Assembly (NCBI RefSeq): GCF_011044495.1
Contig: NZ_CP049143.1
Coordinates: forward strand, 4,278,001-4,342,000
Length of the DNA: 64,000 nucleotides
Reading direction: 5' to 3'
Source of the DNA: Roseimicrobium sp. ORNL1
Lineage (GTDB): Bacteria; Verrucomicrobiota; Verrucomicrobiia; Verrucomicrobiales; Verrucomicrobiaceae
Below, piece by piece: positions 1 through 64,000 of the stretch; the stretch's first letter is position 1; each line of letters begins with the position of its first letter. Position numbers and translations under genes: made by a program. The notes beneath the pieces were generated by a model, which saw only the letters and a list, made by a program, of their open reading frames with translations, did no database searches and was not told the DNA's origin.

Positions 1-1
1 C

Positions 2-2836
2 GACACCGAGGACTCCCTGGATGCAGACCCCTGGTTCTGCGGGAGCCAGCCCCACCTGGCACACCTGCCAGTGGTGCTGACGGGAAATCAACGCCTGCCC
101 AAGCCGAAAACACGCTTCATCTCCTTTGCCGATGATGAACCGATGGATGGCGATCATGAACTGCAGAAGGTAGGGCGCTGCCTCGACCGGCTCTACCCGC
201 ATGATCTGCATCACGCGCTCCTGCGGGAAACGGAAGTGAACCAACTGTGGGCGAGCTTCCGCCGCATCAGTATGAGAGCTCCCATGGTCGTGCTCGTAGG
301 CAGGCCGAAGTCAGGCAAGACAGCGATCATCCACGAATGCGTGCGCAAGTCCAACGAGACACCAGGCGTGGGACGCCGCGGCCAATATTGGCTGGTATCT
401 CCCCAACGGGTGATCAGTGGCATGTCCCACCTCGGCCAGTGGGAGGAACGCTGGACGGCCATGCTCGCCGCCATTCGGAAAGGGCGCCACGTGCTGGTGC
501 TGGATGACTTGCTCGCACTGTTCGAGGCGGGCCGATCGTCCGGAAGTGACCTCACGCTGGGCCATGTGCTGAAGGCTCGGCAGGAGCATGAACCCATTCC
601 GGTGCTTGCAGAGGCCACGCCTGAGGCCTGGGGCCGTTTGCGTGAGTTGGACCGTGCTTTCGCGAGCCAGTTCCAGGTCATTCATGTGCGTGAGACGGGT
701 GATGACGCCACACTCCGCATCCTGGTGCGCACCATGCAGGAACTGCCTCCCGGTTGCCAGTTCTCACCGGAGGTGCTGCCGGAAGTCATCCGGCTGCAGC
801 AACGCTTTGGCCGCGCCCGCGCTTTCCCAGGGAAGGCGGTGGAGATGCTCCAGGCTCTCGCAAACAACTTCAAATCAGAAACCGCGAGCGGAGATGCCAG
901 CCAAGCGACCTCCGCCTCGAATGTGCTGGAATGGTTCGCACAGCGTCACGGCATCAGCCTGGACATGATCCGCGGTGGCGGCCTCGCTCGCGATGAACTG
1001 CGCTGGCATTTCGAATGCGAAATCATGGGCCAATCCGCCGCGGTGGAAGCGATGATGGACATCGTTCTCATGGCTTCTGCCGAGCTGCAGGATCCCAGAC
1101 GACCACTGGGGTCGCTGCTCTTCCTGGGACCCACAGGAGTGGGCAAGACGGAGTGCGCCAAGGCTCTTGCCGAGATCGTGTTCGAAAGCGCGGACCGCAT
1201 GGTCCGCTTCGACCTGAATGAATACAGCGGTGATGACGCGGCCATTCGCCTCATCGGTGGACCTGGACGTGGAGGCCAGCTCACTTCACGCGTACGCCGC
1301 CAGCCTTTCACCCTGCTGCTCTTCGATGAAGTGGAGAAGGCGCATCCGGATGTCTTTGATCTGCTGCTCCAGGTGCTGGGTGAAGGACGTCTCACGGACG
1401 CGCAGGGACAAACGACGGATTTCTGCAACTGCATCATCATCCTCACCTCAAATCTGGGCGCCCGTCAGGCGCGTCAGCGCCTCGGTTTTGGTGGAAGCGA
1501 GACCGGGGATCTCCTGGCATATCGACAGGCGGCGGAGAAATTTTTCCGACCAGAGTTCTTCAATCGCCTGGATCGCATCGTGCCCTTCCACGAACTCAGA
1601 CGGCAGGACATCGAGAACCTCGCGCATGTGATGGCCCACCGTGTCCTGAAGCGGCAGGGTGTCACCGACCGCCGCGTGAATGTGTCACTGGAAAATGACG
1701 CCGTGCGCTATCTCGCTGAAAAGGGGCATGACGTCGCGTATGGCGCCCGCTCGCTGCGTCGTGCGGTGGAGACTCATCTGGTAGAGCCCCTCGCCGCCCT
1801 CATGGCGACCATGGGCACCCAGCATGCGATGAGTGCACGGGTATCCCTGGGCGATGACGGTGTGTTGGCCTTTGACCTGCAGTCCCAGCAGCAGACGCCG
1901 TTCCTCTTCACCTTGCCCGCCACGGTGACGCAAGATGAATTGTTGGATCTCATTGATGAAGCGTTTGACCTCATCGATGAGGCGGATGAGCGGCTGGATG
2001 GTTGGAATTTTGAGCAGGAAGTAGACGGAGCCATCTCCCGCCTGCGCGCCTGGTATTTCCGCCTGCGGGACGAATGCTCGGCGCTACGCTTCGGACTGAA
2101 ACGACTGGAAGACCATCTCGACCGCGAGGAGCTCGCCCGCAAGCGAGCCGCCGCCTCCCGCGCCATGAAAGGCGATCCTGTGAAGCCGAAGGACAGGCTG
2201 CACGTGCTGCCTCATGAGGTGGTGGAGGATGTACTCTCTCGTCTGCTCTCCCAGCGACTCGCTGCACATGCCATTGCGGAAGTGCTGGCCCAGGCGGTGC
2301 CACTCGATGTGGACTATGCCAGAGCCCTGCGCCTGCTGTGGAGAGCGCGGCACCTGCTTTCCGTATGCCACGAGTCCGCGGTCGAAACCGAATCGTGGAC
2401 AGTGGATATCGCTCCCTTTGATGAATACGACGGCTACTTTGAAAAGAATGACGCGCCGGAGCCGCAGAACAGTATTGCCTCCTTGAAGTGGACTCCCTCT
2501 GCCATGGCGGAGGTGATCTCCATTTCCAACAAGGAAGGCCGCCGCGTGGTGGATGGCCCCGGCCTGCAGGGCCTGATGACCGCGACCTCCGGCGTGCGCG
2601 CGAGGATCCTCAATGGCCACATGCGGCTCAACACTGTGCGGACGCGGCGCACGGGGGAGCCGGCTCCGGACAACACCGGAAATCAGATCACCTGGTTGCG
2701 CCTCGACAGCTCGCTGCTGGACCTGCGCACCGGGCTGCTGGTGCGGGACGTTCACGAGGAGGCTGGCGACCTGGCTATGGCCGTCTGCCACGGACAGCCA
2801 ACATCCACCCCTGATACACCAACTCACACCCACTGA
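2..2836 (+). CDS. Divergent Clp/ClpB-like double-AAA+ ATPase, 5' end cut by window edge
   Basis: The frame is open to base 2, so the start lies upstream and the GTG at 71 is only the first possible start in the window. Numbering from that GTG, AAA+ module 1 has Walker A GRPKSGKT (77-84), a segment SHLGQWEERW (119-128) at the place of ClpB pore loop 1, and Walker B VLVLDD (141-146). Module 2 has GPTGVGKT (353-360), LLFDE (416-420), SNLGA and the arginine-finger motif EFFNRLD (R499), followed by the ClpB-type small domain (GARSLRRAVE). The module 2 pore loop GYVG of ClpA/ClpB is missing. About 330 residues follow the second module, with a segment near 810-880 faintly like the class I release-factor PCRF domain. 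The next gene is a paralogue 5 bp downstream, so the two are probably co-transcribed and may form one complex. An unfoldase or remodelling role is inferred; the substrate is unknown. Confidence 0.85.
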   Translation, partial: DTEDSLDADPWFCGSQPHLAHLPVVLTGNQRLPKPKTRFISFADDEPMDGDHELQKVGRCLDRLYPHDLHHALLRETEVNQLWASFRRISMRAPMVVLVGRPKSGKTAIIHECVRKSNETPGVGRRGQYWLVSPQRVISGMSHLGQWEERWTAMLAAIRKGRHVLVLDDLLALFEAGRSSGSDLTLGHVLKARQEHEPIPVLAEATPEAWGRLRELDRAFASQFQVIHVRETGDDATLRILVRTMQELPPGCQFSPEVLPEVIRLQQRFGRARAFPGKAVEMLQALANNFKSETASGDASQATSASNVLEWFAQRHGISLDMIRGGGLARDELRWHFECEIMGQSAAVEAMMDIVLMASAELQDPRRPLGSLLFLGPTGVGKTECAKALAEIVFESADRMVRFDLNEYSGDDAAIRLIGGPGRGGQLTSRVRRQPFTLLLFDEVEKAHPDVFDLLLQVLGEGRLTDAQGQTTDFCNCIIILTSNLGARQARQRLGFGGSETGDLLAYRQAAEKFFRPEFFNRLDRIVPFHELRRQDIENLAHVMAHRVLKRQGVTDRRVNVSLENDAVRYLAEKGHDVAYGARSLRRAVETHLVEPLAALMATMGTQHAMSARVSLGDDGVLAFDLQSQQQTPFLFTLPATVTQDELLDLIDEAFDLIDEADERLDGWNFEQEVDGAISRLRAWYFRLRDECSALRFGLKRLEDHLDREELARKRAAASRAMKGDPVKPKDRLHVLPHEVVEDVLSRLLSQRLAAHAIAEVLAQAVPLDVDYARALRLLWRARHLLSVCHESAVETESWTVDIAPFDEYDGYFEKNDAPEPQNSIASLKWTPSAMAEVISISNKEGRRVVDGPGLQGLMTATSGVRARILNGHMRLNTVRTRRTGEPAPDNTGNQITWLRLDSSLLDLRTGLLVRDVHEEAGDLAMAVCHGQPTSTPDTPTHTH

Positions 2837-2841
2837 CGGTC

Positions 2842-5139
2842 ATGCCGCGCACGTTTCGATACCCCGTAGTCTTGTGGCATGCCAGGGAGGACCTGTGGAG
2901 TGGACGCCTCCTGGACGAGCTCTCCAGAACCGGTACCGCGAGCGGTCCCTCACCCAATGCGGTGCTGCACGAACTGAAGGACTACCTGCGAGCCGTGGAT
3001 TCCAGTGAGAACGACGCTCTTCCCGATCCGGACTTCCTGGAGCCCACGCTGCGCACCGTGAAGATACAGGCGGTGCCGGAGTATGAGACACCTCCCGGGC
3101 CCACGGGCAGGAGACGCATCGTGCCCTGCGCGGAGCCAGTCACGCTGCGACTTCCCTATGTGGTGGGCAAGCGTGAGAGTGGTCTCATCTGCGCGCTCAT
3201 TCCGGGGCTGGATGTCGAGTTCGACGTGAGCAGCGGCGAGCGCGTGGATGAAATGGCGCTGCACTATGCCCGGCAGGCGCTGAAGGGGCTCGCTCCCGCG
3301 CAGCTGCTGCGCTACCTGCCCAATGGTCCCTGCGTGCTGGATTCCATTTCCTTCAGCCCACGGCGCAGGAAGGAGAAGGGGTTTCGCGCGCCCACGGAAT
3401 CCCTTGCCAAGATCGCGGACCCGGTAGATGCCGCAGCCCTGCGACGCACGGTGCGCTCCTGGCCTCATGAGCGTGAGCAATCGATCAACGATCTCACCAA
3501 TCGCCTGGCACAGAAGTCAGGGAACATCCTGCTCGTTGGAAAGTCTGGTTGCGGGAAGAGTGCGGTGCTGCTCGAGGCCATTCGCCGTCTTTCACGAATG
3601 GCGACGGAAGAGGACCAAGCGAAGGAGCATCGCTTCTGGATTACCAGCGGCTCACGCATCATCGCGGGCATGCGCTGGCTGGGCCAGTGGCAGGAAAGGC
3701 TGGAGGAGGTCATTCAAGAAATCCGCGACATGAACGGGGTGCTCTGCATTGAGAGCCTCCAAGAACTCATGCGCCTGGGTGGGACCACGCCAGAGAGCAG
3801 CCTCGCAGCCTTCCTTGTTCCGTATCTGCGTTTCCAGGAAGTACGCCTGGTGGTGGAGGCCACACCTGAGGAAGTGGAAGCCTGTGAGCGTAGTCTGCCT
3901 GCGTTTCTGGATGCCTTCAGCATGATCCGCATGGACGCCCTCTCAGCTGGCAGTGAGGAGAGCATCCTGCAGCAGGCAGCAGTCTCACTCAGTGCCCGGC
4001 ATTCTCTCGAGTTCGTGCCCGAGGCCGCGAGTGAGGCGGGACGTCTCTGTCGGCGCTTCCTGCCCTACGCGGGATTCCCCGCCACGCCTCTCACGCACAT
4101 GAATGATGCAGCGGCAAAGGCCCAGGAGCTGGGTGCCGAGGTCGTGCATCTGACGGAAGTGCGGCGCGGGATTGCTACGGCCACAGGGTTGCCGGAGGCA
4201 TTGCTCGACGAAAGCAGTCTGCTGGAACCTGCCGACCTAAAACGCTGGTTCAGCGAGCGTCTCATCTCACAACCTCATGCCGTAGACGCGGTGTGCCGCA
4301 CCATCCTGAAGTTCAAGGCGGGCCTCAATGATCCGGCACGCCCGCTAGCCGTACTCCTTTTCACCGGCCCCACCGGAACAGGAAAAACGCAACTCGCGAA
4401 GCTGCTGGGCGACTACCTCTTTCCGAATCGCAAGGCCGCGGACCGACTGGTGCGGCTCGACATGAGCGAGTACAGCGGCTACGACGCAGCACGGCGCCTG
4501 CTGGGTGATCCGTTTGGAGAACCGTCCGACTTGGTGAAGCGCATGCGGCAGAATCCTTTCGGCGTGCTGCTCTTCGATGAGGTAGAGAAGGCGTCACCAG
4601 AGGTCTTCGACACGCTGATGAATGTCTTTGAAGAAGGCCGGCTCACGGATGCCCTGGGACGCACCACGTGGTTCCGCAGCACGGTCATCATCATGACCTC
4701 CAATCTAGGAACGCGCAAAGGTGGCGCACCCGGCTTCACGCCAGATGCCATTACGGAAGGCGCACGTGTGGACAGTGCTGCGGTGACAAAGTTCTTCCGG
4801 CCGGAGTTCTTCAACCGTCTGGACCAAGTGGTGACCTTTGATCCGCTCCATCGCGATGCCGTGGAGCAGATCGCCCGGCGCGAAGTCGCCGCCCTCGAAG
4901 AACGTGAAGGCCTGCGCGCTCGCAACATCACTCTTCGTATCAGTGACGCCATGCTCCGCCTGGTGAGTGAGCGCGGATTCGACCCAGTCTATGGCGCACG
5001 CCCCCTGCAGCGCCGCATCGAGGAACTCATCACCACACCTTTGGCCGCGTGGTTGGTAGCCAATCCGCAAGAGCAAAATCGTGTACTCAACGTGGAGTGG
5101 GATCCCTCAGGGAGAACCGTGGTATCTCCGCAGCGGTGA
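2842..5139 (+). CDS. Second divergent Clp/ClpB-like double-AAA+ ATPase (765 aa)
   Basis: Starts 5 bp after the preceding paralogue. Residues 1-200 form an N-terminal region I do not recognise; the upstream protein probably carries a matching one beyond the window edge. AAA+ module 1 has Walker A GKSGCGKS (233-240) and a pore-loop-like stretch MRWLGQWQERL (277-287), but its Walker B reads LCIES, lacking the usual Asp-Glu pair, so hydrolysis there may be impaired. Module 2 is intact: GPTGTGKT (509-516), LLFDE (576-580), SNLGT and EFFNRLD with arginine finger R659, then the GARPLQRRIEE small domain that ends the protein. As in its neighbour, the GYVG pore loop of module 2 is replaced by unrelated sequence. 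The gene lacks the long C-terminal extension of the first. The Clp/Hsp100 class is clear; the name ClpB itself is not justified. Confidence 0.88.
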   Translation: MPRTFRYPVVLWHAREDLWSGRLLDELSRTGTASGPSPNAVLHELKDYLRAVDSSENDALPDPDFLEPTLRTVKIQAVPEYETPPGPTGRRRIVPCAEPVTLRLPYVVGKRESGLICALIPGLDVEFDVSSGERVDEMALHYARQALKGLAPAQLLRYLPNGPCVLDSISFSPRRRKEKGFRAPTESLAKIADPVDAAALRRTVRSWPHEREQSINDLTNRLAQKSGNILLVGKSGCGKSAVLLEAIRRLSRMATEEDQAKEHRFWITSGSRIIAGMRWLGQWQERLEEVIQEIRDMNGVLCIESLQELMRLGGTTPESSLAAFLVPYLRFQEVRLVVEATPEEVEACERSLPAFLDAFSMIRMDALSAGSEESILQQAAVSLSARHSLEFVPEAASEAGRLCRRFLPYAGFPATPLTHMNDAAAKAQELGAEVVHLTEVRRGIATATGLPEALLDESSLLEPADLKRWFSERLISQPHAVDAVCRTILKFKAGLNDPARPLAVLLFTGPTGTGKTQLAKLLGDYLFPNRKAADRLVRLDMSEYSGYDAARRLLGDPFGEPSDLVKRMRQNPFGVLLFDEVEKASPEVFDTLMNVFEEGRLTDALGRTTWFRSTVIIMTSNLGTRKGGAPGFTPDAITEGARVDSAAVTKFFRPEFFNRLDQVVTFDPLHRDAVEQIARREVAALEEREGLRARNITLRISDAMLRLVSERGFDPVYGARPLQRRIEELITTPLAAWLVANPQEQNRVLNVEWDPSGRTVVSPQR

Positions 5140-5161
5140 TTGCGTCCGCTGACACACTCCA

Positions 5162-6274
5162 TCATCCCACTTCCAAAGGATGCTTCCGATCCACCAGCGG
5201 AATGGACAGTCGCTTTCCTCCGGCAAAGTGGGAGGCATAGGTGCCCTGGATGATCTCCGTGATGTAGCCCGCCGCTCGCATGCTCGCTGGTGGTTCGGTG
5301 TCCTTTTCAATCGCAGCAAGGAATCCTTCCAGCAGCAGCTTGTTTCCCCGGTGGATGAAATCCTTCATGGGTCGCGGCTTGTGCTCGGCATCGAAATGCC
5401 ATGACTCCACCCAAAGTTTCTGCCATGCGCGCTTTTCATTCTCCGGCTCGATGACAGGTCCGGGATAGATATAGATATCCCCGCCGGGACGCATGTGGAT
5501 CGTGGCCTTCTCACATTGAATGAGCAAACCATAGATGACACCGCCAATATCGAGGTTTGCCGTGGAGTTCCAGAAGCCGCGCACGCCATGGTCAAACCCC
5601 AGCATCACGGCCGCGGAGTCTCCGGCAATGGGGCCGATGGGTTCGCGGCCTTCACGCTTATCCGCAAGAGTCACATCCCGGTCTCCCACGGCCAGATGCG
5701 CGCTCACCCAGCGGGGAGGACCGGCAAGATCCACCATGAGGTCGAAGAAGTGCGAGCCGTGGACGATCAGTTCCTCACCACCGCCACGTGCATCATCCGA
5801 GGGCTGGCCATATATGCGCAGGAGTCTGCCGTACTTGCCTGATTTGATTTCCGCGAACGCCTGCCTCACGGGCGGCAGCAGGTGAAGCTGGTGCGCCATC
5901 ATGGCTTTCACCTTGGCGCGTTCGCAGGCCGCGAGCATCGCATCTGAATCCCTCAATGAGGATGCGAGCGGCTTTTCCACAAACACATGGCAACCCGCTT
6001 CCGCCACGGCTGTGACCATGGGCACACGTTCTGTGAGCCAGCGTGGACCGATGCCCACGATGTCCAGCTTCTCCTTGCCCAACATTTCTCGGTAATCGGA
6101 ATATTGACGCGTGATGCCCAGCCTCTTCGCGGCGGCGGCCAGTCCTGTAGGATCATCATCGGCCACAGCCACAACTTCGAAGGCTTCCAAGCCAGTGAAG
6201 GCGGTGTCCATGCCATGACCGTAGTTACCCCTGTTCGTGGAGCCGATGATGCCTACGCGGTACTTCTTGCTCAT
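5162..6274 (-). CDS. Gfo/Idh/MocA family NAD(P)-dependent oxidoreductase
   Basis: A 370-residue cytoplasmic oxidoreductase. The N-terminal Rossmann fold begins at residue 6 with VGIIGSTNRGNYG, a variant of the GxGxxG dinucleotide loop, and VFVEKPLA is the family's EKP motif that contributes the catalytic lysine. The C-terminal half has the mixed alpha/beta substrate domain. Family members oxidise or reduce sugars, inositols and related polyols. Its ATG overlaps the stop of the preceding PVC dehydrogenase gene by 4 bp (ATGA), indicating translational coupling and suggesting both act on the same carbohydrate. No signal peptide is visible, unlike the second Gfo/Idh/MocA gene in the window. It converges on the Clp-like pair with a 22 bp gap. 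Confidence 0.93.
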   Translation of the reverse strand: MSKKYRVGIIGSTNRGNYGHGMDTAFTGLEAFEVVAVADDDPTGLAAAAKRLGITRQYSDYREMLGKEKLDIVGIGPRWLTERVPMVTAVAEAGCHVFVEKPLASSLRDSDAMLAACERAKVKAMMAHQLHLLPPVRQAFAEIKSGKYGRLLRIYGQPSDDARGGGEELIVHGSHFFDLMVDLAGPPRWVSAHLAVGDRDVTLADKREGREPIGPIAGDSAAVMLGFDHGVRGFWNSTANLDIGGVIYGLLIQCEKATIHMRPGGDIYIYPGPVIEPENEKRAWQKLWVESWHFDAEHKPRPMKDFIHRGNKLLLEGFLAAIEKDTEPPASMRAAGYITEIIQGTYASHFAGGKRLSIPLVDRKHPLEVG

Positions 6275-9204
6275 GGTGCGGGAATAGCAGTCTTGAAGTT
6301 GATGTGCGAAGGATCACCTCCGGCTTCGATGAAAGCCAGAAGGTCCAGCAACTGCTCCATGCGCAAGCCATTCACCAAACCCACGGGCATGGGCGAGACG
6401 GTGGATACCTCGCGCTTTTTGATCAATGTCTTGCCTACCTCCACGGTCTCGGGTGAGAGTGGATTGGGCTTCAAGGTCACACGCTCGTCGTCCTCTCCTT
6501 CCACGCTGCCGGTTACCTGGCTACCATCATTCTTGGTGATGGTGACGAAGAGGTATTTCTCATCGATGACCTTCGAAGGATTCAGAATGTGATCCAGCAG
6601 ATCGCGTCGGCTGAAGCGGGCGGACACCTGCACCAACTCTGGACCGAACACACCCGCCGGCAGCGTCGTGTCATTGCTCATCTTGTGGCAGAACACGCAC
6701 TGCGCGCTGATGGCAGCCGCCCTGCCTTTCTCAAAGGATCTCCCCTGCCCCACTTGCGTGAGCTTCGCCTCCAGGTCCTCCAGTTTCCATGCCTTGAAAG
6801 TGTGTCCGGGCATCGCGTGAGGTGCGAGGACGACGGGCTTCGCTGGATGGATGATAGACGCGAGCTCCAAAGCCTCTGCAGGTGGAAGCGCCGCAGCCAG
6901 TTCGTTGCGCGTGTCCTGAATGGCCTTGAAGTACGCGCTCGCGCCATTGAACTTCTCCGCGCGGTTCAGCGCTTCGAAGACCGTACGTCGCGATGCAATG
7001 TTCCAGCCATCCTTGAGATAGCGGAGATGCATCGGGTAGAACAGAAGCTCCTCCGAGGAATTCGCGACGCTCACGAGCTTCACACTCTTCTCAAGGACGC
7101 TCGGGGATTTCAGGCGGATGAGCAGTCTGCACAACTCCTGATTCAGCGGAAAGGAATCCGCCGGATACTGTGGCTCCAGCATTGCGGCCAATCTGGCACG
7201 CATCCCCTCCTCCGGTTCACCCCAACGCGCAAGCGCCACACCCATGGCACGCAATACCGCCAACCGCCGTTCTTCATCCAGTGTGTCCCGTGGTATCCGT
7301 TCCAGGGACTCCATGACTTCTGCAAACAAGCTGGCATCACCACTTCGCACTAATGCCAGAAGCGCGGTTATGTGACGCCACGAACCAGGATTCGGGTCTT
7401 CCACGGCCTTCGCCTTCCACAGTAGTACAGGGAGTTGCTCAAGCGCCAGCCGAGCAGCATGGCGGATAAATCGGTCCTCGTGACCGAGGGAATCCCAGGA
7501 CCGTATCAGCGCGCGTTGCTGGAGTCCATCAGGAATGCCTCCGTGATAGGCTTCCAGAGCATGGCGCAAATCACGCAACTGTTCGGAGTCTCCGCTTGGC
7601 GCTGTATGGTCAATCTTGCCGCTGTAGGTGATGCGATACAGACCGCTTTGCGTGCCGCGACCACCCGTAGTGAACCACAACGCACCATCGGGACCGATGC
7701 AGCCATCCGTCACATTCAGAGGACGGCCCGTGATAAAGGTCTCTTGCTCTCCTTTATAGCTGGCACCGTCGGGTTTGAGATGCACGGCGATGATGCGGCC
7801 ATACGACCAGTCGCAGATGAAGAGCGCTTCCTGATACTTGGCCGGTATCTTGCCACCATACCCAAAGAATATGGCGGTCGGAGAAGAGAGCCCAATGTCC
7901 ACCACACTCGGATGCGTGTCCGCATACCAGGCGGGATATCTCCCTGTGCCGCGCCGCCAGCCGAAGTCGGCGCCGGACACGACATGCAAGACACGTGTTG
8001 GCATATACCACGAGGCACCCACATCGCGCTCCATATCGGCATCGAAGGTGAAGAGTTCTCCATCCCGATTGAAAGCGATATCAAGCGCATTGCGGAGACC
8101 TCCAGCCATGAGTTCCACCTTGTCCCCAGTGGGGCTCACCTGAAGCACATGGCCTGCCGGAAGTTCGACGGTGCCATCAAACATCACCGAATCCCAAGGA
8201 TTCGGCAGCGGCTGATCAGAGCTGTAGTTTCTCAGAGGAGATGATGGCGCGAGCGGACTGGGAAGGAGCACATTGTTCCCGTTCACCACCCAGATGCTTC
8301 CGCCGGGACCGGCCTTGATGTGATTGCGACCGTGCCCTACCCCACCCTCGGTACGCATGAGTTCCTGCTTCTCTTCGAGAACGCCATCACCATCGACATC
8401 ACGAAGCCGGTAGAGCGCCTTGGTATTGTTGGCGTGTGCATACAAATAACCCCGCGCATACAACAGCCCGCGACACTCCAGCAATGTGTCTTCAATGACT
8501 TGTGTCTTCCCATCCGGGTCCACACGCAGGAGCCCCTTCTTCTCCATCGCTAGAATCGCCCGTCCCTTAGGGTCAAAGGTCATGGCCACCCACGAGCCCT
8601 CCTCCGGCAGCGCGGAGCGGATGAGTTCCACCTTGAATCCCGGTGGCAGCTTGAAGGTGGACGGATCCGTCGCCTGGCTCTGCTGGTCCCGCTTCGCGAG
8701 CTGCCAGCTATTGTACGCGTCGAAGGTCTGCTTGAAGTTGAAGGGGTCTGTGGCGGGATCTGCATCGATCAACCCCGCGGTCGTGGCCTTGCCCTGGGGA
8801 GTCGACCACGATTCATCCGAGTAGACCCAGCGCCTCGCCGCGAGATCGCCATTCAGTTCCATGAGTGCCGCCACTTTTGCAGGAGAACCATCCTTGCTCT
8901 GAAGAATGACGGTGTTGGCGCCCAGCCCGACGTACCTGGTCACATCCAAGCTCACCGCTTTGGTGGCGTCTTTCGCAATGCCGACTTGTACCCCGTTCAG
9001 CTTCACTTCCACTTCCTTATCCGCGGCCACAAAGAGCACCCCCATCAGCAGCTTGCCTTCGTGGTCAAACTTGACCTCATACTTCGAAGATCCATTCAGC
9101 CAAGCTGGTGCAGGAGGCTGATTGGCAAGTTGCGCACTGGATGCCGCAACCGCAACGATGGTTGTGAAGATGAAAGCAAAACCGTGAGCAAGCTGACGTG
9201 CCAT
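6271..9204 (-). CDS. PVC-type membrane-bound dehydrogenase with C-terminal haem-binding domain
   Basis: Exported protein of 977 residues. I chose the ATG at 9204 over the TTG at 9240 because it places a clean signal peptide (about 24 residues, ending near ASSA) at the N-terminus. After a beta-rich, carbohydrate-module-like N-terminal region comes a beta-propeller resembling soluble glucose/sorbosone dehydrogenases (motifs around HGRNHIKAGPGG and DGALWFTTGG), then a helical repeat region of about 300 residues, and finally a cytochrome-type domain with the single haem motif CVFCH at 836-840. This architecture belongs to a large family in planctomycetes and verrucomicrobia predicted to oxidise sugars or alcohols in the periplasm and pass electrons to the bound haem. 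It is coupled to the Gfo/Idh/MocA gene by an ATGA overlap. The substrate is not evident. Confidence 0.9.
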   Translation of the reverse strand: MARQLAHGFAFIFTTIVAVAASSAQLANQPPAPAWLNGSSKYEVKFDHEGKLLMGVLFVAADKEVEVKLNGVQVGIAKDATKAVSLDVTRYVGLGANTVILQSKDGSPAKVAALMELNGDLAARRWVYSDESWSTPQGKATTAGLIDADPATDPFNFKQTFDAYNSWQLAKRDQQSQATDPSTFKLPPGFKVELIRSALPEEGSWVAMTFDPKGRAILAMEKKGLLRVDPDGKTQVIEDTLLECRGLLYARGYLYAHANNTKALYRLRDVDGDGVLEEKQELMRTEGGVGHGRNHIKAGPGGSIWVVNGNNVLLPSPLAPSSPLRNYSSDQPLPNPWDSVMFDGTVELPAGHVLQVSPTGDKVELMAGGLRNALDIAFNRDGELFTFDADMERDVGASWYMPTRVLHVVSGADFGWRRGTGRYPAWYADTHPSVVDIGLSSPTAIFFGYGGKIPAKYQEALFICDWSYGRIIAVHLKPDGASYKGEQETFITGRPLNVTDGCIGPDGALWFTTGGRGTQSGLYRITYSGKIDHTAPSGDSEQLRDLRHALEAYHGGIPDGLQQRALIRSWDSLGHEDRFIRHAARLALEQLPVLLWKAKAVEDPNPGSWRHITALLALVRSGDASLFAEVMESLERIPRDTLDEERRLAVLRAMGVALARWGEPEEGMRARLAAMLEPQYPADSFPLNQELCRLLIRLKSPSVLEKSVKLVSVANSSEELLFYPMHLRYLKDGWNIASRRTVFEALNRAEKFNGASAYFKAIQDTRNELAAALPPAEALELASIIHPAKPVVLAPHAMPGHTFKAWKLEDLEAKLTQVGQGRSFEKGRAAAISAQCVFCHKMSNDTTLPAGVFGPELVQVSARFSRRDLLDHILNPSKVIDEKYLFVTITKNDGSQVTGSVEGEDDERVTLKPNPLSPETVEVGKTLIKKREVSTVSPMPVGLVNGLRMEQLLDLLAFIEAGGDPSHINFKTAIPAP

Positions 9205-9304
9205 GGGAGAACGACGGTGAATTGACCATTGATGTTTCAAGGATGTGGATGGCGGATCACCCCAAAGCTTGCCAATTCCCTACGCCTGAGATTACCATTT
9301 CAGG

Positions 9305-10204
9305 ATGCAGGTCACTTCATTGGAAGAAACTTTCCATCGGCAGCCACGGAGTTGGTGTTATACACTCCGCGCGCTGGCAGCATGCCTTCTGGCCTATATC
9401 CTTCTTTATGGATGGGAATTGGTGGCCGGTCCTGATATGCCCAAGCAGTACTCCGCTACTGGGCGCATCCATGTAATGGAGGCAAAGGTTCTCAGTGGCG
9501 ACAGCAGCGAAGCCGCAGCGAAAAAGAATGCCTTGCTTCAGTCGCACGTGCCCATGCTCAATCATCCCGACATCCCGCGGAATGCCAGGGAGCGGGTCCG
9601 CATGTCCCATCCGGACCTGCAGTTGCAAGACATTGAGTTGCATATCTCCATGACACAACTGAACGGCAAGCCGGTGATCGAGATGTCGGCAAAGAGCACG
9701 GACCCTGCTTTCCTGACTGCTTACATCAATGAAGCGATGGGAGAATACGTCGCCATGATGAGGAAGGAACGTGAGCGCGAATGGACAAACACCCCGAGGT
9801 ACAAGGCATTCGCGGCGGCGGCGCTCGAGTATCAACAGCTCTTCAAGGAACTCAATGAGCTCGAAAGGCAATTGAAGGCATTGTCTGACAGCCACACACC
9901 CGACGCGTCGCTCTCCGCACTGAAACTTCAAATTGACGAGAATAAGAAGCAAATGGTAAGGGCGCGGGAAGTCGCCATCCGCCTTTCTCCCGGGGATACG
10001 ACGAACACCCCGCCATTTGACATCGGGGAGCTGCCAAAACCGGAAGTATTCAAGCATCGCAGGGATCCGTATTCACTGGTCATCCACCACCCATGGCGTG
10101 CTCTGGTTTCACTCAGTCTCGCGTGGCTCCTGGCAGTGCTTCTTTTGCCACTTCGCCGCGCCGCTCCCCCTGAAGGTCCAATGCCTCAGCCAACTGAAGC
10201 GTAG
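9305..10204 (+). CDS. Wzz-like (chain-length-determinant-type) two-TM membrane protein
   Basis: A 299-residue protein with one membrane segment near residues 22-42 and a second near 261-283, enclosing a periplasmic region with a coiled coil (about 165-215, rich in Glu, Lys and Leu). The topology and the short Pro-rich C-terminal tail match Wzz/polysaccharide co-polymerases, but I cannot see a diagnostic Wzz motif and there is no cytoplasmic kinase domain. After TM1 it carries GPDMPKQYSATGRIHV, closely matched by GPDKPTLYLASGKIHI in the next gene, so the two are paralogues. Both also share AYINE and HHPWRA/RHPWRA just before TM2. It starts 64 bp from the divergent dehydrogenase start at 9204-9240. 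A role in exopolysaccharide export or envelope organisation is an inference from topology only. Confidence 0.75.
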   Translation: MQVTSLEETFHRQPRSWCYTLRALAACLLAYILLYGWELVAGPDMPKQYSATGRIHVMEAKVLSGDSSEAAAKKNALLQSHVPMLNHPDIPRNARERVRMSHPDLQLQDIELHISMTQLNGKPVIEMSAKSTDPAFLTAYINEAMGEYVAMMRKEREREWTNTPRYKAFAAAALEYQQLFKELNELERQLKALSDSHTPDASLSALKLQIDENKKQMVRAREVAIRLSPGDTTNTPPFDIGELPKPEVFKHRRDPYSLVIHHPWRALVSLSLAWLLAVLLLPLRRAAPPEGPMPQPTEA

Positions 10205-10256
10205 ATAATTTCCGGTCCTGGTCCCCTTGCTTTCTCCCTCTCAGAGGCCTTTCACG

Positions 10257-11075
10257 ATGTCCCAGAATCTCGCCTCGAAGCTTCCTTCCCTGCGGCAAGT
10301 CTTGCGCGTCGTCCTAATCTGCGTGTTGGGCACTGGCTTCCTGTACACATGGGAGATCTGGGTTGGGCCGGACAAACCAACGCTGTATCTTGCGTCGGGA
10401 AAGATCCACATAAACAACATCCACCATAGCGGAAAGGATGACGTGCTGACGTCAACTGTCTACAATAACCACCTGGCAGTGTTCGAATCTCCGGCCCTAC
10501 ATCGTAATGCGGCGGAGCGAGTCTCCATGGCTCATCCCGAACTTACTTCGGTGCCTGTGAAGACTCAATGCCGCAGGACACCCGGCAGCTCCATTGTTGA
10601 AGTTTCGGGGATAGCCAGCGAACCCCGCTATGTGCAGGCGTACATCAATGAATTGCTTTCCGAATACATCGCCAAGCGGAGGAACGTTCAAGATTCGAGG
10701 ACTGCTCAACAGAGGCAAATGATACAACATTTGCTACTCGCGCAACGCGACGTGGCTGAGGTCAAACTGGCTCTTGAGGCTCTTTCCACGTCCACTCCTC
10801 ATGCTGGAAGCCGGACAAAAGCCGAACTCGAAGAAGCTCTGGTAGAGGCCAAGGAAAGATATCAGTTCTGGAAGGACCTGACGAGTGTCTACTATAACGA
10901 CGGCTGCGGCGGCGATCAGGTCGCAATCCTTGAACTCGCGGGACCAGCCACTCCCGTGGAAGACAAGCTCGACCCACGTTCCGTGATCACGCGCCATCCA
11001 TGGCGCGCGGTGGCCTCTTTCGGCGTGGCAGCGCTCCTTTCTCTAGGACTGATTCCCGCAAGACGGCGCCCCTAG
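10257..11075 (+). CDS. Second Wzz-like two-TM membrane protein, paralogue of the upstream gene
   Basis: The ATG at 10257 is preferred over the TTG at 10227 because AGAGG lies 9 bases upstream. The 272-residue product has a membrane segment near residues 18-38, a periplasmic part with a coiled coil and a second membrane segment just before a short basic tail (PARRRP). It shares with its neighbour the post-TM1 motif GPDxPxxYxAxGKIHI, the sequence NAAERVSMAHPEL (cf. NARERVRMSHPDL), AYINELLSEYIA and the HPWRA motif before TM2. Duplication is therefore evident, though the middle has diverged. The pair might form a hetero-oligomer in the inner membrane. No glycosyltransferase, polymerase or kinase gene is nearby, so assigning it to a polysaccharide pathway would go beyond the evidence. 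Confidence 0.75.
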   Translation: MSQNLASKLPSLRQVLRVVLICVLGTGFLYTWEIWVGPDKPTLYLASGKIHINNIHHSGKDDVLTSTVYNNHLAVFESPALHRNAAERVSMAHPELTSVPVKTQCRRTPGSSIVEVSGIASEPRYVQAYINELLSEYIAKRRNVQDSRTAQQRQMIQHLLLAQRDVAEVKLALEALSTSTPHAGSRTKAELEEALVEAKERYQFWKDLTSVYYNDGCGGDQVAILELAGPATPVEDKLDPRSVITRHPWRAVASFGVAALLSLGLIPARRRP

Positions 11076-11124
11076 ATAATGCGCCAAGCAGTTTCCCGAT
11101 GTCCACATCTCCCCTTCTCCCGGT

Positions 11125-11820
11125 ATGAAACCCGCCAAAGCCGCTCTCTTGTCAGGTCTGGTGCTTGTTTCATGGATCACCCTGGTGGCCTGCACCAAGG
11201 AACAACCTGCGACGGGCTATGCGGCGGCTGAGCCGGAAAGCCGAGGGCAATTCTGGCTGGCGCCCCCGTGGCAATCCCCAACGTCCGAAGAGCCTCCCCC
11301 CATCCATTGGAAAGATTTTATACAGGCAAAGGTCGATGCATGGAATAGCAGCGACACTCAGGCAGCGGCGCTGCAGCGTCTCGAAAAGAAACCCGGGGAT
11401 GCTTCTCCTCCCAACCTGAAGCTGCATGTCGAAGTCCAACCCGGCACATTGCTGCTGAATGTCTGGTGCACTGGTGGCACCCTTTCACATCGACATGACT
11501 TCCTGAAGGCAGCCATGGATTGGTTCATCGAGACGCAACAATTTGATCCCCGCTGGAAACTTCTGGATCGGCCAATTGCCGATGTGGCCCTCGCTGACGA
11601 TGCCATTCGCTGTCTCCGGAAAGAAATCACAAGTAATGGAAAAAAGTCCCCGCCTGACGAGGCGACTGAAAAGATGCTCAGGGAAAAATTGGCTGCTGCC
11701 AAGATTCAGCTTCAGGAGAAACGCCAGGCATTCCAAGTTGCTCCTCCCATCAAAGCACTCATGCAAACAGGGAGCATTGCCATCCTCACCCCTCCTCAGG
11801 AGCTCCCTGCCGGAAAGTGA
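11125..11820 (+). CDS. Predicted lipoprotein, third gene of the Wzz-like cluster
   Basis: The 231-residue product begins with a lipoprotein signal peptide ending in the lipobox LVAC (Cys23), so it is probably anchored in the inner or outer membrane. The remaining sequence is hydrophilic, includes a long helical stretch near 175-210 (DEATEKMLREKLAAAKIQL), and matches no family I recognise. It follows the second Wzz-like gene by 49 bp on the same strand, and its general pattern (pair of short beta stretches then a coiled helix) suggests it belongs functionally to the same three-gene unit, perhaps as a periplasmic partner of the two membrane proteins. Confidence 0.7.
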   Translation: MKPAKAALLSGLVLVSWITLVACTKEQPATGYAAAEPESRGQFWLAPPWQSPTSEEPPPIHWKDFIQAKVDAWNSSDTQAAALQRLEKKPGDASPPNLKLHVEVQPGTLLLNVWCTGGTLSHRHDFLKAAMDWFIETQQFDPRWKLLDRPIADVALADDAIRCLRKEITSNGKKSPPDEATEKMLREKLAAAKIQLQEKRQAFQVAPPIKALMQTGSIAILTPPQELPAGK

Positions 11821-11854
11821 CCGGCGGCTCACGGCGCGAGCGCCCCTTTTTGCA

Positions 11855-11895
11855 TGCAAATGTTTTCCCCATTTGCACCACTTCCCTCATTTGCA
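11855..11895. promoter_or_regulatory. Three CATTTGCA octamers, candidate operator
   Basis: Between the lipoprotein gene and the lactonase gene the octamer CATTTGCA occurs three times: inverted at 11855-11862 (TGCAAATG), direct at 11870-11877 and direct again at 11888-11895. The two direct copies start 18 bp apart, and the first two face each other around a 7-base spacer. The cluster lies 36-76 bp before the lactonase ATG at 11931, where a repressor or activator would bind. The regulator is unknown. Confidence 0.4.
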
Positions 11896-11930
11896 ACTCG
11901 CTCATTTTCCGCTAAAACGGAGGTACACGC

Positions 11931-12794
11931 ATGAAGATTTCCTCACCTGAACCCATCGGCAAACACGTTTCCAACTGGGGCGAAGGCGCCGTCTGGCACC
12001 GTGACCGCCTCCTGTACGTGGACATTGAGGCCCACAAGATTATCGCGTTCAACCCGCAGAGCGGTGAAGAACGCATCTGGCAGGTCAAGCAGCGGGTGGG
12101 CACTGTGGTGCCGCGTCGCAAGGGCGGCATGGTCTTCGCCGGGGACAAGGGCTTCTACTTCTTGGATGAAAACACCGGCTACCCCACGCCCATCGTGGAT
12201 CCGGAATCCGCCGTCATCACGAACCGCTTCAATGACGGCAAGTGCGACCCCTCTGGCCGCTTCTGGGCCGGCACCATGCATCTGGGTCCGCAACGCGAGG
12301 CCACCGGCGCCCTCTATTGCCTGCATGCGAATCTCCACGTGGAGAAAAAGTACAGCCCCGTGACCGTGAGCAATGGCATCGTGTGGACCGCGGACGAGAG
12401 CACGATGTATTACATCGACACCCCGCGTAAAAATGTCATCGCCTTCGACTACGATGGGAACTCCGGAAAGATCAGCAACGAGCGTGTGGCCTTCAAGACC
12501 GGCGACCACGAGGGCAGCCCGGACGGCATGACCATTGATGCGAAGGACCGCCTCTGGATCGCCTTCTGCCACGGCAGCGCGGTGAAATGTTTCGAACCCA
12601 AGACGGGGGCCGTGCTGGCAGAGGTTGCGCTCCCCTGCCGTGAGGTGACATCGTGCGCCTTCGGGGGTCCGGAATTGAAGGATCTCTACATCACCACCGG
12701 CACTCCCGGCAGCGATGTGGAGCCACTCGCAGGCCATCTCTTCGTCGCCCACACGGATGTGGTCGGCGCGCCGTCACATTCTTTTGCTGGCTGA
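11931..12794 (+). CDS. SMP-30/gluconolactonase/LRE family lactonase
   Basis: A 287-residue six-bladed beta-propeller enzyme. The four divalent-metal ligands expected for the family are recognisable: Glu18 in WGEGAVW, Asn101 in NRFNDGKCDP, Asn148 in VSNGI and Asp198 in SPDGM. Family members hydrolyse aldonolactones such as gluconolactone or L-arabinono-/galactonolactone, the step that follows oxidation of a sugar at C1. No signal peptide is present, so it should act in the cytoplasm. A strong Shine-Dalgarno sequence, CGGAGGT, lies 6 bases before the ATG, unusual in this window. The match to the sugar-oxidising dehydrogenase and MocA genes 3 kb upstream is suggestive of a shared aldose-oxidation route, although they are on the opposite strand. 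Exact substrate unknown. Confidence 0.92.
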   Translation: MKISSPEPIGKHVSNWGEGAVWHRDRLLYVDIEAHKIIAFNPQSGEERIWQVKQRVGTVVPRRKGGMVFAGDKGFYFLDENTGYPTPIVDPESAVITNRFNDGKCDPSGRFWAGTMHLGPQREATGALYCLHANLHVEKKYSPVTVSNGIVWTADESTMYYIDTPRKNVIAFDYDGNSGKISNERVAFKTGDHEGSPDGMTIDAKDRLWIAFCHGSAVKCFEPKTGAVLAEVALPCREVTSCAFGGPELKDLYITTGTPGSDVEPLAGHLFVAHTDVVGAPSHSFAG

Positions 12795-12887
12795 CAAACA
12801 GAGAAACTGGTAAGCGTGGCACGGAGCCACACGGCAGCGACAGCAGTCACACACTCTCCCCCACTCAAACTCCAAACGCATACGACT

Positions 12888-13982
12888 ATGGGCCTGATGG
12901 ATTATCTCAAAGGACAGTTCCTGGAAATCATCCAGTGGACGGACGACAGCCGCGACACGCTCTCCTGGCGCTTCCCGGACGAGGACAAGGAAATCAAGCG
13001 TGGCGCCCAGCTCATCGTGCGCGAGTCCCAGGTGGCGCAGTTCGTGTATCTCGGCCAGTTCGGCGACACCTTCGGACCCGGCAAGCACACCCTGAGCACG
13101 GACAACATTCCGATCCTCAGCACGCTGAAGGGCTGGAAGTACGGCTTCGAGTCCCCCTTCAAGGCGGACGTGTACTACGTGACCACGCGTCTCTTCACAG
13201 GGAACAAGTGGGGCACGAGCAACCCCATCATGATGCGCGACGCGGACTTCGGCATCGTGCGTGTGCGCGCCTTTGGCACCTTCGACTTCCGCATCGTGGA
13301 CCCGAAGCTCTTCCTCAAGGAAGTGGCTGGCTCGGACCACCACTTCCGCCTGGATGAGTTCGCCGATACCATGCGCTCCCGCCTGGTAAGCGTCTTCAGC
13401 GATGCGCTAGCCTCGGCAAAAGTTCCGGTACTGGACCTCGCCACGCGCTACAGCGAAATGGGTGAGGCCCTCCTGCCCGTCATCAACCCTGCCATCCAGA
13501 GCAAGTACGGCATCGAGTTTACCAGCTTCATTCTGGAAAACGCCAGTGTGCCGCCGGAAGTGGAAGCCGCCATCGACAAGCGCTCCAGCATGAGCGCGAT
13601 CGGCAATCTGAACGACTACGTGAAGTTCCAGATGGCCGAGGGGATGGCCAAGGGCGGTGGCGCCGGCGCTCCGGCCGAGATGGCCATGGGTTTTGCCATG
13701 GCGCAGGAGATGATGAAGTCCACGAACCTGAGCCCCGGAGGCGCTCCACCTCCCCTGCCCGGCGCCGCCCCTGCGGCTGCAGCTGGCGCACCTGCCGCAG
13801 CCCCAGCGGCCGGCGGTTCCGGTCTGCCTGAAATCATGACGCCTGCGCAAGTGGCGGAGGCCCTCGGTGTGACCGAGGCGGACGTGATTGCCAGCATCGA
13901 CTCCGGCGATCTCAAGGGCAAGAAGATCGGCGCTGCGTACCGCGTGACTCGTGGTGCCCTGGACGAGTTCCTGAAGCACTAG
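12888..13982 (+). CDS. SPFH-domain protein with C-terminal excisionase-like helix-turn-helix
   Basis: The start at 12888 (MGLMDYLKG) is chosen because the GTG at 12816 adds a low-complexity leader. Residues 1 to about 255 match the SPFH/virion-core-like family (YdjI type): GLMDYLKGQ, FIEIIxW-like opening, the FGPGKHTLSTDNIP stretch and the VPPEVEAAIDKRSS region at the end of the domain. A Pro/Ala-rich linker follows (about 280-308). The last 55 residues read as a MerR/excisionase-type DNA-binding or scaffold domain (MTPAQVAEALGVTEADVIASI, then YRVTRGALDEFL). SPFH proteins form oligomeric membrane-associated scaffolds; this one has no obvious membrane helix. It is followed by a hairpin terminator and then a zinc-ribbon membrane protein, a partner seen beside this SPFH type in other bacteria. 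Function remains unknown. Confidence 0.85.
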   Translation: MGLMDYLKGQFLEIIQWTDDSRDTLSWRFPDEDKEIKRGAQLIVRESQVAQFVYLGQFGDTFGPGKHTLSTDNIPILSTLKGWKYGFESPFKADVYYVTTRLFTGNKWGTSNPIMMRDADFGIVRVRAFGTFDFRIVDPKLFLKEVAGSDHHFRLDEFADTMRSRLVSVFSDALASAKVPVLDLATRYSEMGEALLPVINPAIQSKYGIEFTSFILENASVPPEVEAAIDKRSSMSAIGNLNDYVKFQMAEGMAKGGGAGAPAEMAMGFAMAQEMMKSTNLSPGGAPPPLPGAAPAAAAGAPAAAPAAGGSGLPEIMTPAQVAEALGVTEADVIASIDSGDLKGKKIGAAYRVTRGALDEFLKH

Positions 13983-14022
13983 TCACCTGGTCGTCCTACC
14001 ATAATAGCATCGTGAAATTCGC

Positions 14023-14056
14023 AACGTCCCTGCCCAAAAAGGCAGGGACGTTTGTT
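14023..14056 (+). terminator. Rho-independent terminator after the SPFH gene
   Basis: A perfect 12-bp stem (AACGTCCCTGCC at 14023-14034 pairing with 14041-14052), a 6-base loop CAAAAA and a T-rich run TTTGTTT follow the stop codon at 13982. The apparent start at 14052 of the next long frame lies inside this terminator, which supports the downstream ATG at 14106. Confidence 0.88.
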
Positions 14057-14105
14057 TGACTACCCACGCTTACCTCGCGAATCTCCGCGACTCATTTCCC
14101 CGTCA

Positions 14106-15182
14106 ATGTCCGAGCTCACCGCCCTTCGTAAATTCCCCTGCCCCGCCTGTGGCGCCGAGGCTGAGTGGAACCCCCAAAAGCAAATGCTGGTCTGCCCCTT
14201 CTGCGGCACCCAGTCGCCAGCGGAAATCAAAAGCGATGGCACCCTGGTGGAAGAGAATGACCTCATCGCCGCGCTCCGCTCGCTGCCCGAGGATCAACGT
14301 GGCTGGGCCGCGGAGAAAACGACCGTGCGCTGCCAGAACTGCAACGCCATCTCGGTGTTCGACGAGAAACGCGTGGCCCAGCGCTGCGACTTCTGCGGCT
14401 CTCCCTCGCTCATTGCCGTGGATGACATGAAGTCCCCCGTGCGACCCGCCGGGCTGCTGGCCTTCATCGTGGCTCAGGGGAAGGTGCGCGAAGACATCCG
14501 ACAGTGGTACGGCAGCCACTGGTTCGCGCCAAACAATCTCAAGGCCAAGGCGCTTACGGATACCCTCCACGGGGTGTACCTGCCCTACTGGACCTTCGAT
14601 GCGCACGTTGCCGCAGACTGGACCGCGGAAGCTGGCTACCGCTACACCGTTCGTGGTTCGGATGGAAAATCCGAAACTCGCATCCGCTGGGAGCACGCCA
14701 GCGGAGCGCTGGAGCATTTCTTTGATGATGTGCTCGTCCCCGCATCCCAGGGTGTACATCACAAGCTGCTCGCCAAACTGGAGCCTTTCCCCACTACCAC
14801 GGAGCTGAAGCCCTACGACCCTGGCTACATCTCTGGCTGGGTGGTGGAGCAGTACCAGATCGATCTCGTGGCGGCGGCCCAGGCTTCACGCACGCGCATG
14901 GACGGTGACGTGCGCAACATGTGCTCCCAGCAGGTGCCCGGTGACACACAACGCAACCTGCGCGTGCAGGCGGACTACTCCGCACAAACCTTCAAGCATA
15001 TCCTGCTGCCCATCTGGCTACTCACCTACAACTACGGCACGAAGACCTACCAGGTCACCGTGAACGGAGCCACGGGCAAGATTGCAGGCGAATACCCCAT
15101 CTCATGGATCAAGGTCACCCTCGTGGTGATCGCGGCGCTGATTGTGATCATCATCTTCGCGATGCTGCAGGGGAATAAGTAG
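14106..15182 (+). CDS. Zinc-ribbon protein with C-terminal membrane anchor, partner of SPFH protein
   Basis: The 358-residue product opens with two zinc ribbons: Cys12/Cys15/Cys30/Cys33 (CPAC and CPFC) and Cys76/Cys79/Cys94/Cys97 (CQNC and CDFC). The middle (about 120-310) is an unrecognised globular part with LHGVYLPYWTFDAH and, near the end, ILLPIWLLTYNYGTKTYQ and VNGATGKI. A single hydrophobic helix at about 334-354 ends the protein, leaving the ribbons presumably in the cytoplasm. Databases often mislabel this type as a primosomal or helicase protein; nothing in the sequence supports helicase activity. Its pairing with an SPFH gene hints at a membrane-scaffold complex, though the intervening terminator means separate transcription is likely. 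Confidence 0.82.
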   Translation: MSELTALRKFPCPACGAEAEWNPQKQMLVCPFCGTQSPAEIKSDGTLVEENDLIAALRSLPEDQRGWAAEKTTVRCQNCNAISVFDEKRVAQRCDFCGSPSLIAVDDMKSPVRPAGLLAFIVAQGKVREDIRQWYGSHWFAPNNLKAKALTDTLHGVYLPYWTFDAHVAADWTAEAGYRYTVRGSDGKSETRIRWEHASGALEHFFDDVLVPASQGVHHKLLAKLEPFPTTTELKPYDPGYISGWVVEQYQIDLVAAAQASRTRMDGDVRNMCSQQVPGDTQRNLRVQADYSAQTFKHILLPIWLLTYNYGTKTYQVTVNGATGKIAGEYPISWIKVTLVVIAALIVIIIFAMLQGNK

Positions 15183-15208
15183 ATTCACTGGAGGTTGCTC
15201 TCGCGACT

Positions 15209-15308
15209 GAGCGCTGGCCTCTGGCCTGCGTATCTGTACCCATGACTGCTCATCACCGGTGACGGTGAGTCCGCTTCGAATTTCCACGCCGGCCAGAGGC
15301 CAGCGCTC
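15209..15308. repeat. Intergenic 18-bp perfect inverted repeat around a 64-base centre
   Basis: The 18-mer GAGCGCTGGCCTCTGGCC at 15209-15226 pairs perfectly with 15291-15308. The 64-base centre contains a smaller palindrome (CACCGGTGACGGTG near 15254). It lies between convergent genes, so it could terminate transcription from both sides, but it lacks T-tracts and its arms are far apart. Its layout resembles the larger palindromes at 47.4 and 49.7 kb. Confidence 0.6.
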
Positions 15309-15333
15309 CCAGGGCTCAGGATTCTCTTTGCAC

Positions 15334-16191
15334 CTACGGCCTCGGCCCCTCACCCGGCTTCGGTGCAGGTGTCGTCTGCTCCGGCTCGAAGTCGAGCAGC
15401 TTCTGGTGCGCACTCAGCGCCTTCCTGGCCTTGCTGAAAAACTCGCTCAAATCCTCCGGCTTCTTCTCCTGCGTGAGCGCATTGAGTTGCGCCATGGATT
15501 TCTCGAAGTCGATGTTCGCCGCCGCCATCTGCTTCTGGGCAGCAGAATACGCAGTGTTGAATTTCTCGCTCGCTTCCTGGAAGGCGCGCTTCTCGCCCTC
15601 GGTGCGGTGGAATTCCTTCTCCTGCTCGCGGTACTCCTTGCTGAACATGCGCTTGAAGAAGGAGAAGCGCTGGTCCGGGGCATCCAGTGAGGTGCTGGCA
15701 CGGTTGGCCAGGTAGGTCTCCAGCTCTGAGAACTCGCGGAAGGGCTTCTTGTACTGCTGCTGCAGGTAGCTCAGGCCGGTGGCAATTGTCGCGAGCTTCT
15801 GCGCCTCCGCCTTGGACACTTCCTGACCGGACTTCACTTTCTGCTCGATGAGATTGAGGTAGTCGAGCGTCTTCTTGTTTCCATCCAGGATGTCACCGAA
15901 CTGGGAAAACGCCTGCGCCATGCGCTCGCGTTCGGACTTGCGGAGGTCCTCCAGTTCCTTGGCGTGAGCCTCCTTGAGTTGCTTGATGCGGTCCTCGTAC
16001 ACGGCCTTCTGCTCGGACAACGCCCGGTCCGCCTCCTGCTGGCGCGCGGCCAGCTTGGCCTCCTGCATGTCCACCGCGCGTGTGAGTGCCTCTTCCGCCG
16101 CACGTTCCTCCTGCTTGGACTTCCAGACCCAGGCCCCCATCCCTGCCAGCGACAGGACCAGCAACATGTACAACACGCGCACCTGATTCAT
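15334..16191 (-). CDS. Membrane-anchored coiled-coil protein
   Basis: The ATG at 16191 is well supported by AAGGAG 7 bases upstream; longer frames reach 16227. The 285-residue product has one N-terminal membrane helix (about 5-22) followed by a KSKQEERAAEE basic/acidic junction and long stretches of heptad-like sequence rich in Glu, Lys, Gln and Ala (about 25-90 and 180-260). It ends in a Pro-rich tail (PAPKPGEGPRP). The single anchor and extended coiled coil suggest a periplasmic spacer or scaffold, but no family can be named. It is divergent from the Tat-exported oxidoreductase gene, the two starts being 104 bp apart. Confidence 0.72.
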   Translation of the reverse strand: MNQVRVLYMLLVLSLAGMGAWVWKSKQEERAAEEALTRAVDMQEAKLAARQQEADRALSEQKAVYEDRIKQLKEAHAKELEDLRKSERERMAQAFSQFGDILDGNKKTLDYLNLIEQKVKSGQEVSKAEAQKLATIATGLSYLQQQYKKPFREFSELETYLANRASTSLDAPDQRFSFFKRMFSKEYREQEKEFHRTEGEKRAFQEASEKFNTAYSAAQKQMAAANIDFEKSMAQLNALTQEKKPEDLSEFFSKARKALSAHQKLLDFEPEQTTPAPKPGEGPRP

Positions 16192-16295
16192 GAGCAAACT
16201 CCTTGCTGGAGTACTACGGACACGCAAGGCGAAATGTTAGCTCCTCAGGTGATTTGTTCTTGTAAGACTGTGGGCATTTGTGGCTTTTCTCTGCC

Positions 16296-17657
16296 ATGAA
16301 ACGCATTCCTCGCCCCACGCGCCGCCAGTTCCTCACCGCGAGCGCTGCCGCCATTGGGTTCCCCACCATCGTGCCGTCCTCGATTTTTGGGCAGGACGCG
16401 CCCTCCAAGAAAATCACCATGGCCGTCTTCGGCTGGGGCATGATGGGCCCGAGCAACACGAACAGCTTCCTCAATGAAACGGACTGCCAGATCGTCGCCG
16501 CGTGTGACGTGGACAAGAACAACCTCGAAGCCGCTCTCAACAAGATCAACGGCCACTACAAGAACACCGACTGCAAGGGCTACCACGACTATCGCGAGGT
16601 CATGGCGCGTAAGGACATTGACACCGTGATGCTTGCCCTGCCGGACAACTGGCATGCGCTCACCGCCGTGGAAGCCGCGAAGAACGGCAAGGATATTTAT
16701 GGCGAAAAGCCCCTCGCCCGCACCATCTCTGAGCAGCAGGCAATCGTGAAAGCCGTACAGAAGTACAACCGCATCTGGCAGACTGGCTCCTGGCAGCGGT
16801 CCCAGGACAACTTCCGCATCGCCGCTGAGATTGTGCGCAACGGTCTCATCGGCAAACTCCAGCGCGTGGAAGTGGGTCTGCCCTCCGGTCACAACGACTT
16901 CGCTGGCACGAAGGACAAGCTGCAGGTCACTCCCCCGCCCGCGAACCTGGATTATGAATTCTGGATCGGACCGGCGCAGATGGAAGACTACATCGAAGGC
17001 CGCGTGCACAAGAACTGGCGCTGGAATTACAACATCGGCGGCGGCCAGCTCCTCGACTGGATCGGCCACCACTGTGACATCGCTCACTGGGGAATGGACA
17101 TGGATCGCTCCGGTCCGAGCGAAGTGAAGCCCATCCAGGTGGACTTCCCGCCCCGGACTGCTCCGTGGAATACTGCCACCAAGTACCGTTCCGAGTGCAC
17201 CTATCCCGGCGGCGTGGTCATGACGATTGCCGGTGGACATCCCGACATCAAGATGGGCACCAAGTGGATTGGCAGCGACGGGTGGGTGTGGGTGGACCGC
17301 AGCGGCTTCGATTGCTCCAAGGACGAACTGAAGCAGAAGATCCAGAAGCGCGAAGGCGACAAGGTCGTGGAAGCCTTCAAGCCTGCGAAGCTTGGCGAGG
17401 ATGTCATCAAGAACCCGCTCTACAAGAGCCCCGGCCACCACCGGAACTTCCTCGACAGCGTGAAGTCCCGCCAGCCCACCATCACCCCCGTGGAAACCGC
17501 CCACCGCAGTGCGACCCCGGGTCACCTCTCCCTGATTTCACTCATGCTCAATCGCAGCATCAAGTGGGACGCCGAGAAGGAAGTCATCGTGGGCGATGAC
17601 GATGCCAGCAAGCTGCTGTCGCGGGCGTATCGTGGGGATTGGAAGCTGGAGGTGTAA
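16296..17657 (+). CDS. Tat-exported Gfo/Idh/MocA family oxidoreductase
   Basis: The ATG at 16296 (MKRIPRPTRRQFLTAS) gives a 453-residue protein starting with a twin-arginine signal (RRQFLTA, hydrophobic run to about residue 33). The Rossmann fold begins after the signal with MAVFGWGMMG, a variant dinucleotide loop, and GEKPLAR supplies the EKP catalytic-lysine motif. The C-terminal domain contains NWRWNYNIGGGQLLDWIGHHCDIAHWG, split by the conserved GGG and the HxxD-type motif of this family. Tat export of a folded, cofactor-loaded oxidoreductase is common in planctomycetes and verrucomicrobia; the bound NAD(P) would work as a prosthetic group, as in glucose-fructose oxidoreductase. The substrate is unknown. 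No operon partner is evident. Confidence 0.92.
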   Translation: MKRIPRPTRRQFLTASAAAIGFPTIVPSSIFGQDAPSKKITMAVFGWGMMGPSNTNSFLNETDCQIVAACDVDKNNLEAALNKINGHYKNTDCKGYHDYREVMARKDIDTVMLALPDNWHALTAVEAAKNGKDIYGEKPLARTISEQQAIVKAVQKYNRIWQTGSWQRSQDNFRIAAEIVRNGLIGKLQRVEVGLPSGHNDFAGTKDKLQVTPPPANLDYEFWIGPAQMEDYIEGRVHKNWRWNYNIGGGQLLDWIGHHCDIAHWGMDMDRSGPSEVKPIQVDFPPRTAPWNTATKYRSECTYPGGVVMTIAGGHPDIKMGTKWIGSDGWVWVDRSGFDCSKDELKQKIQKREGDKVVEAFKPAKLGEDVIKNPLYKSPGHHRNFLDSVKSRQPTITPVETAHRSATPGHLSLISLMLNRSIKWDAEKEVIVGDDDASKLLSRAYRGDWKLEV

Positions 17658-17726
17658 ATCAAGAATTTGCAGCGACGCGCTGCCAAACGGCGCGTCGCAA
17701 AGCAGCCGGGGTCCGACTTGCATCCC

Positions 17727-18254
17727 ATGAAGACAGCTTTTTCCTCCGTCACCGTTTTGATTCTGGCATCTCTTGCCACGAGTTTTGCCGAATCCCCGAT
17801 GGAACGAGAACTATCACGGTTAAAGGAGCAGAGAGAAAAGGCTCTCACTACTGCGGCCGAACCAATCAATCGTCGCTATCGAGACGAATTGCAGAAGCTG
17901 CTCCGCCAAGCCTCAGATGACAAGGACGCCACCGCCGCTGCGCTGGTCATTCAGGCGATGAATACTCCACTGGAGTTTGAATCCCAGCACACGGATGTCC
18001 TGAAATTTCTCATGGCCTCAAACTGGGGCATCAAGGGAGCAAGCGACGTTTTCGAGTTTCGCCTCGACGGGTCCATTGCCCAACTCGGTGGTGGATGGAA
18101 AACCAAGAGCTGGAAACTCGCCAAAGACGGAAAGTCGGTCCGTGTGGAGTACGAGAAGAACGGTTACCAGGACTGGACCATCTCTGGAGGCGTGATGTAT
18201 CACCCTACGCTGGGAGCATTTCAGCCCTTACCCAAGCCGGCAAAGATAAAGTAG
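17727..18254 (+). CDS. Small secreted protein of unknown function
   Basis: Starting at the ATG at 17727, the 175-residue product has a signal peptide of about 22 residues (cleavage near FAE). It continues with a charged helical stretch (MERELSRLKEQREKAL) that includes the pattern INRRYRDELQKLLRQAS, seen in many PVC secreted proteins, and then a small beta-rich domain with GGGWKTKSWKLAKDGKS and YQDWTISGG. The second half resembles a lipocalin-like or MORN-like sheet, but I cannot assign a family. It lies 69 bp after the oxidoreductase gene in the same direction. Confidence 0.7.
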   Translation: MKTAFSSVTVLILASLATSFAESPMERELSRLKEQREKALTTAAEPINRRYRDELQKLLRQASDDKDATAAALVIQAMNTPLEFESQHTDVLKFLMASNWGIKGASDVFEFRLDGSIAQLGGGWKTKSWKLAKDGKSVRVEYEKNGYQDWTISGGVMYHPTLGAFQPLPKPAKIK

Positions 18255-18383
18255 GCAATCCGCTAAACGCAGCACTTGAGGCAGACTTCCATCGTCGCAA
18301 GACGTGTGTGGAGTATGCGCGCCCCCTACGGCAGCGTTGCAGAGCTTGTGCGCAAGGCGACTTTTGCGGTAGTATTCCGCGAG

Positions 18384-18698
18384 ATGACTCCAACACCCGT
18401 GAGAGAAAGACTTCGTGCAAGTGTGCGACTCATCATGCTTATTACCGTCACAGCGGGTGCAGGCATTCATTGGATGCCAACATTCTCCGGGATGATTCAC
18501 TTTCCGACGGCGAGTTTCCACATGCTCGAACTACTGCGTGATTTTTGGATCCCCCTGGCACAAGTCTTGGTGGTATTCGGCATGATCCTAGGTGTGCAGC
18601 TGCTGCTATTTTTTCGCGACAGGCTCGGAGTCTACGCGTTGATACTCGGAGTGACGGTGTTTGGAGACATTTGGAAATGGGGAATTGCCATGTCCTAA
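18384..18698 (+). CDS. Small integral membrane protein of unknown function
   Basis: The ATG at 18384 gives 104 residues with a basic N-terminus (VRERLRASVR) and about three hydrophobic segments (near 11-27, 50-72 and 80-98). No family is recognised. The frame is credible because hydrophobic segments are separated by short charged loops (FFRDRLG), but there is no Shine-Dalgarno sequence and the upstream 130 bp hold nothing identifiable. Confidence 0.5.
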   Translation: MTPTPVRERLRASVRLIMLITVTAGAGIHWMPTFSGMIHFPTASFHMLELLRDFWIPLAQVLVVFGMILGVQLLLFFRDRLGVYALILGVTVFGDIWKWGIAMS

Positions 18699-18770
18699 AT
18701 CCACAGCACTTCACACTCCCGCTCCAACACTTTTCCATCGTCTACTGAAGGACTCTACCGTGTGCATATA

Positions 18771-19106
18771 ATGAAGCACGACGCAGAAGAATTCGTCATT
18801 ATTGACCTCAAGCTGCGTTTCGTCCTCTTCGGACTTCAATTGGTTCTGGGAGTCCCCTTTTCCGTCAGCGAGATGGAGCGGGTGTTTTCCGATGCTCGCG
18901 CCGATCACGTATCCGCCAAGGAGTACTCCTTTCACGCATCTGCTAACATCACCCTCACAGGTACTGTGGATGCATACGAACCAGAATCTGTCTGTCTCCG
19001 ACTACGCCACCGAGACGCCGCTTCCATCCTCTCTCGCGTCATTGAGGCAGCACACTACGAAGTCATCCGCATTGAGAGGGCCAATGAAATCGCCGATGAT
19101 GTTTGA
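18771..19106 (+). CDS. Small cytoplasmic protein of unknown function
   Basis: The ATG at 18771 (MKHDAEEFVII) gives 111 residues without a signal or membrane segment. The sequence alternates beta-like (FVIIDLKLRFVLFG, ITLTGTVDAYEP) and helical (SILSRVIEAAHYEVIRIE) stretches, as expected for a folded protein. The gene ends 51 bp before the DUF2071 gene. No family is recognised; it could be lineage-specific. Confidence 0.5.
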   Translation: MKHDAEEFVIIDLKLRFVLFGLQLVLGVPFSVSEMERVFSDARADHVSAKEYSFHASANITLTGTVDAYEPESVCLRLRHRDAASILSRVIEAAHYEVIRIERANEIADDV

Positions 19107-19157
19107 GCATGCATTTGCAGCGGACTGCACTGAGGTTAAGCTATTAAGCGTACTCAC

Positions 19158-19922
19158 ATGCGTCTTCCAATCATCCACGGTCTGATTCGCCGCAGGTTGC
19201 TGGTCAACTTTCGGGTGGATGCGGAGGTGATGCAGCGCTTTCTGCCTTCTCGATTTCGACCAAAGCTGCATGATGGCTACGCCATTGCCGGCATCTGTCT
19301 TATTCGCTTAGAGGAGGTCCGCCCCAACTGGCTGCCCCGCTTCTGCGGTATTTCCAGTGAAAACGCCGCCCATCGTATTGCCGTGCTATGGGAGAAGCCG
19401 TCCGGGGCCATGCACGAAGGTGTATTCATCCCACGCCGTGACACCGGCTCATGGCTCAATCATCTGGCAGGTGGACGTCTTTTTCCGGGTGAGCATCACC
19501 TCTCTGATTTCACCGTCACCGACGACGGCTCCCGTATTGCCATGTCCATCCGTGCACTTGACGGACGCATGACGGTTCAACTTCGTGCACGCGAAGCTGA
19601 TTCACTCCCGGCGTCATCTTGCTTCGCATCACTGGCCGATTCATCCGCGTATTTCGAGGGCGGCAGTGTGGGCTACTCCGCGACTCGCGACTGCTGTCGT
19701 CTCGACGGTGTCCGACTTCAGACCGAGCGGTGGCAGGTGCGTCCGCTCACCGTCGATCACATTGAGTCCTCGTTCTTCGCCGACACATCGGCATTCCCGC
19801 CAGGCAGCGTCACCTTCGACCACGCTCTCATCATGCGCGACATTCGCCACCAGTGGCTTGAGGAGCCCGATATGCTGATTGACCAGAAGCCCAACTTGGC
19901 GCTGGAACAAACCACTCGTTGA
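19158..19922 (+). CDS. DUF2071 family protein (acetoacetate-decarboxylase-like fold)
   Basis: The 254-residue product matches the DUF2071/COG3361-type family: an opening that reads LVNFRVDAEVMQRFLPSRF, then GICLIRLEEVRP, a conserved VFIPRRDT stretch near residue 91 and NHLAGGRLFPG. Family members share a fold with acetoacetate decarboxylase, but no reaction is established for this branch, so an enzyme name is not justified. No export signal is seen. The last residues, PNLALEQTTR, do not fit the fold and look like a tail read from intergenic sequence. It ends 16 bp from the convergent phosphatase gene. Confidence 0.8.
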   Translation: MRLPIIHGLIRRRLLVNFRVDAEVMQRFLPSRFRPKLHDGYAIAGICLIRLEEVRPNWLPRFCGISSENAAHRIAVLWEKPSGAMHEGVFIPRRDTGSWLNHLAGGRLFPGEHHLSDFTVTDDGSRIAMSIRALDGRMTVQLRAREADSLPASSCFASLADSSAYFEGGSVGYSATRDCCRLDGVRLQTERWQVRPLTVDHIESSFFADTSAFPPGSVTFDHALIMRDIRHQWLEEPDMLIDQKPNLALEQTTR

Positions 19923-19938
19923 GTGCAGCAAGACCAGT

Positions 19939-20817
19939 CTACCTCACCTCCACCACCACCGCCGTGATGTTGTCCCTTCCTGACTCCGCAAGCGACGCCT
20001 CCACCAACCGCTGAGCCGGAGGTTTCGCGGTATCGGCGAGCGAGGGTGTCAGGAGATGGTCGCGGATGGCGCGGTCCCAGAGGCCATCCGTGAGACCATC
20101 TGTGCAGAAGAGAAACTTGTCCCCCACCTCACACTTCACGGCGCCGATGTGGGGATTCAGAATCTGGTGGCCGGCACCGAGCGCCTGCTGCAGCACGTTC
20201 TTTCGCGGATGGCTGCGCTGTTCGCGCTCATTGATCTTTCCCGTGCGGCGCAGCCAGCCGACATGCGAGTGGTCATGCGTGATCTGCGTCATGCCACCTT
20301 CTTCCTTGGGAAGGTAGTAGATGCGGCTGTCGCCGAGGTGCGCGAAGTACATCCACTCCGGCGTGAACCACCCCAGGCTCAGCGTCGCGCCCATGCCGGC
20401 GCATTCCGGATACCCGCGGCCCAGGCGCGTGAGTTCCTCGTGAATGCGGTCGAAGAGCGTATCGAGAATGTCCTCGAAGCCAGGCACCATGCGCTGGGCG
20501 GAGAACTTGAAACTGCGCGGAAGCAGGCGCGTGATCTTGTCCACCGCGATGCGGCTCGCAAATTCACCTGATGCCGCGCCGCCCATACCATCGCTCACGG
20601 CAAAGATGTAGTCCGACTCCGCCAGAGAGCCATCGCCAATCTTCCCGAGAAAGCGCACTTCCCGCGCATCAAACGTGAGCGCGAGGAACGCATCCTCATT
20701 GTTGGGCCGGACGCGGCCTTTGTGTGTCATCCCAGACCAGTGCAGGTGCGTGGGCTGGGGACCGGGCTCGGGTTGGGAAGTGGACGCAGGTAAGGAATCA
20801 GGATCTGTCTCGGTCAT
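19939..20817 (-). CDS. PP2C-family serine/threonine protein phosphatase
   Basis: A 292-residue soluble phosphatase. After a Pro-rich leader of about 25 residues come the metal-binding motifs of the PPM/PP2C family in order: RPNNEDAF (39 region), VSDGMGG (about 75), GMGATL, HLGDSRIY, FCTDGLTDG (about 235) and the final GRDNITAVVV. It should remove phosphate from Ser or Thr with two Mn or Mg ions. Its ATG overlaps the stop of the preceding small kinase-like gene by 4 bp (ATGA), so the two are translationally coupled and probably act on the same target, or on each other. Stp/PrpC-type partners normally sit beside full-length Hanks kinases; here only a truncated kinase-like protein is present. 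Confidence 0.93.
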   Translation of the reverse strand: MTETDPDSLPASTSQPEPGPQPTHLHWSGMTHKGRVRPNNEDAFLALTFDAREVRFLGKIGDGSLAESDYIFAVSDGMGGAASGEFASRIAVDKITRLLPRSFKFSAQRMVPGFEDILDTLFDRIHEELTRLGRGYPECAGMGATLSLGWFTPEWMYFAHLGDSRIYYLPKEEGGMTQITHDHSHVGWLRRTGKINEREQRSHPRKNVLQQALGAGHQILNPHIGAVKCEVGDKFLFCTDGLTDGLWDRAIRDHLLTPSLADTAKPPAQRLVEASLAESGRDNITAVVVEVR

Positions 20818-21233
20818 GCTGCGGGAGCGGGAAGCGTGGCCTCTTGCGAGGGCGGCTGCTCATCTAGGAGGGTGGCGAACTCGAAGTCAATCACGCAAAA
20901 GCGCCCCTCCCTCGCGTTGTACGTGATGTTACGTAAAAAGGCATCCTCATGCCGCACGCCGTAGTGCTCGAGCTTGCCGAAGACCTGCTTCATTTTCTCC
21001 TCGGACATGTGCTCCACACGAGCCCCGCAATTGGTGGTGACAAGTTTCAGGGCTTCGGCATCGGCCTCCAATACCTTGGGCACAAAGTCGCAGCCCTTCT
21101 CCTCCAGGTACTTCAACACCCGCACTTCGTTCTCGAAGCGCTCTTTGGCGTTGTGGCCACGGAACGTTTTGTGCACGCGCCCGTCGTACCCGATTCGCAC
21201 CATGGCCCTGACCGTGTCTTTCACCTCCTGCAT
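20814..21233 (-). CDS. Minimal protein-kinase-like protein coupled to PP2C phosphatase
   Basis: The ATG at 21233 is preferred over the GTG at 21257 because GGAGAG lies 9 bases upstream. In only 139 residues it retains the ordered landmarks of the kinase fold: Lys22 in VHKTF (beta-3 lysine), a glutamate in the FENEVRVLKYL helix (alphaC), a hinge-like KLVTTNCG, the catalytic loop HEDAFLRN (His95, Asp97, Asn102) and DFE at 116-118 in place of DFG. The glycine-rich loop is poor and the C-lobe beyond DFE is missing, so the scaffold resembles a cut-down RIO/Bud32 or lipopolysaccharide-kinase-type fold. The protein ends in a Pro/Ala tail. Coupling to PP2C suggests a reversible phosphorylation switch. 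Activity is uncertain. Confidence 0.7.
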   Translation of the reverse strand: MQEVKDTVRAMVRIGYDGRVHKTFRGHNAKERFENEVRVLKYLEEKGCDFVPKVLEADAEALKLVTTNCGARVEHMSEEKMKQVFGKLEHYGVRHEDAFLRNITYNAREGRFCVIDFEFATLLDEQPPSQEATLPAPAA

Positions 21234-21270
21234 CGGTCCGCACTCTCCCACCCCCACGGAATGATGGCAA

Positions 21271-21285
21271 TACGCAAAATGCGTA
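21271..21285. promoter_or_regulatory. Palindrome TACGCA-AAA-TGCGTA
   Basis: A perfect 6+6 bp inverted repeat with a 3-base centre, located 38 bp upstream of the small kinase start and about 80 bp upstream of the sigma-54 promoter of glutamine synthetase. Its position suits either an operator for the kinase-phosphatase pair or an enhancer site for a sigma-54 activator. It does not match the NtrC consensus GCAC-N7-GTGC closely. Confidence 0.4.
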
Positions 21286-21362
21286 CACCTTTTACCGCGG
21301 TTCAGAATGATCCCGCGTTGCAGTGAAAAAGATGGCCCTGATATGATTTTTTAAATTGCAGA

Positions 21363-21378
21363 TGGCACGCTAAATGCT
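21363..21378 (+). promoter_or_regulatory. Sigma-54 promoter of glutamine synthetase
   Basis: TGGCACG-CTAA-ATGCT matches the RpoN consensus TGGCACG-N4-TTGCW in all but one base, with the invariant GG (-24) and GC (-12) at correct spacing. It lies 119 bp before the ATG of the type II glutamine synthetase and points toward it. The expected start of transcription is about 12 bp beyond the GC, near 21389. Confidence 0.8.
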
Positions 21379-21496
21379 TTATCCGTGCGCAACGCAACCA
21401 CTCACAAGGTCAGCTTGAAAACGCTCCCAAACTGGTGAATTGCCCGTGCTTCAAATCAAACGAGACCAAACCTTAACACCCTAAAGCATCCCATCC

Positions 21497-22513
21497 ATGG
21501 CCAAGTACAAATTGGAATATATCTGGCTCGACGGTTACACTCCTGTGCCGAATCTGCGCGGCAAGACCCAGATCAAGGAATTCGCCAGCTTTCCCAAACT
21601 TGAAGAACTGCCTCTCTGGGGTTTCGACGGCAGCTCCACCCAGCAGGCCGAAGGCCGCAGCTCCGACTGCGTGCTCAAGCCCGTGGCGGTGTATCCCGAC
21701 ACGACCCGTAAGAACGGCGTGCTCGTGATGTGCGAGGTCATGATGCCCGATGGCAAGACCCCCCACCCCTCCAACCACCGCGCCACCATCCTTGATGACG
21801 AAGGCACATGGTTCGGCTTCGAGCAGGAGTACTTCCTCTATCAGGACGGACGCCCTCTCGGTTTCCCGGAAGAAGGTTTCCCTGCTCCCCAGGGTCCGTA
21901 CTACACGGGCGTGGGCTACAAGTATGTGGGTGACATCGCCCGCCAGATTGTGGAAGAGCACCTTGACCTCTGCCTTGACGCCGGCATCAACCACGAAGGC
22001 ATCAACGCCGAAGTGGCCAAGGGCCAGTGGGAATTCCAGATCTTCGGCAAGGGCTCCAAGAAGGCCGCTGACGACGTATGGACGGCCCGCTACCTCCTGA
22101 TGCGCCTTTGCGAGAAGTATTGCGTGGACGTTGAATTCCATTGCAAGCCCATCAAGGGCGACTGGAACGGCTCCGGCATGCACGCCAACTTCTCCACCGA
22201 GTTCATGCGGACGAAGGGTGGCAAGGAATACTTCGAGAAGCTCATGGGTTCCTTCCAGAAGAACATGGACGAGCATATCGCCGTCTATGGTCCGGACAAC
22301 CACCTGCGTCTGACCGGCCTGCATGAAACGCAGTCCATCGACAAGTTCACCTACGGCATCGCCGACCGCGGATCCTCCATCCGTATCCCCCACAGCTTCG
22401 TGAACAGCGGCTACAAGGGCTACCTCGAAGACCGCCGTCCGAACAGCCAGGGCGACCCCTACCAGATTGCTTCCCGCATTCTCAAGACCATCGCCGAAGT
22501 CCCGACTGCCTAA
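21497..22513 (+). CDS. glnII: Glutamine synthetase type II (GSII)
   Basis: A 338-residue cytoplasmic enzyme that makes glutamine from glutamate, ammonia and ATP. Length and sequence match the eukaryote-type GSII family, not the 470-residue GlnA: opening YIWLDGY, LPLWGFDGSST, the metal and substrate motif WFGFEQEYFLY, GINHEGINAEVAKGQWEFQI, the ATP-binding NGSGMHANFST and the glutamate-binding ADRGSSIRIPH. There is no adenylylation-site tail. GSII occurs in eukaryotes, rhizobia, actinomycetes and some PVC bacteria, usually beside a GSI elsewhere in the genome. The gene stands alone, with a sigma-54 promoter 119 bp upstream and a hairpin terminator after it, so it is expected to be expressed under nitrogen limitation through an NtrC-type activator. 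Confidence 0.96.
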   Translation: MAKYKLEYIWLDGYTPVPNLRGKTQIKEFASFPKLEELPLWGFDGSSTQQAEGRSSDCVLKPVAVYPDTTRKNGVLVMCEVMMPDGKTPHPSNHRATILDDEGTWFGFEQEYFLYQDGRPLGFPEEGFPAPQGPYYTGVGYKYVGDIARQIVEEHLDLCLDAGINHEGINAEVAKGQWEFQIFGKGSKKAADDVWTARYLLMRLCEKYCVDVEFHCKPIKGDWNGSGMHANFSTEFMRTKGGKEYFEKLMGSFQKNMDEHIAVYGPDNHLRLTGLHETQSIDKFTYGIADRGSSIRIPHSFVNSGYKGYLEDRRPNSQGDPYQIASRILKTIAEVPTA

Positions 22514-22573
22514 GTAAGTCGGCACCAGCGGCGGATGGTCTGAGCTAAAGTTCTCATCATCCAACCACTCGAG

Positions 22574-22606
22574 CGGCACTGCCTTCACTGGCAGTGCCGT
22601 TTTTTT
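22574..22606 (+). terminator. Rho-independent terminator after glnII
   Basis: CGGCACTGCC (22574-22583) pairs with GGCAGTGCCG (22590-22599) around the loop TTCACT and is followed by seven T residues. It closes the glnII transcript 60 bp past the stop and overlaps the long leader frame upstream of the next gene, arguing for that gene's inner start at 22735. Confidence 0.92.
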
Positions 22607-22734
22607 GTCTGTTCGGAGCATTGGGAAAAGGTCGACAGCCGCGAGTTTCACCGCTGATGCCACGTTTTTGGTGGTCAGGAACACGTGCTTTCCGATACAA
22701 AGGGCACGCGTCCGCTTTCAGCTTCCTCTCCACC

Positions 22735-23697
22735 ATGAAACGCCGCCACCTCCTCACGCTTCCCCTGGCTGCATGTGCATTCCTTGCAGCCTGTTCACCT
22801 TCGAGTGACAAACCCGGAACTCAGACTGGAAGTGGAAACGATAGCGGCAATGGCAAAGGCCGCCTCTTCGCTGCCTCCTTCATGACGATGAACAATCCCT
22901 TCTTCGTCGATCTCAACGAAGGACTCAAGAAGGTGGTGGAATCCAATGGCGATCGGCTCGTGACGCTCGACTCGCAATTCAACAGCCTGAAGCAGAAGAA
23001 CGATCTCTCCGATGTCCTGCAGCAAAATCCTGCAGCCATCTTCCTGAATCCTGTGAACTGGGAAGGCATCCGCGGCAGTCTCATTGAAGCGAAGCGCAAA
23101 GGCGTCCCCATCATCGTGGTGGACACAGATGTGAGTGATTCGGAACTCGTGCTCTGCCAGGTGATCAGCGACAACATCGGTGCAGGCCGTCTCGCCTGTG
23201 AGGAACTCGCCAAGGTGAAACCAAATGCCAAGGTGGTCATCCTTCACCTCTCCACCGCCAAGTCCTGCATTGACCGCGTGGCAGGCTTCAAGGAAGTAAT
23301 GGCCAAACATCCCGGCATGACCCTGCTGGATACGCAGGAGGGCAAGGGTAGCATTGAAGGAGGCCGCCCCGTGATGCGCGACCTGCTGGGCCGCTATCCG
23401 GAACTCGATGCGGTGTTCCCCATCAATGATCCCTGCGCACTCGGCGCCTTCTCCGCCATCGAAGCAGCGGGTAAAGCGGGCCAAGTCACGATTGTCACCG
23501 TGGATGGTTCACGTGAAGCAGCCGCCGCCATCAAGGAGGGAAAGATACACTCCACCTCCGCGCAGTTCCCCAAGGAGATTGGGCGCGTAGCCGCTGAGAA
23601 GGCGTACGAGCATCTCGCAGGCAAGACCATTGAGAAGGACATCCGCATTCCGGTGAAGTCCGTGACGAAGCAGAATGCCGATGAGTTTCTGAAGTAG
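22735..23697 (+). CDS. Sugar-type ABC transporter substrate-binding lipoprotein (RbsB-like)
   Basis: The ATG at 22735 gives a 320-residue lipoprotein: signal peptide MKRRHLLTLPLAACAFLAAC with lipobox LAAC (Cys20), then a Ser/Gly-rich linker of about 25 residues. The mature part is a periplasmic-binding-protein type 1 fold of the ribose-binding cluster (FAASFMTMNNPFFVDLNEGL, PAAIFLNPVNWEGI, GVPIIVVDTDVSD, FPINDPCALGAFSAIEAAG). The family takes up monosaccharides, and the permease gene follows 38 bp later. The lipid anchor is unusual for an RbsB-like protein in a diderm, whose homologues are usually soluble; it would keep the binder next to the membrane. The sugar is not apparent. No ATP-binding subunit gene accompanies it here. 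Confidence 0.92.
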   Translation: MKRRHLLTLPLAACAFLAACSPSSDKPGTQTGSGNDSGNGKGRLFAASFMTMNNPFFVDLNEGLKKVVESNGDRLVTLDSQFNSLKQKNDLSDVLQQNPAAIFLNPVNWEGIRGSLIEAKRKGVPIIVVDTDVSDSELVLCQVISDNIGAGRLACEELAKVKPNAKVVILHLSTAKSCIDRVAGFKEVMAKHPGMTLLDTQEGKGSIEGGRPVMRDLLGRYPELDAVFPINDPCALGAFSAIEAAGKAGQVTIVTVDGSREAAAAIKEGKIHSTSAQFPKEIGRVAAEKAYEHLAGKTIEKDIRIPVKSVTKQNADEFLK

Positions 23698-23735
23698 GCG
23701 GCCTCCCGCTCGTTCAGTCCCGGCGCCACTTTCAC

Positions 23736-24701
23736 ATGAACGCCTTCCTTCGCCAGCAATTCGCCCTGCTCGTGACCACCGCGCACCTCATCGCGTTGTT
23801 TGGCTGGCGTGTGCCGAACTTTCTCACCTCGAGCAATCTCCTGGATCTCGCCCAGCAGATTGGCGTGAATACCATCCTCGCGTTTGGGATGACGCTGGTG
23901 ATCCTCATCGGAGGAATCGATCTGTCGGTGGGCGCACTGGTCGCGCTGGTAGGCACGGTGACCACCTTCTGCATGGTGCATACGACTGCACCCGATGGCT
24001 CTGTCATTGGCCTTGGTTGGAGCGTCTTTCCTGCCATGCTCGCCGGGTTCGCGACGGCCGCACTCTTCGGCCTATTCCATGGGGTGGCAGTTTCGAAGAC
24101 GCAGATGCCCGCCTTCATCGTCACCTTGGGCACCATGCTGGTCGCGCGTGGTCTGGCCCTGCGTTTCAATGAAGGTCGTCCCCTCAGCCTTCCCGGTTCC
24201 CAGGAGACATATCTCTTCATCGGTAATGGCCGCATCTTCGATGCCGTTCCCATGCCAGTGGTCATTCTGCTGGCGGTGTATCTTCTCACTGCGGCCCTGC
24301 TGCACCTGACCGTCTTCGGCCGCCACCTCTACGCCATTGGGGACAACCGGCTCGCCGCCCTCTACTCCGGCATCCCGGTATCACGGTGTGAGATAATCGT
24401 GTACATCCTGGCAGCCCTGCTCACTGCCACTGCCGGCATGATCCATGCCTCCCAACTCTACGGCGCCGAACCCGCCTCCGGCCAGGGATTCGAACTCAAC
24501 GCCATCGCCGCCGCCGTGGTGGGAGGGGCAAGCCTGAAAGGTGGTCGAGGTACCATGACCGGCACTCTCTTGGGTGCCATCATCATCGGCATTCTCGACA
24601 AGGGCCTCAACCAAGCCGGCGTCCACTTCTCGCTCCAGTACATGATCAAAGGTGGCGTCATCCTCGCCGCCGTGTGGTGGGACGCGCGGAAAGCAAGGTA
24701 G
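23736..24701 (+). CDS. Sugar-type ABC transporter permease (RbsC-like)
   Basis: A 321-residue inner-membrane protein with about eight to ten hydrophobic helices. It carries the family's signature near residue 49-68, ILAFGMTLVILIGGIDLSVG, the intracellular coupling segment IPVSRCEIIVYILAALLTA and the C-terminal IAAAVVGGASLKGGRGTMTGTLLGA, all typical of the ribose/galactose BPD_transp_2 permeases. It should form a homodimer that transports the sugar delivered by the upstream lipoprotein. The ATPase (RbsA-type) that powers such a system is not adjacent; the next gene encodes a surface protein. It may be encoded elsewhere. Confidence 0.93.
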   Translation: MNAFLRQQFALLVTTAHLIALFGWRVPNFLTSSNLLDLAQQIGVNTILAFGMTLVILIGGIDLSVGALVALVGTVTTFCMVHTTAPDGSVIGLGWSVFPAMLAGFATAALFGLFHGVAVSKTQMPAFIVTLGTMLVARGLALRFNEGRPLSLPGSQETYLFIGNGRIFDAVPMPVVILLAVYLLTAALLHLTVFGRHLYAIGDNRLAALYSGIPVSRCEIIVYILAALLTATAGMIHASQLYGAEPASGQGFELNAIAAAVVGGASLKGGRGTMTGTLLGAIIIGILDKGLNQAGVHFSLQYMIKGGVILAAVWWDARKAR

Positions 24702-24812
24702 GCGTGAAGCCTCCTTCATCACGGTTGGGACAATGTCCTGAATAGGTATTTAATCCCATACAGATTTAGCCTGTTCACGCGTCGGCAATAAGAGGCAAAA
24801 TAAGAAGTTGCC

Positions 24813-24835
24813 TGAATATTCCTTTCTGATATTCA
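24813..24835. promoter_or_regulatory. Palindrome TGAATAT-N9-ATATTCA
   Basis: A perfect 7-bp inverted repeat with a 9-base centre, 60-82 bp before the ATG of the beta-barrel surface protein. Size and position suit an operator for a dimeric regulator. The 190 bp between the permease gene and this start hold no other structure that I can support. Confidence 0.4.
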
Positions 24836-24894
24836 AGGGTCCTCCCTTAAGAAAAATCTTATACATCAACAGCCCCCTCCCTCACGCTCCCCTC

Positions 24895-27594
24895 ATGCAA
24901 ATAGTTAATAATGTGTTGGCAGTCACACGATTTAGCTTACTCGCCCTAGGATTCAGCATCGCATCTCACGGCACCGCCCAAGCCGGCCCAGTTGATAAGA
25001 ACCCCGTGAAGCAAACGGCGGAGATCGCCGAGGTTCACCCCATGTACATCGGCACGGTCACCGGTGGCGTGAAGACGAATGACTCCTATACGGAGGGCAA
25101 CTTCAGCATTGTCGCCCCCCTCTGGAGCACCCTCGGCAGCGACGCCACGCTGAGCGGCGGTCTTCTATTTCTGGAGCCCTACATTTCCTACGGCGAGGGT
25201 GGCGAAGTCGCCGCCTCCGTGGGCCTCGGCTACCGGTACCTGTTTGGCACCCAGCCTCTCAGCGCTCTCACCCATCACGATGGCCACCAGGCGGGCTTCT
25301 TCGAGGAGGGCGCTTTCGTCGGGGCAAACGTATTCGCCGACATGCTGAATACCGAGGCCGACAATCAATTCTGGCAACTTGGAGTCGGTCTGGAAGTGGG
25401 TACACGCTACGTGGAACTCCGCGGGAACTACTACATCCCCCTCTCTGACAAGCAACTCGCCGAAGAGCGTCGCACGCGGGAAACCTTCCGCAGCACCCAG
25501 ACGAGCAGCAGTGTCGTTGGTGGCGGCCAGCAGATCCATTCGTACTCGGACCCATACGCCACCGGCAATTCCATTGCCCAAAACGAGGTGTTCTCGAACT
25601 CGATCACTCAAGTCACCCGGACCACCACCACTACCACCACCATCGAGCGCCTCTTCCGTCGCTATGAGGAAGGCATGGAGGGCTGGGATGCGGAAATCGC
25701 CGTCCTGGTTCCCGGGCTCGACCGCTACATGGATGTCATGCTCATCGGCGGCTACTACAGCTTCGACAACCAGCCCTTCGGACCACAGGAAGGTGGCACT
25801 GGCAATGTGCAGGGATGGAAGGCTGGCGTCGAGATCCGCCCCGTACCTGCCCTGATTCTCAGTGGCACCTGGTATGAAGACGAGCGCCTCACCGGTGGTG
25901 ATTGGACTCTCGGTCTGCAGATGCAGGTTCCCTTCGAAGCCAGCGACCTCGGCGATGGCAAGAATTTCTGGAGCCGCATTGGCGATTCCTTCAAGCCGCG
26001 TCGCCGCCACCTGATGGAGCGCCTTGCTGAACCGGTGAGCCGCCAGAACGCCGCCGTGAAGATTGCAAGCAGCGTGGAGGAATCCTCTGAAGTGGTCTCC
26101 CACAGCAGCAGCACCCGTGTGCAGCGCACCACGCGCGTGCTTGCCCAGAGCGAGCGGCAACTCGTGCTGGCAGACGACATCGTCTTCGTGAACAACGGCG
26201 ATGCCGTGGGTAATGGCATTCAAGCAGGCACCACCCTCGGCGGCGGCGCCAATGGAACGGCGGAGCATCCTTTCAATACCATCACCGAAGGAACGGCAGC
26301 CGCTGGAACCAAGACGACCCAGGGCAACAAGACCTGGACGGTCTACACCCAAGGTGACACCGGCACTCCCTACAATGAAGTCGTGAACCTCACTGCCAAC
26401 ACCAAACTGGTCAGCTCCTTCCATGCGCTCGAAGGTCTGGGTGGAAAGACGTTCGGAGGAGATACAGCCCGCCCCATCTGGAATGGCCGCTTGCTTGCAA
26501 GCAACATCCCCTCTGTGCAACTCACCGGCTATGACATTCGCACCACGGTCCTCGGAGGCTCCATCAATGTGCAGAACATCCAGAATCTGGTCATCACGGA
26601 AAATCTGTTTGATGTGAACACCGGCAAATATGCGGGCGGCGGCGCCATTTACTCCACCAGCAACGGCAATACACATTCCGAAATCGACATCACTGGCAAC
26701 CGGTTTACGGGTATCACCATTGATGGTGTGGCCGTTGAAAGCCGCGACACCGCATCCGTTGTCATCTCAGTGGCAGGTAATGAGTTTGATGGAAACTTCA
26801 GCAGCGCGTTTTATGGCTCGGCAAATGTCACTGCCAGCAACATCGCCGCGACGCTGGAAGGCAACACCCTGCGGGGCTCCTATTCGAATGGTTTCTTCCA
26901 TGGCAGTGGTGACAACAGTCACTTCAACATGGACGTACTCAGCAACACCTTCGCCGGAACATTTCTCGGTGCTGGCATCCGCTACAACAACTCTGAAGTC
27001 GTAGGCACCCCCAACACGGGTCTGGTGCAGGGCAACGTGTTTAGCGGCACCTTTGGCGATGGGGTATTGCTGGCTGCCCATTTCGACACAGGCTCCCTCA
27101 ATGTAACTGTCACTGACAATGAATTCAGCGGCACATTCCGCTACGGGGTTAACGTCAATACCCTGCTCGTCGGGAGTGCCATCAATGCCACCATCACCGA
27201 AAACTCACTCACCGGCGACTTCAATTCCGGCATCTTCGTCGACAACCGGGGAGGTCAAGTGACGTCAACCATCAGCAACAACCTCTTGAATGGAACCTTT
27301 GACAACAATGGCATTCGCGTTTCCTCCCTGATCTCCAGCGGCAGCGCCCTCACGAATGTCACCGGATTCCAAGGGAACATCATCAGCGGCATCTCACAAA
27401 CAGGCATCCTGGTCACTCGGAGTGGAGCCGCTGTCATCAATGTAAACGGCACCCTTAATCCCGCCGTTAGCAATGAGGTCAGCAACGAAACTGGGAACGC
27501 ACTGGAGTCTACCGGCTTCACCCTCCCCGGGCACGGTGGTGGCCAGTTCTACCTGAACGGCCAGCTCATCACGATGCCAGCGACGCTTCCTTAA
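24895..27594 (+). CDS. Inverse-autotransporter-type beta-barrel with beta-helix passenger
   Basis: The ATG at 24895 gives 899 residues starting with a signal peptide ending AQA (about 30). Residues about 45-360 match the inverse-autotransporter (intimin/invasin) barrel: VGGVKTNDSYTEGN, GLGYRYL, GAFVGANVFADMLN, VGLEVGTRYVELRGNYYIPLSD and later WDAEIAVLVPG and GVEIRPVPALILSGTWYEDE. A linker rich in Ser/Thr follows. From about 440 to 880 a right-handed parallel beta-helix runs as repeats of about 24 residues with N-x-F/L-x-G-T/N patterns (NRFTGI, NEFDGN, NTLRGS, NTFAGT, NVFSGT, NEFSGT, NSLTGD, NLLNGT). The barrel should sit in the outer membrane and export the helix to the surface. No LysM or Ig-like domains are seen. 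Adhesion or carbohydrate binding is inferred. Confidence 0.82.
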   Translation: MQIVNNVLAVTRFSLLALGFSIASHGTAQAGPVDKNPVKQTAEIAEVHPMYIGTVTGGVKTNDSYTEGNFSIVAPLWSTLGSDATLSGGLLFLEPYISYGEGGEVAASVGLGYRYLFGTQPLSALTHHDGHQAGFFEEGAFVGANVFADMLNTEADNQFWQLGVGLEVGTRYVELRGNYYIPLSDKQLAEERRTRETFRSTQTSSSVVGGGQQIHSYSDPYATGNSIAQNEVFSNSITQVTRTTTTTTTIERLFRRYEEGMEGWDAEIAVLVPGLDRYMDVMLIGGYYSFDNQPFGPQEGGTGNVQGWKAGVEIRPVPALILSGTWYEDERLTGGDWTLGLQMQVPFEASDLGDGKNFWSRIGDSFKPRRRHLMERLAEPVSRQNAAVKIASSVEESSEVVSHSSSTRVQRTTRVLAQSERQLVLADDIVFVNNGDAVGNGIQAGTTLGGGANGTAEHPFNTITEGTAAAGTKTTQGNKTWTVYTQGDTGTPYNEVVNLTANTKLVSSFHALEGLGGKTFGGDTARPIWNGRLLASNIPSVQLTGYDIRTTVLGGSINVQNIQNLVITENLFDVNTGKYAGGGAIYSTSNGNTHSEIDITGNRFTGITIDGVAVESRDTASVVISVAGNEFDGNFSSAFYGSANVTASNIAATLEGNTLRGSYSNGFFHGSGDNSHFNMDVLSNTFAGTFLGAGIRYNNSEVVGTPNTGLVQGNVFSGTFGDGVLLAAHFDTGSLNVTVTDNEFSGTFRYGVNVNTLLVGSAINATITENSLTGDFNSGIFVDNRGGQVTSTISNNLLNGTFDNNGIRVSSLISSGSALTNVTGFQGNIISGISQTGILVTRSGAAVINVNGTLNPAVSNEVSNETGNALESTGFTLPGHGGGQFYLNGQLITMPATLP

Positions 27595-27622
27595 CGAGAT
27601 CTACCGGAAGTCCTCAGTCCCG

Positions 27623-27656
27623 AACCCGGCTGTGCCCATGGTGCAGCCGGGTTTTC
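27623..27656 (+). terminator. Terminator after the autotransporter-like gene
   Basis: AACCCGGCTG (27623-27632) pairs with CAGCCGGGTT (27644-27653) around an 11-base loop, followed by further T residues. It lies between convergent genes and would stop transcription from the left. A weaker hairpin (27661-27680) sits next to it. Confidence 0.8.
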
Positions 27657-27715
27657 TGGTGCCTGCGCTTTTCGCGCCAGGCAGCCTCCTCGCAAGTAAG
27701 GCGTTCACGCTTCAG

Positions 27716-29247
<1,532 letters not shown>

Positions 29248-29251
<4 letters not shown>

Positions 29252-29844
29252 CTAGGCATCAGCATGGATTCCGAGTTCAGAAAGCTGGCAACCTCCTCCA
29301 ACCTGAGCACCCGGGCATTTGGACAGGAGGCGATCGCGGCACGAGGCATGGTCTCACCCTCCGCGGTATTGGGATCCTGAATGAGAGCACAGCCGCCGTT
29401 GGCGCAAATGGCCTGCAATCCGAGAGCTCCATCGCTGCTGGCACCCGTCAGGATCACTCCCGTGAGATCACTGCCAAAGGCATCCGCGGCGGATTGAAAC
29501 AACACATCAATTGCAGGCCGGGAAAAATGGACCGGCTCATCGTTGGAGAGGGATATTGTAAAATCTGGCTCCACCAGAAGGTGATAGTCCGCCGGCGCGA
29601 AATAGAGCGTTCCTGCGCAGAGAACCTCCTTATCATCCGCTTCCTTGACAGCAATCTTGCAACGCGGCGCGAACAGTTCAGCAAGGGCACTCTTGCGATC
29701 TGGAGGCACGTGCACCACGACCAGCACCGGAAACGGATAGTGCGCTGGCAGCATCGGCAGAATCGACAGGAGCGCCTCGATGGCGCCCACGGAAGCCCCA
29801 ATCACAACAGCAGCAGTGGGTGGTTGTGGATCCGGCGCGTTCAT
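29248..29844 (-). CDS. cheB: CheB-type protein-glutamate methylesterase, stand-alone catalytic domain
   Basis: A 198-residue CheB C-terminal domain without the receiver domain of classical CheB. The catalytic triad is visible: Ser18 in GASVGAIEAL, His45 in VVHVPPDRKS and Asp138 in TGASSDGALG. The enzyme removes methyl esters from glutamates of receptors or, in the multi-sensor kinase branch, of associated sensory proteins. Lacking a receiver, it cannot be activated by phosphorylation in the usual way; regulation by its partner kinases in the operon is inferred. It overlaps both neighbours by 4 bp. Confidence 0.93.
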
Positions 29845-30668
29845 ACTCGTTGATAGATCCGCTCCTGTCGGCAGAACTCGGTGAAGGCATCCGCCTCCGA
29901 GGAGAATCGCAGGCTCTCCTTGGCCCCGATGCCCAAAAATCCCCGGCGCACGAGCGAGTCCTTGAATAATCTCACGGCACGGTCCTGCAGTTCACGATTG
30001 AAGTAGATGAGCACATTCCGGCAGGAAACGAGATGCATCTCCGCAAAGACGGAATCCGATACCAGACTATGATCGGAGAACACGGCACGCTGGCGCAGTG
30101 TCTGGTCAAACTTCGCTCGTCCATATGCTGAGGTGAAGTAGTCTGCGAGCGAGCCTTTTCCGCCAGCCTTCCGATAGTTGTCACTAAAGGTGGCCAGCCG
30201 CTCGATTTCATATACACCGGCCTCCGCCTTTTTCAGGGCCTCGGTGTTGATGTCCGTGGCATAGAAGATGGTGCGATGCTCCAGCCCCTCTTCGCGGAAG
30301 AGTATGGCCAGCGAGTACAGCTCCTCCCCTGCACTGCACCCGGCCACCCACACCTTCAGCGAAGGATACGTACGCAGATGCGGCAGCACCTGCTCACGCA
30401 GGGCACGGAAATAGGCAGGGTCCCGGAAGAGCTCACTCACCTGCACCGTGAGGTACGGCAGGAGCAGGGGCACGAATGTCGGGTCATGCAGCACCCGGTG
30501 CTGCAGCTCGGAAAAGCTTGAGCACTGGAACTGGACCTTCGCCTGCGTAAGCCGCCGCTTGATGGACGCGAGCGAGTAGCCCCGGAAGTCATACCGGGAT
30601 TTCTCATGGATCGCTTCGAGCAGCAGTCGCAGCTCAAGCGCTTCTAGTTCGGCGCTGGCTGTTTTCAT
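29841..30668 (-). CDS. cheR: CheR-type methyltransferase
   Basis: A 275-residue SAM-dependent methyltransferase. After the all-helical N-terminal domain (with VSELFRDPAYF in place of the usual TxFFRDxxxF) comes the SAM-binding motif VWVAGCSAGEELYSLAI, ATDINTEAL and SCRNVLIYFN, all typical of CheR. It would methylate glutamates of a sensory protein and be opposed by the CheB gene that overlaps it by 4 bp. The classical chemotaxis genes (cheA, cheW, receptor) are absent, so this belongs to the CheR-CheB-hybrid kinase class of sensory operon. Confidence 0.95.
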   Translation of the reverse strand: MKTASAELEALELRLLLEAIHEKSRYDFRGYSLASIKRRLTQAKVQFQCSSFSELQHRVLHDPTFVPLLLPYLTVQVSELFRDPAYFRALREQVLPHLRTYPSLKVWVAGCSAGEELYSLAILFREEGLEHRTIFYATDINTEALKKAEAGVYEIERLATFSDNYRKAGGKGSLADYFTSAYGRAKFDQTLRQRAVFSDHSLVSDSVFAEMHLVSCRNVLIYFNRELQDRAVRLFKDSLVRRGFLGIGAKESLRFSSEADAFTEFCRQERIYQRV

Positions 30669-33600
30669 CGGGGCATCCAGACGCGGATGAGAGACAGGAG
30701 CTTGTCCACGTCGAGTGGCTTGGCGAGATAGTCATTGGCCCCTGCGGCGATGCACTTCTCCTGGTCATCCTTCATCGCCTTGGCGGTCAGGGCGATGATG
30801 GGAAGCTTCCTCCACTCGGGCCGCTTCCGTATCTCCCGCATGGCGGTGAGGCCATCCATCTCCGGCATCATGATGTCCATGAGCACCAGATCCACGGGCG
30901 GGTCATTCTTTTCCAAAGCGGCGATGGCTTCACGGCCATTGCGGGTGATTTGCAGCTTCACCCCGCGTCCTTCCAGGAGGCTGGTCAGGGCAAAGACGTT
31001 TCGCACATCATCCTCCGCGATCAGAATGCGCCTCCCTTCCAGCGCGGCATCGCGGTTCGGTGCATTCTCCAGAATGCGTTGCGACTCCGGCGGGAGATTG
31101 GCCACCACTTGATGCAGGAAAAGAGTCACCTCATCAAGCAATCGCTCCGGCGACTTGGCCCCCTTGATGATGATGGATTTCGAATAGCGGCGCAATTGCT
31201 GCTCCTCATCCGCGCTGAGTTCACGGCCGGTGTACACAATCACGGGCGGAAAGGCATAGGCGTCCTCCGAGCTGAGCGTCTCCAGAAGGGTGAAGCCGGA
31301 AGCGTCCGGCAGGCTGAGGTCGAGCACCATGCAGTCAAAGGTGGTGGACTTCAGCAACTCCAGGCACTGGGCCGCCGTCGAGGCACACACCGTTTCAACA
31401 TCACGCGAGCCGAGAAGCTTCTGCAGTGCATCCGCCTGCACGGCATCATCCTCCACCACGAGCACGCGACGCATCTTCTGTGTGAGACGTGTTTCGAGCT
31501 TCTGGAAGGCATCGACCAATTGCTCCCGCTTCACAGGCTTGAGCATGTAGCCCACGGCGCCGAGTGCCATCGCCGTCTGCGCATAGTCAGAGCCGGAGAC
31601 CACATGCACCGGGATATGCCGTGTGCGAGCATCGCCTTTGAGCCGCTCGAGGACGAAGAGTCCGGTATTATCCGGAAGTCCGATGTCAAGAACCACCGCA
31701 CTGGGCAGATACTGCCGGGCAAGGTGAAGCGCCTCTTCCGCCGTCGTAGCGATGAGACACTGGAAGTTCATCTCATGCGCGAGATCAGAAATGATTTGGG
31801 CAAAAGACAGATCATCCTCGACAGTGAGAATGATTCGTCCACTTGCGGTGAGCTTCTCGCGGTCATCCTGTGCGCGCGGGTCAGTCACTGCATGGAGTGC
31901 GGTCTTGGATTTTTCCCGCTGGGAGGTCCTTGCGATCACCGGCACCTCTTCAGCCAATGGCGCAGTGAGGATGGCGGGTCCCGCATGCACGGCGGGCACC
32001 AGCACCGTGAAGGTGCTGCCACGACCGGGCTCGCTGGCGAGCTGCATCTCTCCACCCAGAAGCCGCGCCAACTCGCGTGAAATGGAAAGGCCCAGGCCCG
32101 TGCCGCCATACTTGCGACTTGTGGTGCCGTCAGCTTGATGGAAGGGCTCAAAGACGATGCGCTGGTGCTCGGCGGCAATCCCTATACCCGTATCCTGCAC
32201 AGCGAATGCCACCCTCCCACCAGTGGCCCGGCTGATGCGGAGGGTCACGCTGCCCTTCTCGGTAAACTTGAGAGCGTTGGACAGGAGATTCTTCAACACC
32301 TGGACGAGGCGCTGCGCATCCGTTTCCATCACTGGGGGAGCATCCGGTTCGATTTTCGTGATCAGTTCCAGTCGCTTTTGTCCTGCCACCGGCTCAAAAG
32401 TCCGGCGCAGATCTGCCACCATGTCCTCCAGACGTACCGGGGCAGATTTGATCTCCATATGTCCTGCTTCGATCTTCGAAAGATCCAGCACATCATTGAT
32501 CAAGGCGAGAAGGTCATTGCCTGCAGACTGGATGGTGAGTGCATACTTCACCTGTTCCTCATTGAGGTTGCCGCCGCGATTCTCCGCCAGCAGTTTCGCC
32601 AGGATGAGGGAGGAGTTCAGCGGCGTGCGCAGTTCGTGCGACATGTTCGCCAGGAAGTCTGACTTGTAGCGGCTGGCCTGCTCGACAGCGCGGGCCTGGT
32701 TCTCCAGCAACTGCTTCGCTTGAATCAACTCGTCCTTTTGATGTTCCAGGATTTGCGTCTGCTCCTCGAGCTGCGCGTTAGTCTGTTCCATCTCCACCTG
32801 CTGGAGTTCCATGCGGGACTGGGACTCCTGCAGCGCGCGCCCCTGCTCCTCCAGCTCTTCATTGGACACACGTAGTTCCTCGCCCTGGGCCTGCAGTTCC
32901 TCCGCCTGCCGCTGCGTTTCCTCCAGAAGCGTCTGGAGATTGTCGCGGTAGATGGCGGACTTCACAGCCACGCCGATTTGCTCCGCACTCTGTTCCAGAA
33001 AATTCTGCGCAAGAGAAGTCAGCGGATGCACGAAGCCGAACTCGAGAACAGCATTCACACCATCATCCGAAGTGGCGGGAAGGATCATGAGCTGGCGCGG
33101 AAGACTCTGCCCCAGGCCGGATCCCACCGTGAGGTACCCAGCAGGAACGTCATCCATGCGGATCCCCTTCCCCTGCGCCGCCGCCTGCCCCAACAAACCA
33201 TCACCAGAGACAAACTTCTCCGGGATCGGACTGTCCAGTGGTACTCCCGTAGTCGCCACCCGATCGAAGTGCCCTTCCTTCCGGGTGAACATCACACCGG
33301 CATGGGCATCCACATACTTCGTGAGAAAGGCGAGGATGCTCTGCCCAAGTTGCTCCAAGTTCTGCTCGCCGAACATGGCCGAGGAAAGGCCGAGTTTCCC
33401 TGTCTGCAGCCACTCCTGGCGGGCTTGATTGGCATTGGCACGCTGGATGAGATAAGCCACCACGGTCGAGAGCACCACACCAATGATGGCCGTGAGGATG
33501 CCGCTCACCACCGCCACATTGTAAGCGCCGTCCATGGAAGCCACTCGCTCCTTCCTGAGCCGCTGCTCCTCCTCGATCATGCTCGCAATGTTGTTGCGGA

Positions 33601-34084
33601 TGGCCTGCATCTCCGTCTTCCCCTGATCCGTGAGTACCACGGCAGCCGCAGCTTCGAACCCTTGGGACCGCCGCAGGGCGATTGTCTCAGCCAGTTCCTC
33701 AAACTTGGCATCCAGGTGTGTGTTCAACTGATCCAGGTAGGCTTGCTGGGTGGGATTGTCCCGCGTGAGCTCCCGGGTGCGAGCCTTGGCACCCTCGATC
33801 TCTGAGCGCGCCACATTGTAAGGATCGAGATACCTGTCTGTTCCCGTGATCACGAACCCGCGCTGTCCTGTCTCCGCATCCTTCATCAGCGTCAGGATGG
33901 TGTGCAGTGACACGATCACCTCATGGGTGTGCGCCACCTGCTTGGCATCATTGCGGAGGAAGGTGGCGTTTCGGTAGGAGACAAATCCGGCCGCCAGAAA
34001 GAACAACAGCCCGGCAACAAGGCCGAGTGCCGTGGGGAAACTTTGGGAGGGTCTCTGGTGAGTTGGTGTGGTCTGGCTGGTCAT
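30665..34084 (-). CDS. CHASE3-GAF hybrid histidine kinase with three receivers
   Basis: A 1139-residue membrane sensor and first gene of the operon. Topology is TM1 (about 17-36), a periplasmic CHASE3 domain (about 40-185, with [12 protein letters not shown]), TM2 (about 190-213), a cytoplasmic GAF domain (about 228-380), a coiled coil (about 385-470, Gln/Glu-rich), HisKA with His483 in SHELRTPLN, HATPase_c ([24 protein letters not shown]) and three receivers, with phospho-Asp motifs [16 protein letters not shown] and [13 protein letters not shown]. Such multi-receiver proteins act as phosphorelay hubs. Downstream CheR and CheB suggest methylation tuning of this or a partner sensor. The ATG is followed by a four-gene string in which all junctions are 4-bp overlaps. 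Confidence 0.96.
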
Positions 34085-34353
34085 TTGTCGTTCTGAGAAC
34101 TGGGACGTGCAATTTCAAAGGTCCAGGGAGCACTGCAACGCCCAATTCCGATGCTGATGTTTCGAGTTACTTCATGCAATCGGATCTGGGCGCGTTGGCG
34201 TCCTGATTTTCAGCGACAACCACGAAAAAATCTTACCAGAGTGCAAACGTTGCCTCGAATTGTGTTACTCCAGCGCCTCCCAAGACGGAATGGGAATTTT
34301 CGAGCCTCTCCTTTTCTGCATCGCCTACCATGGCAGTCGTGCACCGGGAAATC

Positions 34354-34429
34354 TGGTGGAGCATAGCGGATTCGAACCGCTGACCTTCTCATTGCGAACG
34401 AGACGCTCTACCAACTGAGCTAATGCCCC
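34354..34429 (-). tRNA. tRNA-Ala, anticodon CGC
   Basis: The 76-base cloverleaf closes with acceptor stem GGGGCAT/ATGCTCC, D arm GCTC-AGTTGGTA-GAGC, anticodon stem TCTCG/TGAGA with loop TTCGCAA (anticodon CGC, codon GCG), variable loop AGGTC, T arm AGCGG-TTCGAAT-CCGCT, discriminator A and an encoded CCA. It lies about 270 bp upstream of the hybrid kinase start on the same strand; those 270 bp hold no recognisable gene and presumably contain the kinase promoter. Confidence 0.95.
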
Positions 34430-34770
34430 CTAGGAATCACCTCCGTAGGAGGCGGGTGGAAGGCAAGAATATCGTCGGGGGACGGCTTGTCATCCGATTT
34501 TCCAACGAAATTCGCAGCCTGAACCGGTTTCATCCTCCCGGCCACTCTGTCCCCCACCTCCTGAAAGGTAACGGCACGGGCCCTCGCGTGCGCCCCCTCC
34601 CCCGTGGCATCAGCATTCCAGTGCTCTGCGACCGAGGCATTGCCATCGGCCTTCCACGCTTCCCTTCGACGGGCAAGACCAGTGTCCGGAGTGAGAGTCT
34701 CTCGGACCCTTTGGCGATGCAAGCGGCCCTGCTCCGCAAACAATTCCTCGCAGTGAGCTGCCAGGTCCAT
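34420..34770 (-). CDS. Possible small protein upstream of the tRNA
   Basis: A 116-codon frame from the ATG at 34770 (longer with the GTG at 34797) has a protein-like composition: MDLAAHCEELFAEQGRLHRQ, then a charged, Ala-rich middle (AHARARAVTFQEVGDRVAGR) and KPSPDDILAFHPP near the end. Its stop lies inside the first bases of the tRNA gene, and no Shine-Dalgarno sequence is seen. The opposite strand also has a frame here, of poorer composition. I found no family. The rest of the 34430-34893 interval holds nothing else I can support. Confidence 0.35.
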   Translation of the reverse strand: MDLAAHCEELFAEQGRLHRQRVRETLTPDTGLARRREAWKADGNASVAEHWNADATGEGAHARARAVTFQEVGDRVAGRMKPVQAANFVGKSDDKPSPDDILAFHPPPTEVIPRGH

Positions 34771-34893
34771 GAGAGAGAAAGGCCGGGACCCAATCACGGC
34801 GCCGTAAGTCCGTAGGAACCCGGCGGTTCTCTGAGATTATAAGTTGAAAACAGGGAGGGGGGAATCTATGTCGTGCGTCCGCCAGACCTCACT

Positions 34894-37800
34894 ATGAGGG
34901 TTCGATTTCACAGCCTCATATCTACCTGTATCCTTTCCCTGGCGCTTTCGCCCTTCCTAACCATGTCATCGTGGGCGGCGGCAGGGAAGGTTTCGTACAA
35001 TTTTGAGGTGCGCCCCATCCTGGCATCGAAGTGCTTTTCCTGTCACGGGAGCGATCCCAAAAATCGAAAGGGAGACTTGCGGCTGGATACGTTCGCGGAT
35101 GCCACGGCCAAGGCCATCAAGCCAGGCAACCCGGCGGAAAGCGACCTGATGCAGCGCGTGCTGAGCGCCGATCCTGATGATGCGATGCCGCCGCCTGAGA
35201 AGCACCAGAGCCTGACGTCCGCACAGAAGGAGGTGCTCAGGCGTTGGATCGCAGAGGGCGCCGAGTATGAAGCGCACTGGGCTTTCGTCCCTCCGGCCAA
35301 ACCTACAGCAAAGAGCATCGACGAAATTGTTCAGGCCAACTTAAAGGCCAAGAGCTGGCCGGCAGCCCCTGCGGCGGAGAAGCATGAGTGGCTCCGGCGA
35401 GTCACCCTGGGCCTGACCGGGATGGTGCCAACACTGCAGGAGATGGATGCGTTCCTGGCTGACGAAGGCCCCGGTGCCAGAGAAGCTGTCGTGGATCGCC
35501 TGTTGTCCCGACCCGCGTATGGTGAACGGATGGCTGCGGTGTGGCTGGATGCCGCACGCTATGCGGACACCTTTGGCCGCCACGAGGACATGGAAAACTA
35601 CATGTGGCCATGGCGTGACTGGGTCATCAGGGCGTTCAACGACAACATGCCCTATGACCAATTCCTACTCTGGCAGATGGCCGGTGATTTATTGCCCCAG
35701 GCCACCAACGAGCAGCGGATTGCCACCGGCTTTCATCGTCTGGCGATGATGACCAATGAGGCAGGCAGCAACCCCGAGGAGAACCGGTGGATGCAAATCT
35801 TCGATCGCGTCCAGACGACTTCCACCGCCATCCTTGGGCTCACCCTTGAGTGTGCGCAATGCCACGATCACAAGTATGACCCCTTTTCCATCAAGGACTA
35901 CTACCAGATGGCGGCGTACTTTGACAAAGGGGACGAGTTTGGTTTGTTCGCACGCCATTGCAACGGGACGCCAACGCCCTGCACCTATGCCTACAAGCCG
36001 GGGCAGGAGGCAGAGCAGACGAGGTTAATGCAGGCGATCACGACTGCGGAATCCAACCTTCAAAAGGTACGCGAGGAAGCGCGCAGCCGTTTCGTGGAGT
36101 GGTGCCGGCATTCAGCCCCACCGCTGCGGGCCGGTGGCATGTGGTCTGTGATCAGCGCGACGGGTCAGTCCGGGCGCACTCCCTCGGTCATGCCCGAGCC
36201 GGAGTTGTCGATCAGCTTTGACGCCGTGGATGAGAAGGAGCGCGACTACCACATTTCGCTCGCACCCGCAGTGCGCACCGTCACCCCGGCCACTGGTGTC
36301 ACCCTGAAAGGCGTGGTTGGCCGGGCTTGCGAGTTTCCAAAACCGTACGGTGGCACGTGCACCTTTCCAGAAGATGTCTGCCACTATCGGAAGTATACGC
36401 CCTTCAGCTTTGCTTTTTGGCTCACCGTGCCAGAGACCCCTCAGTGGGCTCCCGTGTTGCATCGCAGTCGTGGGGGGCTGGATGCCGCCTACCGGGGATA
36501 CGACGTAATGTTCTCCGACGGCAAGCTTACCGCGACACTGGCCCATTTTTATCCAGGTGATGCCATTCGCATCCAGGCCGTTGAAGAGATCGACTTCACC
36601 ACCTGGCGCCATGTGGCCCTCACCTATGATGGCTCCAGCCGCGCGGAGGGGCTGCGGTTGTATGTGAATGGCAAGCCGATCGCGACGAAAGTGGTGCGCG
36701 ACAGCCTGCGCCGCGATATCGACTACCTCGCGGAGTGGAGTGATCTCAACAACAACCAGGTGGCAGACGGAAGTGAAGAGCCACCCCGGCTGACCTTGGG
36801 AGCTCGTGGCAATGACACTGCTCTCATGGGCGCTGCCGTGGACGAACTTCGGGCTTACAATCGCACACTCAGCCCGGTGGAAATCACCTTGCTAAGTGGC
36901 AATGCCGTGCCCGAGAACGATGAGCCATGGTTCGACTGGTATGTCCGGGAAGTCGATGCCGAGGGCGTGAAGGCCCACGCGACACTGAACGAGGCGAGAA
37001 AGACCGAAACGCTCTTCAATGTCGGCCTGAGAGATGTCATGGTCATGGAGGACTCACCGTGGACCGCGAGAGTCACCCCGATCTTGACCCGCGGTGATTT
37101 CAGGACACCCCGTGAAACGGTGGAGCCGGGAACGCCGGCCACGCTCAATCCAATGCCTGAAGGCGCGCCGAAGAACCGCCTGGGATTGGCTCAGTGGATG
37201 CTGGACGAAAAGAACCCACTGACAGCACGTGTGCAGGTGAATCGTATCTGGACCATGCTCTTCGGTCGGGGACTGGTGGCGACGCCCCAGGATTTCGGCG
37301 TGCAAGGACAGGTCCCTGCCCTCCCCGAGTTGCTGGACTACCTCGCCGTGCGGCTCGTGGAGCAGCACTGGGACATGAAAGCACTCTGCCGTGAGATTGT
37401 GCTCTCCTCCACCTATGGCCAAAGCAGCCTGCCCGCCGATAAGGGGCAACTTGAGGCTGACCCTGCCAATGATCTGCTGGCACGGGGACCGCGCAATCGG
37501 CTCAGTGCCGAGCAGCTCAGGGACACCGTGCTGGCGGCGAGCGGACTCCTCAATCCCCAAGTTGGTGGCCCCAGCGTCAAACCCTACCAGCCGGACAGAC
37601 TCTGGGAGGACAGCGCCACGCAGCACGAGTATGTGCAGGACAAGGGGGCCGACTTGTATCGCAGGAGTTTGTACACCTTCTGGCGCCGCACCTGCCCTCC
37701 CCCGGCGATGACTGTGTTCGATGCGCCCAGTCGTGAGTTTTGTCTGGTAAATCGCGTCCCCACCACGACGCCTCTGCAAGTGCTGACGATCTGGAATGAT

Positions 37801-38124
37801 ACTGGCTACCTCGAGGCAGCACGAGTGATGGCAGAGCACCTGGTTCAGCAGTACCCGTCCAGCAAGGACGACCCCCAACGTGTCATCATGGCCTTCCGCT
37901 TGCTGACAGGAAAGCACCCCACCGCCGGCCAGACCAGCGCCATGAGCGCACTCATCAAGGCCGGCCGGGAGGAATTCGCAGCCAACAATGCCGACGCCGA
38001 GACGCTGCTGGCCAGTACGGGGGAATCTGCACGGGTGGCAGGTTTGTCGAATTCGGAAGTGGCCGCCACGCTGATGATGGTGCGGGCACTCTTCAACGCG
38101 GAGGCCTTTTTGGTTTGCTACTGA
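34894..38124 (+). CDS. DUF1549/DUF1553 planctomycete-type cytochrome with LamG insert
   Basis: The ATG at 34894 gives 1076 residues with a signal peptide of about 29. Next is a planctomycete cytochrome C domain with haem motif CFSCH (47-51) and MPPPEKH, then DUF1549 (WAAVWLDAARYADTFGRHEDMEN split across the YADTxG motif) containing a second CxxCH, CAQCHDHKYDPF. A LamG/concanavalin-like domain follows (about 400-680; FSFAFWLTVPE, WRHVALTYDG, LYVNGKPI, VDELRAYNRTLS), then the DUF1553 domain (NRLGLAQWMLDEKNPLTARVxVNRxW motif, ELLDYLA, NRLSAEQLRD). The family is abundant in planctomycetes and verrucomicrobia and is almost always followed by a DUF1501 gene, as here 19 bp later. A role in periplasmic polymer degradation with redox haem is proposed for the family but unproven. 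Confidence 0.94.
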   Translation: MRVRFHSLISTCILSLALSPFLTMSSWAAAGKVSYNFEVRPILASKCFSCHGSDPKNRKGDLRLDTFADATAKAIKPGNPAESDLMQRVLSADPDDAMPPPEKHQSLTSAQKEVLRRWIAEGAEYEAHWAFVPPAKPTAKSIDEIVQANLKAKSWPAAPAAEKHEWLRRVTLGLTGMVPTLQEMDAFLADEGPGAREAVVDRLLSRPAYGERMAAVWLDAARYADTFGRHEDMENYMWPWRDWVIRAFNDNMPYDQFLLWQMAGDLLPQATNEQRIATGFHRLAMMTNEAGSNPEENRWMQIFDRVQTTSTAILGLTLECAQCHDHKYDPFSIKDYYQMAAYFDKGDEFGLFARHCNGTPTPCTYAYKPGQEAEQTRLMQAITTAESNLQKVREEARSRFVEWCRHSAPPLRAGGMWSVISATGQSGRTPSVMPEPELSISFDAVDEKERDYHISLAPAVRTVTPATGVTLKGVVGRACEFPKPYGGTCTFPEDVCHYRKYTPFSFAFWLTVPETPQWAPVLHRSRGGLDAAYRGYDVMFSDGKLTATLAHFYPGDAIRIQAVEEIDFTTWRHVALTYDGSSRAEGLRLYVNGKPIATKVVRDSLRRDIDYLAEWSDLNNNQVADGSEEPPRLTLGARGNDTALMGAAVDELRAYNRTLSPVEITLLSGNAVPENDEPWFDWYVREVDAEGVKAHATLNEARKTETLFNVGLRDVMVMEDSPWTARVTPILTRGDFRTPRETVEPGTPATLNPMPEGAPKNRLGLAQWMLDEKNPLTARVQVNRIWTMLFGRGLVATPQDFGVQGQVPALPELLDYLAVRLVEQHWDMKALCREIVLSSTYGQSSLPADKGQLEADPANDLLARGPRNRLSAEQLRDTVLAASGLLNPQVGGPSVKPYQPDRLWEDSATQHEYVQDKGADLYRRSLYTFWRRTCPPPAMTVFDAPSREFCLVNRVPTTTPLQVLTIWNDTGYLEAARVMAEHLVQQYPSSKDDPQRVIMAFRLLTGKHPTAGQTSAMSALIKAGREEFAANNADAETLLASTGESARVAGLSNSEVAATLMMVRALFNAEAFLVCY

Positions 38125-38143
38125 CACCCGGAATTTCCCTGAC

Positions 38144-39622
38144 ATGTCCAGTCTGATGCAACATCTGTTTCCATGCCGGCAAGTTGCCGACCACAGCGGC
38201 TACACCCGCCGTGAGTGGCTCAGCCGAATGGGATATGGCACAGGCGCCGCAGCCCTTGCGGCCTTGCTCGGCGACGGGAAATCTCATGCCGCGCCCGCAC
38301 TGGCCGACGGCACAACGCTGCCTCACTTCGCTCCCAAGGCGAAGCGGGTGATCTGTCTTTTCATGAGCGGTGGGGCTTCTCACCTGGAGTCCTTCGATAA
38401 CAAGCCCCTGCTTCGCGAACGTCATGGGAAGCCTCTTCCTCCGTCCGTGTTTAAAGGCCGGTTGCCGCTGGGGATGTCGCAGTATCAGAGCGAGTTTCTT
38501 CTTCAGGGTTCCAAATTTCCCTTCCAGCAGCACGGCCAGGGCGGAGCGTGGATCAGCGATCGATTCCCCTATCTCGCGGAGCAGGCGGACAAGCTGTGCT
38601 TCATCAAGAGCATGGTATCCGAAGCTGTGAATCACGATCCGGCGATCATGTTCGTGAACAGCGGGCACCAACTGGCGGGACGACCCACCATGGGATCATG
38701 GCTCAGCTATGGCCTCGGCTCGGAGAATGAGAACCTCCCTGCCTACATCGTGATGGTCACGAAGCGGAACACGGATCAGCCCTTGTCCACGCGGCTGTGG
38801 GACAGCGGTTTCCTGCCGAGCCAGCATCAAGGAGTGACCTTCAGGCCCGGGACTGAGCCGGTGCTGTTTCTGCACAATCCCAAAGGTCTGAGCGATTCGC
38901 TCCATCGAAAAATGGTGGAGCAAGTGGTGGAAGTGCAGCAGGAGGAACTGCGCCTGCGAGGAGAAGCGGAAATTACGGCGCGGATCAAGCAGATGGAAAT
39001 GGCATTCCGCATGCAGACGGCAGTGCCTGAGGTGACTGATGTCTCGCAGGAGCCGAAGTCTGTCATCGAGCGCTACGGCAAGGGCGTCTCGAAACCCGGC
39101 AGCTTCGCGCGCAACTGTCTCATCGCACGCAAGCTCTGTGAGAAGGGCGTCCGTTTCATCCAGTTGTTCCATCCTGGCTGGGACCAGCATGCCGCCCTGG
39201 ACACCCGGTTTGAAAAGGGAGCCAAGGATGTGGATCAACCCGCAGCCGCTCTGCTCGTGGATCTGGAGGAACGAGGCCTGCTGCAGGAGACGCTCGTGAT
39301 GTTTGTCACGGAGTTCGGGCGCACGCCCTACTCCCAAGGCCCTGTTTCAAATGGCACGAGCGGAGGATATGGTCGCGAGCACCATCGTGACGCATTCTCA
39401 TTCTGGGTTGCGGGCGGTGGCGTGAAAGGTGGCACCACCTACGGCGAGACCGACGAGTTTGGATTCGATGTGATCAAAGACAAAGTCACTGTGAATGATT
39501 TCCACGCCACCATGCTTCACTTGCTCGGCATCGATCACGAGCGCTTCACCTACCGTTTCCAGGGGCGGGACTACCGCCTGACGAATGTCGCGGGCACTGT
39601 GGTGAAACCCATCCTGGCATGA
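38144..39622 (+). CDS. DUF1501 family protein, Tat-type leader
   Basis: The 492-residue product starts with a twin-arginine leader (YTRREWLSRMGYGTGAAALAALLG) placing it in the periplasm. The DUF1501 domain follows: KAKRVICLFMSGGASHLESFDNKP, the NHDPAIMFVNSGH stretch, LYNLAxK-like RNCLIARKLCEKGVRFIQLFHPGWDQH and TEFGRTPYSQ, then GREHHRDAFSFWVAGGGVKGG and the closing HATMLHLLGIDHERFTYRFQGRDYRLT. The domain shares the alkaline phosphatase/sulfatase fold, with likely metal-binding Asp/His residues, but its substrate is unknown. It is partnered with the DUF1553 gene. Confidence 0.94.
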   Translation: MSSLMQHLFPCRQVADHSGYTRREWLSRMGYGTGAAALAALLGDGKSHAAPALADGTTLPHFAPKAKRVICLFMSGGASHLESFDNKPLLRERHGKPLPPSVFKGRLPLGMSQYQSEFLLQGSKFPFQQHGQGGAWISDRFPYLAEQADKLCFIKSMVSEAVNHDPAIMFVNSGHQLAGRPTMGSWLSYGLGSENENLPAYIVMVTKRNTDQPLSTRLWDSGFLPSQHQGVTFRPGTEPVLFLHNPKGLSDSLHRKMVEQVVEVQQEELRLRGEAEITARIKQMEMAFRMQTAVPEVTDVSQEPKSVIERYGKGVSKPGSFARNCLIARKLCEKGVRFIQLFHPGWDQHAALDTRFEKGAKDVDQPAAALLVDLEERGLLQETLVMFVTEFGRTPYSQGPVSNGTSGGYGREHHRDAFSFWVAGGGVKGGTTYGETDEFGFDVIKDKVTVNDFHATMLHLLGIDHERFTYRFQGRDYRLTNVAGTVVKPILA

Positions 39623-39632
39623 TTATTTCCAG

Positions 39633-40163
39633 ATGGTGAGCAGGAAATTCATTCGTGGGGCGCTGGTCCTTTTGATCCTCTCCGTTGCCGTGACGGCCAC
39701 CGTCATGTACCGGATCGAACGCCATAAACAGAAGGCGGCCGCCGAGCAGGCCCGGAGAAGCAGCAGCAGCAAAGCCAAACACATGCCGGCGGAGGAAGTT
39801 CCCGACGAACCTGCGCCTCCACCCCCGAAGCCGCCCAAGGTCACCGTCCTGGGTCCTGCGGCCAAAGAACACCTGGCGGAAAAATCCTTCATCTCCTCGC
39901 TGAGAGCCGCGTTCCTGTGGAGAAGCAGCCAGCCAAAAAGTCCTGAAACGGATCGGGTGTTCTTGGAGAAGCTCTCCGCCATTACCGTTGACGATCTACC
40001 CCCTGAGCGCAAGAGCGCCTGGCTTTCACTCCTCGATGCCTGGAAAGCACTTGGGAATCCTGCCAAGGCGGAGGACCCACAAATCAAGGAACAGGGCCGA
40101 CGAGCCGCCGAGTCACTCAATCTCATGTTCAAGGCCCACGGCGACCTGGACCTTGTCTTCTGA
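39633..40163 (+). CDS. Small anchored protein downstream of DUF1501
   Basis: A 176-residue product starting 10 bp after the DUF1501 gene. It has one N-terminal membrane helix (about 8-25), a basic stretch (RIERHKQK), a Ser/Lys-rich and Pro-rich linker (PAPPPPKPPK) and a helical C-terminal domain. The tight spacing suggests cotranscription with the DUF1553/DUF1501 pair, so it may be an accessory factor. No family is recognised. Confidence 0.68.
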   Translation: MVSRKFIRGALVLLILSVAVTATVMYRIERHKQKAAAEQARRSSSSKAKHMPAEEVPDEPAPPPPKPPKVTVLGPAAKEHLAEKSFISSLRAAFLWRSSQPKSPETDRVFLEKLSAITVDDLPPERKSAWLSLLDAWKALGNPAKAEDPQIKEQGRRAAESLNLMFKAHGDLDLVF

Positions 40164-40272
40164 GAGTTTCAAAGAGGCATAACCTCTTTCCTTGAAAGGT
40201 GCCTGCATGGGCGCACAGCGCACGGTGGAAGCGAATCTGGATCAAGCGTCCTCCCTCCACCTTTGTCTCGCC

Positions 40273-41088
40273 ATGCCCTCCAACCAATCCGGCACGCATT
40301 TCCCTTCCGACCCGCTGCGTGGTCGCGTGGCACTGGTCACGGGCGCAGGCTCCGGCATCGGCGAAGCTGCCTCAGTGATGCTCGCGGCGGCCGGAGCACG
40401 CGTGGCCCTTGTCGGGAGGACGGAGAGTGAACTGAAGGAAACTCAGGACACCATCCGCAATCTGGGCGGCGAGGCGGAATGTTTCGTGGCAGATGTATCC
40501 AGTGAGGCAGACGTGTCCGGCGTGATGTATCGACTGCAGGAAAAGTGGCAGCGGCTGGACATCGTCTTTGCCAATGCAGGCATCAACGGCGTGTGGGCCC
40601 CCATCGAGCAAATTAAGGAGGTGGAATGGGAGGACACCGTCTCCATCAACCTGAAGGGGACCTACCTCACCCTGAAGCACGCCGCACCGTTGCTGAAGGC
40701 GCAAGGGGGCTCAGTGATCATCAACTCCTCCATCAACGGCACACGCATCTTCAGCAACCTCGGCGCCACGGCCTACTCCTGTACCAAGGCGGCGCAGGTA
40801 GCTTTGACGAAGATGCTGGCACTCGAGTGGGCGGAACATCACATCCGCGTGAATGCGGTCTGCCCGGGTGCCATCACCACCAGCATCAATGACTCCACTG
40901 AGAAACGTGGACTCGAACCGGAGAAACTTCCGGACTGGGCCGGGCACAGCACCGTACCCCTCACCCACGGCAGATCCGGCACCGCAGAGCAGGTGGCATC
41001 CGTGGTGTTGTTTCTCGCCAGTGATGCCTCCTCTCATGTGACAGGCACGGAGATCTATGTGGACGGCGGGCAGTCGCTCCTCGGTTGA
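40273..41088 (+). CDS. Short-chain dehydrogenase/reductase (SDR)
   Basis: The ATG at 40273 gives 271 residues of classical SDR. The nucleotide-binding motif TGAGSGIG lies near residue 22, NAG near residue 98, the catalytic serine in the SSINGT segment and the catalytic YSCTK (YxxxK) follows. The C-terminal GTEIYVDGGQSLLG is family-typical. It should use NAD(P)H to oxidise or reduce an alcohol or carbonyl; the substrate is not given by sequence. A longer frame begins at 40192 but adds residues without SDR character. It converges on the glucanotransferase gene across an AT-rich hairpin. Confidence 0.93.
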   Translation: MPSNQSGTHFPSDPLRGRVALVTGAGSGIGEAASVMLAAAGARVALVGRTESELKETQDTIRNLGGEAECFVADVSSEADVSGVMYRLQEKWQRLDIVFANAGINGVWAPIEQIKEVEWEDTVSINLKGTYLTLKHAAPLLKAQGGSVIINSSINGTRIFSNLGATAYSCTKAAQVALTKMLALEWAEHHIRVNAVCPGAITTSINDSTEKRGLEPEKLPDWAGHSTVPLTHGRSGTAEQVASVVLFLASDASSHVTGTEIYVDGGQSLLG

Positions 41089-41135
41089 TAGTAGTCCGCC
41101 GAGACTTGGCGGTCAGCGGCGATAACACCCTCAAA

Positions 41136-41224
41136 TGCAAAATGAGAAATAAAAAATGAAAAGTGCATGATGGCTCCGCACCTCAATCACTTTTCATTTT
41201 GCATCTTTCATTTCTCATTTTGCA
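41136..41224. terminator. AT-rich two-segment hairpin between convergent genes
   Basis: TGCAAAATGAGAAAT (41136-41150) pairs perfectly with 41210-41224, and inside it AAAATGAAAAGTG (41153-41165) pairs with 41188-41200. Together they form a long AT-rich stem with A/T tracts on both sides. Placed between convergent genes it would act as a bidirectional terminator; a mobile-element remnant is also possible. Confidence 0.6.
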
Positions 41225-41275
41225 TTCCTCTAAACGCCCCACCAAGCCTCGATGGGCTATTTCCTTTTCCACCGT

Positions 41276-42988
41276 CTACTTTCTCGCCGCACGTCCTGAC
41301 TCCACGATCAATTCCTCTGCCTTCTTGATGCGTGGACCATACACGGTGTGCACCTCGTACTCTGACCATGAATGCTCCAACCGCTCGTTCCAGGTATCGC
41401 TGCCAAACGTTCCCGGAAGGTTGAACCTCTGTGGAATGCCCAGCAGATCGCTCGACATCAGTCCCGCCAGCACACAGGGCGTGGCAAAGAGAGACCGCTG
41501 CAAATCGCCCAGCAACTCAGCATTCAGCTCCGCTGGCGCATCTCCCTGCCAGCGCGCAAACTTCAACAGCTCGGCCAGGTCCTTCGCTTCCGTGGAACCA
41601 GCATCGTCTGCAACCATCTTCACGAGCCTGCTGTACTGCGCGGCCAGTGGCGCATGGTCATGATTGGCATAGGACACAAGGCTGAGCTGGCGATACGTGT
41701 CCACAGGCATCAAGGCTCTATTCTCGTTCCGTTCCAGTAGAGGAAAGGTAAGGTTCGCTACTCCGAGATCGTCGATGGCCTTGCGCATGTAGTCCGGCAT
41801 CGCGCCCATGATCTCCGCATACAGCCCCATGTCTCCCGCTGCCTCTTGCATCACAGAGATAATCTCACGTCCCTGCAGATCATTCATGGCTGCGGTGGTG
41901 GGTTCCTCATCCGGTCCCGGAAGGAATCGAGGAGAGAGCCCACCCGTCTGATCCAGAATCTCCGCATCCGTAAGCTTCGCGAACTCCGAGTGTTTCGCAC
42001 CACCGGGCCACGGGAACATGTAAGCCCGGAAGTAGCCGCGAAGATGATCGAGCCTGCAGAAGTGGAAGAACTGCCGCTCACTCTCAATGCGGCCCCGCAA
42101 CCAGGCAAAGCCCCGCGAGCGATGATTCTCCCAGCGATACGGAGGCAGGCCCCAGTTCTGCCCGAGGCGTTCGGAGTCCTTGTTGGTGTCGAAGTACACG
42201 ACAGGACGCGTGCCCATGCTCCAGTTCACATCAAAGAGATCCGGATTCGCCCACACATCCGAGCTGGATTTGGAGACGCCAAAGGACATCTCCCCCAGCA
42301 GCTTCACGCCTTGCAGGTCTGCGAAGGCCTTCACCTCACTCCACTGCCGCCATGCCACCCACTGGATGAAGGCAAAGCCACGCCGCCGATCCTCCAGGCG
42401 CTCACGTTCTGAATGTGCCGCGATCCAGGTCTCTGCCGTAGCCGGTGTCCAGTGCTCCGGCCGCCAGTCGTGCCAGTGGGTGTTTCCATGATTTTCCTCG
42501 ATAAGCACTCGAAACAACGTGTGCGCCGGCAGCCATGAGACGTTTTGCTCTTCGAAGGTCGCAAACTCACCTGCGAGCGCATGCGCCTCATCTCCGTGAG
42601 AGAAGGCCTGCCACGCGGCGAAGAGACATTCCAGCTTCATGGCCAGCACGGCACCGTGCTTTACCGTCCCGGCACGCAATTGCGAGAGCCAGGACTCCGG
42701 GGCCTTCTCCGCTAGAATGGCAGCCGTCAGGCCGGGCACCGCTTCTTCGGAGAGTGTGAGCAGGGCCGGTGACAGGGCACGCGAACTGATCGGATTATAG
42801 GGACTGTGATCTCCCACCGTTTCGTGGATGGGCAGGATCTGCAGCACGGCAAATTGATGCGCTGCGCAGAAGGAGATGGCCTCCTTCACTGCAGCAGTGT
42901 CGCCAATGCCATGATCTCCGTGACGGCGCATGGCAAACACGGGAAGTAGCAACGCGGCAAGACGAGAATTGGGGTCGACACGAGACAT
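41276..42988 (-). CDS. malQ: 4-alpha-glucanotransferase (amylomaltase, GH77)
   Basis: The ATG at 42988 (MSRVDPNSRLAALLLPVF) gives 570 residues, within the usual range for bacterial MalQ; the longer frame to 43096 adds residues with no family match. The three catalytic acids of GH77 are visible: the nucleophile Asp in RLDHLRGYFRAY, the acid/base Glu in YAEIMGAMP and the stabilising Asp in ANHDHAP. Conserved neighbours include LPIHETVGDHSPYNPISS near the N-terminus, GEMSFGVSKSSSDVWANP and YRWENH. The enzyme transfers alpha-1,4-glucan chains between maltodextrins and glucose in the cytoplasm, freeing glucose for glycogen and starch metabolism. No glycogen-operon partners are adjacent. Confidence 0.95.
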   Translation of the reverse strand: MSRVDPNSRLAALLLPVFAMRRHGDHGIGDTAAVKEAISFCAAHQFAVLQILPIHETVGDHSPYNPISSRALSPALLTLSEEAVPGLTAAILAEKAPESWLSQLRAGTVKHGAVLAMKLECLFAAWQAFSHGDEAHALAGEFATFEEQNVSWLPAHTLFRVLIEENHGNTHWHDWRPEHWTPATAETWIAAHSERERLEDRRRGFAFIQWVAWRQWSEVKAFADLQGVKLLGEMSFGVSKSSSDVWANPDLFDVNWSMGTRPVVYFDTNKDSERLGQNWGLPPYRWENHRSRGFAWLRGRIESERQFFHFCRLDHLRGYFRAYMFPWPGGAKHSEFAKLTDAEILDQTGGLSPRFLPGPDEEPTTAAMNDLQGREIISVMQEAAGDMGLYAEIMGAMPDYMRKAIDDLGVANLTFPLLERNENRALMPVDTYRQLSLVSYANHDHAPLAAQYSRLVKMVADDAGSTEAKDLAELLKFARWQGDAPAELNAELLGDLQRSLFATPCVLAGLMSSDLLGIPQRFNLPGTFGSDTWNERLEHSWSEYEVHTVYGPRIKKAEELIVESGRAARK

Positions 42989-43141
42989 GACAGGAATAAG
43001 GATTGCGAATGGGTATCGAAACTCCCAAGCGCCTTGCATGGGTGTCGTGGGATCACCGTTCTGCTTCGCAGGACGCATCCCTCCTTTGCCTATCAATTAC
43101 CTTCAAGACATCAGCCGCCCGCTTATCATCCTCATCCCTCC

Positions 43142-43687
43142 ATGAAACTCACCGCCATTCTCTCCATCCTCAGTGCTTTTATAGTATCCACCTCCGCCAT
43201 CGCCGCTGAATTTCCCTGGGCTGGTGTGGGAACCGCACAGGTCGAAGTACCCGAGGGATGGACTGCTGAAACCGGCAATGGCAAGCCCGTTGGTATCTAC
43301 ATCAAGGCCACAGCACCCAACGGCACAAAGGCGGTACTTCAGATCTCCTTGATGGAACTACCACGCCCGATCCCCGACAAGGCTGCACTTGAACAGATCG
43401 TCAATGCAGGTTCAGCACAGGTCCTGCCCAGTTCCGTGGAGGGCAAAGCAGACATCAAGCTTTTGGAGATCGATGGCGGCTTTGGCATGTATGTCCAATT
43501 CACCGACAAGAGTCTCGTTGGCAAGGAAGTGCCTGCCGCAGAATCTCGCGTCATGCGGACGGCTTACCTCAGTCTCGAACCCAAATTTCTCGTGGTAGCC
43601 ACTATTCTCTTTGATGACCCCACGCAGGCTGAAGTGGAGCAAATGATGAAGGCGGTGAAATCGATCAAGATCAAGACGACTCCCTAG
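43142..43687 (+). CDS. Secreted small protein of unknown function
   Basis: The ATG at 43142 gives 181 residues with a signal peptide (cleavage near IAA/EFPW). The mature sequence begins FPWAGVGTAQVEVPEGWTAETG and alternates beta strands through to a helix (TQAEVEQMMKAVKSIKIK), a layout like DcrB/PsbP-type domains that contain a VPEGW motif. The evidence is structural only; function cannot be stated. It stands alone, facing the unknown gene at 43710. Confidence 0.68.
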   Translation: MKLTAILSILSAFIVSTSAIAAEFPWAGVGTAQVEVPEGWTAETGNGKPVGIYIKATAPNGTKAVLQISLMELPRPIPDKAALEQIVNAGSAQVLPSSVEGKADIKLLEIDGGFGMYVQFTDKSLVGKEVPAAESRVMRTAYLSLEPKFLVVATILFDDPTQAEVEQMMKAVKSIKIKTTP

Positions 43688-43709
43688 CAGGACTCGCTGA
43701 TCTCACTGT

Positions 43710-44105
43710 CTACTCCATACCAGCGGCACCCGACTCGTGCCGCTGGTGAATGCGTCCCCAGAGTCCAGTGAAGTGTGATTCGGCAGCGGCTCGCAACTCG
43801 GGTATGCTTTTGCCTTCAGGCAGGTGGTACTCCACAGAGGGTTCGCCAGTCAGTCCTTCCAGCAGCACAATCACCGCCTCCACACTTTCATATACGAAAT
43901 CATCCTTCTCCTTTTCCGGCAGGGCAAACATGGCCAGATTGATGAGCCAGGTGCCATCCCGGCGGAGGTAGTAACGATCCACTTCAAAGGTCATCGTGTT
44001 AGGAGGATACCCCTCCTGGCGGATGACATAGGGGCCGCGGCCATCCGAGTCATACCCGAGATTGATCAGCTCGCAGCGTGTGTAGTCATTGGCTAGCGCA
44101 GACAT
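43710..44105 (-). CDS. Conserved-looking small cytoplasmic protein
   Basis: A 131-residue product with no signal peptide. The sequence (CELINLGYDSDGRGPYVIRQ, FEVDRYYLRRDGTWLINLAMF, EAVIVLLEGLTGEPSVEYHLPEG) is protein-like, with strands and one longer helix. I do not recognise a family. It is divergent from the CbpA-like gene, 226 bp away, with no identifiable structure between them. Confidence 0.6.
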   Translation of the reverse strand: MSALANDYTRCELINLGYDSDGRGPYVIRQEGYPPNTMTFEVDRYYLRRDGTWLINLAMFALPEKEKDDFVYESVEAVIVLLEGLTGEPSVEYHLPEGKSIPELRAAAESHFTGLWGRIHQRHESGAAGME

Positions 44106-44331
44106 GGCTGGAACGTGGGCTAAGGGTTATCGGTAACGTTGGCGGAATGCACGCACACCGTATGCCACCGCTATCATCGGAGGTCAGTGTATCACGAAAT
44201 CCGGGGGTACGGCAGCAAAATATTTAGCCAACCTGGCACCTGACCCGTGCATGGATTGCGAACATTGAAGCACAGAGTCAGCAGATCTTGCGTGCCCGAC
44301 GTATGCTGCTTTGATACCATTGCTTCCGACC

Positions 44332-45351
44332 ATGGCTGTAGAGTTCAAGGATTACTACACAACGCTGGGTGTGCCTCGCGATGCGAGCGAGGCAGACATC
44401 AAGAAGGCCTTCCGCAAGCTGGCCCGCGAGCACCACCCCGACGTCGCCAAGGACAAGAAGGGTGCCGAGGAGAAGTTCAAGGAGATCAACGAGGCCTACG
44501 AGGTGCTGGGCGATCCCGAAAAACGGAAGAAGTACGATACCCTGGGGCCAAACTGGAACCAGGAATGCGGATTCCAACCGCCCCCGGAATGGGCCGGGGC
44601 AGGCGGCGGCCGGCGCGGGGCACGTAGCACCGGTGGCGGTCCCGAGGCGCGCGAGTTCCACTTCGGCGGCACGGGCTTCAGTGATTTCTTCGAGCAGTTC
44701 TTCGGCGGCGGCGCGAGTGCGGGCGGTGGTGTCTACGGCTTCGGCGGCAACACGGAGGATGATGAAGGCTTTTTCCACGCTGCCGCAAACCAACCGCACC
44801 GTGGTCGCGATGTGGAGGGGGACATTCTGGTCACCCTGCAAGAGGCCATGGAGGGCACCATGCGGCCCATCTCGCTGCAGACAGTGGACCCGGCGACGGG
44901 CAAGCAGGAGACCCATGAGTTCACTGTGCGCATCCCCGCCGGAGCGAGTGACGGACGGCGCATCCGCGTTCCCGGCAAAGGCGGCCCCGGCTTCAACGGA
45001 GGCGACCCCGGAGATCTCTTCCTGCGCGTGCGCCTCGCGGCCCATCCCGAGTTCCGCGCGAAGGAGTCCGATCTGTACCACGATCTGGATCTCGCCCCGT
45101 GGGAAGCGGTACTCGGCGGTGAAGTGGAGGTCCCCAGTCTGGATGGCAATAAGCTCAAGATGCGCATCCCCGCCGGCACGCAGAATGGCCAGCAACTCCG
45201 CCTGCGAGGTCGCGGGCTGCCCAAAGGACGCACCGGCGAGCGCGGCGACCTGTACGTGGTGGTGAATGTGCAACTCCCCACTTCCCTGACTGAAGAAGAA
45301 CGCACCCACTGGGAAGCCCTGGCAAAGACATCAAACTTCCGACCGAGGTGA
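44332..45351 (+). CDS. cbpA: DnaJ/CbpA-type co-chaperone (J domain plus C-terminal domain, no zinc finger)
   Basis: The ATG at 44332 gives 339 residues. The J domain occupies about 1-70 (DYYTTLGVPRDASEADIKKAFRKLA, the HPD motif in HHPDVA and EAYEVLGDPEKRKKYD), followed by a Gly/Phe-rich region (about 85-150). No DnaJ zinc-finger repeats are present. The C-terminal substrate-binding and dimerisation domain follows (VTLQEAMEGTMRPISL, IPAGASDGRRIRVPGKGGPG, GDLFLRVRLAAHPEF, LRLRGRGLP). This matches CbpA, which stimulates DnaK and binds curved DNA. The gene at 45400 encodes its modulator CbpM, supporting the name. A longer start at 44311 is weaker. Confidence 0.93.
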   Translation: MAVEFKDYYTTLGVPRDASEADIKKAFRKLAREHHPDVAKDKKGAEEKFKEINEAYEVLGDPEKRKKYDTLGPNWNQECGFQPPPEWAGAGGGRRGARSTGGGPEAREFHFGGTGFSDFFEQFFGGGASAGGGVYGFGGNTEDDEGFFHAAANQPHRGRDVEGDILVTLQEAMEGTMRPISLQTVDPATGKQETHEFTVRIPAGASDGRRIRVPGKGGPGFNGGDPGDLFLRVRLAAHPEFRAKESDLYHDLDLAPWEAVLGGEVEVPSLDGNKLKMRIPAGTQNGQQLRLRGRGLPKGRTGERGDLYVVVNVQLPTSLTEEERTHWEALAKTSNFRPR

Positions 45352-45399
45352 GTAGAAACCAAGCACTGCGAACCGAGAACCTTTCAACCGAGTCCCGCC

Positions 45400-45708
45400 A
45401 TGTCTGACTTCACCGAAGCACACACTCCCTCGGCCCATGGGTACTACGCCATCGAGGCTGTGGCAGAGATCACCGGCACGCCGAGGCACCTGATCGCGGT
45501 GTATTGCCGGCATGGCATGATTGCAACCATCGGCCACCCCGAGGAGGAAGGCTGGACCTTCGACGACAACGCCATCCTCCGGCTCCGCCACATCGAGCAA
45601 CTACGGGCTCAATACGGCGTGAATCTCGCCGGCCTGCGTGCGATGACAGCGATGATGAATGAACTGGAGGAACTGAGGCGGGAGATCCGCTTTCTGAGGG
45701 GGCGCTAA
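45400..45708 (+). CDS. cbpM: CbpM-like MerR-type chaperone modulator
   Basis: A 102-residue protein with the CbpM/MerR_2 pattern: YYAIEAVAEITGTPRHLIAVYCRHGMI as the helix-turn-helix part, a wing with GHPEEEGWTFDDNAILRL and a C-terminal helix with LRAQYGVNLAGLRAMTAMMNELEELRREI. CbpM binds the J domain of CbpA and inhibits it. It starts 48 bp after the cbpA gene in the same direction, the usual arrangement. Sequence alone cannot separate CbpM from other small MerR-like proteins, but the neighbour decides it. Confidence 0.88.
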   Translation: MSDFTEAHTPSAHGYYAIEAVAEITGTPRHLIAVYCRHGMIATIGHPEEEGWTFDDNAILRLRHIEQLRAQYGVNLAGLRAMTAMMNELEELRREIRFLRGR

Positions 45709-45845
45709 CGGCGGCATTTAATCTCCGTCTACAAAAAATACCCAGCGCAACTCCAGCTAAGCCGGGGGCTTGGATTTCTGGCTCAACGCGTGCTACCTGC
45801 GCAACATTTGCCTCGCTGGGCCCGTAGTAGTTTTACCCCCGAAAA

Positions 45846-47243
45846 ATGCCGTCTTTCATCATCCCAAAAGAGCCCGTTTCCCGCCGTCGTGTCTTGCGTG
45901 GCTTGGGCGCGACGATCGCGCTGCCGTTCCTGAACGCCATGTGCCCCAGCACCGTGCGGGCTGCCTCCTCGGCGAAGGCTCCTGTGCGCATGGCCTTCAT
46001 CTTCATGCCCAACGGCGTGCGCCAGGACCGCTGGACGCCCGAGGGCACGGGCGCCGACTACAAGCTCTCCCCCATCCTGCAGCCGCTGGAGCGTCATCGT
46101 GGACAAATGAACGTGCTCACGGAGCTGGGCCACATGAACTGCCGCGAGGGCGACGGCCACTACGCGAAGACCGCGAACTGGCTCACTGGCACGAAGATTG
46201 CCAAAACCACGGGCAAGGACCTGCGCTGCGGCGTGAGCATCGACCAGTACTACGCGCAGCAAGTGGGTCACGCGACCCGCTTTGGCTCGCTGGAGCTGGG
46301 CACTGAGCCGATTCACACCGGCGTGGATTTCAATGTGAACTACACGCAGCTCTACGGTTCACACATCTCCTGGCGCACCCCCACTTCTCCCCTGCCCCCG
46401 GAGATCAATCCGCGCTTCGTCTTTGATCGCCTCTTCCGCGAGAATGCCGAGCAGCGCCGTGCCTCCGCCATGGAGAACAAGAGCGTGCTGGACCTCGTGC
46501 TGGCCGATGCGAAAGCTCTCCGCTCCACCGTGGGCCAGGAAGACCAGCAGAAGCTGGATGAATACCTCGACAGCATCCGCAGCGTGGAGCGCCGCATTGA
46601 GGCGGACATCGCGCGTGTGGCCACTGGCGAGAATCTCGACCCTGCCGTGAAGGCGGAGATCACAGGCCTGGATGAGCGCATTTCGAAAGCGATGAACGCT
46701 GTTAAGGCCGACCCCGGCGGTCGCCTGCGACTGGATCACACCGAGCACTCACGCTTGATGATGGACCTCATCACGCTCTCCTTCTGGAGCGACAGCACCC
46801 GCGCTGCGAGTTTCATGTTTGGTTGGGCAGTAAGTGGAAAGAATTTCTCCTTCCTGCCTGATGTGAAGCTGGGTCACCACGAAAGCTCCCACCACGAGAG
46901 CAAGGAAGAGAAGCTCGCGCAGTACGAGAAGATCAACATCTGGCACTCCGAGCAGTTCGCCTACATGCTGGACCGTATGAAGTCCATCAAGGAAGGCGAA
47001 GGCACCCTGCTGGACAACAGCCTCGTGATGTTTGGCTCCAGCCTTCGGGATGGAAACAGCCACAATCCGAAGAACCTCCCCATCCTCCTCGCCGGCAACG
47101 GCGGCGGCATCAAGACCGGCCAGCACCACGTGTACGGAAAAGATACGCCCCTGTGCAATCTCTTCCTCTCCATGCTCCAGGCTGGCGGCGTGAAGGCGGA
47201 CCGCTTCGGCGACAGCACGGGTACACTACAGGGGCTGGTGTGA
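45846..47243 (+). CDS. DUF1552 family protein with Tat-like leader
   Basis: A 465-residue exported protein. The leader SRRRVLRGLGATIALPFLNAM is twin-arginine-like and VRAAS a probable cleavage region. The DUF1552 domain follows (RMAFIFMPNGVRQDRW, GQMNVLTELGHMNCREGDGHY, NWLTGTKIAKT, IDQYYAQQVGHATRFGSLELG). DUF1552 genes normally lie beside DUF1592/DUF1588/DUF1585 genes; here the partner is present at 47717-49609 but convergent. The reaction is unknown; a periplasmic fold related to DUF1501 is likely. No CxxCH motif is present. Confidence 0.93.
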   Translation: MPSFIIPKEPVSRRRVLRGLGATIALPFLNAMCPSTVRAASSAKAPVRMAFIFMPNGVRQDRWTPEGTGADYKLSPILQPLERHRGQMNVLTELGHMNCREGDGHYAKTANWLTGTKIAKTTGKDLRCGVSIDQYYAQQVGHATRFGSLELGTEPIHTGVDFNVNYTQLYGSHISWRTPTSPLPPEINPRFVFDRLFRENAEQRRASAMENKSVLDLVLADAKALRSTVGQEDQQKLDEYLDSIRSVERRIEADIARVATGENLDPAVKAEITGLDERISKAMNAVKADPGGRLRLDHTEHSRLMMDLITLSFWSDSTRAASFMFGWAVSGKNFSFLPDVKLGHHESSHHESKEEKLAQYEKINIWHSEQFAYMLDRMKSIKEGEGTLLDNSLVMFGSSLRDGNSHNPKNLPILLAGNGGGIKTGQHHVYGKDTPLCNLFLSMLQAGGVKADRFGDSTGTLQGLV

Positions 47244-47388
47244 TCGGAGTGTTCAGTATCCAGTGGACAGTAACTCGTAGGAGCTGCATCGACGTTTTTT
47301 CATCCTTTTCTGACCTTGTGATTGGAGCTTGTGGAATAGGCTGACAGATGTGTGCCTTCGGCTTGTCACTTAACTGCATACCCGAAGT

Positions 47389-47640
47389 TGCTGCCTGAAG
47401 GGCAGCAGGAGCCCAGCCCAGAGTTAGGGAGCCTTAGCGACCGACACTCTGGGTAGAGTGTGAAATCGATACCACCCTGAAAGGGTGGAGGAACGGGTTC
47501 CATCGCTTCAGACGGCAATCTGGATGGACCGCTCTCCTCCGCCCTTTCAGGGCGGTCATTGTCTTTGCTCCACACCCAAGGTGTCGGTCGCTAAAGCTCC
47601 CTAACCTTGGGCTGGGCTCCTGCACTCTTTCAGGGTGCAA
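47389..47640. repeat. Nested intergenic palindrome with 49-bp imperfect arms and CCCT-GAA-AGGG hairpins
   Basis: Outer arms at 47406-47454 and 47574-47622 pair over 49 bp with about five mismatches. Between them lie perfect hairpins CCACCCT-GAA-AGGGTGG (47472-47488) and CCGCCCT-TTC-AGGGCGG (47539-47555); just outside are GCTGCC-TGAAG-GGCAGC (47390-47406) and TGCACTCT-TTC-AGGGTGCA (47621-47639). It fills most of the 473 bp between convergent DUF1552 and DUF1592 genes; nothing else is supported in the interval. The layout is like REP/MITE-type elements. Confidence 0.75.
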
Positions 47641-47716
47641 TTCAGGGCTACTCATGACGCTATTGCAGCGAATGCATGAAACAACCGTCAAGGATACTGA
47701 TTGCTATTCCCTGAAC

Positions 47717-49609
47717 TCACTTCGCCATCCGGAACGGATAGCTCTGCACCACGCCAATGATCAGCGCCTCGCTGCGATAGTCGTTTTTCTTCAGCGTCTC
47801 TTCGAGACGCAGCAGCGTGGGTTGGTCCACCGTTTCGAGACCACGACCTAGAGCGTAGCCGAGGAGGCGCGAGCACAGGGTGCGGGAGAATTTGTCCTTC
47901 TCCTGCATCAGCACCTTGCGGAGTTCGGCGGGATTCGCAAAGGCGCGTCCATCGGGCATCACGCCGCCCACGTCGAGTGCCTTGCCGTTTTCATTGTCGC
48001 GCCACTGGCCCACGGCATTGAAGTTCTCCAAACCGAAGCCGATAGGGTCCATGCGTACGTGACAACCGATGCACGCTGCCTTGTCGCGATGCGCCTCCAA
48101 TCGTTTGCGCAGGGTGACTTCCCCTTTCAAGTCACGATCATCTTCAGGAAGCTGGCCCACATTCGGCGGCGGTGGCGGTGGTGGCGAGCCAAGCAACTGC
48201 TCCAGCACCCACTTCCCACGCAGCACCGGGCTGGTGCGCTGCGGATAGGCCGTGGCGGAAAGGATGGCACCCATACCCACGAGACCACCGCGCTTGCCAT
48301 CGGTGAATTTCACCTGCCGCATCTCCGGTCCCTTCACATCCGGCACGCCGTAGTGGTTGGCGAGTGCTTCATTAAGATACGAGTAGTCGCTGTCGAGGAA
48401 GTCCAACACGCGGCCATTGTGGCGCAGGATGTTGTCCGCGAAGTTGAAAGCCTCGTCATACATGTTGCGCCGCATCTCGTCATTGAACTGCGGGAACTTG
48501 CGGCGGTCCGGATCCACCGTGTTGAAGAGCTCATCGAAGCGCAACCACTGCCCTGCAAAGGTCTTTGTAAAAGCGACCGCCCGCTTGTCCGCCAGCATGC
48601 GCTTCACTTGCGCGGCCAACACGGCATCGTCCTGCAGTTTCTTCTCGGAAGCGAGCTTCAGCAATTCATCATCCGGAATGGAAGACCACAGGAAGAAGGA
48701 AAGACGTGAAGCCATGCCATAGTGGTCCACTTGGTGAATCTCCCCGACTTTCGCAGGCTCCTGCTCGCGGATGAAGAGAAACTTCGGCGAAAGAATCACC
48801 GTCTTCACAGCCACCTTCAGGGCACCATCCCAGTTCGCCCCTCGCTTGAGCGCCGCGCTGAAGACTTGAATCACTTCCTTGAGCTCCTGCTCAGAGACAG
48901 GCCTGCGCCAGGCATGCTGCACCAGAGGACGAAGGATGAGCGCCGCTCCTTCCTCGGGTGGCAGCTTGTCACTGGTGCACGGGGCCATGAGACGTCCCCG
49001 CAGCGGATCCTTGCTCCACACTTCCTTCACCACGTCATCCGCCGTGGTGATGTACTTCTCGATGAGCAGCGGCGAAAGCGTGAGCGTATCTGCATTGTTA
49101 GAGAAGCCCTCACCACCCGCACCGTCGGCAGGAAACTTGTCGCCGGGCTTCGATTCAATGCCCAGCAAGTCCCGCAGCGCGTAGGTGTATTCATCACGCG
49201 TCAGCCGCCGCACTTTGCGCACACCGGGATCCGAGGGCGCCAGTGCGAGCGTGGCCATTTCATTCATGCCCACCCAGTCAAGGATGGCCTGCTTCCCCTG
49301 CGGCTCGAGCGGCGTCTTGTTCTTCGGCGGCATGGTGCCGGCCTTGAGTTGCTCGCGCACCTTGTCCCAGAGTCGGATGTCATTCCTGGCCGGATGGTTC
49401 GCATCCGTGAGCGCCTGGAGATCCACATCCCCCTTCTTCACCTCCCCGTCGTGACAATCGAAGCAACGCTGCTCCATCACCGGGATCACATTCTTCTGAA
49501 AAGCATCTGCCACCGCCGCGCGATCCTGTGCCTGCGTGCTGGAGAGAGTCAAGGTGACTACGGAGGCAACACTCAGGAAGAACGGAAAGGCGGCACGAGA
49601 GACAGGCAT
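47717..49609 (-). CDS. DUF1592/DUF1588/DUF1585 cytochrome-type protein
   Basis: The ATG at 49609 gives 630 residues with a signal peptide (cleavage near TQAQ). A planctomycete-type cytochrome C domain carries CFDCH (49-53) and GTMPPKNK. Then come the DUF1587 ([17 protein letters not shown]), DUF1595 ([14 protein letters not shown]), DUF1592 ([17 protein letters not shown]), DUF1588 ([26 protein letters not shown]) and DUF1585 ([13 protein letters not shown]) modules in order, with a second CIGCH motif near 543. These proteins occur with DUF1552 partners in PVC bacteria and are predicted to be periplasmic, haem-bearing and involved in polymer breakdown. The partner is at 45846-47243, convergent. 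The longer TTG start at 49630 is not supported. Confidence 0.94.
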
Positions 49610-49745
49610 GAAGAGGGAGATGATGAGCAAAAGGACGGAGAAGATACGCGCCGAGAAGGCTTTGGCTATCCGCGTGTGACGTGATGAACAATTAGTTTCG
49701 AAGCGACTCTTTCACCAAAAGCACCGCCTTGATTTTCCGACGAGT

Positions 49746-49908
49746 TGCCGAAGGCCTTGGACTGCGCGCAGCCTGCTGCCGCTTTCCTAAAGTGCAGCCT
49801 GCTGCACGCCGTGCCGCGACGAAGTCGCCAAGCTTTTCTAGACACATCACCCTGCGAGCGGGTGCCACCATCACCTCAGCAGGCTGCCGCAGTCCAAGGC
49901 CTTCGGCA
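49746..49908. repeat. 33-bp near-perfect inverted repeat with nested hairpins
   Basis: The left arm TGCCGAAGGCCTTGGACTGC... (49746-49778) pairs with 49877-49908, differing by one base. The 98-base centre contains GTGCAG-CCTG-CTGCAC (49792-49807) and GCGAC-GAA-GTCGC (49816-49828); CAGCCTGCTG occurs at 49769 and 49795. It occupies most of the 316 bp between the BatA-like gene and the DUF1592 gene start. Nothing else in the interval is supported. Confidence 0.78.
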
Positions 49909-49925
49909 GGAGTCTCGAGACCTCC

Positions 49926-51830
49926 TCAATACACCGCATGCCGGTGGAAGAGCCAGCTCTCCAGTAGCAGGATGCCGAGGGCAAGCCAGAGCAGCTTCGT
50001 GCTCCAGTTCCCTCCCCCGGCCCACTTCACGCCATTGTCCTGGGCAGCGGCTGGTGCAGCGGCATCTGCCTTTGCCGAGGGCACATCCGTCTCCCGCGTG
50101 GAAAGCAGGAGGCTGGATTGGACGCGGCCCTTGCTGTCTTCAAAGAGGCCCACGTATCGCAAATCCATCCAGCCCGAATTCACTTCCTGGGAGACATCAT
50201 GGATGGATACACCATCCCATACCCTCCAGCGCACCATGCCGGGCGCGACCTGAACCACCTCCCCTGGATGGTGCGGCTGCAGGGAAGCCAGCGCCTCCGC
50301 CTGCTCCGCGCACCAGTAGATCGCATTTCCCACAAGCAGGGGGAAGGCACTCAAAAGGGCAAGCTGCTCACTGCGGCTCGGCTGGAAGGCGGTGACCACT
50401 AGCCGCTGACCACCGGCCTCGCCAGCGGCCAGCACAGGCTCATTGCCCGCCATCCAGAGCGTCTCCAGCGTGTCGCTGACATTCAGCACCGTGGTTTGCG
50501 TCACCGCCGCGCGATTGCTGGTCACACGGAAGAGCACGGGATGCTCTGGCTGCACCGCGCGCACGGCATCATAGGGCACCGGGCGCTCCAGCTTCTTCGC
50601 GTGAATCGGCCCTTCGCTGCGCGGAGGGTTCAGCACGAGTGCGGGTCGGTCCGTGGGCCACGGAGTCGGCAGCCAGTTTTCGAAGACATACACATCCGGC
50701 TTCTCCTTCAGTGGCCAATCCTTCACGCCACCCTTCAGCACCTGGATGCGGTCTTCCGCCAGCAGCGAAGTGAGCGCGAGTTCCACAAACGGATCGGGCG
50801 CCTCCGCCAGCCAGGCCACCACGAGCGGCTTTGTTTCGGGAAGCGCCGCCAGCACCACATTGTCCCAGCCCAGGCTATCGTTCGCAGCACGCAGCTCCAT
50901 TTCCAGGCGCTGCCCACGGCCACCTTCCACGGGGAGAATAATACGTGTGCTTTCACCCGGCTTCAGTTCAAACTCGCGCAGTCCACGTGGATTGCCATCC
51001 AGCCGCGCTTCGAGTGTGACATCCATCGGTGCCTTGTTCGCAGAAGAGGCTGACACCTCCACAAACACATCGAAGCGATTGCGCGCCAGCGGCGCCGGGC
51101 GAATCTGGAAACCAGTAATGCCGACATTCAGCGTTTCCTTCAGCGCCACATCAATGAACCGCTGACGGGGCTCGGCGGTAGTTGGCTTGCCCGCATCCGC
51201 GGAAGCAGCAGTGGCAGTACCAGCCGGTTCTTCTTTCGGCGTGAACGCGCGATCACTCGCATACCAAATCTCCGCCGGAGCATCCAGCGCAGCGAGCCTC
51301 CGGGCAACGACCAGCGCTTCCTCCGGACGATCCTCCTGGGGCACCACCTCGGCCTGATCAATCATGCGCAGGAGTTCGCGGCGGTTCGTGCTGCGCGACT
51401 GCATCACTTCTGCCTCGGAGCCATACACCACCAGCGAGGTTATGATATTTTCCGGCAACGCATTGAGGCGATCCCGCAGCACATCCTTCGCCGCATCCAG
51501 CCTGGTCTTTCCGTCTGCATCCTTCGCATCCATGGAGGCGGAGCAGTCCAGCAACACCACGAGGCTCTTCGGTGTGTCACCGCCCCCTTCACGGAATGGC
51601 CTCGCCAGTGCCAGCACCGCCAGCAGGATGACCAGCAGCGTGAGCAGCAGGGAAAAAACCTTCTTCAGCCGCCGCAGCCATGCCGACTCCTGATGCTCCC
51701 GCGCCAGCGTCCGGAAGAAAAGCAGCGTGGAGACCTGCACCCGCTTCGCCTTCCGTCGGAACAACCACAAGGCCACCGGGATGAGCCCGAGCCAGAGGAG
51801 ATGCAGGTACTGGGAGTGGAGGAAGGTCAA
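49926..51830 (-). CDS. BatA-like von Willebrand factor A membrane protein
   Basis: The 634-residue product starts at a TTG (51830); no alternative ATG lies before the first membrane helix. TM helices are at about 8-24 and 58-77, then a periplasmic-side vWA domain with the MIDAS motif DCSASM (95-100) and RLDAAKDVLRDRL. A long beta-rich central region follows, and the last helix (about 612-630) anchors the C-terminus. The N-terminal layout is that of BatA (Aerotolerance) proteins. Partners are the DUF58 and MoxR genes in the same string; such sets support metal insertion or envelope maturation in other bacteria. The precise role is open. Confidence 0.86.
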   Translation of the reverse strand: MTFLHSQYLHLLWLGLIPVALWLFRRKAKRVQVSTLLFFRTLAREHQESAWLRRLKKVFSLLLTLLVILLAVLALARPFREGGGDTPKSLVVLLDCSASMDAKDADGKTRLDAAKDVLRDRLNALPENIITSLVVYGSEAEVMQSRSTNRRELLRMIDQAEVVPQEDRPEEALVVARRLAALDAPAEIWYASDRAFTPKEEPAGTATAASADAGKPTTAEPRQRFIDVALKETLNVGITGFQIRPAPLARNRFDVFVEVSASSANKAPMDVTLEARLDGNPRGLREFELKPGESTRIILPVEGGRGQRLEMELRAANDSLGWDNVVLAALPETKPLVVAWLAEAPDPFVELALTSLLAEDRIQVLKGGVKDWPLKEKPDVYVFENWLPTPWPTDRPALVLNPPRSEGPIHAKKLERPVPYDAVRAVQPEHPVLFRVTSNRAAVTQTTVLNVSDTLETLWMAGNEPVLAAGEAGGQRLVVTAFQPSRSEQLALLSAFPLLVGNAIYWCAEQAEALASLQPHHPGEVVQVAPGMVRWRVWDGVSIHDVSQEVNSGWMDLRYVGLFEDSKGRVQSSLLLSTRETDVPSAKADAAAPAAAQDNGVKWAGGGNWSTKLLWLALGILLLESWLFHRHAVY

Positions 51831-51906
51831 AGGAGAATTGCTTCAGTAGAGTTAGCGTCAGGTCGCGGAGGTTCGTCAATGTTCAAGCTCAGATATACAC
51901 AACAAG

Positions 51907-52461
51907 TCAGTCAAGTCGCCCGAACGCCCTGGTCCTGAATGCCACCGGCTGAGCTTCCGCCTCTCGATAGTCCCTGTACGCTTTCAACAGGAAATCATCC
52001 TTACAAGCAACAAGCTGGGCACTCCGGATGACATCGTGTGAATTGGGGTAAACCTTGAGCATGGATACGTCCTCCACGGTGTCTGGCGTGATAACAATGG
52101 AACTAGCACGGTTTCCACGCCTTACTGGATTCAGAGATGAGGCCAAGAGTGGTAGATGCTCCGTTTTTTGCGCGTAGTCCACCCGCATCACCAAATACAG
52201 GTCACCCTTTATTTGGCAATACTCGTAGTTTCCCGGCTCCTTCGCCAGCAGGGGGAAGAATGCAGGAGGATCCGAGTCACGCAAGACACCCGGAAAATGC
52301 TGCGCCAAAGCCGTCCTCATTGTGGGAAAAGCGATCCCGCTCAGAGCACTCTCCGCCTCCCCACGAGTAACTGGACCTCGCGGCTCCGCGATCCGAGCCC
52401 CACTCTGGCACGAAACAACCAGAGGCAGGACAGCCAGCAGAAGCAACCTCCCCAAAACCAT
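51907..52461 (-). CDS. Lipoprotein paralogue 2 in the MoxR operon
   Basis: From the ATG at 52461, one base overlapping the stop of the preceding gene (TGATG), the 184-residue product has a lipobox LVVSC near residue 18. Its middle reads YEYCQIKGDLYLVMRVDYAQK and ends in a VEDVSMLKVYP stretch. The upstream gene has YEFYTLNDDARLMLQVDYQQK and VKRLKVTPLPEDKIVSAQIV in equivalent places, so the two are paralogues. An alternative GTG start at 52464 would give a GTGA overlap. Function unknown; envelope location is expected. Confidence 0.72.
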   Translation of the reverse strand: MVLGRLLLLAVLPLVVSCQSGARIAEPRGPVTRGEAESALSGIAFPTMRTALAQHFPGVLRDSDPPAFFPLLAKEPGNYEYCQIKGDLYLVMRVDYAQKTEHLPLLASSLNPVRRGNRASSIVITPDTVEDVSMLKVYPNSHDVIRSAQLVACKDDFLLKAYRDYREAEAQPVAFRTRAFGRLD

Positions 52462-53114
52462 CACTTCTTGCGCGTAGGCTTCCTTTTCGCCGCAGCTCCC
52501 ATCTTCTCCGCCGCCAGTTCCGATTGCGTGGAGATGCCCAGGAAGCGGATCTCCTTCTTCAAGACAATCTGAGCACTCACGATCTTGTCCTCCGGCAGAG
52601 GGGTAACCTTCAGCCGCTTCACTCCATCCATGGTGATGACGAGCGGATCCAGCGCTGGGTCGGGTGCGGCGGGCGCTGTACCGTCAGTGACCACGCCTGC
52701 CAGGATTGATTGTGGGGCATCGGGTGTACGAGGGTTCATGAGGTCTGCCGCAGCGGAGACTCTGTCAGCGGCGCGAGCACGCTTATCCTCCACTACCACC
52801 GGCTTCTGCTGGTAGTCCACCTGCAGCATCAGACGGGCATCATCATTCAGCGTGTAGAATTCGTAGCTTTGGGGCTCAGAACTATGGTCAAAGGAAAACG
52901 CTGCAAACGCCTCACCCGTCTTCACCGGCACTTCCTTGGGGAACTTCTTCGCAAAATCCTTGCGCGTCGCAGGCAGCGGCACATCCACCACGGCCTGTCT
53001 CCATCCCTGGGTGGTCTCCGGCGGTGGCGGAGACTTCGCAAAAGGATTCGAGGCGCAAGACGCGAGAAGCAACACCGCAGGAACGGCCAGGAAATGTGGA
53101 AGAAGTGAGCGCAT
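52461..53114 (-). CDS. Lipoprotein paralogue 1 in the MoxR operon
   Basis: A 217-residue predicted lipoprotein with lipobox LLASC (Cys20), a Pro-rich linker (PPPPETTQGW) and a beta-rich domain containing YEFYTLNDDARLMLQVDYQQKP, which recurs in altered form in the next gene. A long Ala/Pro-rich insertion (about 145-165) is absent from the paralogue. It ends in a basic tail (AAKRKPTRKK). It is 32 bp downstream of the DUF58 gene and overlaps the second lipoprotein gene. No family is recognised. Confidence 0.72.
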   Translation of the reverse strand: MRSLLPHFLAVPAVLLLASCASNPFAKSPPPPETTQGWRQAVVDVPLPATRKDFAKKFPKEVPVKTGEAFAAFSFDHSSEPQSYEFYTLNDDARLMLQVDYQQKPVVVEDKRARAADRVSAAADLMNPRTPDAPQSILAGVVTDGTAPAAPDPALDPLVITMDGVKRLKVTPLPEDKIVSAQIVLKKEIRFLGISTQSELAAEKMGAAAKRKPTRKK

Positions 53115-53146
53115 GAGGTGGTTGGGGGGATTTATTGAGGGATCGC

Positions 53147-54055
53147 CTAGGCGCTGGCCAGTGCGCTTCCGCGCGTGAGAAGCGTGAGAAAGCGATCCTC
53201 GAAGGGTTCATCACTCGCGCAGCGGAAGAAGTCAATCTGCCGGCTGGCACATGCGTTATTCAGGCTTTCGCTGAATGCATCAAACATTTCTGTGTAGAGC
53301 TTCACATCACGCCGCGTGATCCAGAAGCGGCGCTTCTCCCCGGTCTCCACATCGGCGAGCTCCACCTCGCCATCGAGATCCGGGCGCTGCTCCCACGGAT
53401 GAATGACCTGCACGAAATGCGTCTCTCCCGGCCAGCCCGCGGCGCGGTTCACCGCCTCCACCGCCGTGCCCACTTCGCGACCAAAGAAGTCCGAGATCAC
53501 AAAAATGATGCCATAACGCTGACGTGATGGCCGGAAGTCGCTGAAGCACTTCTCCAGATCCGTGAAGCCGCCGTACTGCCACTTGCCCACGGTCTGGATG
53601 AATTTCTCAATATTCCCCTGCCCCCGCAGCGGCGGCAGTTCTTGCTTCACCCCTTCATTCATCGAGTAGAGGCTCACGCGATGCTGACCGCTCAGGCCGA
53701 GATACGCCAGCGCCACAGCGAAGCGGAGTGCCTGGCGTTTCTTTTCCGGAAACGGAAGCGCCATGGAACCGCTGGTGTCCACCACGATGTGCACATGCAG
53801 TTCCTGCACCTCCTCGTACAGACGCACGAAAAGTTTCTCCAGTCGGGCATACAGTCTCCAGTCAATGGCGCGGAAGTCGTCATTGGCCGTGTAATGGCGA
53901 TAGTCCTTGAACTCACGGGTAAATCCGGTGGCCGGCGTGCTCTGCATGCCGCGCTTCATGAGCGCCCGGCGTTTCCGCAGCCGCAGCGCGAGGGTGCGCA
54001 GGCGGTCGAGGAACGTAGCGTCAAAGAGGTCTTCGCGAGCGAGGGTTTCAGGCAT
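53147..54055 (-). CDS. DUF58 family protein (vWA-like)
   Basis: A 302-residue cytoplasmic protein with the DUF58 signature: FTREFKDYRHYTANDDFRAIDW split by the conserved Asp-Asp pair, then a vWA-like domain with MIDAS DTSGSM near residue 93. The typical partner is a MoxR ATPase; here it is 7 kb upstream on the same strand, and the BatA-like gene lies 1.3 kb downstream. DUF58 proteins are thought to bind MoxR substrates during assembly or maturation of complexes. No membrane helix is present. The 19-bp gap to the TPR/PQQ gene suggests cotranscription. Confidence 0.93.
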   Translation of the reverse strand: MPETLAREDLFDATFLDRLRTLALRLRKRRALMKRGMQSTPATGFTREFKDYRHYTANDDFRAIDWRLYARLEKLFVRLYEEVQELHVHIVVDTSGSMALPFPEKKRQALRFAVALAYLGLSGQHRVSLYSMNEGVKQELPPLRGQGNIEKFIQTVGKWQYGGFTDLEKCFSDFRPSRQRYGIIFVISDFFGREVGTAVEAVNRAAGWPGETHFVQVIHPWEQRPDLDGEVELADVETGEKRRFWITRRDVKLYTEMFDAFSESLNNACASRQIDFFRCASDEPFEDRFLTLLTRGSALASA

Positions 54056-54073
54056 GGGGATGACTGGGGGAAT

Positions 54074-57000
54074 TCAACGGAGCGAAACTGGGCTGGCATT
54101 CACGGGAGCCGTATTTGCGACCGGTTTTTGGAACTGGCCGCGCAGACAAATCACCACACGATCCTGCAACGGCGCAATCCATAAATCCTCCGCCACCGCG
54201 GCCAGCGGTCCGCAGAGGATGCCCCCACCGCGCTGATCCTGGAGGAAGACGCCCTGGGGTACGTACACGCGGCGGTATTGCGACGCCATGACGTGACCAC
54301 CCATCCCCGGGAGAGGCGGCACGACGGCAGCCACGGTCCGCGAGGACTCCGTCTTTCCCCACTCCACGGCATCGTTTGGCCAGGGCAGGTCGAACAGCAC
54401 CGCGCCGCTGCGGACATCTGCGGCACGGACCCTCTCGGGCGTGGTGGAATAGAGGCGATTCCCCTCAAGAACTGAGGAGAAAACCGAGGACAGGTCTGCT
54501 GCTCCCGTGTTGGGAACCTGCGGCCCGATGATGATCGAGCCGCTGTTCACCACATACGTCCCTGAGCCATACCAAGGGGCGCCAGCTGCACCGGTGTTGG
54601 TGTTGGCGGGCTCCTTCAAGCGAATCCCTTCGGAATCAGGAAACAGCGGGATGCTGCGGGAGGGATTTCCCACCGTGGTCACCGTCGCGCTGCCTCCCAT
54701 ATCACTGATAATTCGACGTCCCTCTATGCCGACCACCATGCCCGAGCCTCCCCAGCTCGCCATCGGCAGGCCTATCAGGGACACGACGCACTCTCCACTG
54801 GCCGTGACACCCCACACTTCATCACCACGCAGGAGTAGAGAGGGAGCAATGCCCCCCTGAGCCTGGGTCATGCGGCGAAGGGCATCGCCATACGCCCAGC
54901 GCTGGTTCGGAAGGTTGTGCGTCGAGGGCATCCCGAACATCGCGGGGGAAGCAGCAGCGCCAAAGGTCGCTTGCACCGACTTCAAGAGAGTGGTGGACGC
55001 CTCCAACAGCGAGGTGGAGACCGAGGCCAGTTCCTCCTCCGTCTCCAGGCCAATGGGAAAACTCGGCAGTTCTCCCGTACCTGTGCGCCAGATAACAGCA
55101 CCCGTCTCCGCGCTCAGCAGGGCCGTGGACTGGGCCCACGCGAGGACCTTGCCTTGATCCACACTCAAGCCAGAGCGTAGCTTCACGTACAGGTCTTGAC
55201 CCTGCCAGGGATTGTTGGGGCCCACGGGAGCCGATGTCGGCTGAGGCACCTCAGTCTCCCAGATGAGACGGCCCGTTTCAAAATCCATGGCACACACCCG
55301 CCCAGCCGCGGGCCTCCAGAGGTAGACACGGGAACCTGCCACGCTCATGCGATTCTGCGGCACCAGAGCCTCCTGCACAGGCGCAGCACCCGCTGGCGCG
55401 CTTCGCCACAGCAGGCTGCCGTCAGAGGCGCGGAGGCATTCCACACCTTCATCCGTGAGCACGATGAGGCGGCCTTGTGAGGTGGTGAACTGAACGCCGA
55501 CACGCAGATCCGGCGGCTGGCCACCATAGCGATTCATCGGGAACCCGGAAATCATGCGCGTCCTTCTCCCGGGCATCGGCGCCACAACCACGTCGCCACT
55601 GGCTCCTGCGGCAGTCCCATCCACCCGGTGGCGCCAGCGCAGCTTTCCATGCTTCAGATCCACAGCAAAAATATTCCGCCGGTCGTCCGCGAGAAACGCG
55701 AGACCATCCACCACAGAGATCTGGGTGCCGGTGAGCACGGCTCCTTCATCAAGAGCAAAGCCCCAGGCCGTTTCAAAGGGCGGCAGGGGTGCGGAAATGC
55801 GAGAAGCGGGTGGCACCACCGGCACGTTCGCATCACTGGCCGCGATCTCCCGGCGCAGCATGTCACGTGCAGCCTGCACGCTCAGTTCCATGCCATCTGG
55901 AAAGGCGATCCACTCCGTCCCATTCACCTTGTCGAGCTCTGCCAGCGCATCCTTCACCGCAGCGTGATCGCCCATCCCCGCGCTGAACCAGGCACGCAGC
56001 CAGCGCAGCCACAACTGCTGCTCCCGCGTCAACTCGAGCCGTTCAAACTCCGCCGCTGCACGGCGAGCGGCGGCCCAGTCCTGTCGCTCTTCATCATTGT
56101 TGAGGGCCGCCTGCACACTTCTCCACTGACTGGCCACGAGATGATTCCGCAGCGACTGCTGCACTTCCTCCGCCAGCTTCCAGTCATGTGCCTTTCCCAG
56201 CACTTCACGCAGAGCCATGCGCAATCTCTCCTCGCCGCCGTTGCTGGCCAGCAATCCAATCCACTGCGCCCAGTGGCTGCGCTCCGCGGGCTCCAGTTGC
56301 GTCAATCGTTCAGCACAGGCCAGCGCCTGGCCGCTCAGGCCGCGCTCCTGCAGAATTGGCAGCAGTGCGCGGAGATCCTGCACATCCGTCACCTTGCTCA
56401 CGTCCAGCGTATCCAGAAACTGCTCCGAGAGATCACCACGACCCGCGCGTTGATACAGCAAGACTAGGCGCACCCGATGGTCCTCCTTGTTGGTGGCATC
56501 CTGCTCCATCATCTTGCGCAGGCCAGCCTCAGCTTCCGCCACACGTGAGGAGTCCGTTCCCAGGATCTCCATCCGCATCTTCTCCAGTTGTAGACGACGC
56601 TCCGGCGTCAGTGTGGCGGCCAGGGCCTTCACGATGGCCGACTCTGCAAACTTCTCCTGCTGCCTCGCGATGGCCTGTTCCAAGAGCGCCATCCACCGGG
56701 CGAACGAAGCCTCGTCCGGTACAGGCTTGCCCTTCGGCAGAAGCAACTCCGCCTCCCGCTGCAGCCAGGCCGCGGTCATCTCGCGCGCTTCGGCATACTC
56801 CAGCAGCGTTTCCAGCCAGGCCTCGTAACGCGCCTCGGTATCACACAAGGAACGCGCCGCATCCAGCGTGGCCTGCACCTGGGCATCATCGCCGAGCTTG
56901 CTGAGAATCTTCGCCAGCAGAAGCCGTCCTTCAAAGGCCCCGTCGTTCGAAGCCACCCATGGCTCCACCAGCACCTTGGCCTCCAGCCAGAGCTGTTTGG

Positions 57001-58543
57001 ACATCAGGAATTGAGCCACCTCCAGCCTCGCATCGGGTGGCAGATCGTGGCTCCAGGATCCGGCAAAGAGTTTCGCCGCATCCTCCTTGCGACGCTGCGC
57101 CACGTAGATCTCCGCCAATTCACGGCGCAGATCCCAACGCTGCGGCGCCTTCTCCACCGCAGATTCCAGAAGAGCCGCCGCATCCACCGTCTGATTGCGA
57201 CGTCGCAACCAGCGCGCCATCTCCACCGTGCGCTCAATCTGTTGCTTTCCATCGAGCGATTGCAGCAGCACGGCAAAGGCGCTCCGTGCTTTCTCAGCTT
57301 GATTCGTGGCATAGGACCACCGCACCTTGCGAAGTTGGAGATCGCCGCGCCCCGGATTCTGCTTCAGCTTTTCCTCGATCCACGCGATGGCATCCTGATC
57401 CGGTCCCTGCGCTTCCCACACATCCAGCAGTCTCGCTTCCAATGGTGCCGACTGTGGAAACTGTGCCGCTGCCTCACGCAGGACCTTGAGTGCTTCCCCA
57501 CCCCGCTGCGCGGCGAGCAGCACATCGGCAAAGGTCAGGCCATCCGCCGCCGTGCGTGCCTCCTTGTTGCTCCATTTGGCTCGTGCCTCCGCCACAAAAC
57601 CATCTCTGCCCTGAGCTCCGGCCAGGTCGAGGCGCAGCATCAGGATCTCCCGATGCCTCCAGTGCTCCGGAGAAAGTTTTTCCAGCAGACCTTCAAGCAT
57701 CTTCACCGCTCCTGCAGCATCCCCATTCTCTGCCAGCAACTGAGCCCGCAACACCGTGGCTTCCACACCACTGTCTGCGCCCAGAGACTGCTCGGAGAGA
57801 TCCGCCATGAGCAGCGTCGCGGTTTTTGGCAGCTTCGCCGCCATGGCCTGCCGTGCCCAGCGAAGACGCTGCTCCGGATTCATCGCCCCCTCGTCCATGA
57901 GCTTGCGCGTCTGGATGATCACCAGATCCTCACGCCCCTGGACGGACGCGGCCTTGAGCAGCTCACCGTACCACAGCGCGCGCCGCGCCACTCCCTTATC
58001 CAGGGAAACGGCCCGCGCCATCTGCTCCACCGCCTTGGGATCGTGCTGCTGCAGCTGCGTGCGTCCCAGTTCCCACGCCAGCAGGGCATGCTCCGGATGC
58101 TGCGCCACCGCCGCCTTCAGAAACTCCATCGCCCGCCGGTCCTGCAGCGCCCCGTAGATGCGTGCGAGCACCAGCTTCGCATTCCCGTCCTCAGGAAACT
58201 GCGCCACATGCGCGCCGTACATGGACAGCAGCTCCTCCGTCCGTCCGGCATCCCGATACAGCGCCACCAGCTTCTGCAGAGGCACATCCACCGCCGGATC
58301 ATAGTGCAGCGCCGTGCGCAGCGCGATGGAGGTCTTGTCGAAGACCTCGGGAGTGGCGGAGGTGGAATCGGCAGCGGGAGAGGCTTGCTGGGCGTGGCCC
58401 GGAGCGGCGAAGCAGAGGAGCACCGCCAGACACAAAAGCGCTTCGTGCAATGTGGTGCGTAGCCGACCTCTCCTGTATCCAAAGCGACAACTCCCCCGCC
58501 CTGCCTCAGGGCAGCCCGGACCAGTCTGGGTGGGAAGTGTCAT
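54074..58543 (-). CDS. Giant exported TPR and PQQ-like beta-propeller protein
   Basis: The ATG at 58543 gives 1489 residues; a GTG at 58651 overlaps the macro-domain stop as GTGA but would leave the signal sequence about 70 residues in. A hydrophobic segment (LLCLAVLLCFAAPGHAQ, about 35-52) is the probable signal. Residues about 60-950 are tandem helical repeats (TPR-like, e.g. LVALYRDAGRTEELLSMYG and LLAWELGRTQLQQHDPKA). The last third is a PQQ-like propeller (NIFAVDLKHGKLRWRHRV, LRASDGSLLWRS, VCAMDFETGRLIWETEV). PQQ-cofactor binding cannot be shown; related propellers are often scaffolds such as BamB. The TPR-propeller fusion suggests a periplasmic assembly factor, consistent with the operon. 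Confidence 0.83.
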   Translation of the reverse strand: MTLPTQTGPGCPEAGRGSCRFGYRRGRLRTTLHEALLCLAVLLCFAAPGHAQQASPAADSTSATPEVFDKTSIALRTALHYDPAVDVPLQKLVALYRDAGRTEELLSMYGAHVAQFPEDGNAKLVLARIYGALQDRRAMEFLKAAVAQHPEHALLAWELGRTQLQQHDPKAVEQMARAVSLDKGVARRALWYGELLKAASVQGREDLVIIQTRKLMDEGAMNPEQRLRWARQAMAAKLPKTATLLMADLSEQSLGADSGVEATVLRAQLLAENGDAAGAVKMLEGLLEKLSPEHWRHREILMLRLDLAGAQGRDGFVAEARAKWSNKEARTAADGLTFADVLLAAQRGGEALKVLREAAAQFPQSAPLEARLLDVWEAQGPDQDAIAWIEEKLKQNPGRGDLQLRKVRWSYATNQAEKARSAFAVLLQSLDGKQQIERTVEMARWLRRRNQTVDAAALLESAVEKAPQRWDLRRELAEIYVAQRRKEDAAKLFAGSWSHDLPPDARLEVAQFLMSKQLWLEAKVLVEPWVASNDGAFEGRLLLAKILSKLGDDAQVQATLDAARSLCDTEARYEAWLETLLEYAEAREMTAAWLQREAELLLPKGKPVPDEASFARWMALLEQAIARQQEKFAESAIVKALAATLTPERRLQLEKMRMEILGTDSSRVAEAEAGLRKMMEQDATNKEDHRVRLVLLYQRAGRGDLSEQFLDTLDVSKVTDVQDLRALLPILQERGLSGQALACAERLTQLEPAERSHWAQWIGLLASNGGEERLRMALREVLGKAHDWKLAEEVQQSLRNHLVASQWRSVQAALNNDEERQDWAAARRAAAEFERLELTREQQLWLRWLRAWFSAGMGDHAAVKDALAELDKVNGTEWIAFPDGMELSVQAARDMLRREIAASDANVPVVPPASRISAPLPPFETAWGFALDEGAVLTGTQISVVDGLAFLADDRRNIFAVDLKHGKLRWRHRVDGTAAGASGDVVVAPMPGRRTRMISGFPMNRYGGQPPDLRVGVQFTTSQGRLIVLTDEGVECLRASDGSLLWRSAPAGAAPVQEALVPQNRMSVAGSRVYLWRPAAGRVCAMDFETGRLIWETEVPQPTSAPVGPNNPWQGQDLYVKLRSGLSVDQGKVLAWAQSTALLSAETGAVIWRTGTGELPSFPIGLETEEELASVSTSLLEASTTLLKSVQATFGAAASPAMFGMPSTHNLPNQRWAYGDALRRMTQAQGGIAPSLLLRGDEVWGVTASGECVVSLIGLPMASWGGSGMVVGIEGRRIISDMGGSATVTTVGNPSRSIPLFPDSEGIRLKEPANTNTGAAGAPWYGSGTYVVNSGSIIIGPQVPNTGAADLSSVFSSVLEGNRLYSTTPERVRAADVRSGAVLFDLPWPNDAVEWGKTESSRTVAAVVPPLPGMGGHVMASQYRRVYVPQGVFLQDQRGGGILCGPLAAVAEDLWIAPLQDRVVICLRGQFQKPVANTAPVNASPVSLR

Positions 58544-58647
58544 GCGTGCGGATGCGGGTGCAGGGACAGTACAGACTTGTGCTCGCCCAATAAAACGCAA
58601 GCACGAGCATTTGAGTAGTTTTATCTGGGCATCGCGTTCAGCTTCTT

Positions 58648-59160
58648 TCACTTTTGCAGCCAGTGCTCATACGCACTGAGCATGCTTGCTGCCGCCTCTG
58701 CCGCCGGCACCCGGCCCGTCAGAGTCGCCATTCCGGGACAGTACACCTGGTCTGCCAGCGCCGGTTCGCGGTCCACCACCCTCAGGGCTGCACGCAACGC
58801 CCTTCCTGCATGGGAGGCCGGGACTTCCTCCGGCACCTCCATCGTGGGAGCGACAATCATGTAGGGAATCCGGACGTGCCTCGTAGCCACGGCCAGCGCC
58901 GCTCCGACCGGCAGCATGCCCTCCGCCCGACGCTGGATAGTATCCTGGACGATGGACTGAATCGAAGGGCCGAAGAACTCGAGGTACCTCGCGTCGATCC
59001 CGCCATCCATGTACCCGAAGCTGTTCGCTGGGGACACGATGCAATGATGCGCGATTTGAAGGATGTCGCCGCATGACACTCCCACATCGGGATGCTCTCG
59101 GAAGGCATGTGCCAGAGCATCTGCCACGACGGGGTTGATGTCGACGAAGTGAAGTTTCAC
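58648..59160 (-). CDS. Macro domain protein
   Basis: A 170-residue stand-alone macro domain. The key segments are GDILQIAHHCIVSPANSFGYMDGGID, split into the GDI opening and the SPANS-x(5)-GG ligand-binding loop, and then LPVGAALAVATRH and IVAPTMEVP. The family binds ADP-ribose or related nucleotide ligands and may remove ADP-ribose from proteins or process Appr-1-p. Position in a MoxR string is unusual for such a gene. The start is GTG. It precedes the TPR/PQQ gene with a GTGA overlap to that gene's longest frame. Confidence 0.85.
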   Translation of the reverse strand: MKLHFVDINPVVADALAHAFREHPDVGVSCGDILQIAHHCIVSPANSFGYMDGGIDARYLEFFGPSIQSIVQDTIQRRAEGMLPVGAALAVATRHVRIPYMIVAPTMEVPEEVPASHAGRALRAALRVVDREPALADQVYCPGMATLTGRVPAAEAAASMLSAYEHWLQK

Positions 59161-59182
59161 GATCGCAGTGTTTCACTCCAAA

Positions 59183-59893
59183 CTACACGCCACATCCAAT
59201 CTCCACCATCACCACCTCATGAGGACAGCGAAAGCGCAGGGGCAAGGTATCCCCCAGCCCTCGTGAAACAATCACCGGAACACCATCCACCTCCCGCCGG
59301 TCGCAGCACCAGCGGTAGAGGAGGTTTGCCGGGAAGTGTGCGCCACTCCGGGTGCGGTGAAAAATGAACTGCCCACCGTGCAGGTGACCCGCGAGCACGA
59401 GGCAGCAGCCCGAAAGCTTTTCCACAACGATGTCCTCTGGATCATGCACCAGCACGATGCGATGCCGCTCCGCATGCGCCGGCGCGGTGAGATGCACCTG
59501 CCAGGACATGAACTCACAGCGCAGGCTCTTCGGTGACTCGAATTGCCACGGTGCCGCGTCCACACAATGCGCACCAGACACCTCATAAAACGGCGCCAGC
59601 ACCTCGGAACCGAACCAGTGGTCGTGATTGCCACGGATCCAGCACACCGGCCGCACCCGGGCGATCTGCTGAAGGAAGTCCCGACAGAGATCCCCACCGC
59701 GTGGGGTATCAAACCAGTCCCCCGTGAACACCACCACATCCGGCTGCTCTTCATCGAGGATTGCGGTGATTTCATCGAGTCTTCTTCGGCTCCACCACAC
59801 GTGCAGGTCACTCAAGTGCGCCAGACGCAAGCTGCCGGAACCACAGCCAGCCTCAGTCAGACGCACGGACTCGCGACGAATCTGCAGGCTCAT
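59183..59893 (-). CDS. Metallophosphoesterase
   Basis: The ATG at 59893 overlaps the stop of the preceding gene (ATGA) and gives 236 residues. All calcineurin-type metal ligands are visible in order: LSDLHV (D-x-H), GDWFD, GNHDHWFG, VHDPEDI and GHLHGGQ. This group (YaeI/YkuE-like) usually acts on lipid-linked or nucleotide diphosphates, including UDP-2,3-diacylglucosamine-type substrates, but the sequence does not settle which. No membrane anchor is seen, unlike YaeI. The longer frame to 60046 has no phosphoesterase character. Confidence 0.9.
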   Translation of the reverse strand: MSLQIRRESVRLTEAGCGSGSLRLAHLSDLHVWWSRRRLDEITAILDEEQPDVVVFTGDWFDTPRGGDLCRDFLQQIARVRPVCWIRGNHDHWFGSEVLAPFYEVSGAHCVDAAPWQFESPKSLRCEFMSWQVHLTAPAHAERHRIVLVHDPEDIVVEKLSGCCLVLAGHLHGGQFIFHRTRSGAHFPANLLYRWCCDRREVDGVPVIVSRGLGDTLPLRFRCPHEVVMVEIGCGV

Positions 59894-60396
59894 CGGTGCA
59901 CATCCGCGAGGATGAGGATGGCAAAGTTCGCCAGGCATACCGAGCCGCGCCAGTGCCAGCGCACGTTGAGCTCCTGCGGCGGCCAGCCAAAACCCGGCAG
60001 CTTCATGGCCAGTGCCGCAGCCGTGATCACCGTGAAGATGTCCCACGGATCATATGCCCCATCCGTGATGTGAAATGCCTGACAGACCTCAATGCCCACA
60101 GCCATGACTACCGGCAGTAGTGCAAGCTCAAGCCGGAACCGTCCCCAGTTCACCCGCAGATCACGCGCCAGCAGCGTGGCTGCGAAAACCCACAACCCAC
60201 CCGGCACCCGCCACGCGAGAGAATCCGGCACGAAAATGATGGTATGCAACACTTCGCGAGCATGATGCAGGACGCCCGCCGGAAGCATGCTGGCTACCAT
60301 CACATTGACCCACGTGTCCTCACTGCGATAGCCCACATACAGCCACAGGCTGGATAACAAGGAAAGGATCGAAAGCGCGATGCTGGCGAGATTCAT
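59890..60396 (-). CDS. VanZ-like small membrane protein
   Basis: A 168-residue integral membrane protein with about four to five hydrophobic helices. The segment LLPVVMAVGIEVCQAFHITDGAYDPWDIF resembles the VanZ-like pattern (GxxxELxQ...D-xx-D) in which a glutamate, glutamine and DxxD are conserved. VanZ-like proteins have no settled general activity. It overlaps the metallophosphoesterase start by 4 bp and follows the methyltransferase by 7 bp, so the three form one tight cluster. Confidence 0.65.
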   Translation of the reverse strand: MNLASIALSILSLLSSLWLYVGYRSEDTWVNVMVASMLPAGVLHHAREVLHTIIFVPDSLAWRVPGGLWVFAATLLARDLRVNWGRFRLELALLPVVMAVGIEVCQAFHITDGAYDPWDIFTVITAAALAMKLPGFGWPPQELNVRWHWRGSVCLANFAILILADVHR

Positions 60397-60403
60397 GACT
60401 CTT

Positions 60404-60994
60404 CTATTTCTGCAGGACTACCAAGGTAAACCAACCTCCTGGCAACAGAGACTCTCTCCTCACTACCGAGGCAAAAGGCCAACCTGGAATGTCCGAAAGG
60501 CGGAACTTGGAACGCAAACGCAACCACTGCCGGACCCTCGACACAAGACCGTGAGGAAACGCGCTCGTTTCATGATTCACGATGTAGGCAAATCCACCGG
60601 GCCTCAGCACCCGCCATGCTTCCGCCAGCATTCGTTCAGGATGCGCCGTGACGGAGAGGACATAGGCCATGACCACCCGGTCAAAGGTCGCATCACCAAA
60701 CTCCAGCGCCTCGCCATCCATCACCCGCATCTCCATGTCACTCCCGACCGAGCGCGCCTGCTGCGATGCCATCTGCACCATACCAGATGAAACATCCACC
60801 CCGGTCACGTGTGAAGCACGATAGCCGCCCAAATGCGAACCCCTGCCCACACCGATCTCCAGTACCTTTCCTGGCGACTGCTCGTTGACGGCGGCAAGCA
60901 GCCTCTTGCGCGTCCTGCCGAGAAATGGTTCTACGAGTGGGTAGAGCCATCTTGTCCAGTTGTAGAATTTTCCGATGTTCTGGTTACCGATCAT
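60404..60994 (-). CDS. Class I SAM-dependent methyltransferase, PmtA/UbiE-like
   Basis: The ATG at 60994 gives 196 residues. SAM motif I is VLEIGVGRGSHL, followed by GVDVSSGMVQMA, the MDGEALEFGDATFDRVVMAYVLS stretch (motifs II-III) and WRVLRPGGFAYIV. The N-terminus WTRWLYPLVEPFLG is like phospholipid N-methyltransferases (PmtA) that act on membrane lipid. A lipid or quinone substrate is therefore possible but not proven. It is followed by VanZ-like and metallophosphoesterase genes, hinting at a lipid-linked process. Confidence 0.85.
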   Translation of the reverse strand: MIGNQNIGKFYNWTRWLYPLVEPFLGRTRKRLLAAVNEQSPGKVLEIGVGRGSHLGGYRASHVTGVDVSSGMVQMASQQARSVGSDMEMRVMDGEALEFGDATFDRVVMAYVLSVTAHPERMLAEAWRVLRPGGFAYIVNHETSAFPHGLVSRVRQWLRLRSKFRLSDIPGWPFASVVRRESLLPGGWFTLVVLQK

Positions 60995-61101
60995 CACTTT
61001 GAATGCACCGCATCAAGCGAAAAAGAGCCAGAGACGCCAGTAAGGAATGACTGCAATAGAACTGGCGCGAGAAGCTGCCATGTGCGGTGCAAACACTTCA
61101 C

Positions 61102-61134
61102 ACGGTGAGCAGCGACCGTCGCACCGCTCACCGT
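61102..61134 (-). terminator. Weak hairpin after the MoxR gene
   Basis: ACGGTGAGC (61102-61110) pairs perfectly with GCTCACCGT (61126-61134) around a 15-base loop, 18 bp past the MoxR stop. No T-tract follows in the direction of transcription, so it is more likely an attenuating or RNA-stabilising hairpin than a full terminator. The methyltransferase gene starts 107 bp beyond it. Confidence 0.45.
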
Positions 61135-61151
61135 CATACAGTCGCACCGGT

Positions 61152-62411
61152 TTACGCCGCCTTCGCCGCCGGCGTGCCCACCTGCTTCAAGAGGTCATCC
61201 ACCAATCCATCCACCTTCACCTGCTGGGCCTCGCCTTCGAAGTTGAGGATCACGCGGTGACGAAGAGCGGCGTGAGCCACGCGCTGGACGTCTTCCGTCG
61301 CGACGGCGGTCCCACCGCGCACGGCGCACCAGACGCGGGCACCCCGGATGAGGGCCTGCAGGCCACGTGGGCTGGCACCGTAGGAAACATAACGACCCAC
61401 GGCGGGAAGCGCACCGGCCTGATCCGGATGGGTGCCGAGTACGAGCTGTGAAGCATACGAGGCGATGGGATCCGCCACGGGAATCTGCGTGAGCAGGTAC
61501 TGCAGACGCATCAGTTCAACCCCACTCAGCACCGTGTTGAGCTGCGGCTCCTCGAACCCAGTGGTGCGACGGGAAATTTCCACGAGCGATTCCAGGTTCG
61601 GGAAGGGTACCTTGATCTTGAACATGAAACGGTCGAGCTGCGCTTCGGGCAGCGGATAGGTGCCCTCCATCTCCATCGGATTCTGCGTGGCCAGCACGAA
61701 GAAGGGCTCCGGCAGACGATGACGCTCACCACCAGCCGTAACAGCGCGCTCCTGCATTACTTCCAGCAAAGCGGCCTGTGTCTTCGGCGTGGCGCGGTTG
61801 ATTTCGTCCACGAGCAGCAGATTCTTGAACACCGGACCGCGCTCGAAGTGCAGCACGCGGCGGCCATGCGCATCTTCGTTCACGATGTGGGTGCCGAGGA
61901 TGTCCGCCGGCATCAGGTCCGGGGTGCACTGCACACGTCCGGGTTCCAGTCCCACCACCTGCGAAAGCACGCGCACCAGGAACGTCTTGCCCAGCCCGGG
62001 CACGCCCTCCAGCAACACATGGCCACCGGAGAAGATGGCAATCAGGGTCTCAGTGAGGAGGTCATCATAGCCCACGATGGCCTTCTGCATTTCCACCTTC
62101 AGCTTCTTGAAGACATCGCGGAAGGATTCCAGTTCCTCCTCAAGCGGCTTTTGCGGCAGCGTGCGCACGTCCACATGCTGCGGCTGGGCCGGGTGCGTTT
62201 CCACGGGCACCTCTGGCATGGGAGACACATGTTCCGCGACTGCCTCAAGCCCCGATGCAGCGACTTCCGCCGCCGCACTCTCCGTCGCCGAGTCTCCGCC
62301 CTTTTTGTTCGCTTTCTTCATGGGACGCTTCTTCGCACTCTTTGCATCCGCTGCAAGTGCGTCCTCATCAAGAGGTGCGGGAGGATAGTCGGGAGTGGTG
62401 TCTTCGGACAT
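61152..62411 (-). CDS. MoxR-family AAA+ ATPase
   Basis: The ATG at 62411 gives 419 residues. The N-terminal 85 residues are Ala/Lys/Glu-rich and likely disordered, an extension not usual for MoxR. The AAA+ core has Walker A LEGVPGLGKTFLVRV, Walker B LLLVDEINRATPKTQAALLEVMQE (with the MoxR NRA/PKTQ signature), sensor 1 LATQNPMEMEGTYPLPEAQLDRFMF and the C-terminal lid (YVSYGASPRGLQALI). MoxR ATPases drive insertion of metals or cofactors and assembly of complexes, together with vWA proteins. The DUF58 and BatA-like genes are in the same string, 7-11 kb further on. Confidence 0.94.
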   Translation of the reverse strand: MSEDTTPDYPPAPLDEDALAADAKSAKKRPMKKANKKGGDSATESAAAEVAASGLEAVAEHVSPMPEVPVETHPAQPQHVDVRTLPQKPLEEELESFRDVFKKLKVEMQKAIVGYDDLLTETLIAIFSGGHVLLEGVPGLGKTFLVRVLSQVVGLEPGRVQCTPDLMPADILGTHIVNEDAHGRRVLHFERGPVFKNLLLVDEINRATPKTQAALLEVMQERAVTAGGERHRLPEPFFVLATQNPMEMEGTYPLPEAQLDRFMFKIKVPFPNLESLVEISRRTTGFEEPQLNTVLSGVELMRLQYLLTQIPVADPIASYASQLVLGTHPDQAGALPAVGRYVSYGASPRGLQALIRGARVWCAVRGGTAVATEDVQRVAHAALRHRVILNFEGEAQQVKVDGLVDDLLKQVGTPAAKAA

Positions 62412-62448
62412 GAGTGTAGAAGCGTTTGGAAATTGATTGAAGGAGGCG

Positions 62449-63066
62449 CTAGTTGCTGGCGGTTTGCATTTCCTCTGTGCTTGAATCGCCGTCGTTAGAA
62501 GGCGCGTAGGGATGTGTAGCGCCATCCCTGTGAAGGGTGGTATGGGCAGGCAGACTTAACTCCAGTTGAGCCACGAAACGGTGATACCAAGCAGCGATAG
62601 CATCGCAACCTTGGGGCGGTTCGCACCACCAGGAAAACTCTGCAAAGTTTCCGAATGTCCGCCGCCGTACGCCAAACGTGACTCCATCGAGGCCAATGGA
62701 GTTTGAGAGGTTGAACATGGGCAGTGAGAGGCCTGAGAGTTCGTCTATGCCTCCCCTGATTTTGTCTGCCTCCACCACAACGTCCGCACCATAGGTTGTA
62801 GGGTTCTCCTGCCTGATTCCTGCCCGCGCTATCTGATAGTCGGCGATCTGCTCCCAGCGAATACGCCGGACGAGACACTTGTCCCGTGACACAGGATAGA
62901 CACTCCAACTCGTCATGGGCTTAAATGACGGAGCCACATAAACTTGGACGACCATTTTATGACTCTCCACTTTGGGCAGACCCGGATACTCCGAGGGATC
63001 ATCAAGCCATTGCAACGCCCGACGCTGGTCCTCCCTGGAGTGGTAGTCAAACAAGCGTGCAAACAT
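62449..63066 (-). CDS. Protein of unknown function upstream of moxR
   Basis: A 205-residue cytoplasmic protein with no signal or membrane segment. The sequence mixes strands and helices (MVVQVYVAPSFKPMTSWSVY, LSGLSLPMFNLSNSIGLDGV, YHRFVAQLELSLPAHT) and includes WEQIADYQIARAGIRQENP. I do not recognise a family. It lies 27 bp after the Gln/Met-rich gene and 37 bp before moxR, so it is likely part of the operon. Confidence 0.62.
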   Translation of the reverse strand: MFARLFDYHSREDQRRALQWLDDPSEYPGLPKVESHKMVVQVYVAPSFKPMTSWSVYPVSRDKCLVRRIRWEQIADYQIARAGIRQENPTTYGADVVVEADKIRGGIDELSGLSLPMFNLSNSIGLDGVTFGVRRRTFGNFAEFSWWCEPPQGCDAIAAWYHRFVAQLELSLPAHTTLHRDGATHPYAPSNDGDSSTEEMQTASN

Positions 63067-63093
63067 GACTGCGCATTCAGAAATACGAATCCC

Positions 63094-64000
63094 CTATTCC
63101 TTCTCAAACCGCTTCCGCAGCTCCGTAAAATACCGCCTCACCTGCTCCCGCCGCGCGGGCGGCAGTGCGGACTCATCCAGCGCATTCTCTTCCGCCGCGA
63201 TGGCATCCAGCGCTGTCTCTTGGGCACCGCGGCTGGCCTGTTCGGTACGGGCCTGGCCTTCCACGGCGCGTACGGAGGAGGCACCGTCCGCATTGCGTTG
63301 GGCGTTCACCGTGGCCTGCTGGCCAGCCTTGGTTCCCGGTGTGGGTGCATTGCCCATTTGCGTAGTGCCATTGCCTGCCTGCTGGCCGCCCTGGCTCATG
63401 CCGGGAGTCATGCCGAGCATCACGGCACTGGGCTGCTGACCGGGATTGGTCCCGGGAACGGGCGCGATGAGCATGGGCTGACCCGGTTTGGGTGGCTGTC
63501 CCTGACCTGGCTTGCCCATGGCCATGGATTGCTGGTTTTGCTTACCCGAGCCCGGCACGGGGGTCATCATGGGAAGATTCTGCGTGTTCCCCATGCCCTG
63601 CTGTCCCTGCTGCATCTGCGGCGCATTGGACATGCCTGGCATCTGCATGGGAGACATCTGGGGCGCGTTCTGCATGTTCTGCATCTGACCCTGTCCCTGC
63701 CCTTGCTGGCCTTGTTGCCCCTGTTGGTTCTGGCTCTGTTGACTTTGATTGTTGCCTGCAAGCTGTTGCATGCCCTGCGCACCCTGGCCCGCGATGTCAC
63801 TGCCGGACTGGCGAAGCTGCTGGGCGAGCTTCTCAAGCTGCTCGCGCGCCTTCTCCCGCGCGGCGAGGGTGCGCATCTTGTCCGCCAGGTCTTTGAACTC
63901 GCGGCTCGCCTCCTTGGGAAGGGTCTGGGTCATCTGCCGGTCCGCGCCGAGCACGTGCTGGCCCACCGTGCGCTCTTTGTCCTCGGGCTGGCCTTGCTTG
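63094..64000 (-). CDS. Gln/Met/Gly-rich helical protein, 5' end cut by window edge
   Basis: The frame is open to the right edge of the window (codons upstream of the GTG at 63966 read KQGQPEDKERT), so the N-terminus is missing. The visible part starts with a charged helix (LADKMRTLAAREKAREQLEKLAQQL), then about 180 residues rich in Gln, Met, Gly and Pro with loose repeats (QQGQQGQQGQG, MQMPGMSN, PGQPMLI), and ends with a helical domain (RREQVRRYFTELRKRFEKE). It resembles the tail of DUF4175-type proteins that accompany MoxR operons. The low-complexity centre is likely disordered. Function is unknown. Confidence 0.7.
   Translation of the reverse strand, partial: KQGQPEDKERTVGQHVLGADRQMTQTLPKEASREFKDLADKMRTLAAREKAREQLEKLAQQLRQSGSDIAGQGAQGMQQLAGNNQSQQSQNQQGQQGQQGQGQGQMQNMQNAPQMSPMQMPGMSNAPQMQQGQQGMGNTQNLPMMTPVPGSGKQNQQSMAMGKPGQGQPPKPGQPMLIAPVPGTNPGQQPSAVMLGMTPGMSQGGQQAGNGTTQMGNAPTPGTKAGQQATVNAQRNADGASSVRAVEGQARTEQASRGAQETALDAIAAEENALDESALPPARREQVRRYFTELRKRFEKE

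Follow-up and report, generated by a model that had tools for sequence, protein, structure and literature searches.

To our knowledge, bacterial double-ring AAA+ proteins are homo-oligomers in which aromatic loops thread the substrate. The three genes described here, A, B and C, encode proteins that share with ClpA/ClpC and ClpB/Hsp104 the double AAA+ architecture and the D2-small domain, and with ClpC an [LIVM]G[FL] loop, which is present in most A, B and C rows of our alignments. Unlike ClpA, ClpC and ClpB, they lack the GYVG of module 2, the hydrolysis residues of module 1 and, judged by spacing, the M-domain; where Clp proteins have Clp_N stands an N-domain that in C is, with moderate support, HicB-like, the paralogues number three, and A and B carry release-factor-like arms. 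The A-B-C family departs from the described pattern in three ways at once (a co-inherited paralogue trio, an ATPase ring without a gripping loop, and the fusion of release-factor folds to an ATPase), and makes the ability of a Clp ring to work without threading a directly testable question.

TorsinA has a single AAA+ module and the partners LAP1 and LULL1. Excerpts of PMC4999309 describe it as a Clp-related AAA+ protein without the pore-loop consensus and argue that it does not thread. A-B-C resemble it in being Clp-related and lacking that consensus in module 2, but have two AAA+ modules and a release-factor-like domain, where TorsinA has one module and no such domain. Pex1/Pex6, according to excerpts of PMC4490564, are type II AAA+ paralogues in which the D1 ring is degenerate and ATPase activity resides in D2. 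A-B-C would resemble this heterohexamer in combining paralogous AAA+ subunits with a degenerate D1, but they are three paralogues rather than two; their modules are of the Clp type, their D2 has no aromatic loop of the GYVG kind, and their ends are release-factor-like and HicB-like.

Among release factors, RF1/RF2 (bRF-PH) share with the A extension a helical part, the domain 2/4 fold and an invariant Y, E-x-G, R and D. The extension, however, lacks the GGQ hydrolase domain, does not conserve the codon-reading stretch and is fused to AAA+ modules. Dom34/Pelota, which acts in ribosome rescue as a release-factor relative without catalytic activity, and Vms1, a release-factor relative that works with the AAA+ ATPase Cdc48 (both as given in excerpts of PMC6514570), offer a conceptual likeness only to the combination of release-factor-like arms and AAA+ modules. 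They belong to the structurally unrelated archaeo-eukaryotic release-factor superfamily, whereas A-B-C have a bacterial release-factor fold covalently fused to a Clp ATPase. Overall, the best explanation of the operon, held at slightly below even confidence, is that it encodes a hetero-oligomeric Clp/Hsp100-type AAA+ machine with release-factor-like arms.

A three-gene operon of Clp-related ATPases

The window analysed is a stretch of 64,000 nucleotides from Roseimicrobium sp. ORNL1. It bears two Clp-like genes on the + strand, at 2-2836 and 2842-5139, 5 bp apart, each encoding two AAA+ modules and a ClpB-type D2-small domain, as an earlier sequence-only reading had described. The pair that it reported is real but incomplete: the first gene, B, is cut at the left edge of the window (full product 1090 aa, start 437 bases left of the window), and reading the genes further left, where that reading had proposed to look for a partner, revealed a third paralogue, gene A (1112 aa), upstream of B with an A/B overlap of 4 bp. 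A-B-C is a three-gene operon, and the window contains its last two genes, B and C, with the following features (domain limits in B are approximate).

2..2836, + strand: gene B, codons 147 to stop (full gene L007:15564-18836, 1090 aa, 5' end left of the window)
209..1894, + strand: residues 216-777 of B, comprising both AAA+ modules and the D2-small domain
299..322, + strand: B module 1 Walker A, GRPKSGKT
494..508, + strand: B module 1 Walker B region, LVLDD, with aspartate in place of glutamate
1127..1150, + strand: B module 2 Walker A, GPTGVGKT
1256..1294, + strand: B module 2 shortened loop, GGPGRGGQLTSRV, without GYVG
1313..1330, + strand: B module 2 Walker B, LLLFDE, intact
1478..1489, + strand: RLGF in module 2 of B, where ClpA/ClpC have the ClpP-docking loop
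1895..2833, + strand: B C-terminal extension, residues 778-1090, putative diverged release-factor-like domain without GGQ domain
2842..5139, + strand: gene C, 765 aa
2842..3456, + strand: N-terminal domain of C, residues 1-205, with a moderately supported HicB-like fold
3457..5136, + strand: residues 206-765 of C, comprising both AAA+ modules and the D2-small domain
3538..3561, + strand: C module 1 Walker A, GKSGCGKS
3742..3756, + strand: C module 1 LCIES, replacing Walker B LFIDE
4366..4389, + strand: C module 2 Walker A, GPTGTGKT
4504..4536, + strand: C module 2 shortened loop, GDPFGEPSDLV, without GYVG
4567..4581, + strand: C module 2 Walker B, LLFDE, intact
4726..4737, + strand: APGF in module 2 of C, at the ClpP-docking loop position

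The pair had been put forward as a candidate for an undescribed machine. Pfam, NCBIfam and PADLOC scans of A, B and C returned general AAA+/Clp families or sub-cut-off matches only, and no known family with an assigned function that contains both genes. The best NCBIfam model for all three is ClpB, and their PDB matches are ClpB/ClpC. A, B and C score 317.9, 327.8 and 296.0 bits against TIGR03346 (ClpB; cut-off 1232.1) and 303, 306 and 272 bits against TIGR02639 (ClpA; cut-off 993), so that neither cut-off is reached. Membership of ClpB/Hsp104 was rejected on the sub-cut-off score, the missing module 1 hydrolysis motifs and module 2 GYVG, and the lack of an M-domain by spacing. No account of a Clp-release factor fusion or of this triplet was found among the literature matches listed, in open PMC full texts.

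Release-factor-like extensions of A and B

The release-factor-like C-termini on Clp-related subunits and the third subunit, A, are new here and are the most telling features of the system; the third subunit was out of sight of the sequence-only reading, and the C-termini were not recognizable to it. The C-terminal ~330 aa of A are homologous to class-I release factors (RFs), with the helical part and domain 2/4 present and the GGQ domain missing. The link was first spotted by eye in an alignment and tested afterwards by profile, structure and shuffles. The AlphaFold model of the extension has a pLDDT of 87 and a pTM of 0.82. Foldseek placed class-I RFs (RF1, RF2, mtRF1, mtRF1a, PrfH) at all of ranks 1-49 (best E 1.3e-6), the match being loose over the whole chain (TM 0.20-0.40, rmsd at least 9.5 Å). 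VIA gave Z 14.7 over 260 residues at 7.3 Å and, against Bacillus subtilis RF2, Z 13.2 over 141 residues at 3.0 Å, Z values that the helical parts may inflate.

Profile comparisons agree. RFs make up 26 of the 34 PDB sequences listed for the A extension profile, and the best 20 of 20, with RF2 at the top (E 6.4e-6). Seven columns are invariant or nearly so in 26 A rows; five of these (Y, E, G, R, D), in the beta-rich part, match residues invariant in 16/16 RFs, and the other two lie in the helical part without a conserved RF counterpart. The divergent A_L046, A_L071, A_L073 and A_L076 were left out of the A2 extension alignment. With hhalign, A scored 50.9 against the RF profile (40 block-shuffled controls, at most 34.5) and B 45.7 (40 shuffled controls, at most 23.4); removal of the helical part lowered the scores to 39.4 and 38.6, respectively. 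The extensions reached 41% and 10% against a two-RF target profile and 89% and 80% against one of 16 RFs, namely those of 31 RF loci with an ORF fitting the G[ASN]GGQ pattern. The N-domains, used as a negative control, gave probabilities of 0.1-0.4% against the RF profile. The B extension, on profile evidence that is weaker than that for A, is probably a more diverged copy of the same domain: its PDB profile search is topped by RF1 (E 0.008), and its global alignment to RFs is weak (53%). C has no such extension.

The catalytic part of an RF is missing from both arms. The motif G[ASGN]GGQ occurs in 0/27 A and 0/31 B extensions, and RF residues 228-245 and 255-293 have no partner in the alignment with the A extension. 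The bare letters GGQ appear in one A row and one B row, in unconserved surroundings. The codon-reading stretch of RFs is not conserved either and, with the GGQ domain also gone, classical A-site recognition cannot be assumed. Pfam PCRF (PF03462) and other RF domains had no match in the 10 extensions scanned, at E up to 10, a curated-HMM result that says nothing on remote homology. We did not count the extensions as class-I release factors: the RF fold is present in A and, by profile, in B, without the GGQ domain or a PCRF match.

We tentatively suggest, as a substantial possibility, that the arms would dock the machine on ribosomes or another translation component and leave peptidyl-tRNA uncut, while ATP would be spent on clearing or remodelling the docked complex. 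A more specific version, possible though rather doubtful, is a bacterial ribosome-clearing machine: the dead RF arms would enter the A site of ribosomes that are stalled or inactive, or stand guard over it, and the module 2 ring would use ATP to split these ribosomes or pull bound factors off them. Such a machine would be a covalent bacterial counterpart of Dom34 with its ATPase, or of Vms1 with Cdc48, in eukaryotes. If the arms do bind ribosomes, Planctomycetota, Verrucomicrobiota and Acidobacteria would possess a new pathway for ribosome rescue or quality control; in our judgement, translation quality control has been little studied in these groups.

A serious alternative, although we consider it doubtful too, is that exaptation turned the RF fold into a domain for assembly or substrate recognition, and that the protein complex which the machine remodels, in PVC bacteria and their relatives, is not ribosomal. 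The RF-like parts are the least conserved and fastest evolving: their mean column identity is 26% in A and 25% in B, versus 49% for whole C, contrary to what would be expected for tight binding to conserved rRNA, and their dN/dS is 0.16 and 0.24, versus 0.06-0.14 for the A, B and C genes, at synonymous sites near saturation. Arms that lack both GGQ domain and codon-reading stretch are consistent with exaptation, as is the finding that no translation gene recurs among the clustered neighbours of 51 loci. On the other hand, within the beta-rich part of the A extension it is RF-invariant residues that have stayed invariant, and the HicB-like fold at the other end of the machine likewise comes from a translation-linked family. 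Even a fold merely reused as a scaffold would be a translation factor turned machine part.

Two AAA+ modules, the second without its GYVG loop

Residues were counted in 97 aligned rows (32 A-type, 36 B-type and 29 C-type, our own three and the four divergent A rows included) and compared with eight reference proteins, seven ClpB-type and one ClpC-like. The wrong-frame ORFs C_L055 and C_L057 were excluded from the counts; L047 and L048, apparent duplicates of L041 and L042, were kept out of the alignment; and some B rows are partial (L068, L074, L083 and L084).

The Walker A lysine of module 1 is kept in 97/97 rows, whereas the Walker B glutamate is found in 1/97 and both finger arginines in 0/97. 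The ES that the sequence-only reading noted in module 1 of the second protein is there (LCIES versus LFIDE), but is not peculiar to it: with LFLGN in A and LVLDD in B, the glutamate is absent from all three. Since the lysine is kept and the glutamate and finger arginines are lost, module 1 should, judging by these motifs, bind ATP but not hydrolyse it. In module 2, by contrast with module 1, the Walker A lysine, Walker B aspartate and glutamate, sensor asparagine, arginine finger and sensor-2 arginine are each present in 97/97 rows. The reported lack of GYVG there was borne out: residue-level alignments with ClpB show the stretch deleted in B and C, and the pore tyrosine is found in 0/97 rows versus 8/8 references, its column being a gap in 32/32 A, 36/36 B and 28/29 C rows (the remaining C row has G). 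No displaced GYVG-equivalent loop was seen elsewhere in the aligned module 2 stretch. Some aromatic residue is still held by the shortened loop in 10/32 A, 20/36 B and 5/29 C rows, and row L076 fits a loose GYVG-type pattern solely via GHAG. The spacing between the two Walker A motifs is 269, 276 and 276 aa in our A, B and C versus 402 in one ClpB, by which measure the M-domain appears to be absent.

A, B and C probably assemble in one mixed ring. We consider it fairly probable that ring 1 would hold nucleotide and act as a scaffold, and that ring 2 would be the ATPase motor, shifting the attached domains with its strokes in the way that has been proposed for p97 and NSF, with the substrate not threaded through ring 2.

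An unlikely alternative is a hetero-unfoldase partnered with ClpP, in which the xGF loop of module 2 would dock ClpP and the aromatic module 1 loops of B and C would grip substrate. RLGF of B and APGF of C stand at a position that we take to be the ClpP-docking loop of ClpA/ClpC, a predicted role, and [LIVM]G[FL] occupies it in 20/32 A, 31/36 B and 23/29 C rows, versus 0/7 ClpB-type references and the single ClpC-like one (1/1). The D1 pore loop has Y, W or F in 29/29 C and 28/36 B rows, and this genome encodes a ClpP. However, the motifs of module 1 predict no hydrolysis, and the gripping loop is missing from module 2; 28/32 A rows have no aromatic at the D1 pore position, though F is found at the next position in 24 of the 32; the window's own C has PGF, next to MGF in A and LGF in B; and no clpP was seen in the operon.

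N-terminal domains, distribution and neighbours

The N-domains of A, B and C are mutually homologous. They had been called unlike the Clp N-domain, and indeed none of the 24 Pfam matches of B is Clp_N, nor is any of the best 25 of 47 of A or the best 25 of 49 of C. With moderate support, the C N-domain resembles the antitoxin HicB: VIA gave Z 8.9 and 2.4 Å over 82 residues, with HicB/HicAB entries at ranks 1-5 and 7, and the match is modest by Foldseek (E 0.2) and profile (E 0.37).

The C N-domain profile marks 23/294 Planctomycetota genomes, and the A extension profile marks the identical 23. The B extension profile marks 20 of these 23, plus weak matches in 2 others. Among Verrucomicrobiota, 3/387 genomes match the C N-domain profile (at most eight candidates scored per genome), and scattered loci occur in Acidobacteria, Myxococcaceae and one gammaproteobacterial MAG. 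The three paralogue clades occur together, on separate contigs in some genomes. In a tree from which C_L061 was left out, one branch separates the B rows from the rest and another the C rows, and 28/32 A rows are likewise set apart by a branch. The Roseimicrobium genome has at least two further Clp-type ATPases, of which the fetched parts (L003, L004) retain GYVG. Co-occurring clades and GYVG-keeping Clp ATPases elsewhere in the genome favour the earlier suggestion of a specialised machine over a general disaggregase; its hetero-complex we infer.

The patchy spread would also suit a conflict (defence) system, in which the RF-like arms would sense attacks on translation or serve as decoys for them, as would the DNA methylase gene 3' of C in locus L049. 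We regard this as quite improbable: PADLOC models (PDC-M37B, DolB, mad8, IetA and others) match the AAA+ parts only and were not taken as a defence assignment, Pfam, NCBIfam and PADLOC found no effector domain in A, B or C, C has no match among plasmid records at E 1e-75, and no defence family was recognised, reading the sequences by eye, among the recurring neighbours of 51 loci. Scarcely credible is a general ClpB-like disaggregase minus one pore loop. In its favour, ClpB is the best NCBIfam model and the PDB matches are ClpB/ClpC; against it stand scores of 296-328 bits versus a cut-off of 1232, no M-domain by Walker A spacing (269-276 versus 402), module 1 dead by motif, three co-inherited paralogues, RF-like arms, and ordinary-length ClpB-like proteins encoded in the same genomes as A-B-C.

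The neighbours of the 51 loci were clustered by BLAST, and seven neighbour proteins were scanned with Pfam. Recurring families are few, each in 2 to 5 loci. The MFS gene upstream of the operon clusters only with its counterpart in a same-genus relative, and DUF5724-DUF4132-DUF7737 proteins adjoin the genes in two Acidobacteria-type loci.

An operon of three Clp-like ATPases

The window starts within the second gene (B) of an operon, the left flank of which we read from the same chromosome. Directly before B this flank (L007) holds a third paralogue, A, the kind of partner that the sequence-only reading of B and C had proposed looking for to the left of the window; the spacing of 5 bp that it gave for B and C agrees with the gene coordinates. 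The last 4 bp of A are shared with B, and A follows the end of an MFS transporter gene at a distance of 74 bp.

Genes of the operon
L007:12229-15567, gene A, 1112 aa, upstream of the window
L007:15564-18836, gene B, 1090 aa, last 944 codons and stop inside the window
window 2842-5139, gene C, 765 aa

The three genes also occur together elsewhere. C orthologues were found in 8 of 57 genomes (this genome and relatives), all 8 of which carry A and B. Non-overlapping profiles of the C N-domain and the A C-terminal extension marked, with E no higher than 1e-6, an identical set of 23 out of 294 Planctomycetota genomes (the B extension, 20 of these plus 2 others weakly), which represents neither independent events nor an exact frequency, since the draw was centred on one genome, G431, that together with at least three more members was a known carrier beforehand, the genomes are mutually related, the genes are linked in many, and scoring covered no more than 10, 7 and 7 candidates in each genome. 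Verrucomicrobiota seldom carry the family: it was present in 3 of 387 genomes drawn evenly.

A single scan of a public genome collection returned 41 loci, from Verrucomicrobiota, Planctomycetota, Acidobacteria-type bacteria, Myxococcaceae and Uabimicrobium, and from one deltaproteobacterial, one Chloroflexi and one gammaproteobacterial MAG. By reading of the layouts, 21 of 49 distinct loci (51 minus two duplicates) have complete A, B and C in that order on one strand; a further one (L084) keeps the order with broken frames, and the others are cut by a contig end, lack one or two of the three genes, or are divergent. In L143, which covers this same broken locus (2000-11179), the triplet is spread over six reading frames, reflecting either decay or a low-coverage assembly. 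Of twenty genomes reached via the loci, 16 by our reading carry all three genes, in some cases on separate contigs (C away from A-B, or A away from B-C), 1 has A and B only, and 3 have divergent, untyped members.

In an unrooted tree of 104 aligned proteins, built by a quick method, the branches separating B, C and the ClpB/ClpC references have support of 99, 100 and 100, and 28 of the 32 A proteins are set apart in the same way (support 99), four A-like proteins on long branches falling outside. Compared with a sister species, dN/dS was 0.12 for A, 0.14 for B and 0.06 for C, and 0.16 and 0.24 for the release-factor-like parts, at synonymous distances of 0.9-1.7, which are near saturation; the low ratios indicate purifying selection on A, B, C and both extensions. 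A-B-C is a real, selected three-gene family, widespread yet uncommon. Among the papers listed in open full-text literature searches, none describes it. Identification as ClpB, ClpA/ClpC or a release factor was rejected on the defining features tested.

AAA+ modules and the second pore loop

Both AAA+ modules (D1 and D2) of A, B and C align with those of ClpB, ClpC and ClpA, and the double modules and ClpB-type D2-small domain described earlier for B and C are present in all three alike. The D2 loop site, from the conserved RL(I/V)G to the next helix, reads GAPPGYVGYEEGG in one ClpB, GGPGRGG in B and GDPFGEPSD in C; the B and C loops are about five residues shorter, and the missing part is the GYVG stretch. 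We counted residues in 97 proteins (32 A, 36 B and 29 C, our own three included and two wrong-frame C rows dropped). The D2 pore tyrosine is found in none of them (96 gaps, one G) versus all eight references (7 ClpB-type, 1 ClpC-like), which bears out the loss of GYVG proposed from the sequence. As data to the contrary, some aromatic residue is present in the shortened loop of 10/32 A, 20/36 B and 5/29 C proteins, and GHAG lets one A-type protein (L076) fit a loosely defined GYVG-like pattern.

D1 keeps the Walker A lysine in 97/97 proteins and the Walker B glutamate in 1/97, while neither of the two ClpB finger arginines remains (0/97). The loss of the Walker B acid had been ascribed to C; it holds there, but is not peculiar to C, because A and B have lost it too. 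The Walker A lysine, Walker B aspartate and glutamate, sensor-1 asparagine, arginine finger and sensor-2 arginine of D2 are each kept in 97/97. The D1 pore-loop aromatic is present in all 29 C and in 28 of 36 B proteins (Y or F), and in 4 of 32 A proteins, 24 of the 32 having F one position on. The two Walker A motifs are 269, 276 and 276 aa apart in our A, B and C versus 402 in one ClpB, leaving no space for a full M-domain.

Between D2 sensor 1 and the arginine finger, at the place of the ClpP loop of ClpC, a tripeptide [LIVM]G[FL] occurs in 20/32 A, 31/36 B and 23/29 C proteins (references: ClpB-type 0/7, ClpC-like 1/1). With this ClpP-like loop, proteolysis might be coupled to the A-B-C machine; the genome contains a ClpP gene.

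Terminal domains

By hhalign, A, B and C share a homologous N-domain (probability 97% for A-B, 97% for A-C and 58% for B-C). For the modelled C N-domain (pLDDT 84, pTM 0.72), six of the seven top VIA matches (ranks 1-5 and 7) were HicB/HicAB entries, the best with 82 residues aligned at 2.4 A (Z 8.9); Foldseek gave two HicB/HicAB entries (probability 0.94 and 0.97, E about 0.2-0.3) with unrelated rows ranking higher, and a profile search put a HicB first, at an E of 0.37 that is not significant. We consider the domain HicB-like with moderate confidence.

In most full-length proteins A and B continue for about 300-370 residues beyond the D2-small domain. Pfam detected no release factor (RF) domain in ten of these extensions; RF1/RF2-like motifs seen by eye in their alignment led us to test RF homology. 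The profile compared was built from 16 Verrucomicrobiota RFs, picked out of 31 loci by a GGQ pattern. The hhalign probability was 89% for the A extension (score 50.9) and 80% for B (45.7), versus maxima of 34.5 (A) and 23.4 (B) in 40 block-shuffled controls each and 25.2 in reversed controls; without the helical part the scores were 39.4 and 38.6. Global alignment gave 94% over 286 columns for A and a weak 53% for B. An hmmsearch of PDB sequences with the A-extension profile had RF2 on top (E 6.4e-6), RFs making up 26 of the 34 sequences with E no higher than 10, the best 20 included; the top two for B were RF1 (E 0.008), followed by unrelated proteins from 0.11 upward.

The A extension was modelled with AlphaFold from 26 sequences (pLDDT 87, pTM 0.82); a Foldseek search with this model retrieved RFs at ranks 1-49, 36 rows having an E of 0.001 or less. 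VIA aligned the model to RF2 with Z 14.7 (260 residues at 7.3 A) and to Bacillus subtilis RF2 with Z 13.2 (141 residues at 3.0 A); the low whole-chain TM-scores against RFs (0.20-0.40) we attribute to the interdomain hinge and a missing domain. Of seven invariant or near-invariant columns in the 26 A extensions, five (Y165, E238, G240, R312 and D/E at 323, extension numbering), all in the beta-rich part, match residues invariant in 16/16 RFs; the remaining two lie in the helical part and are without an invariant RF counterpart. None of 27 A and 31 B extensions contains the G[ASGN]GGQ motif, bare GGQ letters occurring in one A and one B protein in unconserved surroundings, and RF residues 228-245 (the GGQ site) and 255-293 have no counterpart in the A extension. 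The C-termini of A and B are release-factor-like.

RF architecture has been treated by Burroughs and Aravind. In their description, the hydrolase domain of bacterial RFs is an insert in the stop-codon-recognition domain, which is fused to a helical GTPase-interacting domain (PMC6514570). The A extension looks like such a module of recognition and helical domains minus the hydrolase insert. We count A-B-C among the double-ring Clp-type AAA+ machines, as a variant form, and found no precedent for its combination with an RF fold.

Possible mode of action and neighbouring genes

Beyond the established anatomy, homology, co-inheritance and selection of A-B-C, the complete D2 site in each paralogue and their joint occurrence suggest that A, B and C form one mixed ring, in which D1 would serve as a nucleotide-bound scaffold and D2 motion would be relayed to the attached parts. 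True RFs contact the decoding centre and the GTPase centre through domains 2/4 and the helical domain; the simplest reading of the extensions, by analogy, is therefore that they may direct the machine to the A site of the ribosome, or to an RF partner, without peptidyl-tRNA hydrolysis. Two points count against ribosome targeting: the extensions are poorly conserved (mean column identity 26% for A and 25% for B), and they have lost the codon-reading stretch of RFs. Paralogous double-ring subunits whose D1 is degenerate have a precedent in Pex1/Pex6, and energy is thought to reach the N-domains of NSF and p97 by conformational change (PMC4490564 for both). TorsinA, a Clp relative without pore loops, is argued not to thread (PMC4999309), a parallel for the proposed non-threading action of A-B-C.

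Several neighbours of family genes were noted. In a Gemmataceae genome a Ser/Thr protein kinase-like gene, recognized by eye, lies in the 2.6 kb gap between A and B (L126:4315-6171); in the related G431 the gap is likewise about 2 kb. A DUF5724-DUF4132-DUF7737 protein (1664-1670 aa) lies beside or between family genes at L075:16485-21479, assigned by Pfam, and at L078:3711-8723, a BLAST relative. Tandem genes of a deltaproteobacterial MAG (L137:2-916 and 927-4328), both ending in an RF-like extension of A type (46.6 and 146.7 bits), are perhaps an older two-gene form. In Uabimicrobium a TsaD gene (tRNA t6A modification; L065:2255-3319) ends 5 bp before A, and none was seen at other loci among the few neighbours scanned. 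Large CotH plus lamin-tail-domain proteins near two triplets (L045:15158-19882, L080:1-4467) are probably a coincidence. A DNA methylase-type gene (N6_N4_Mtase) immediately follows C at L049:10652-12040. Within the window, 9305-10204 and 10227-11075 encode tandem proteins of 299 and 282 aa, alike at their ends, which by eye look like Wzz-type chain-length determinant membrane proteins.
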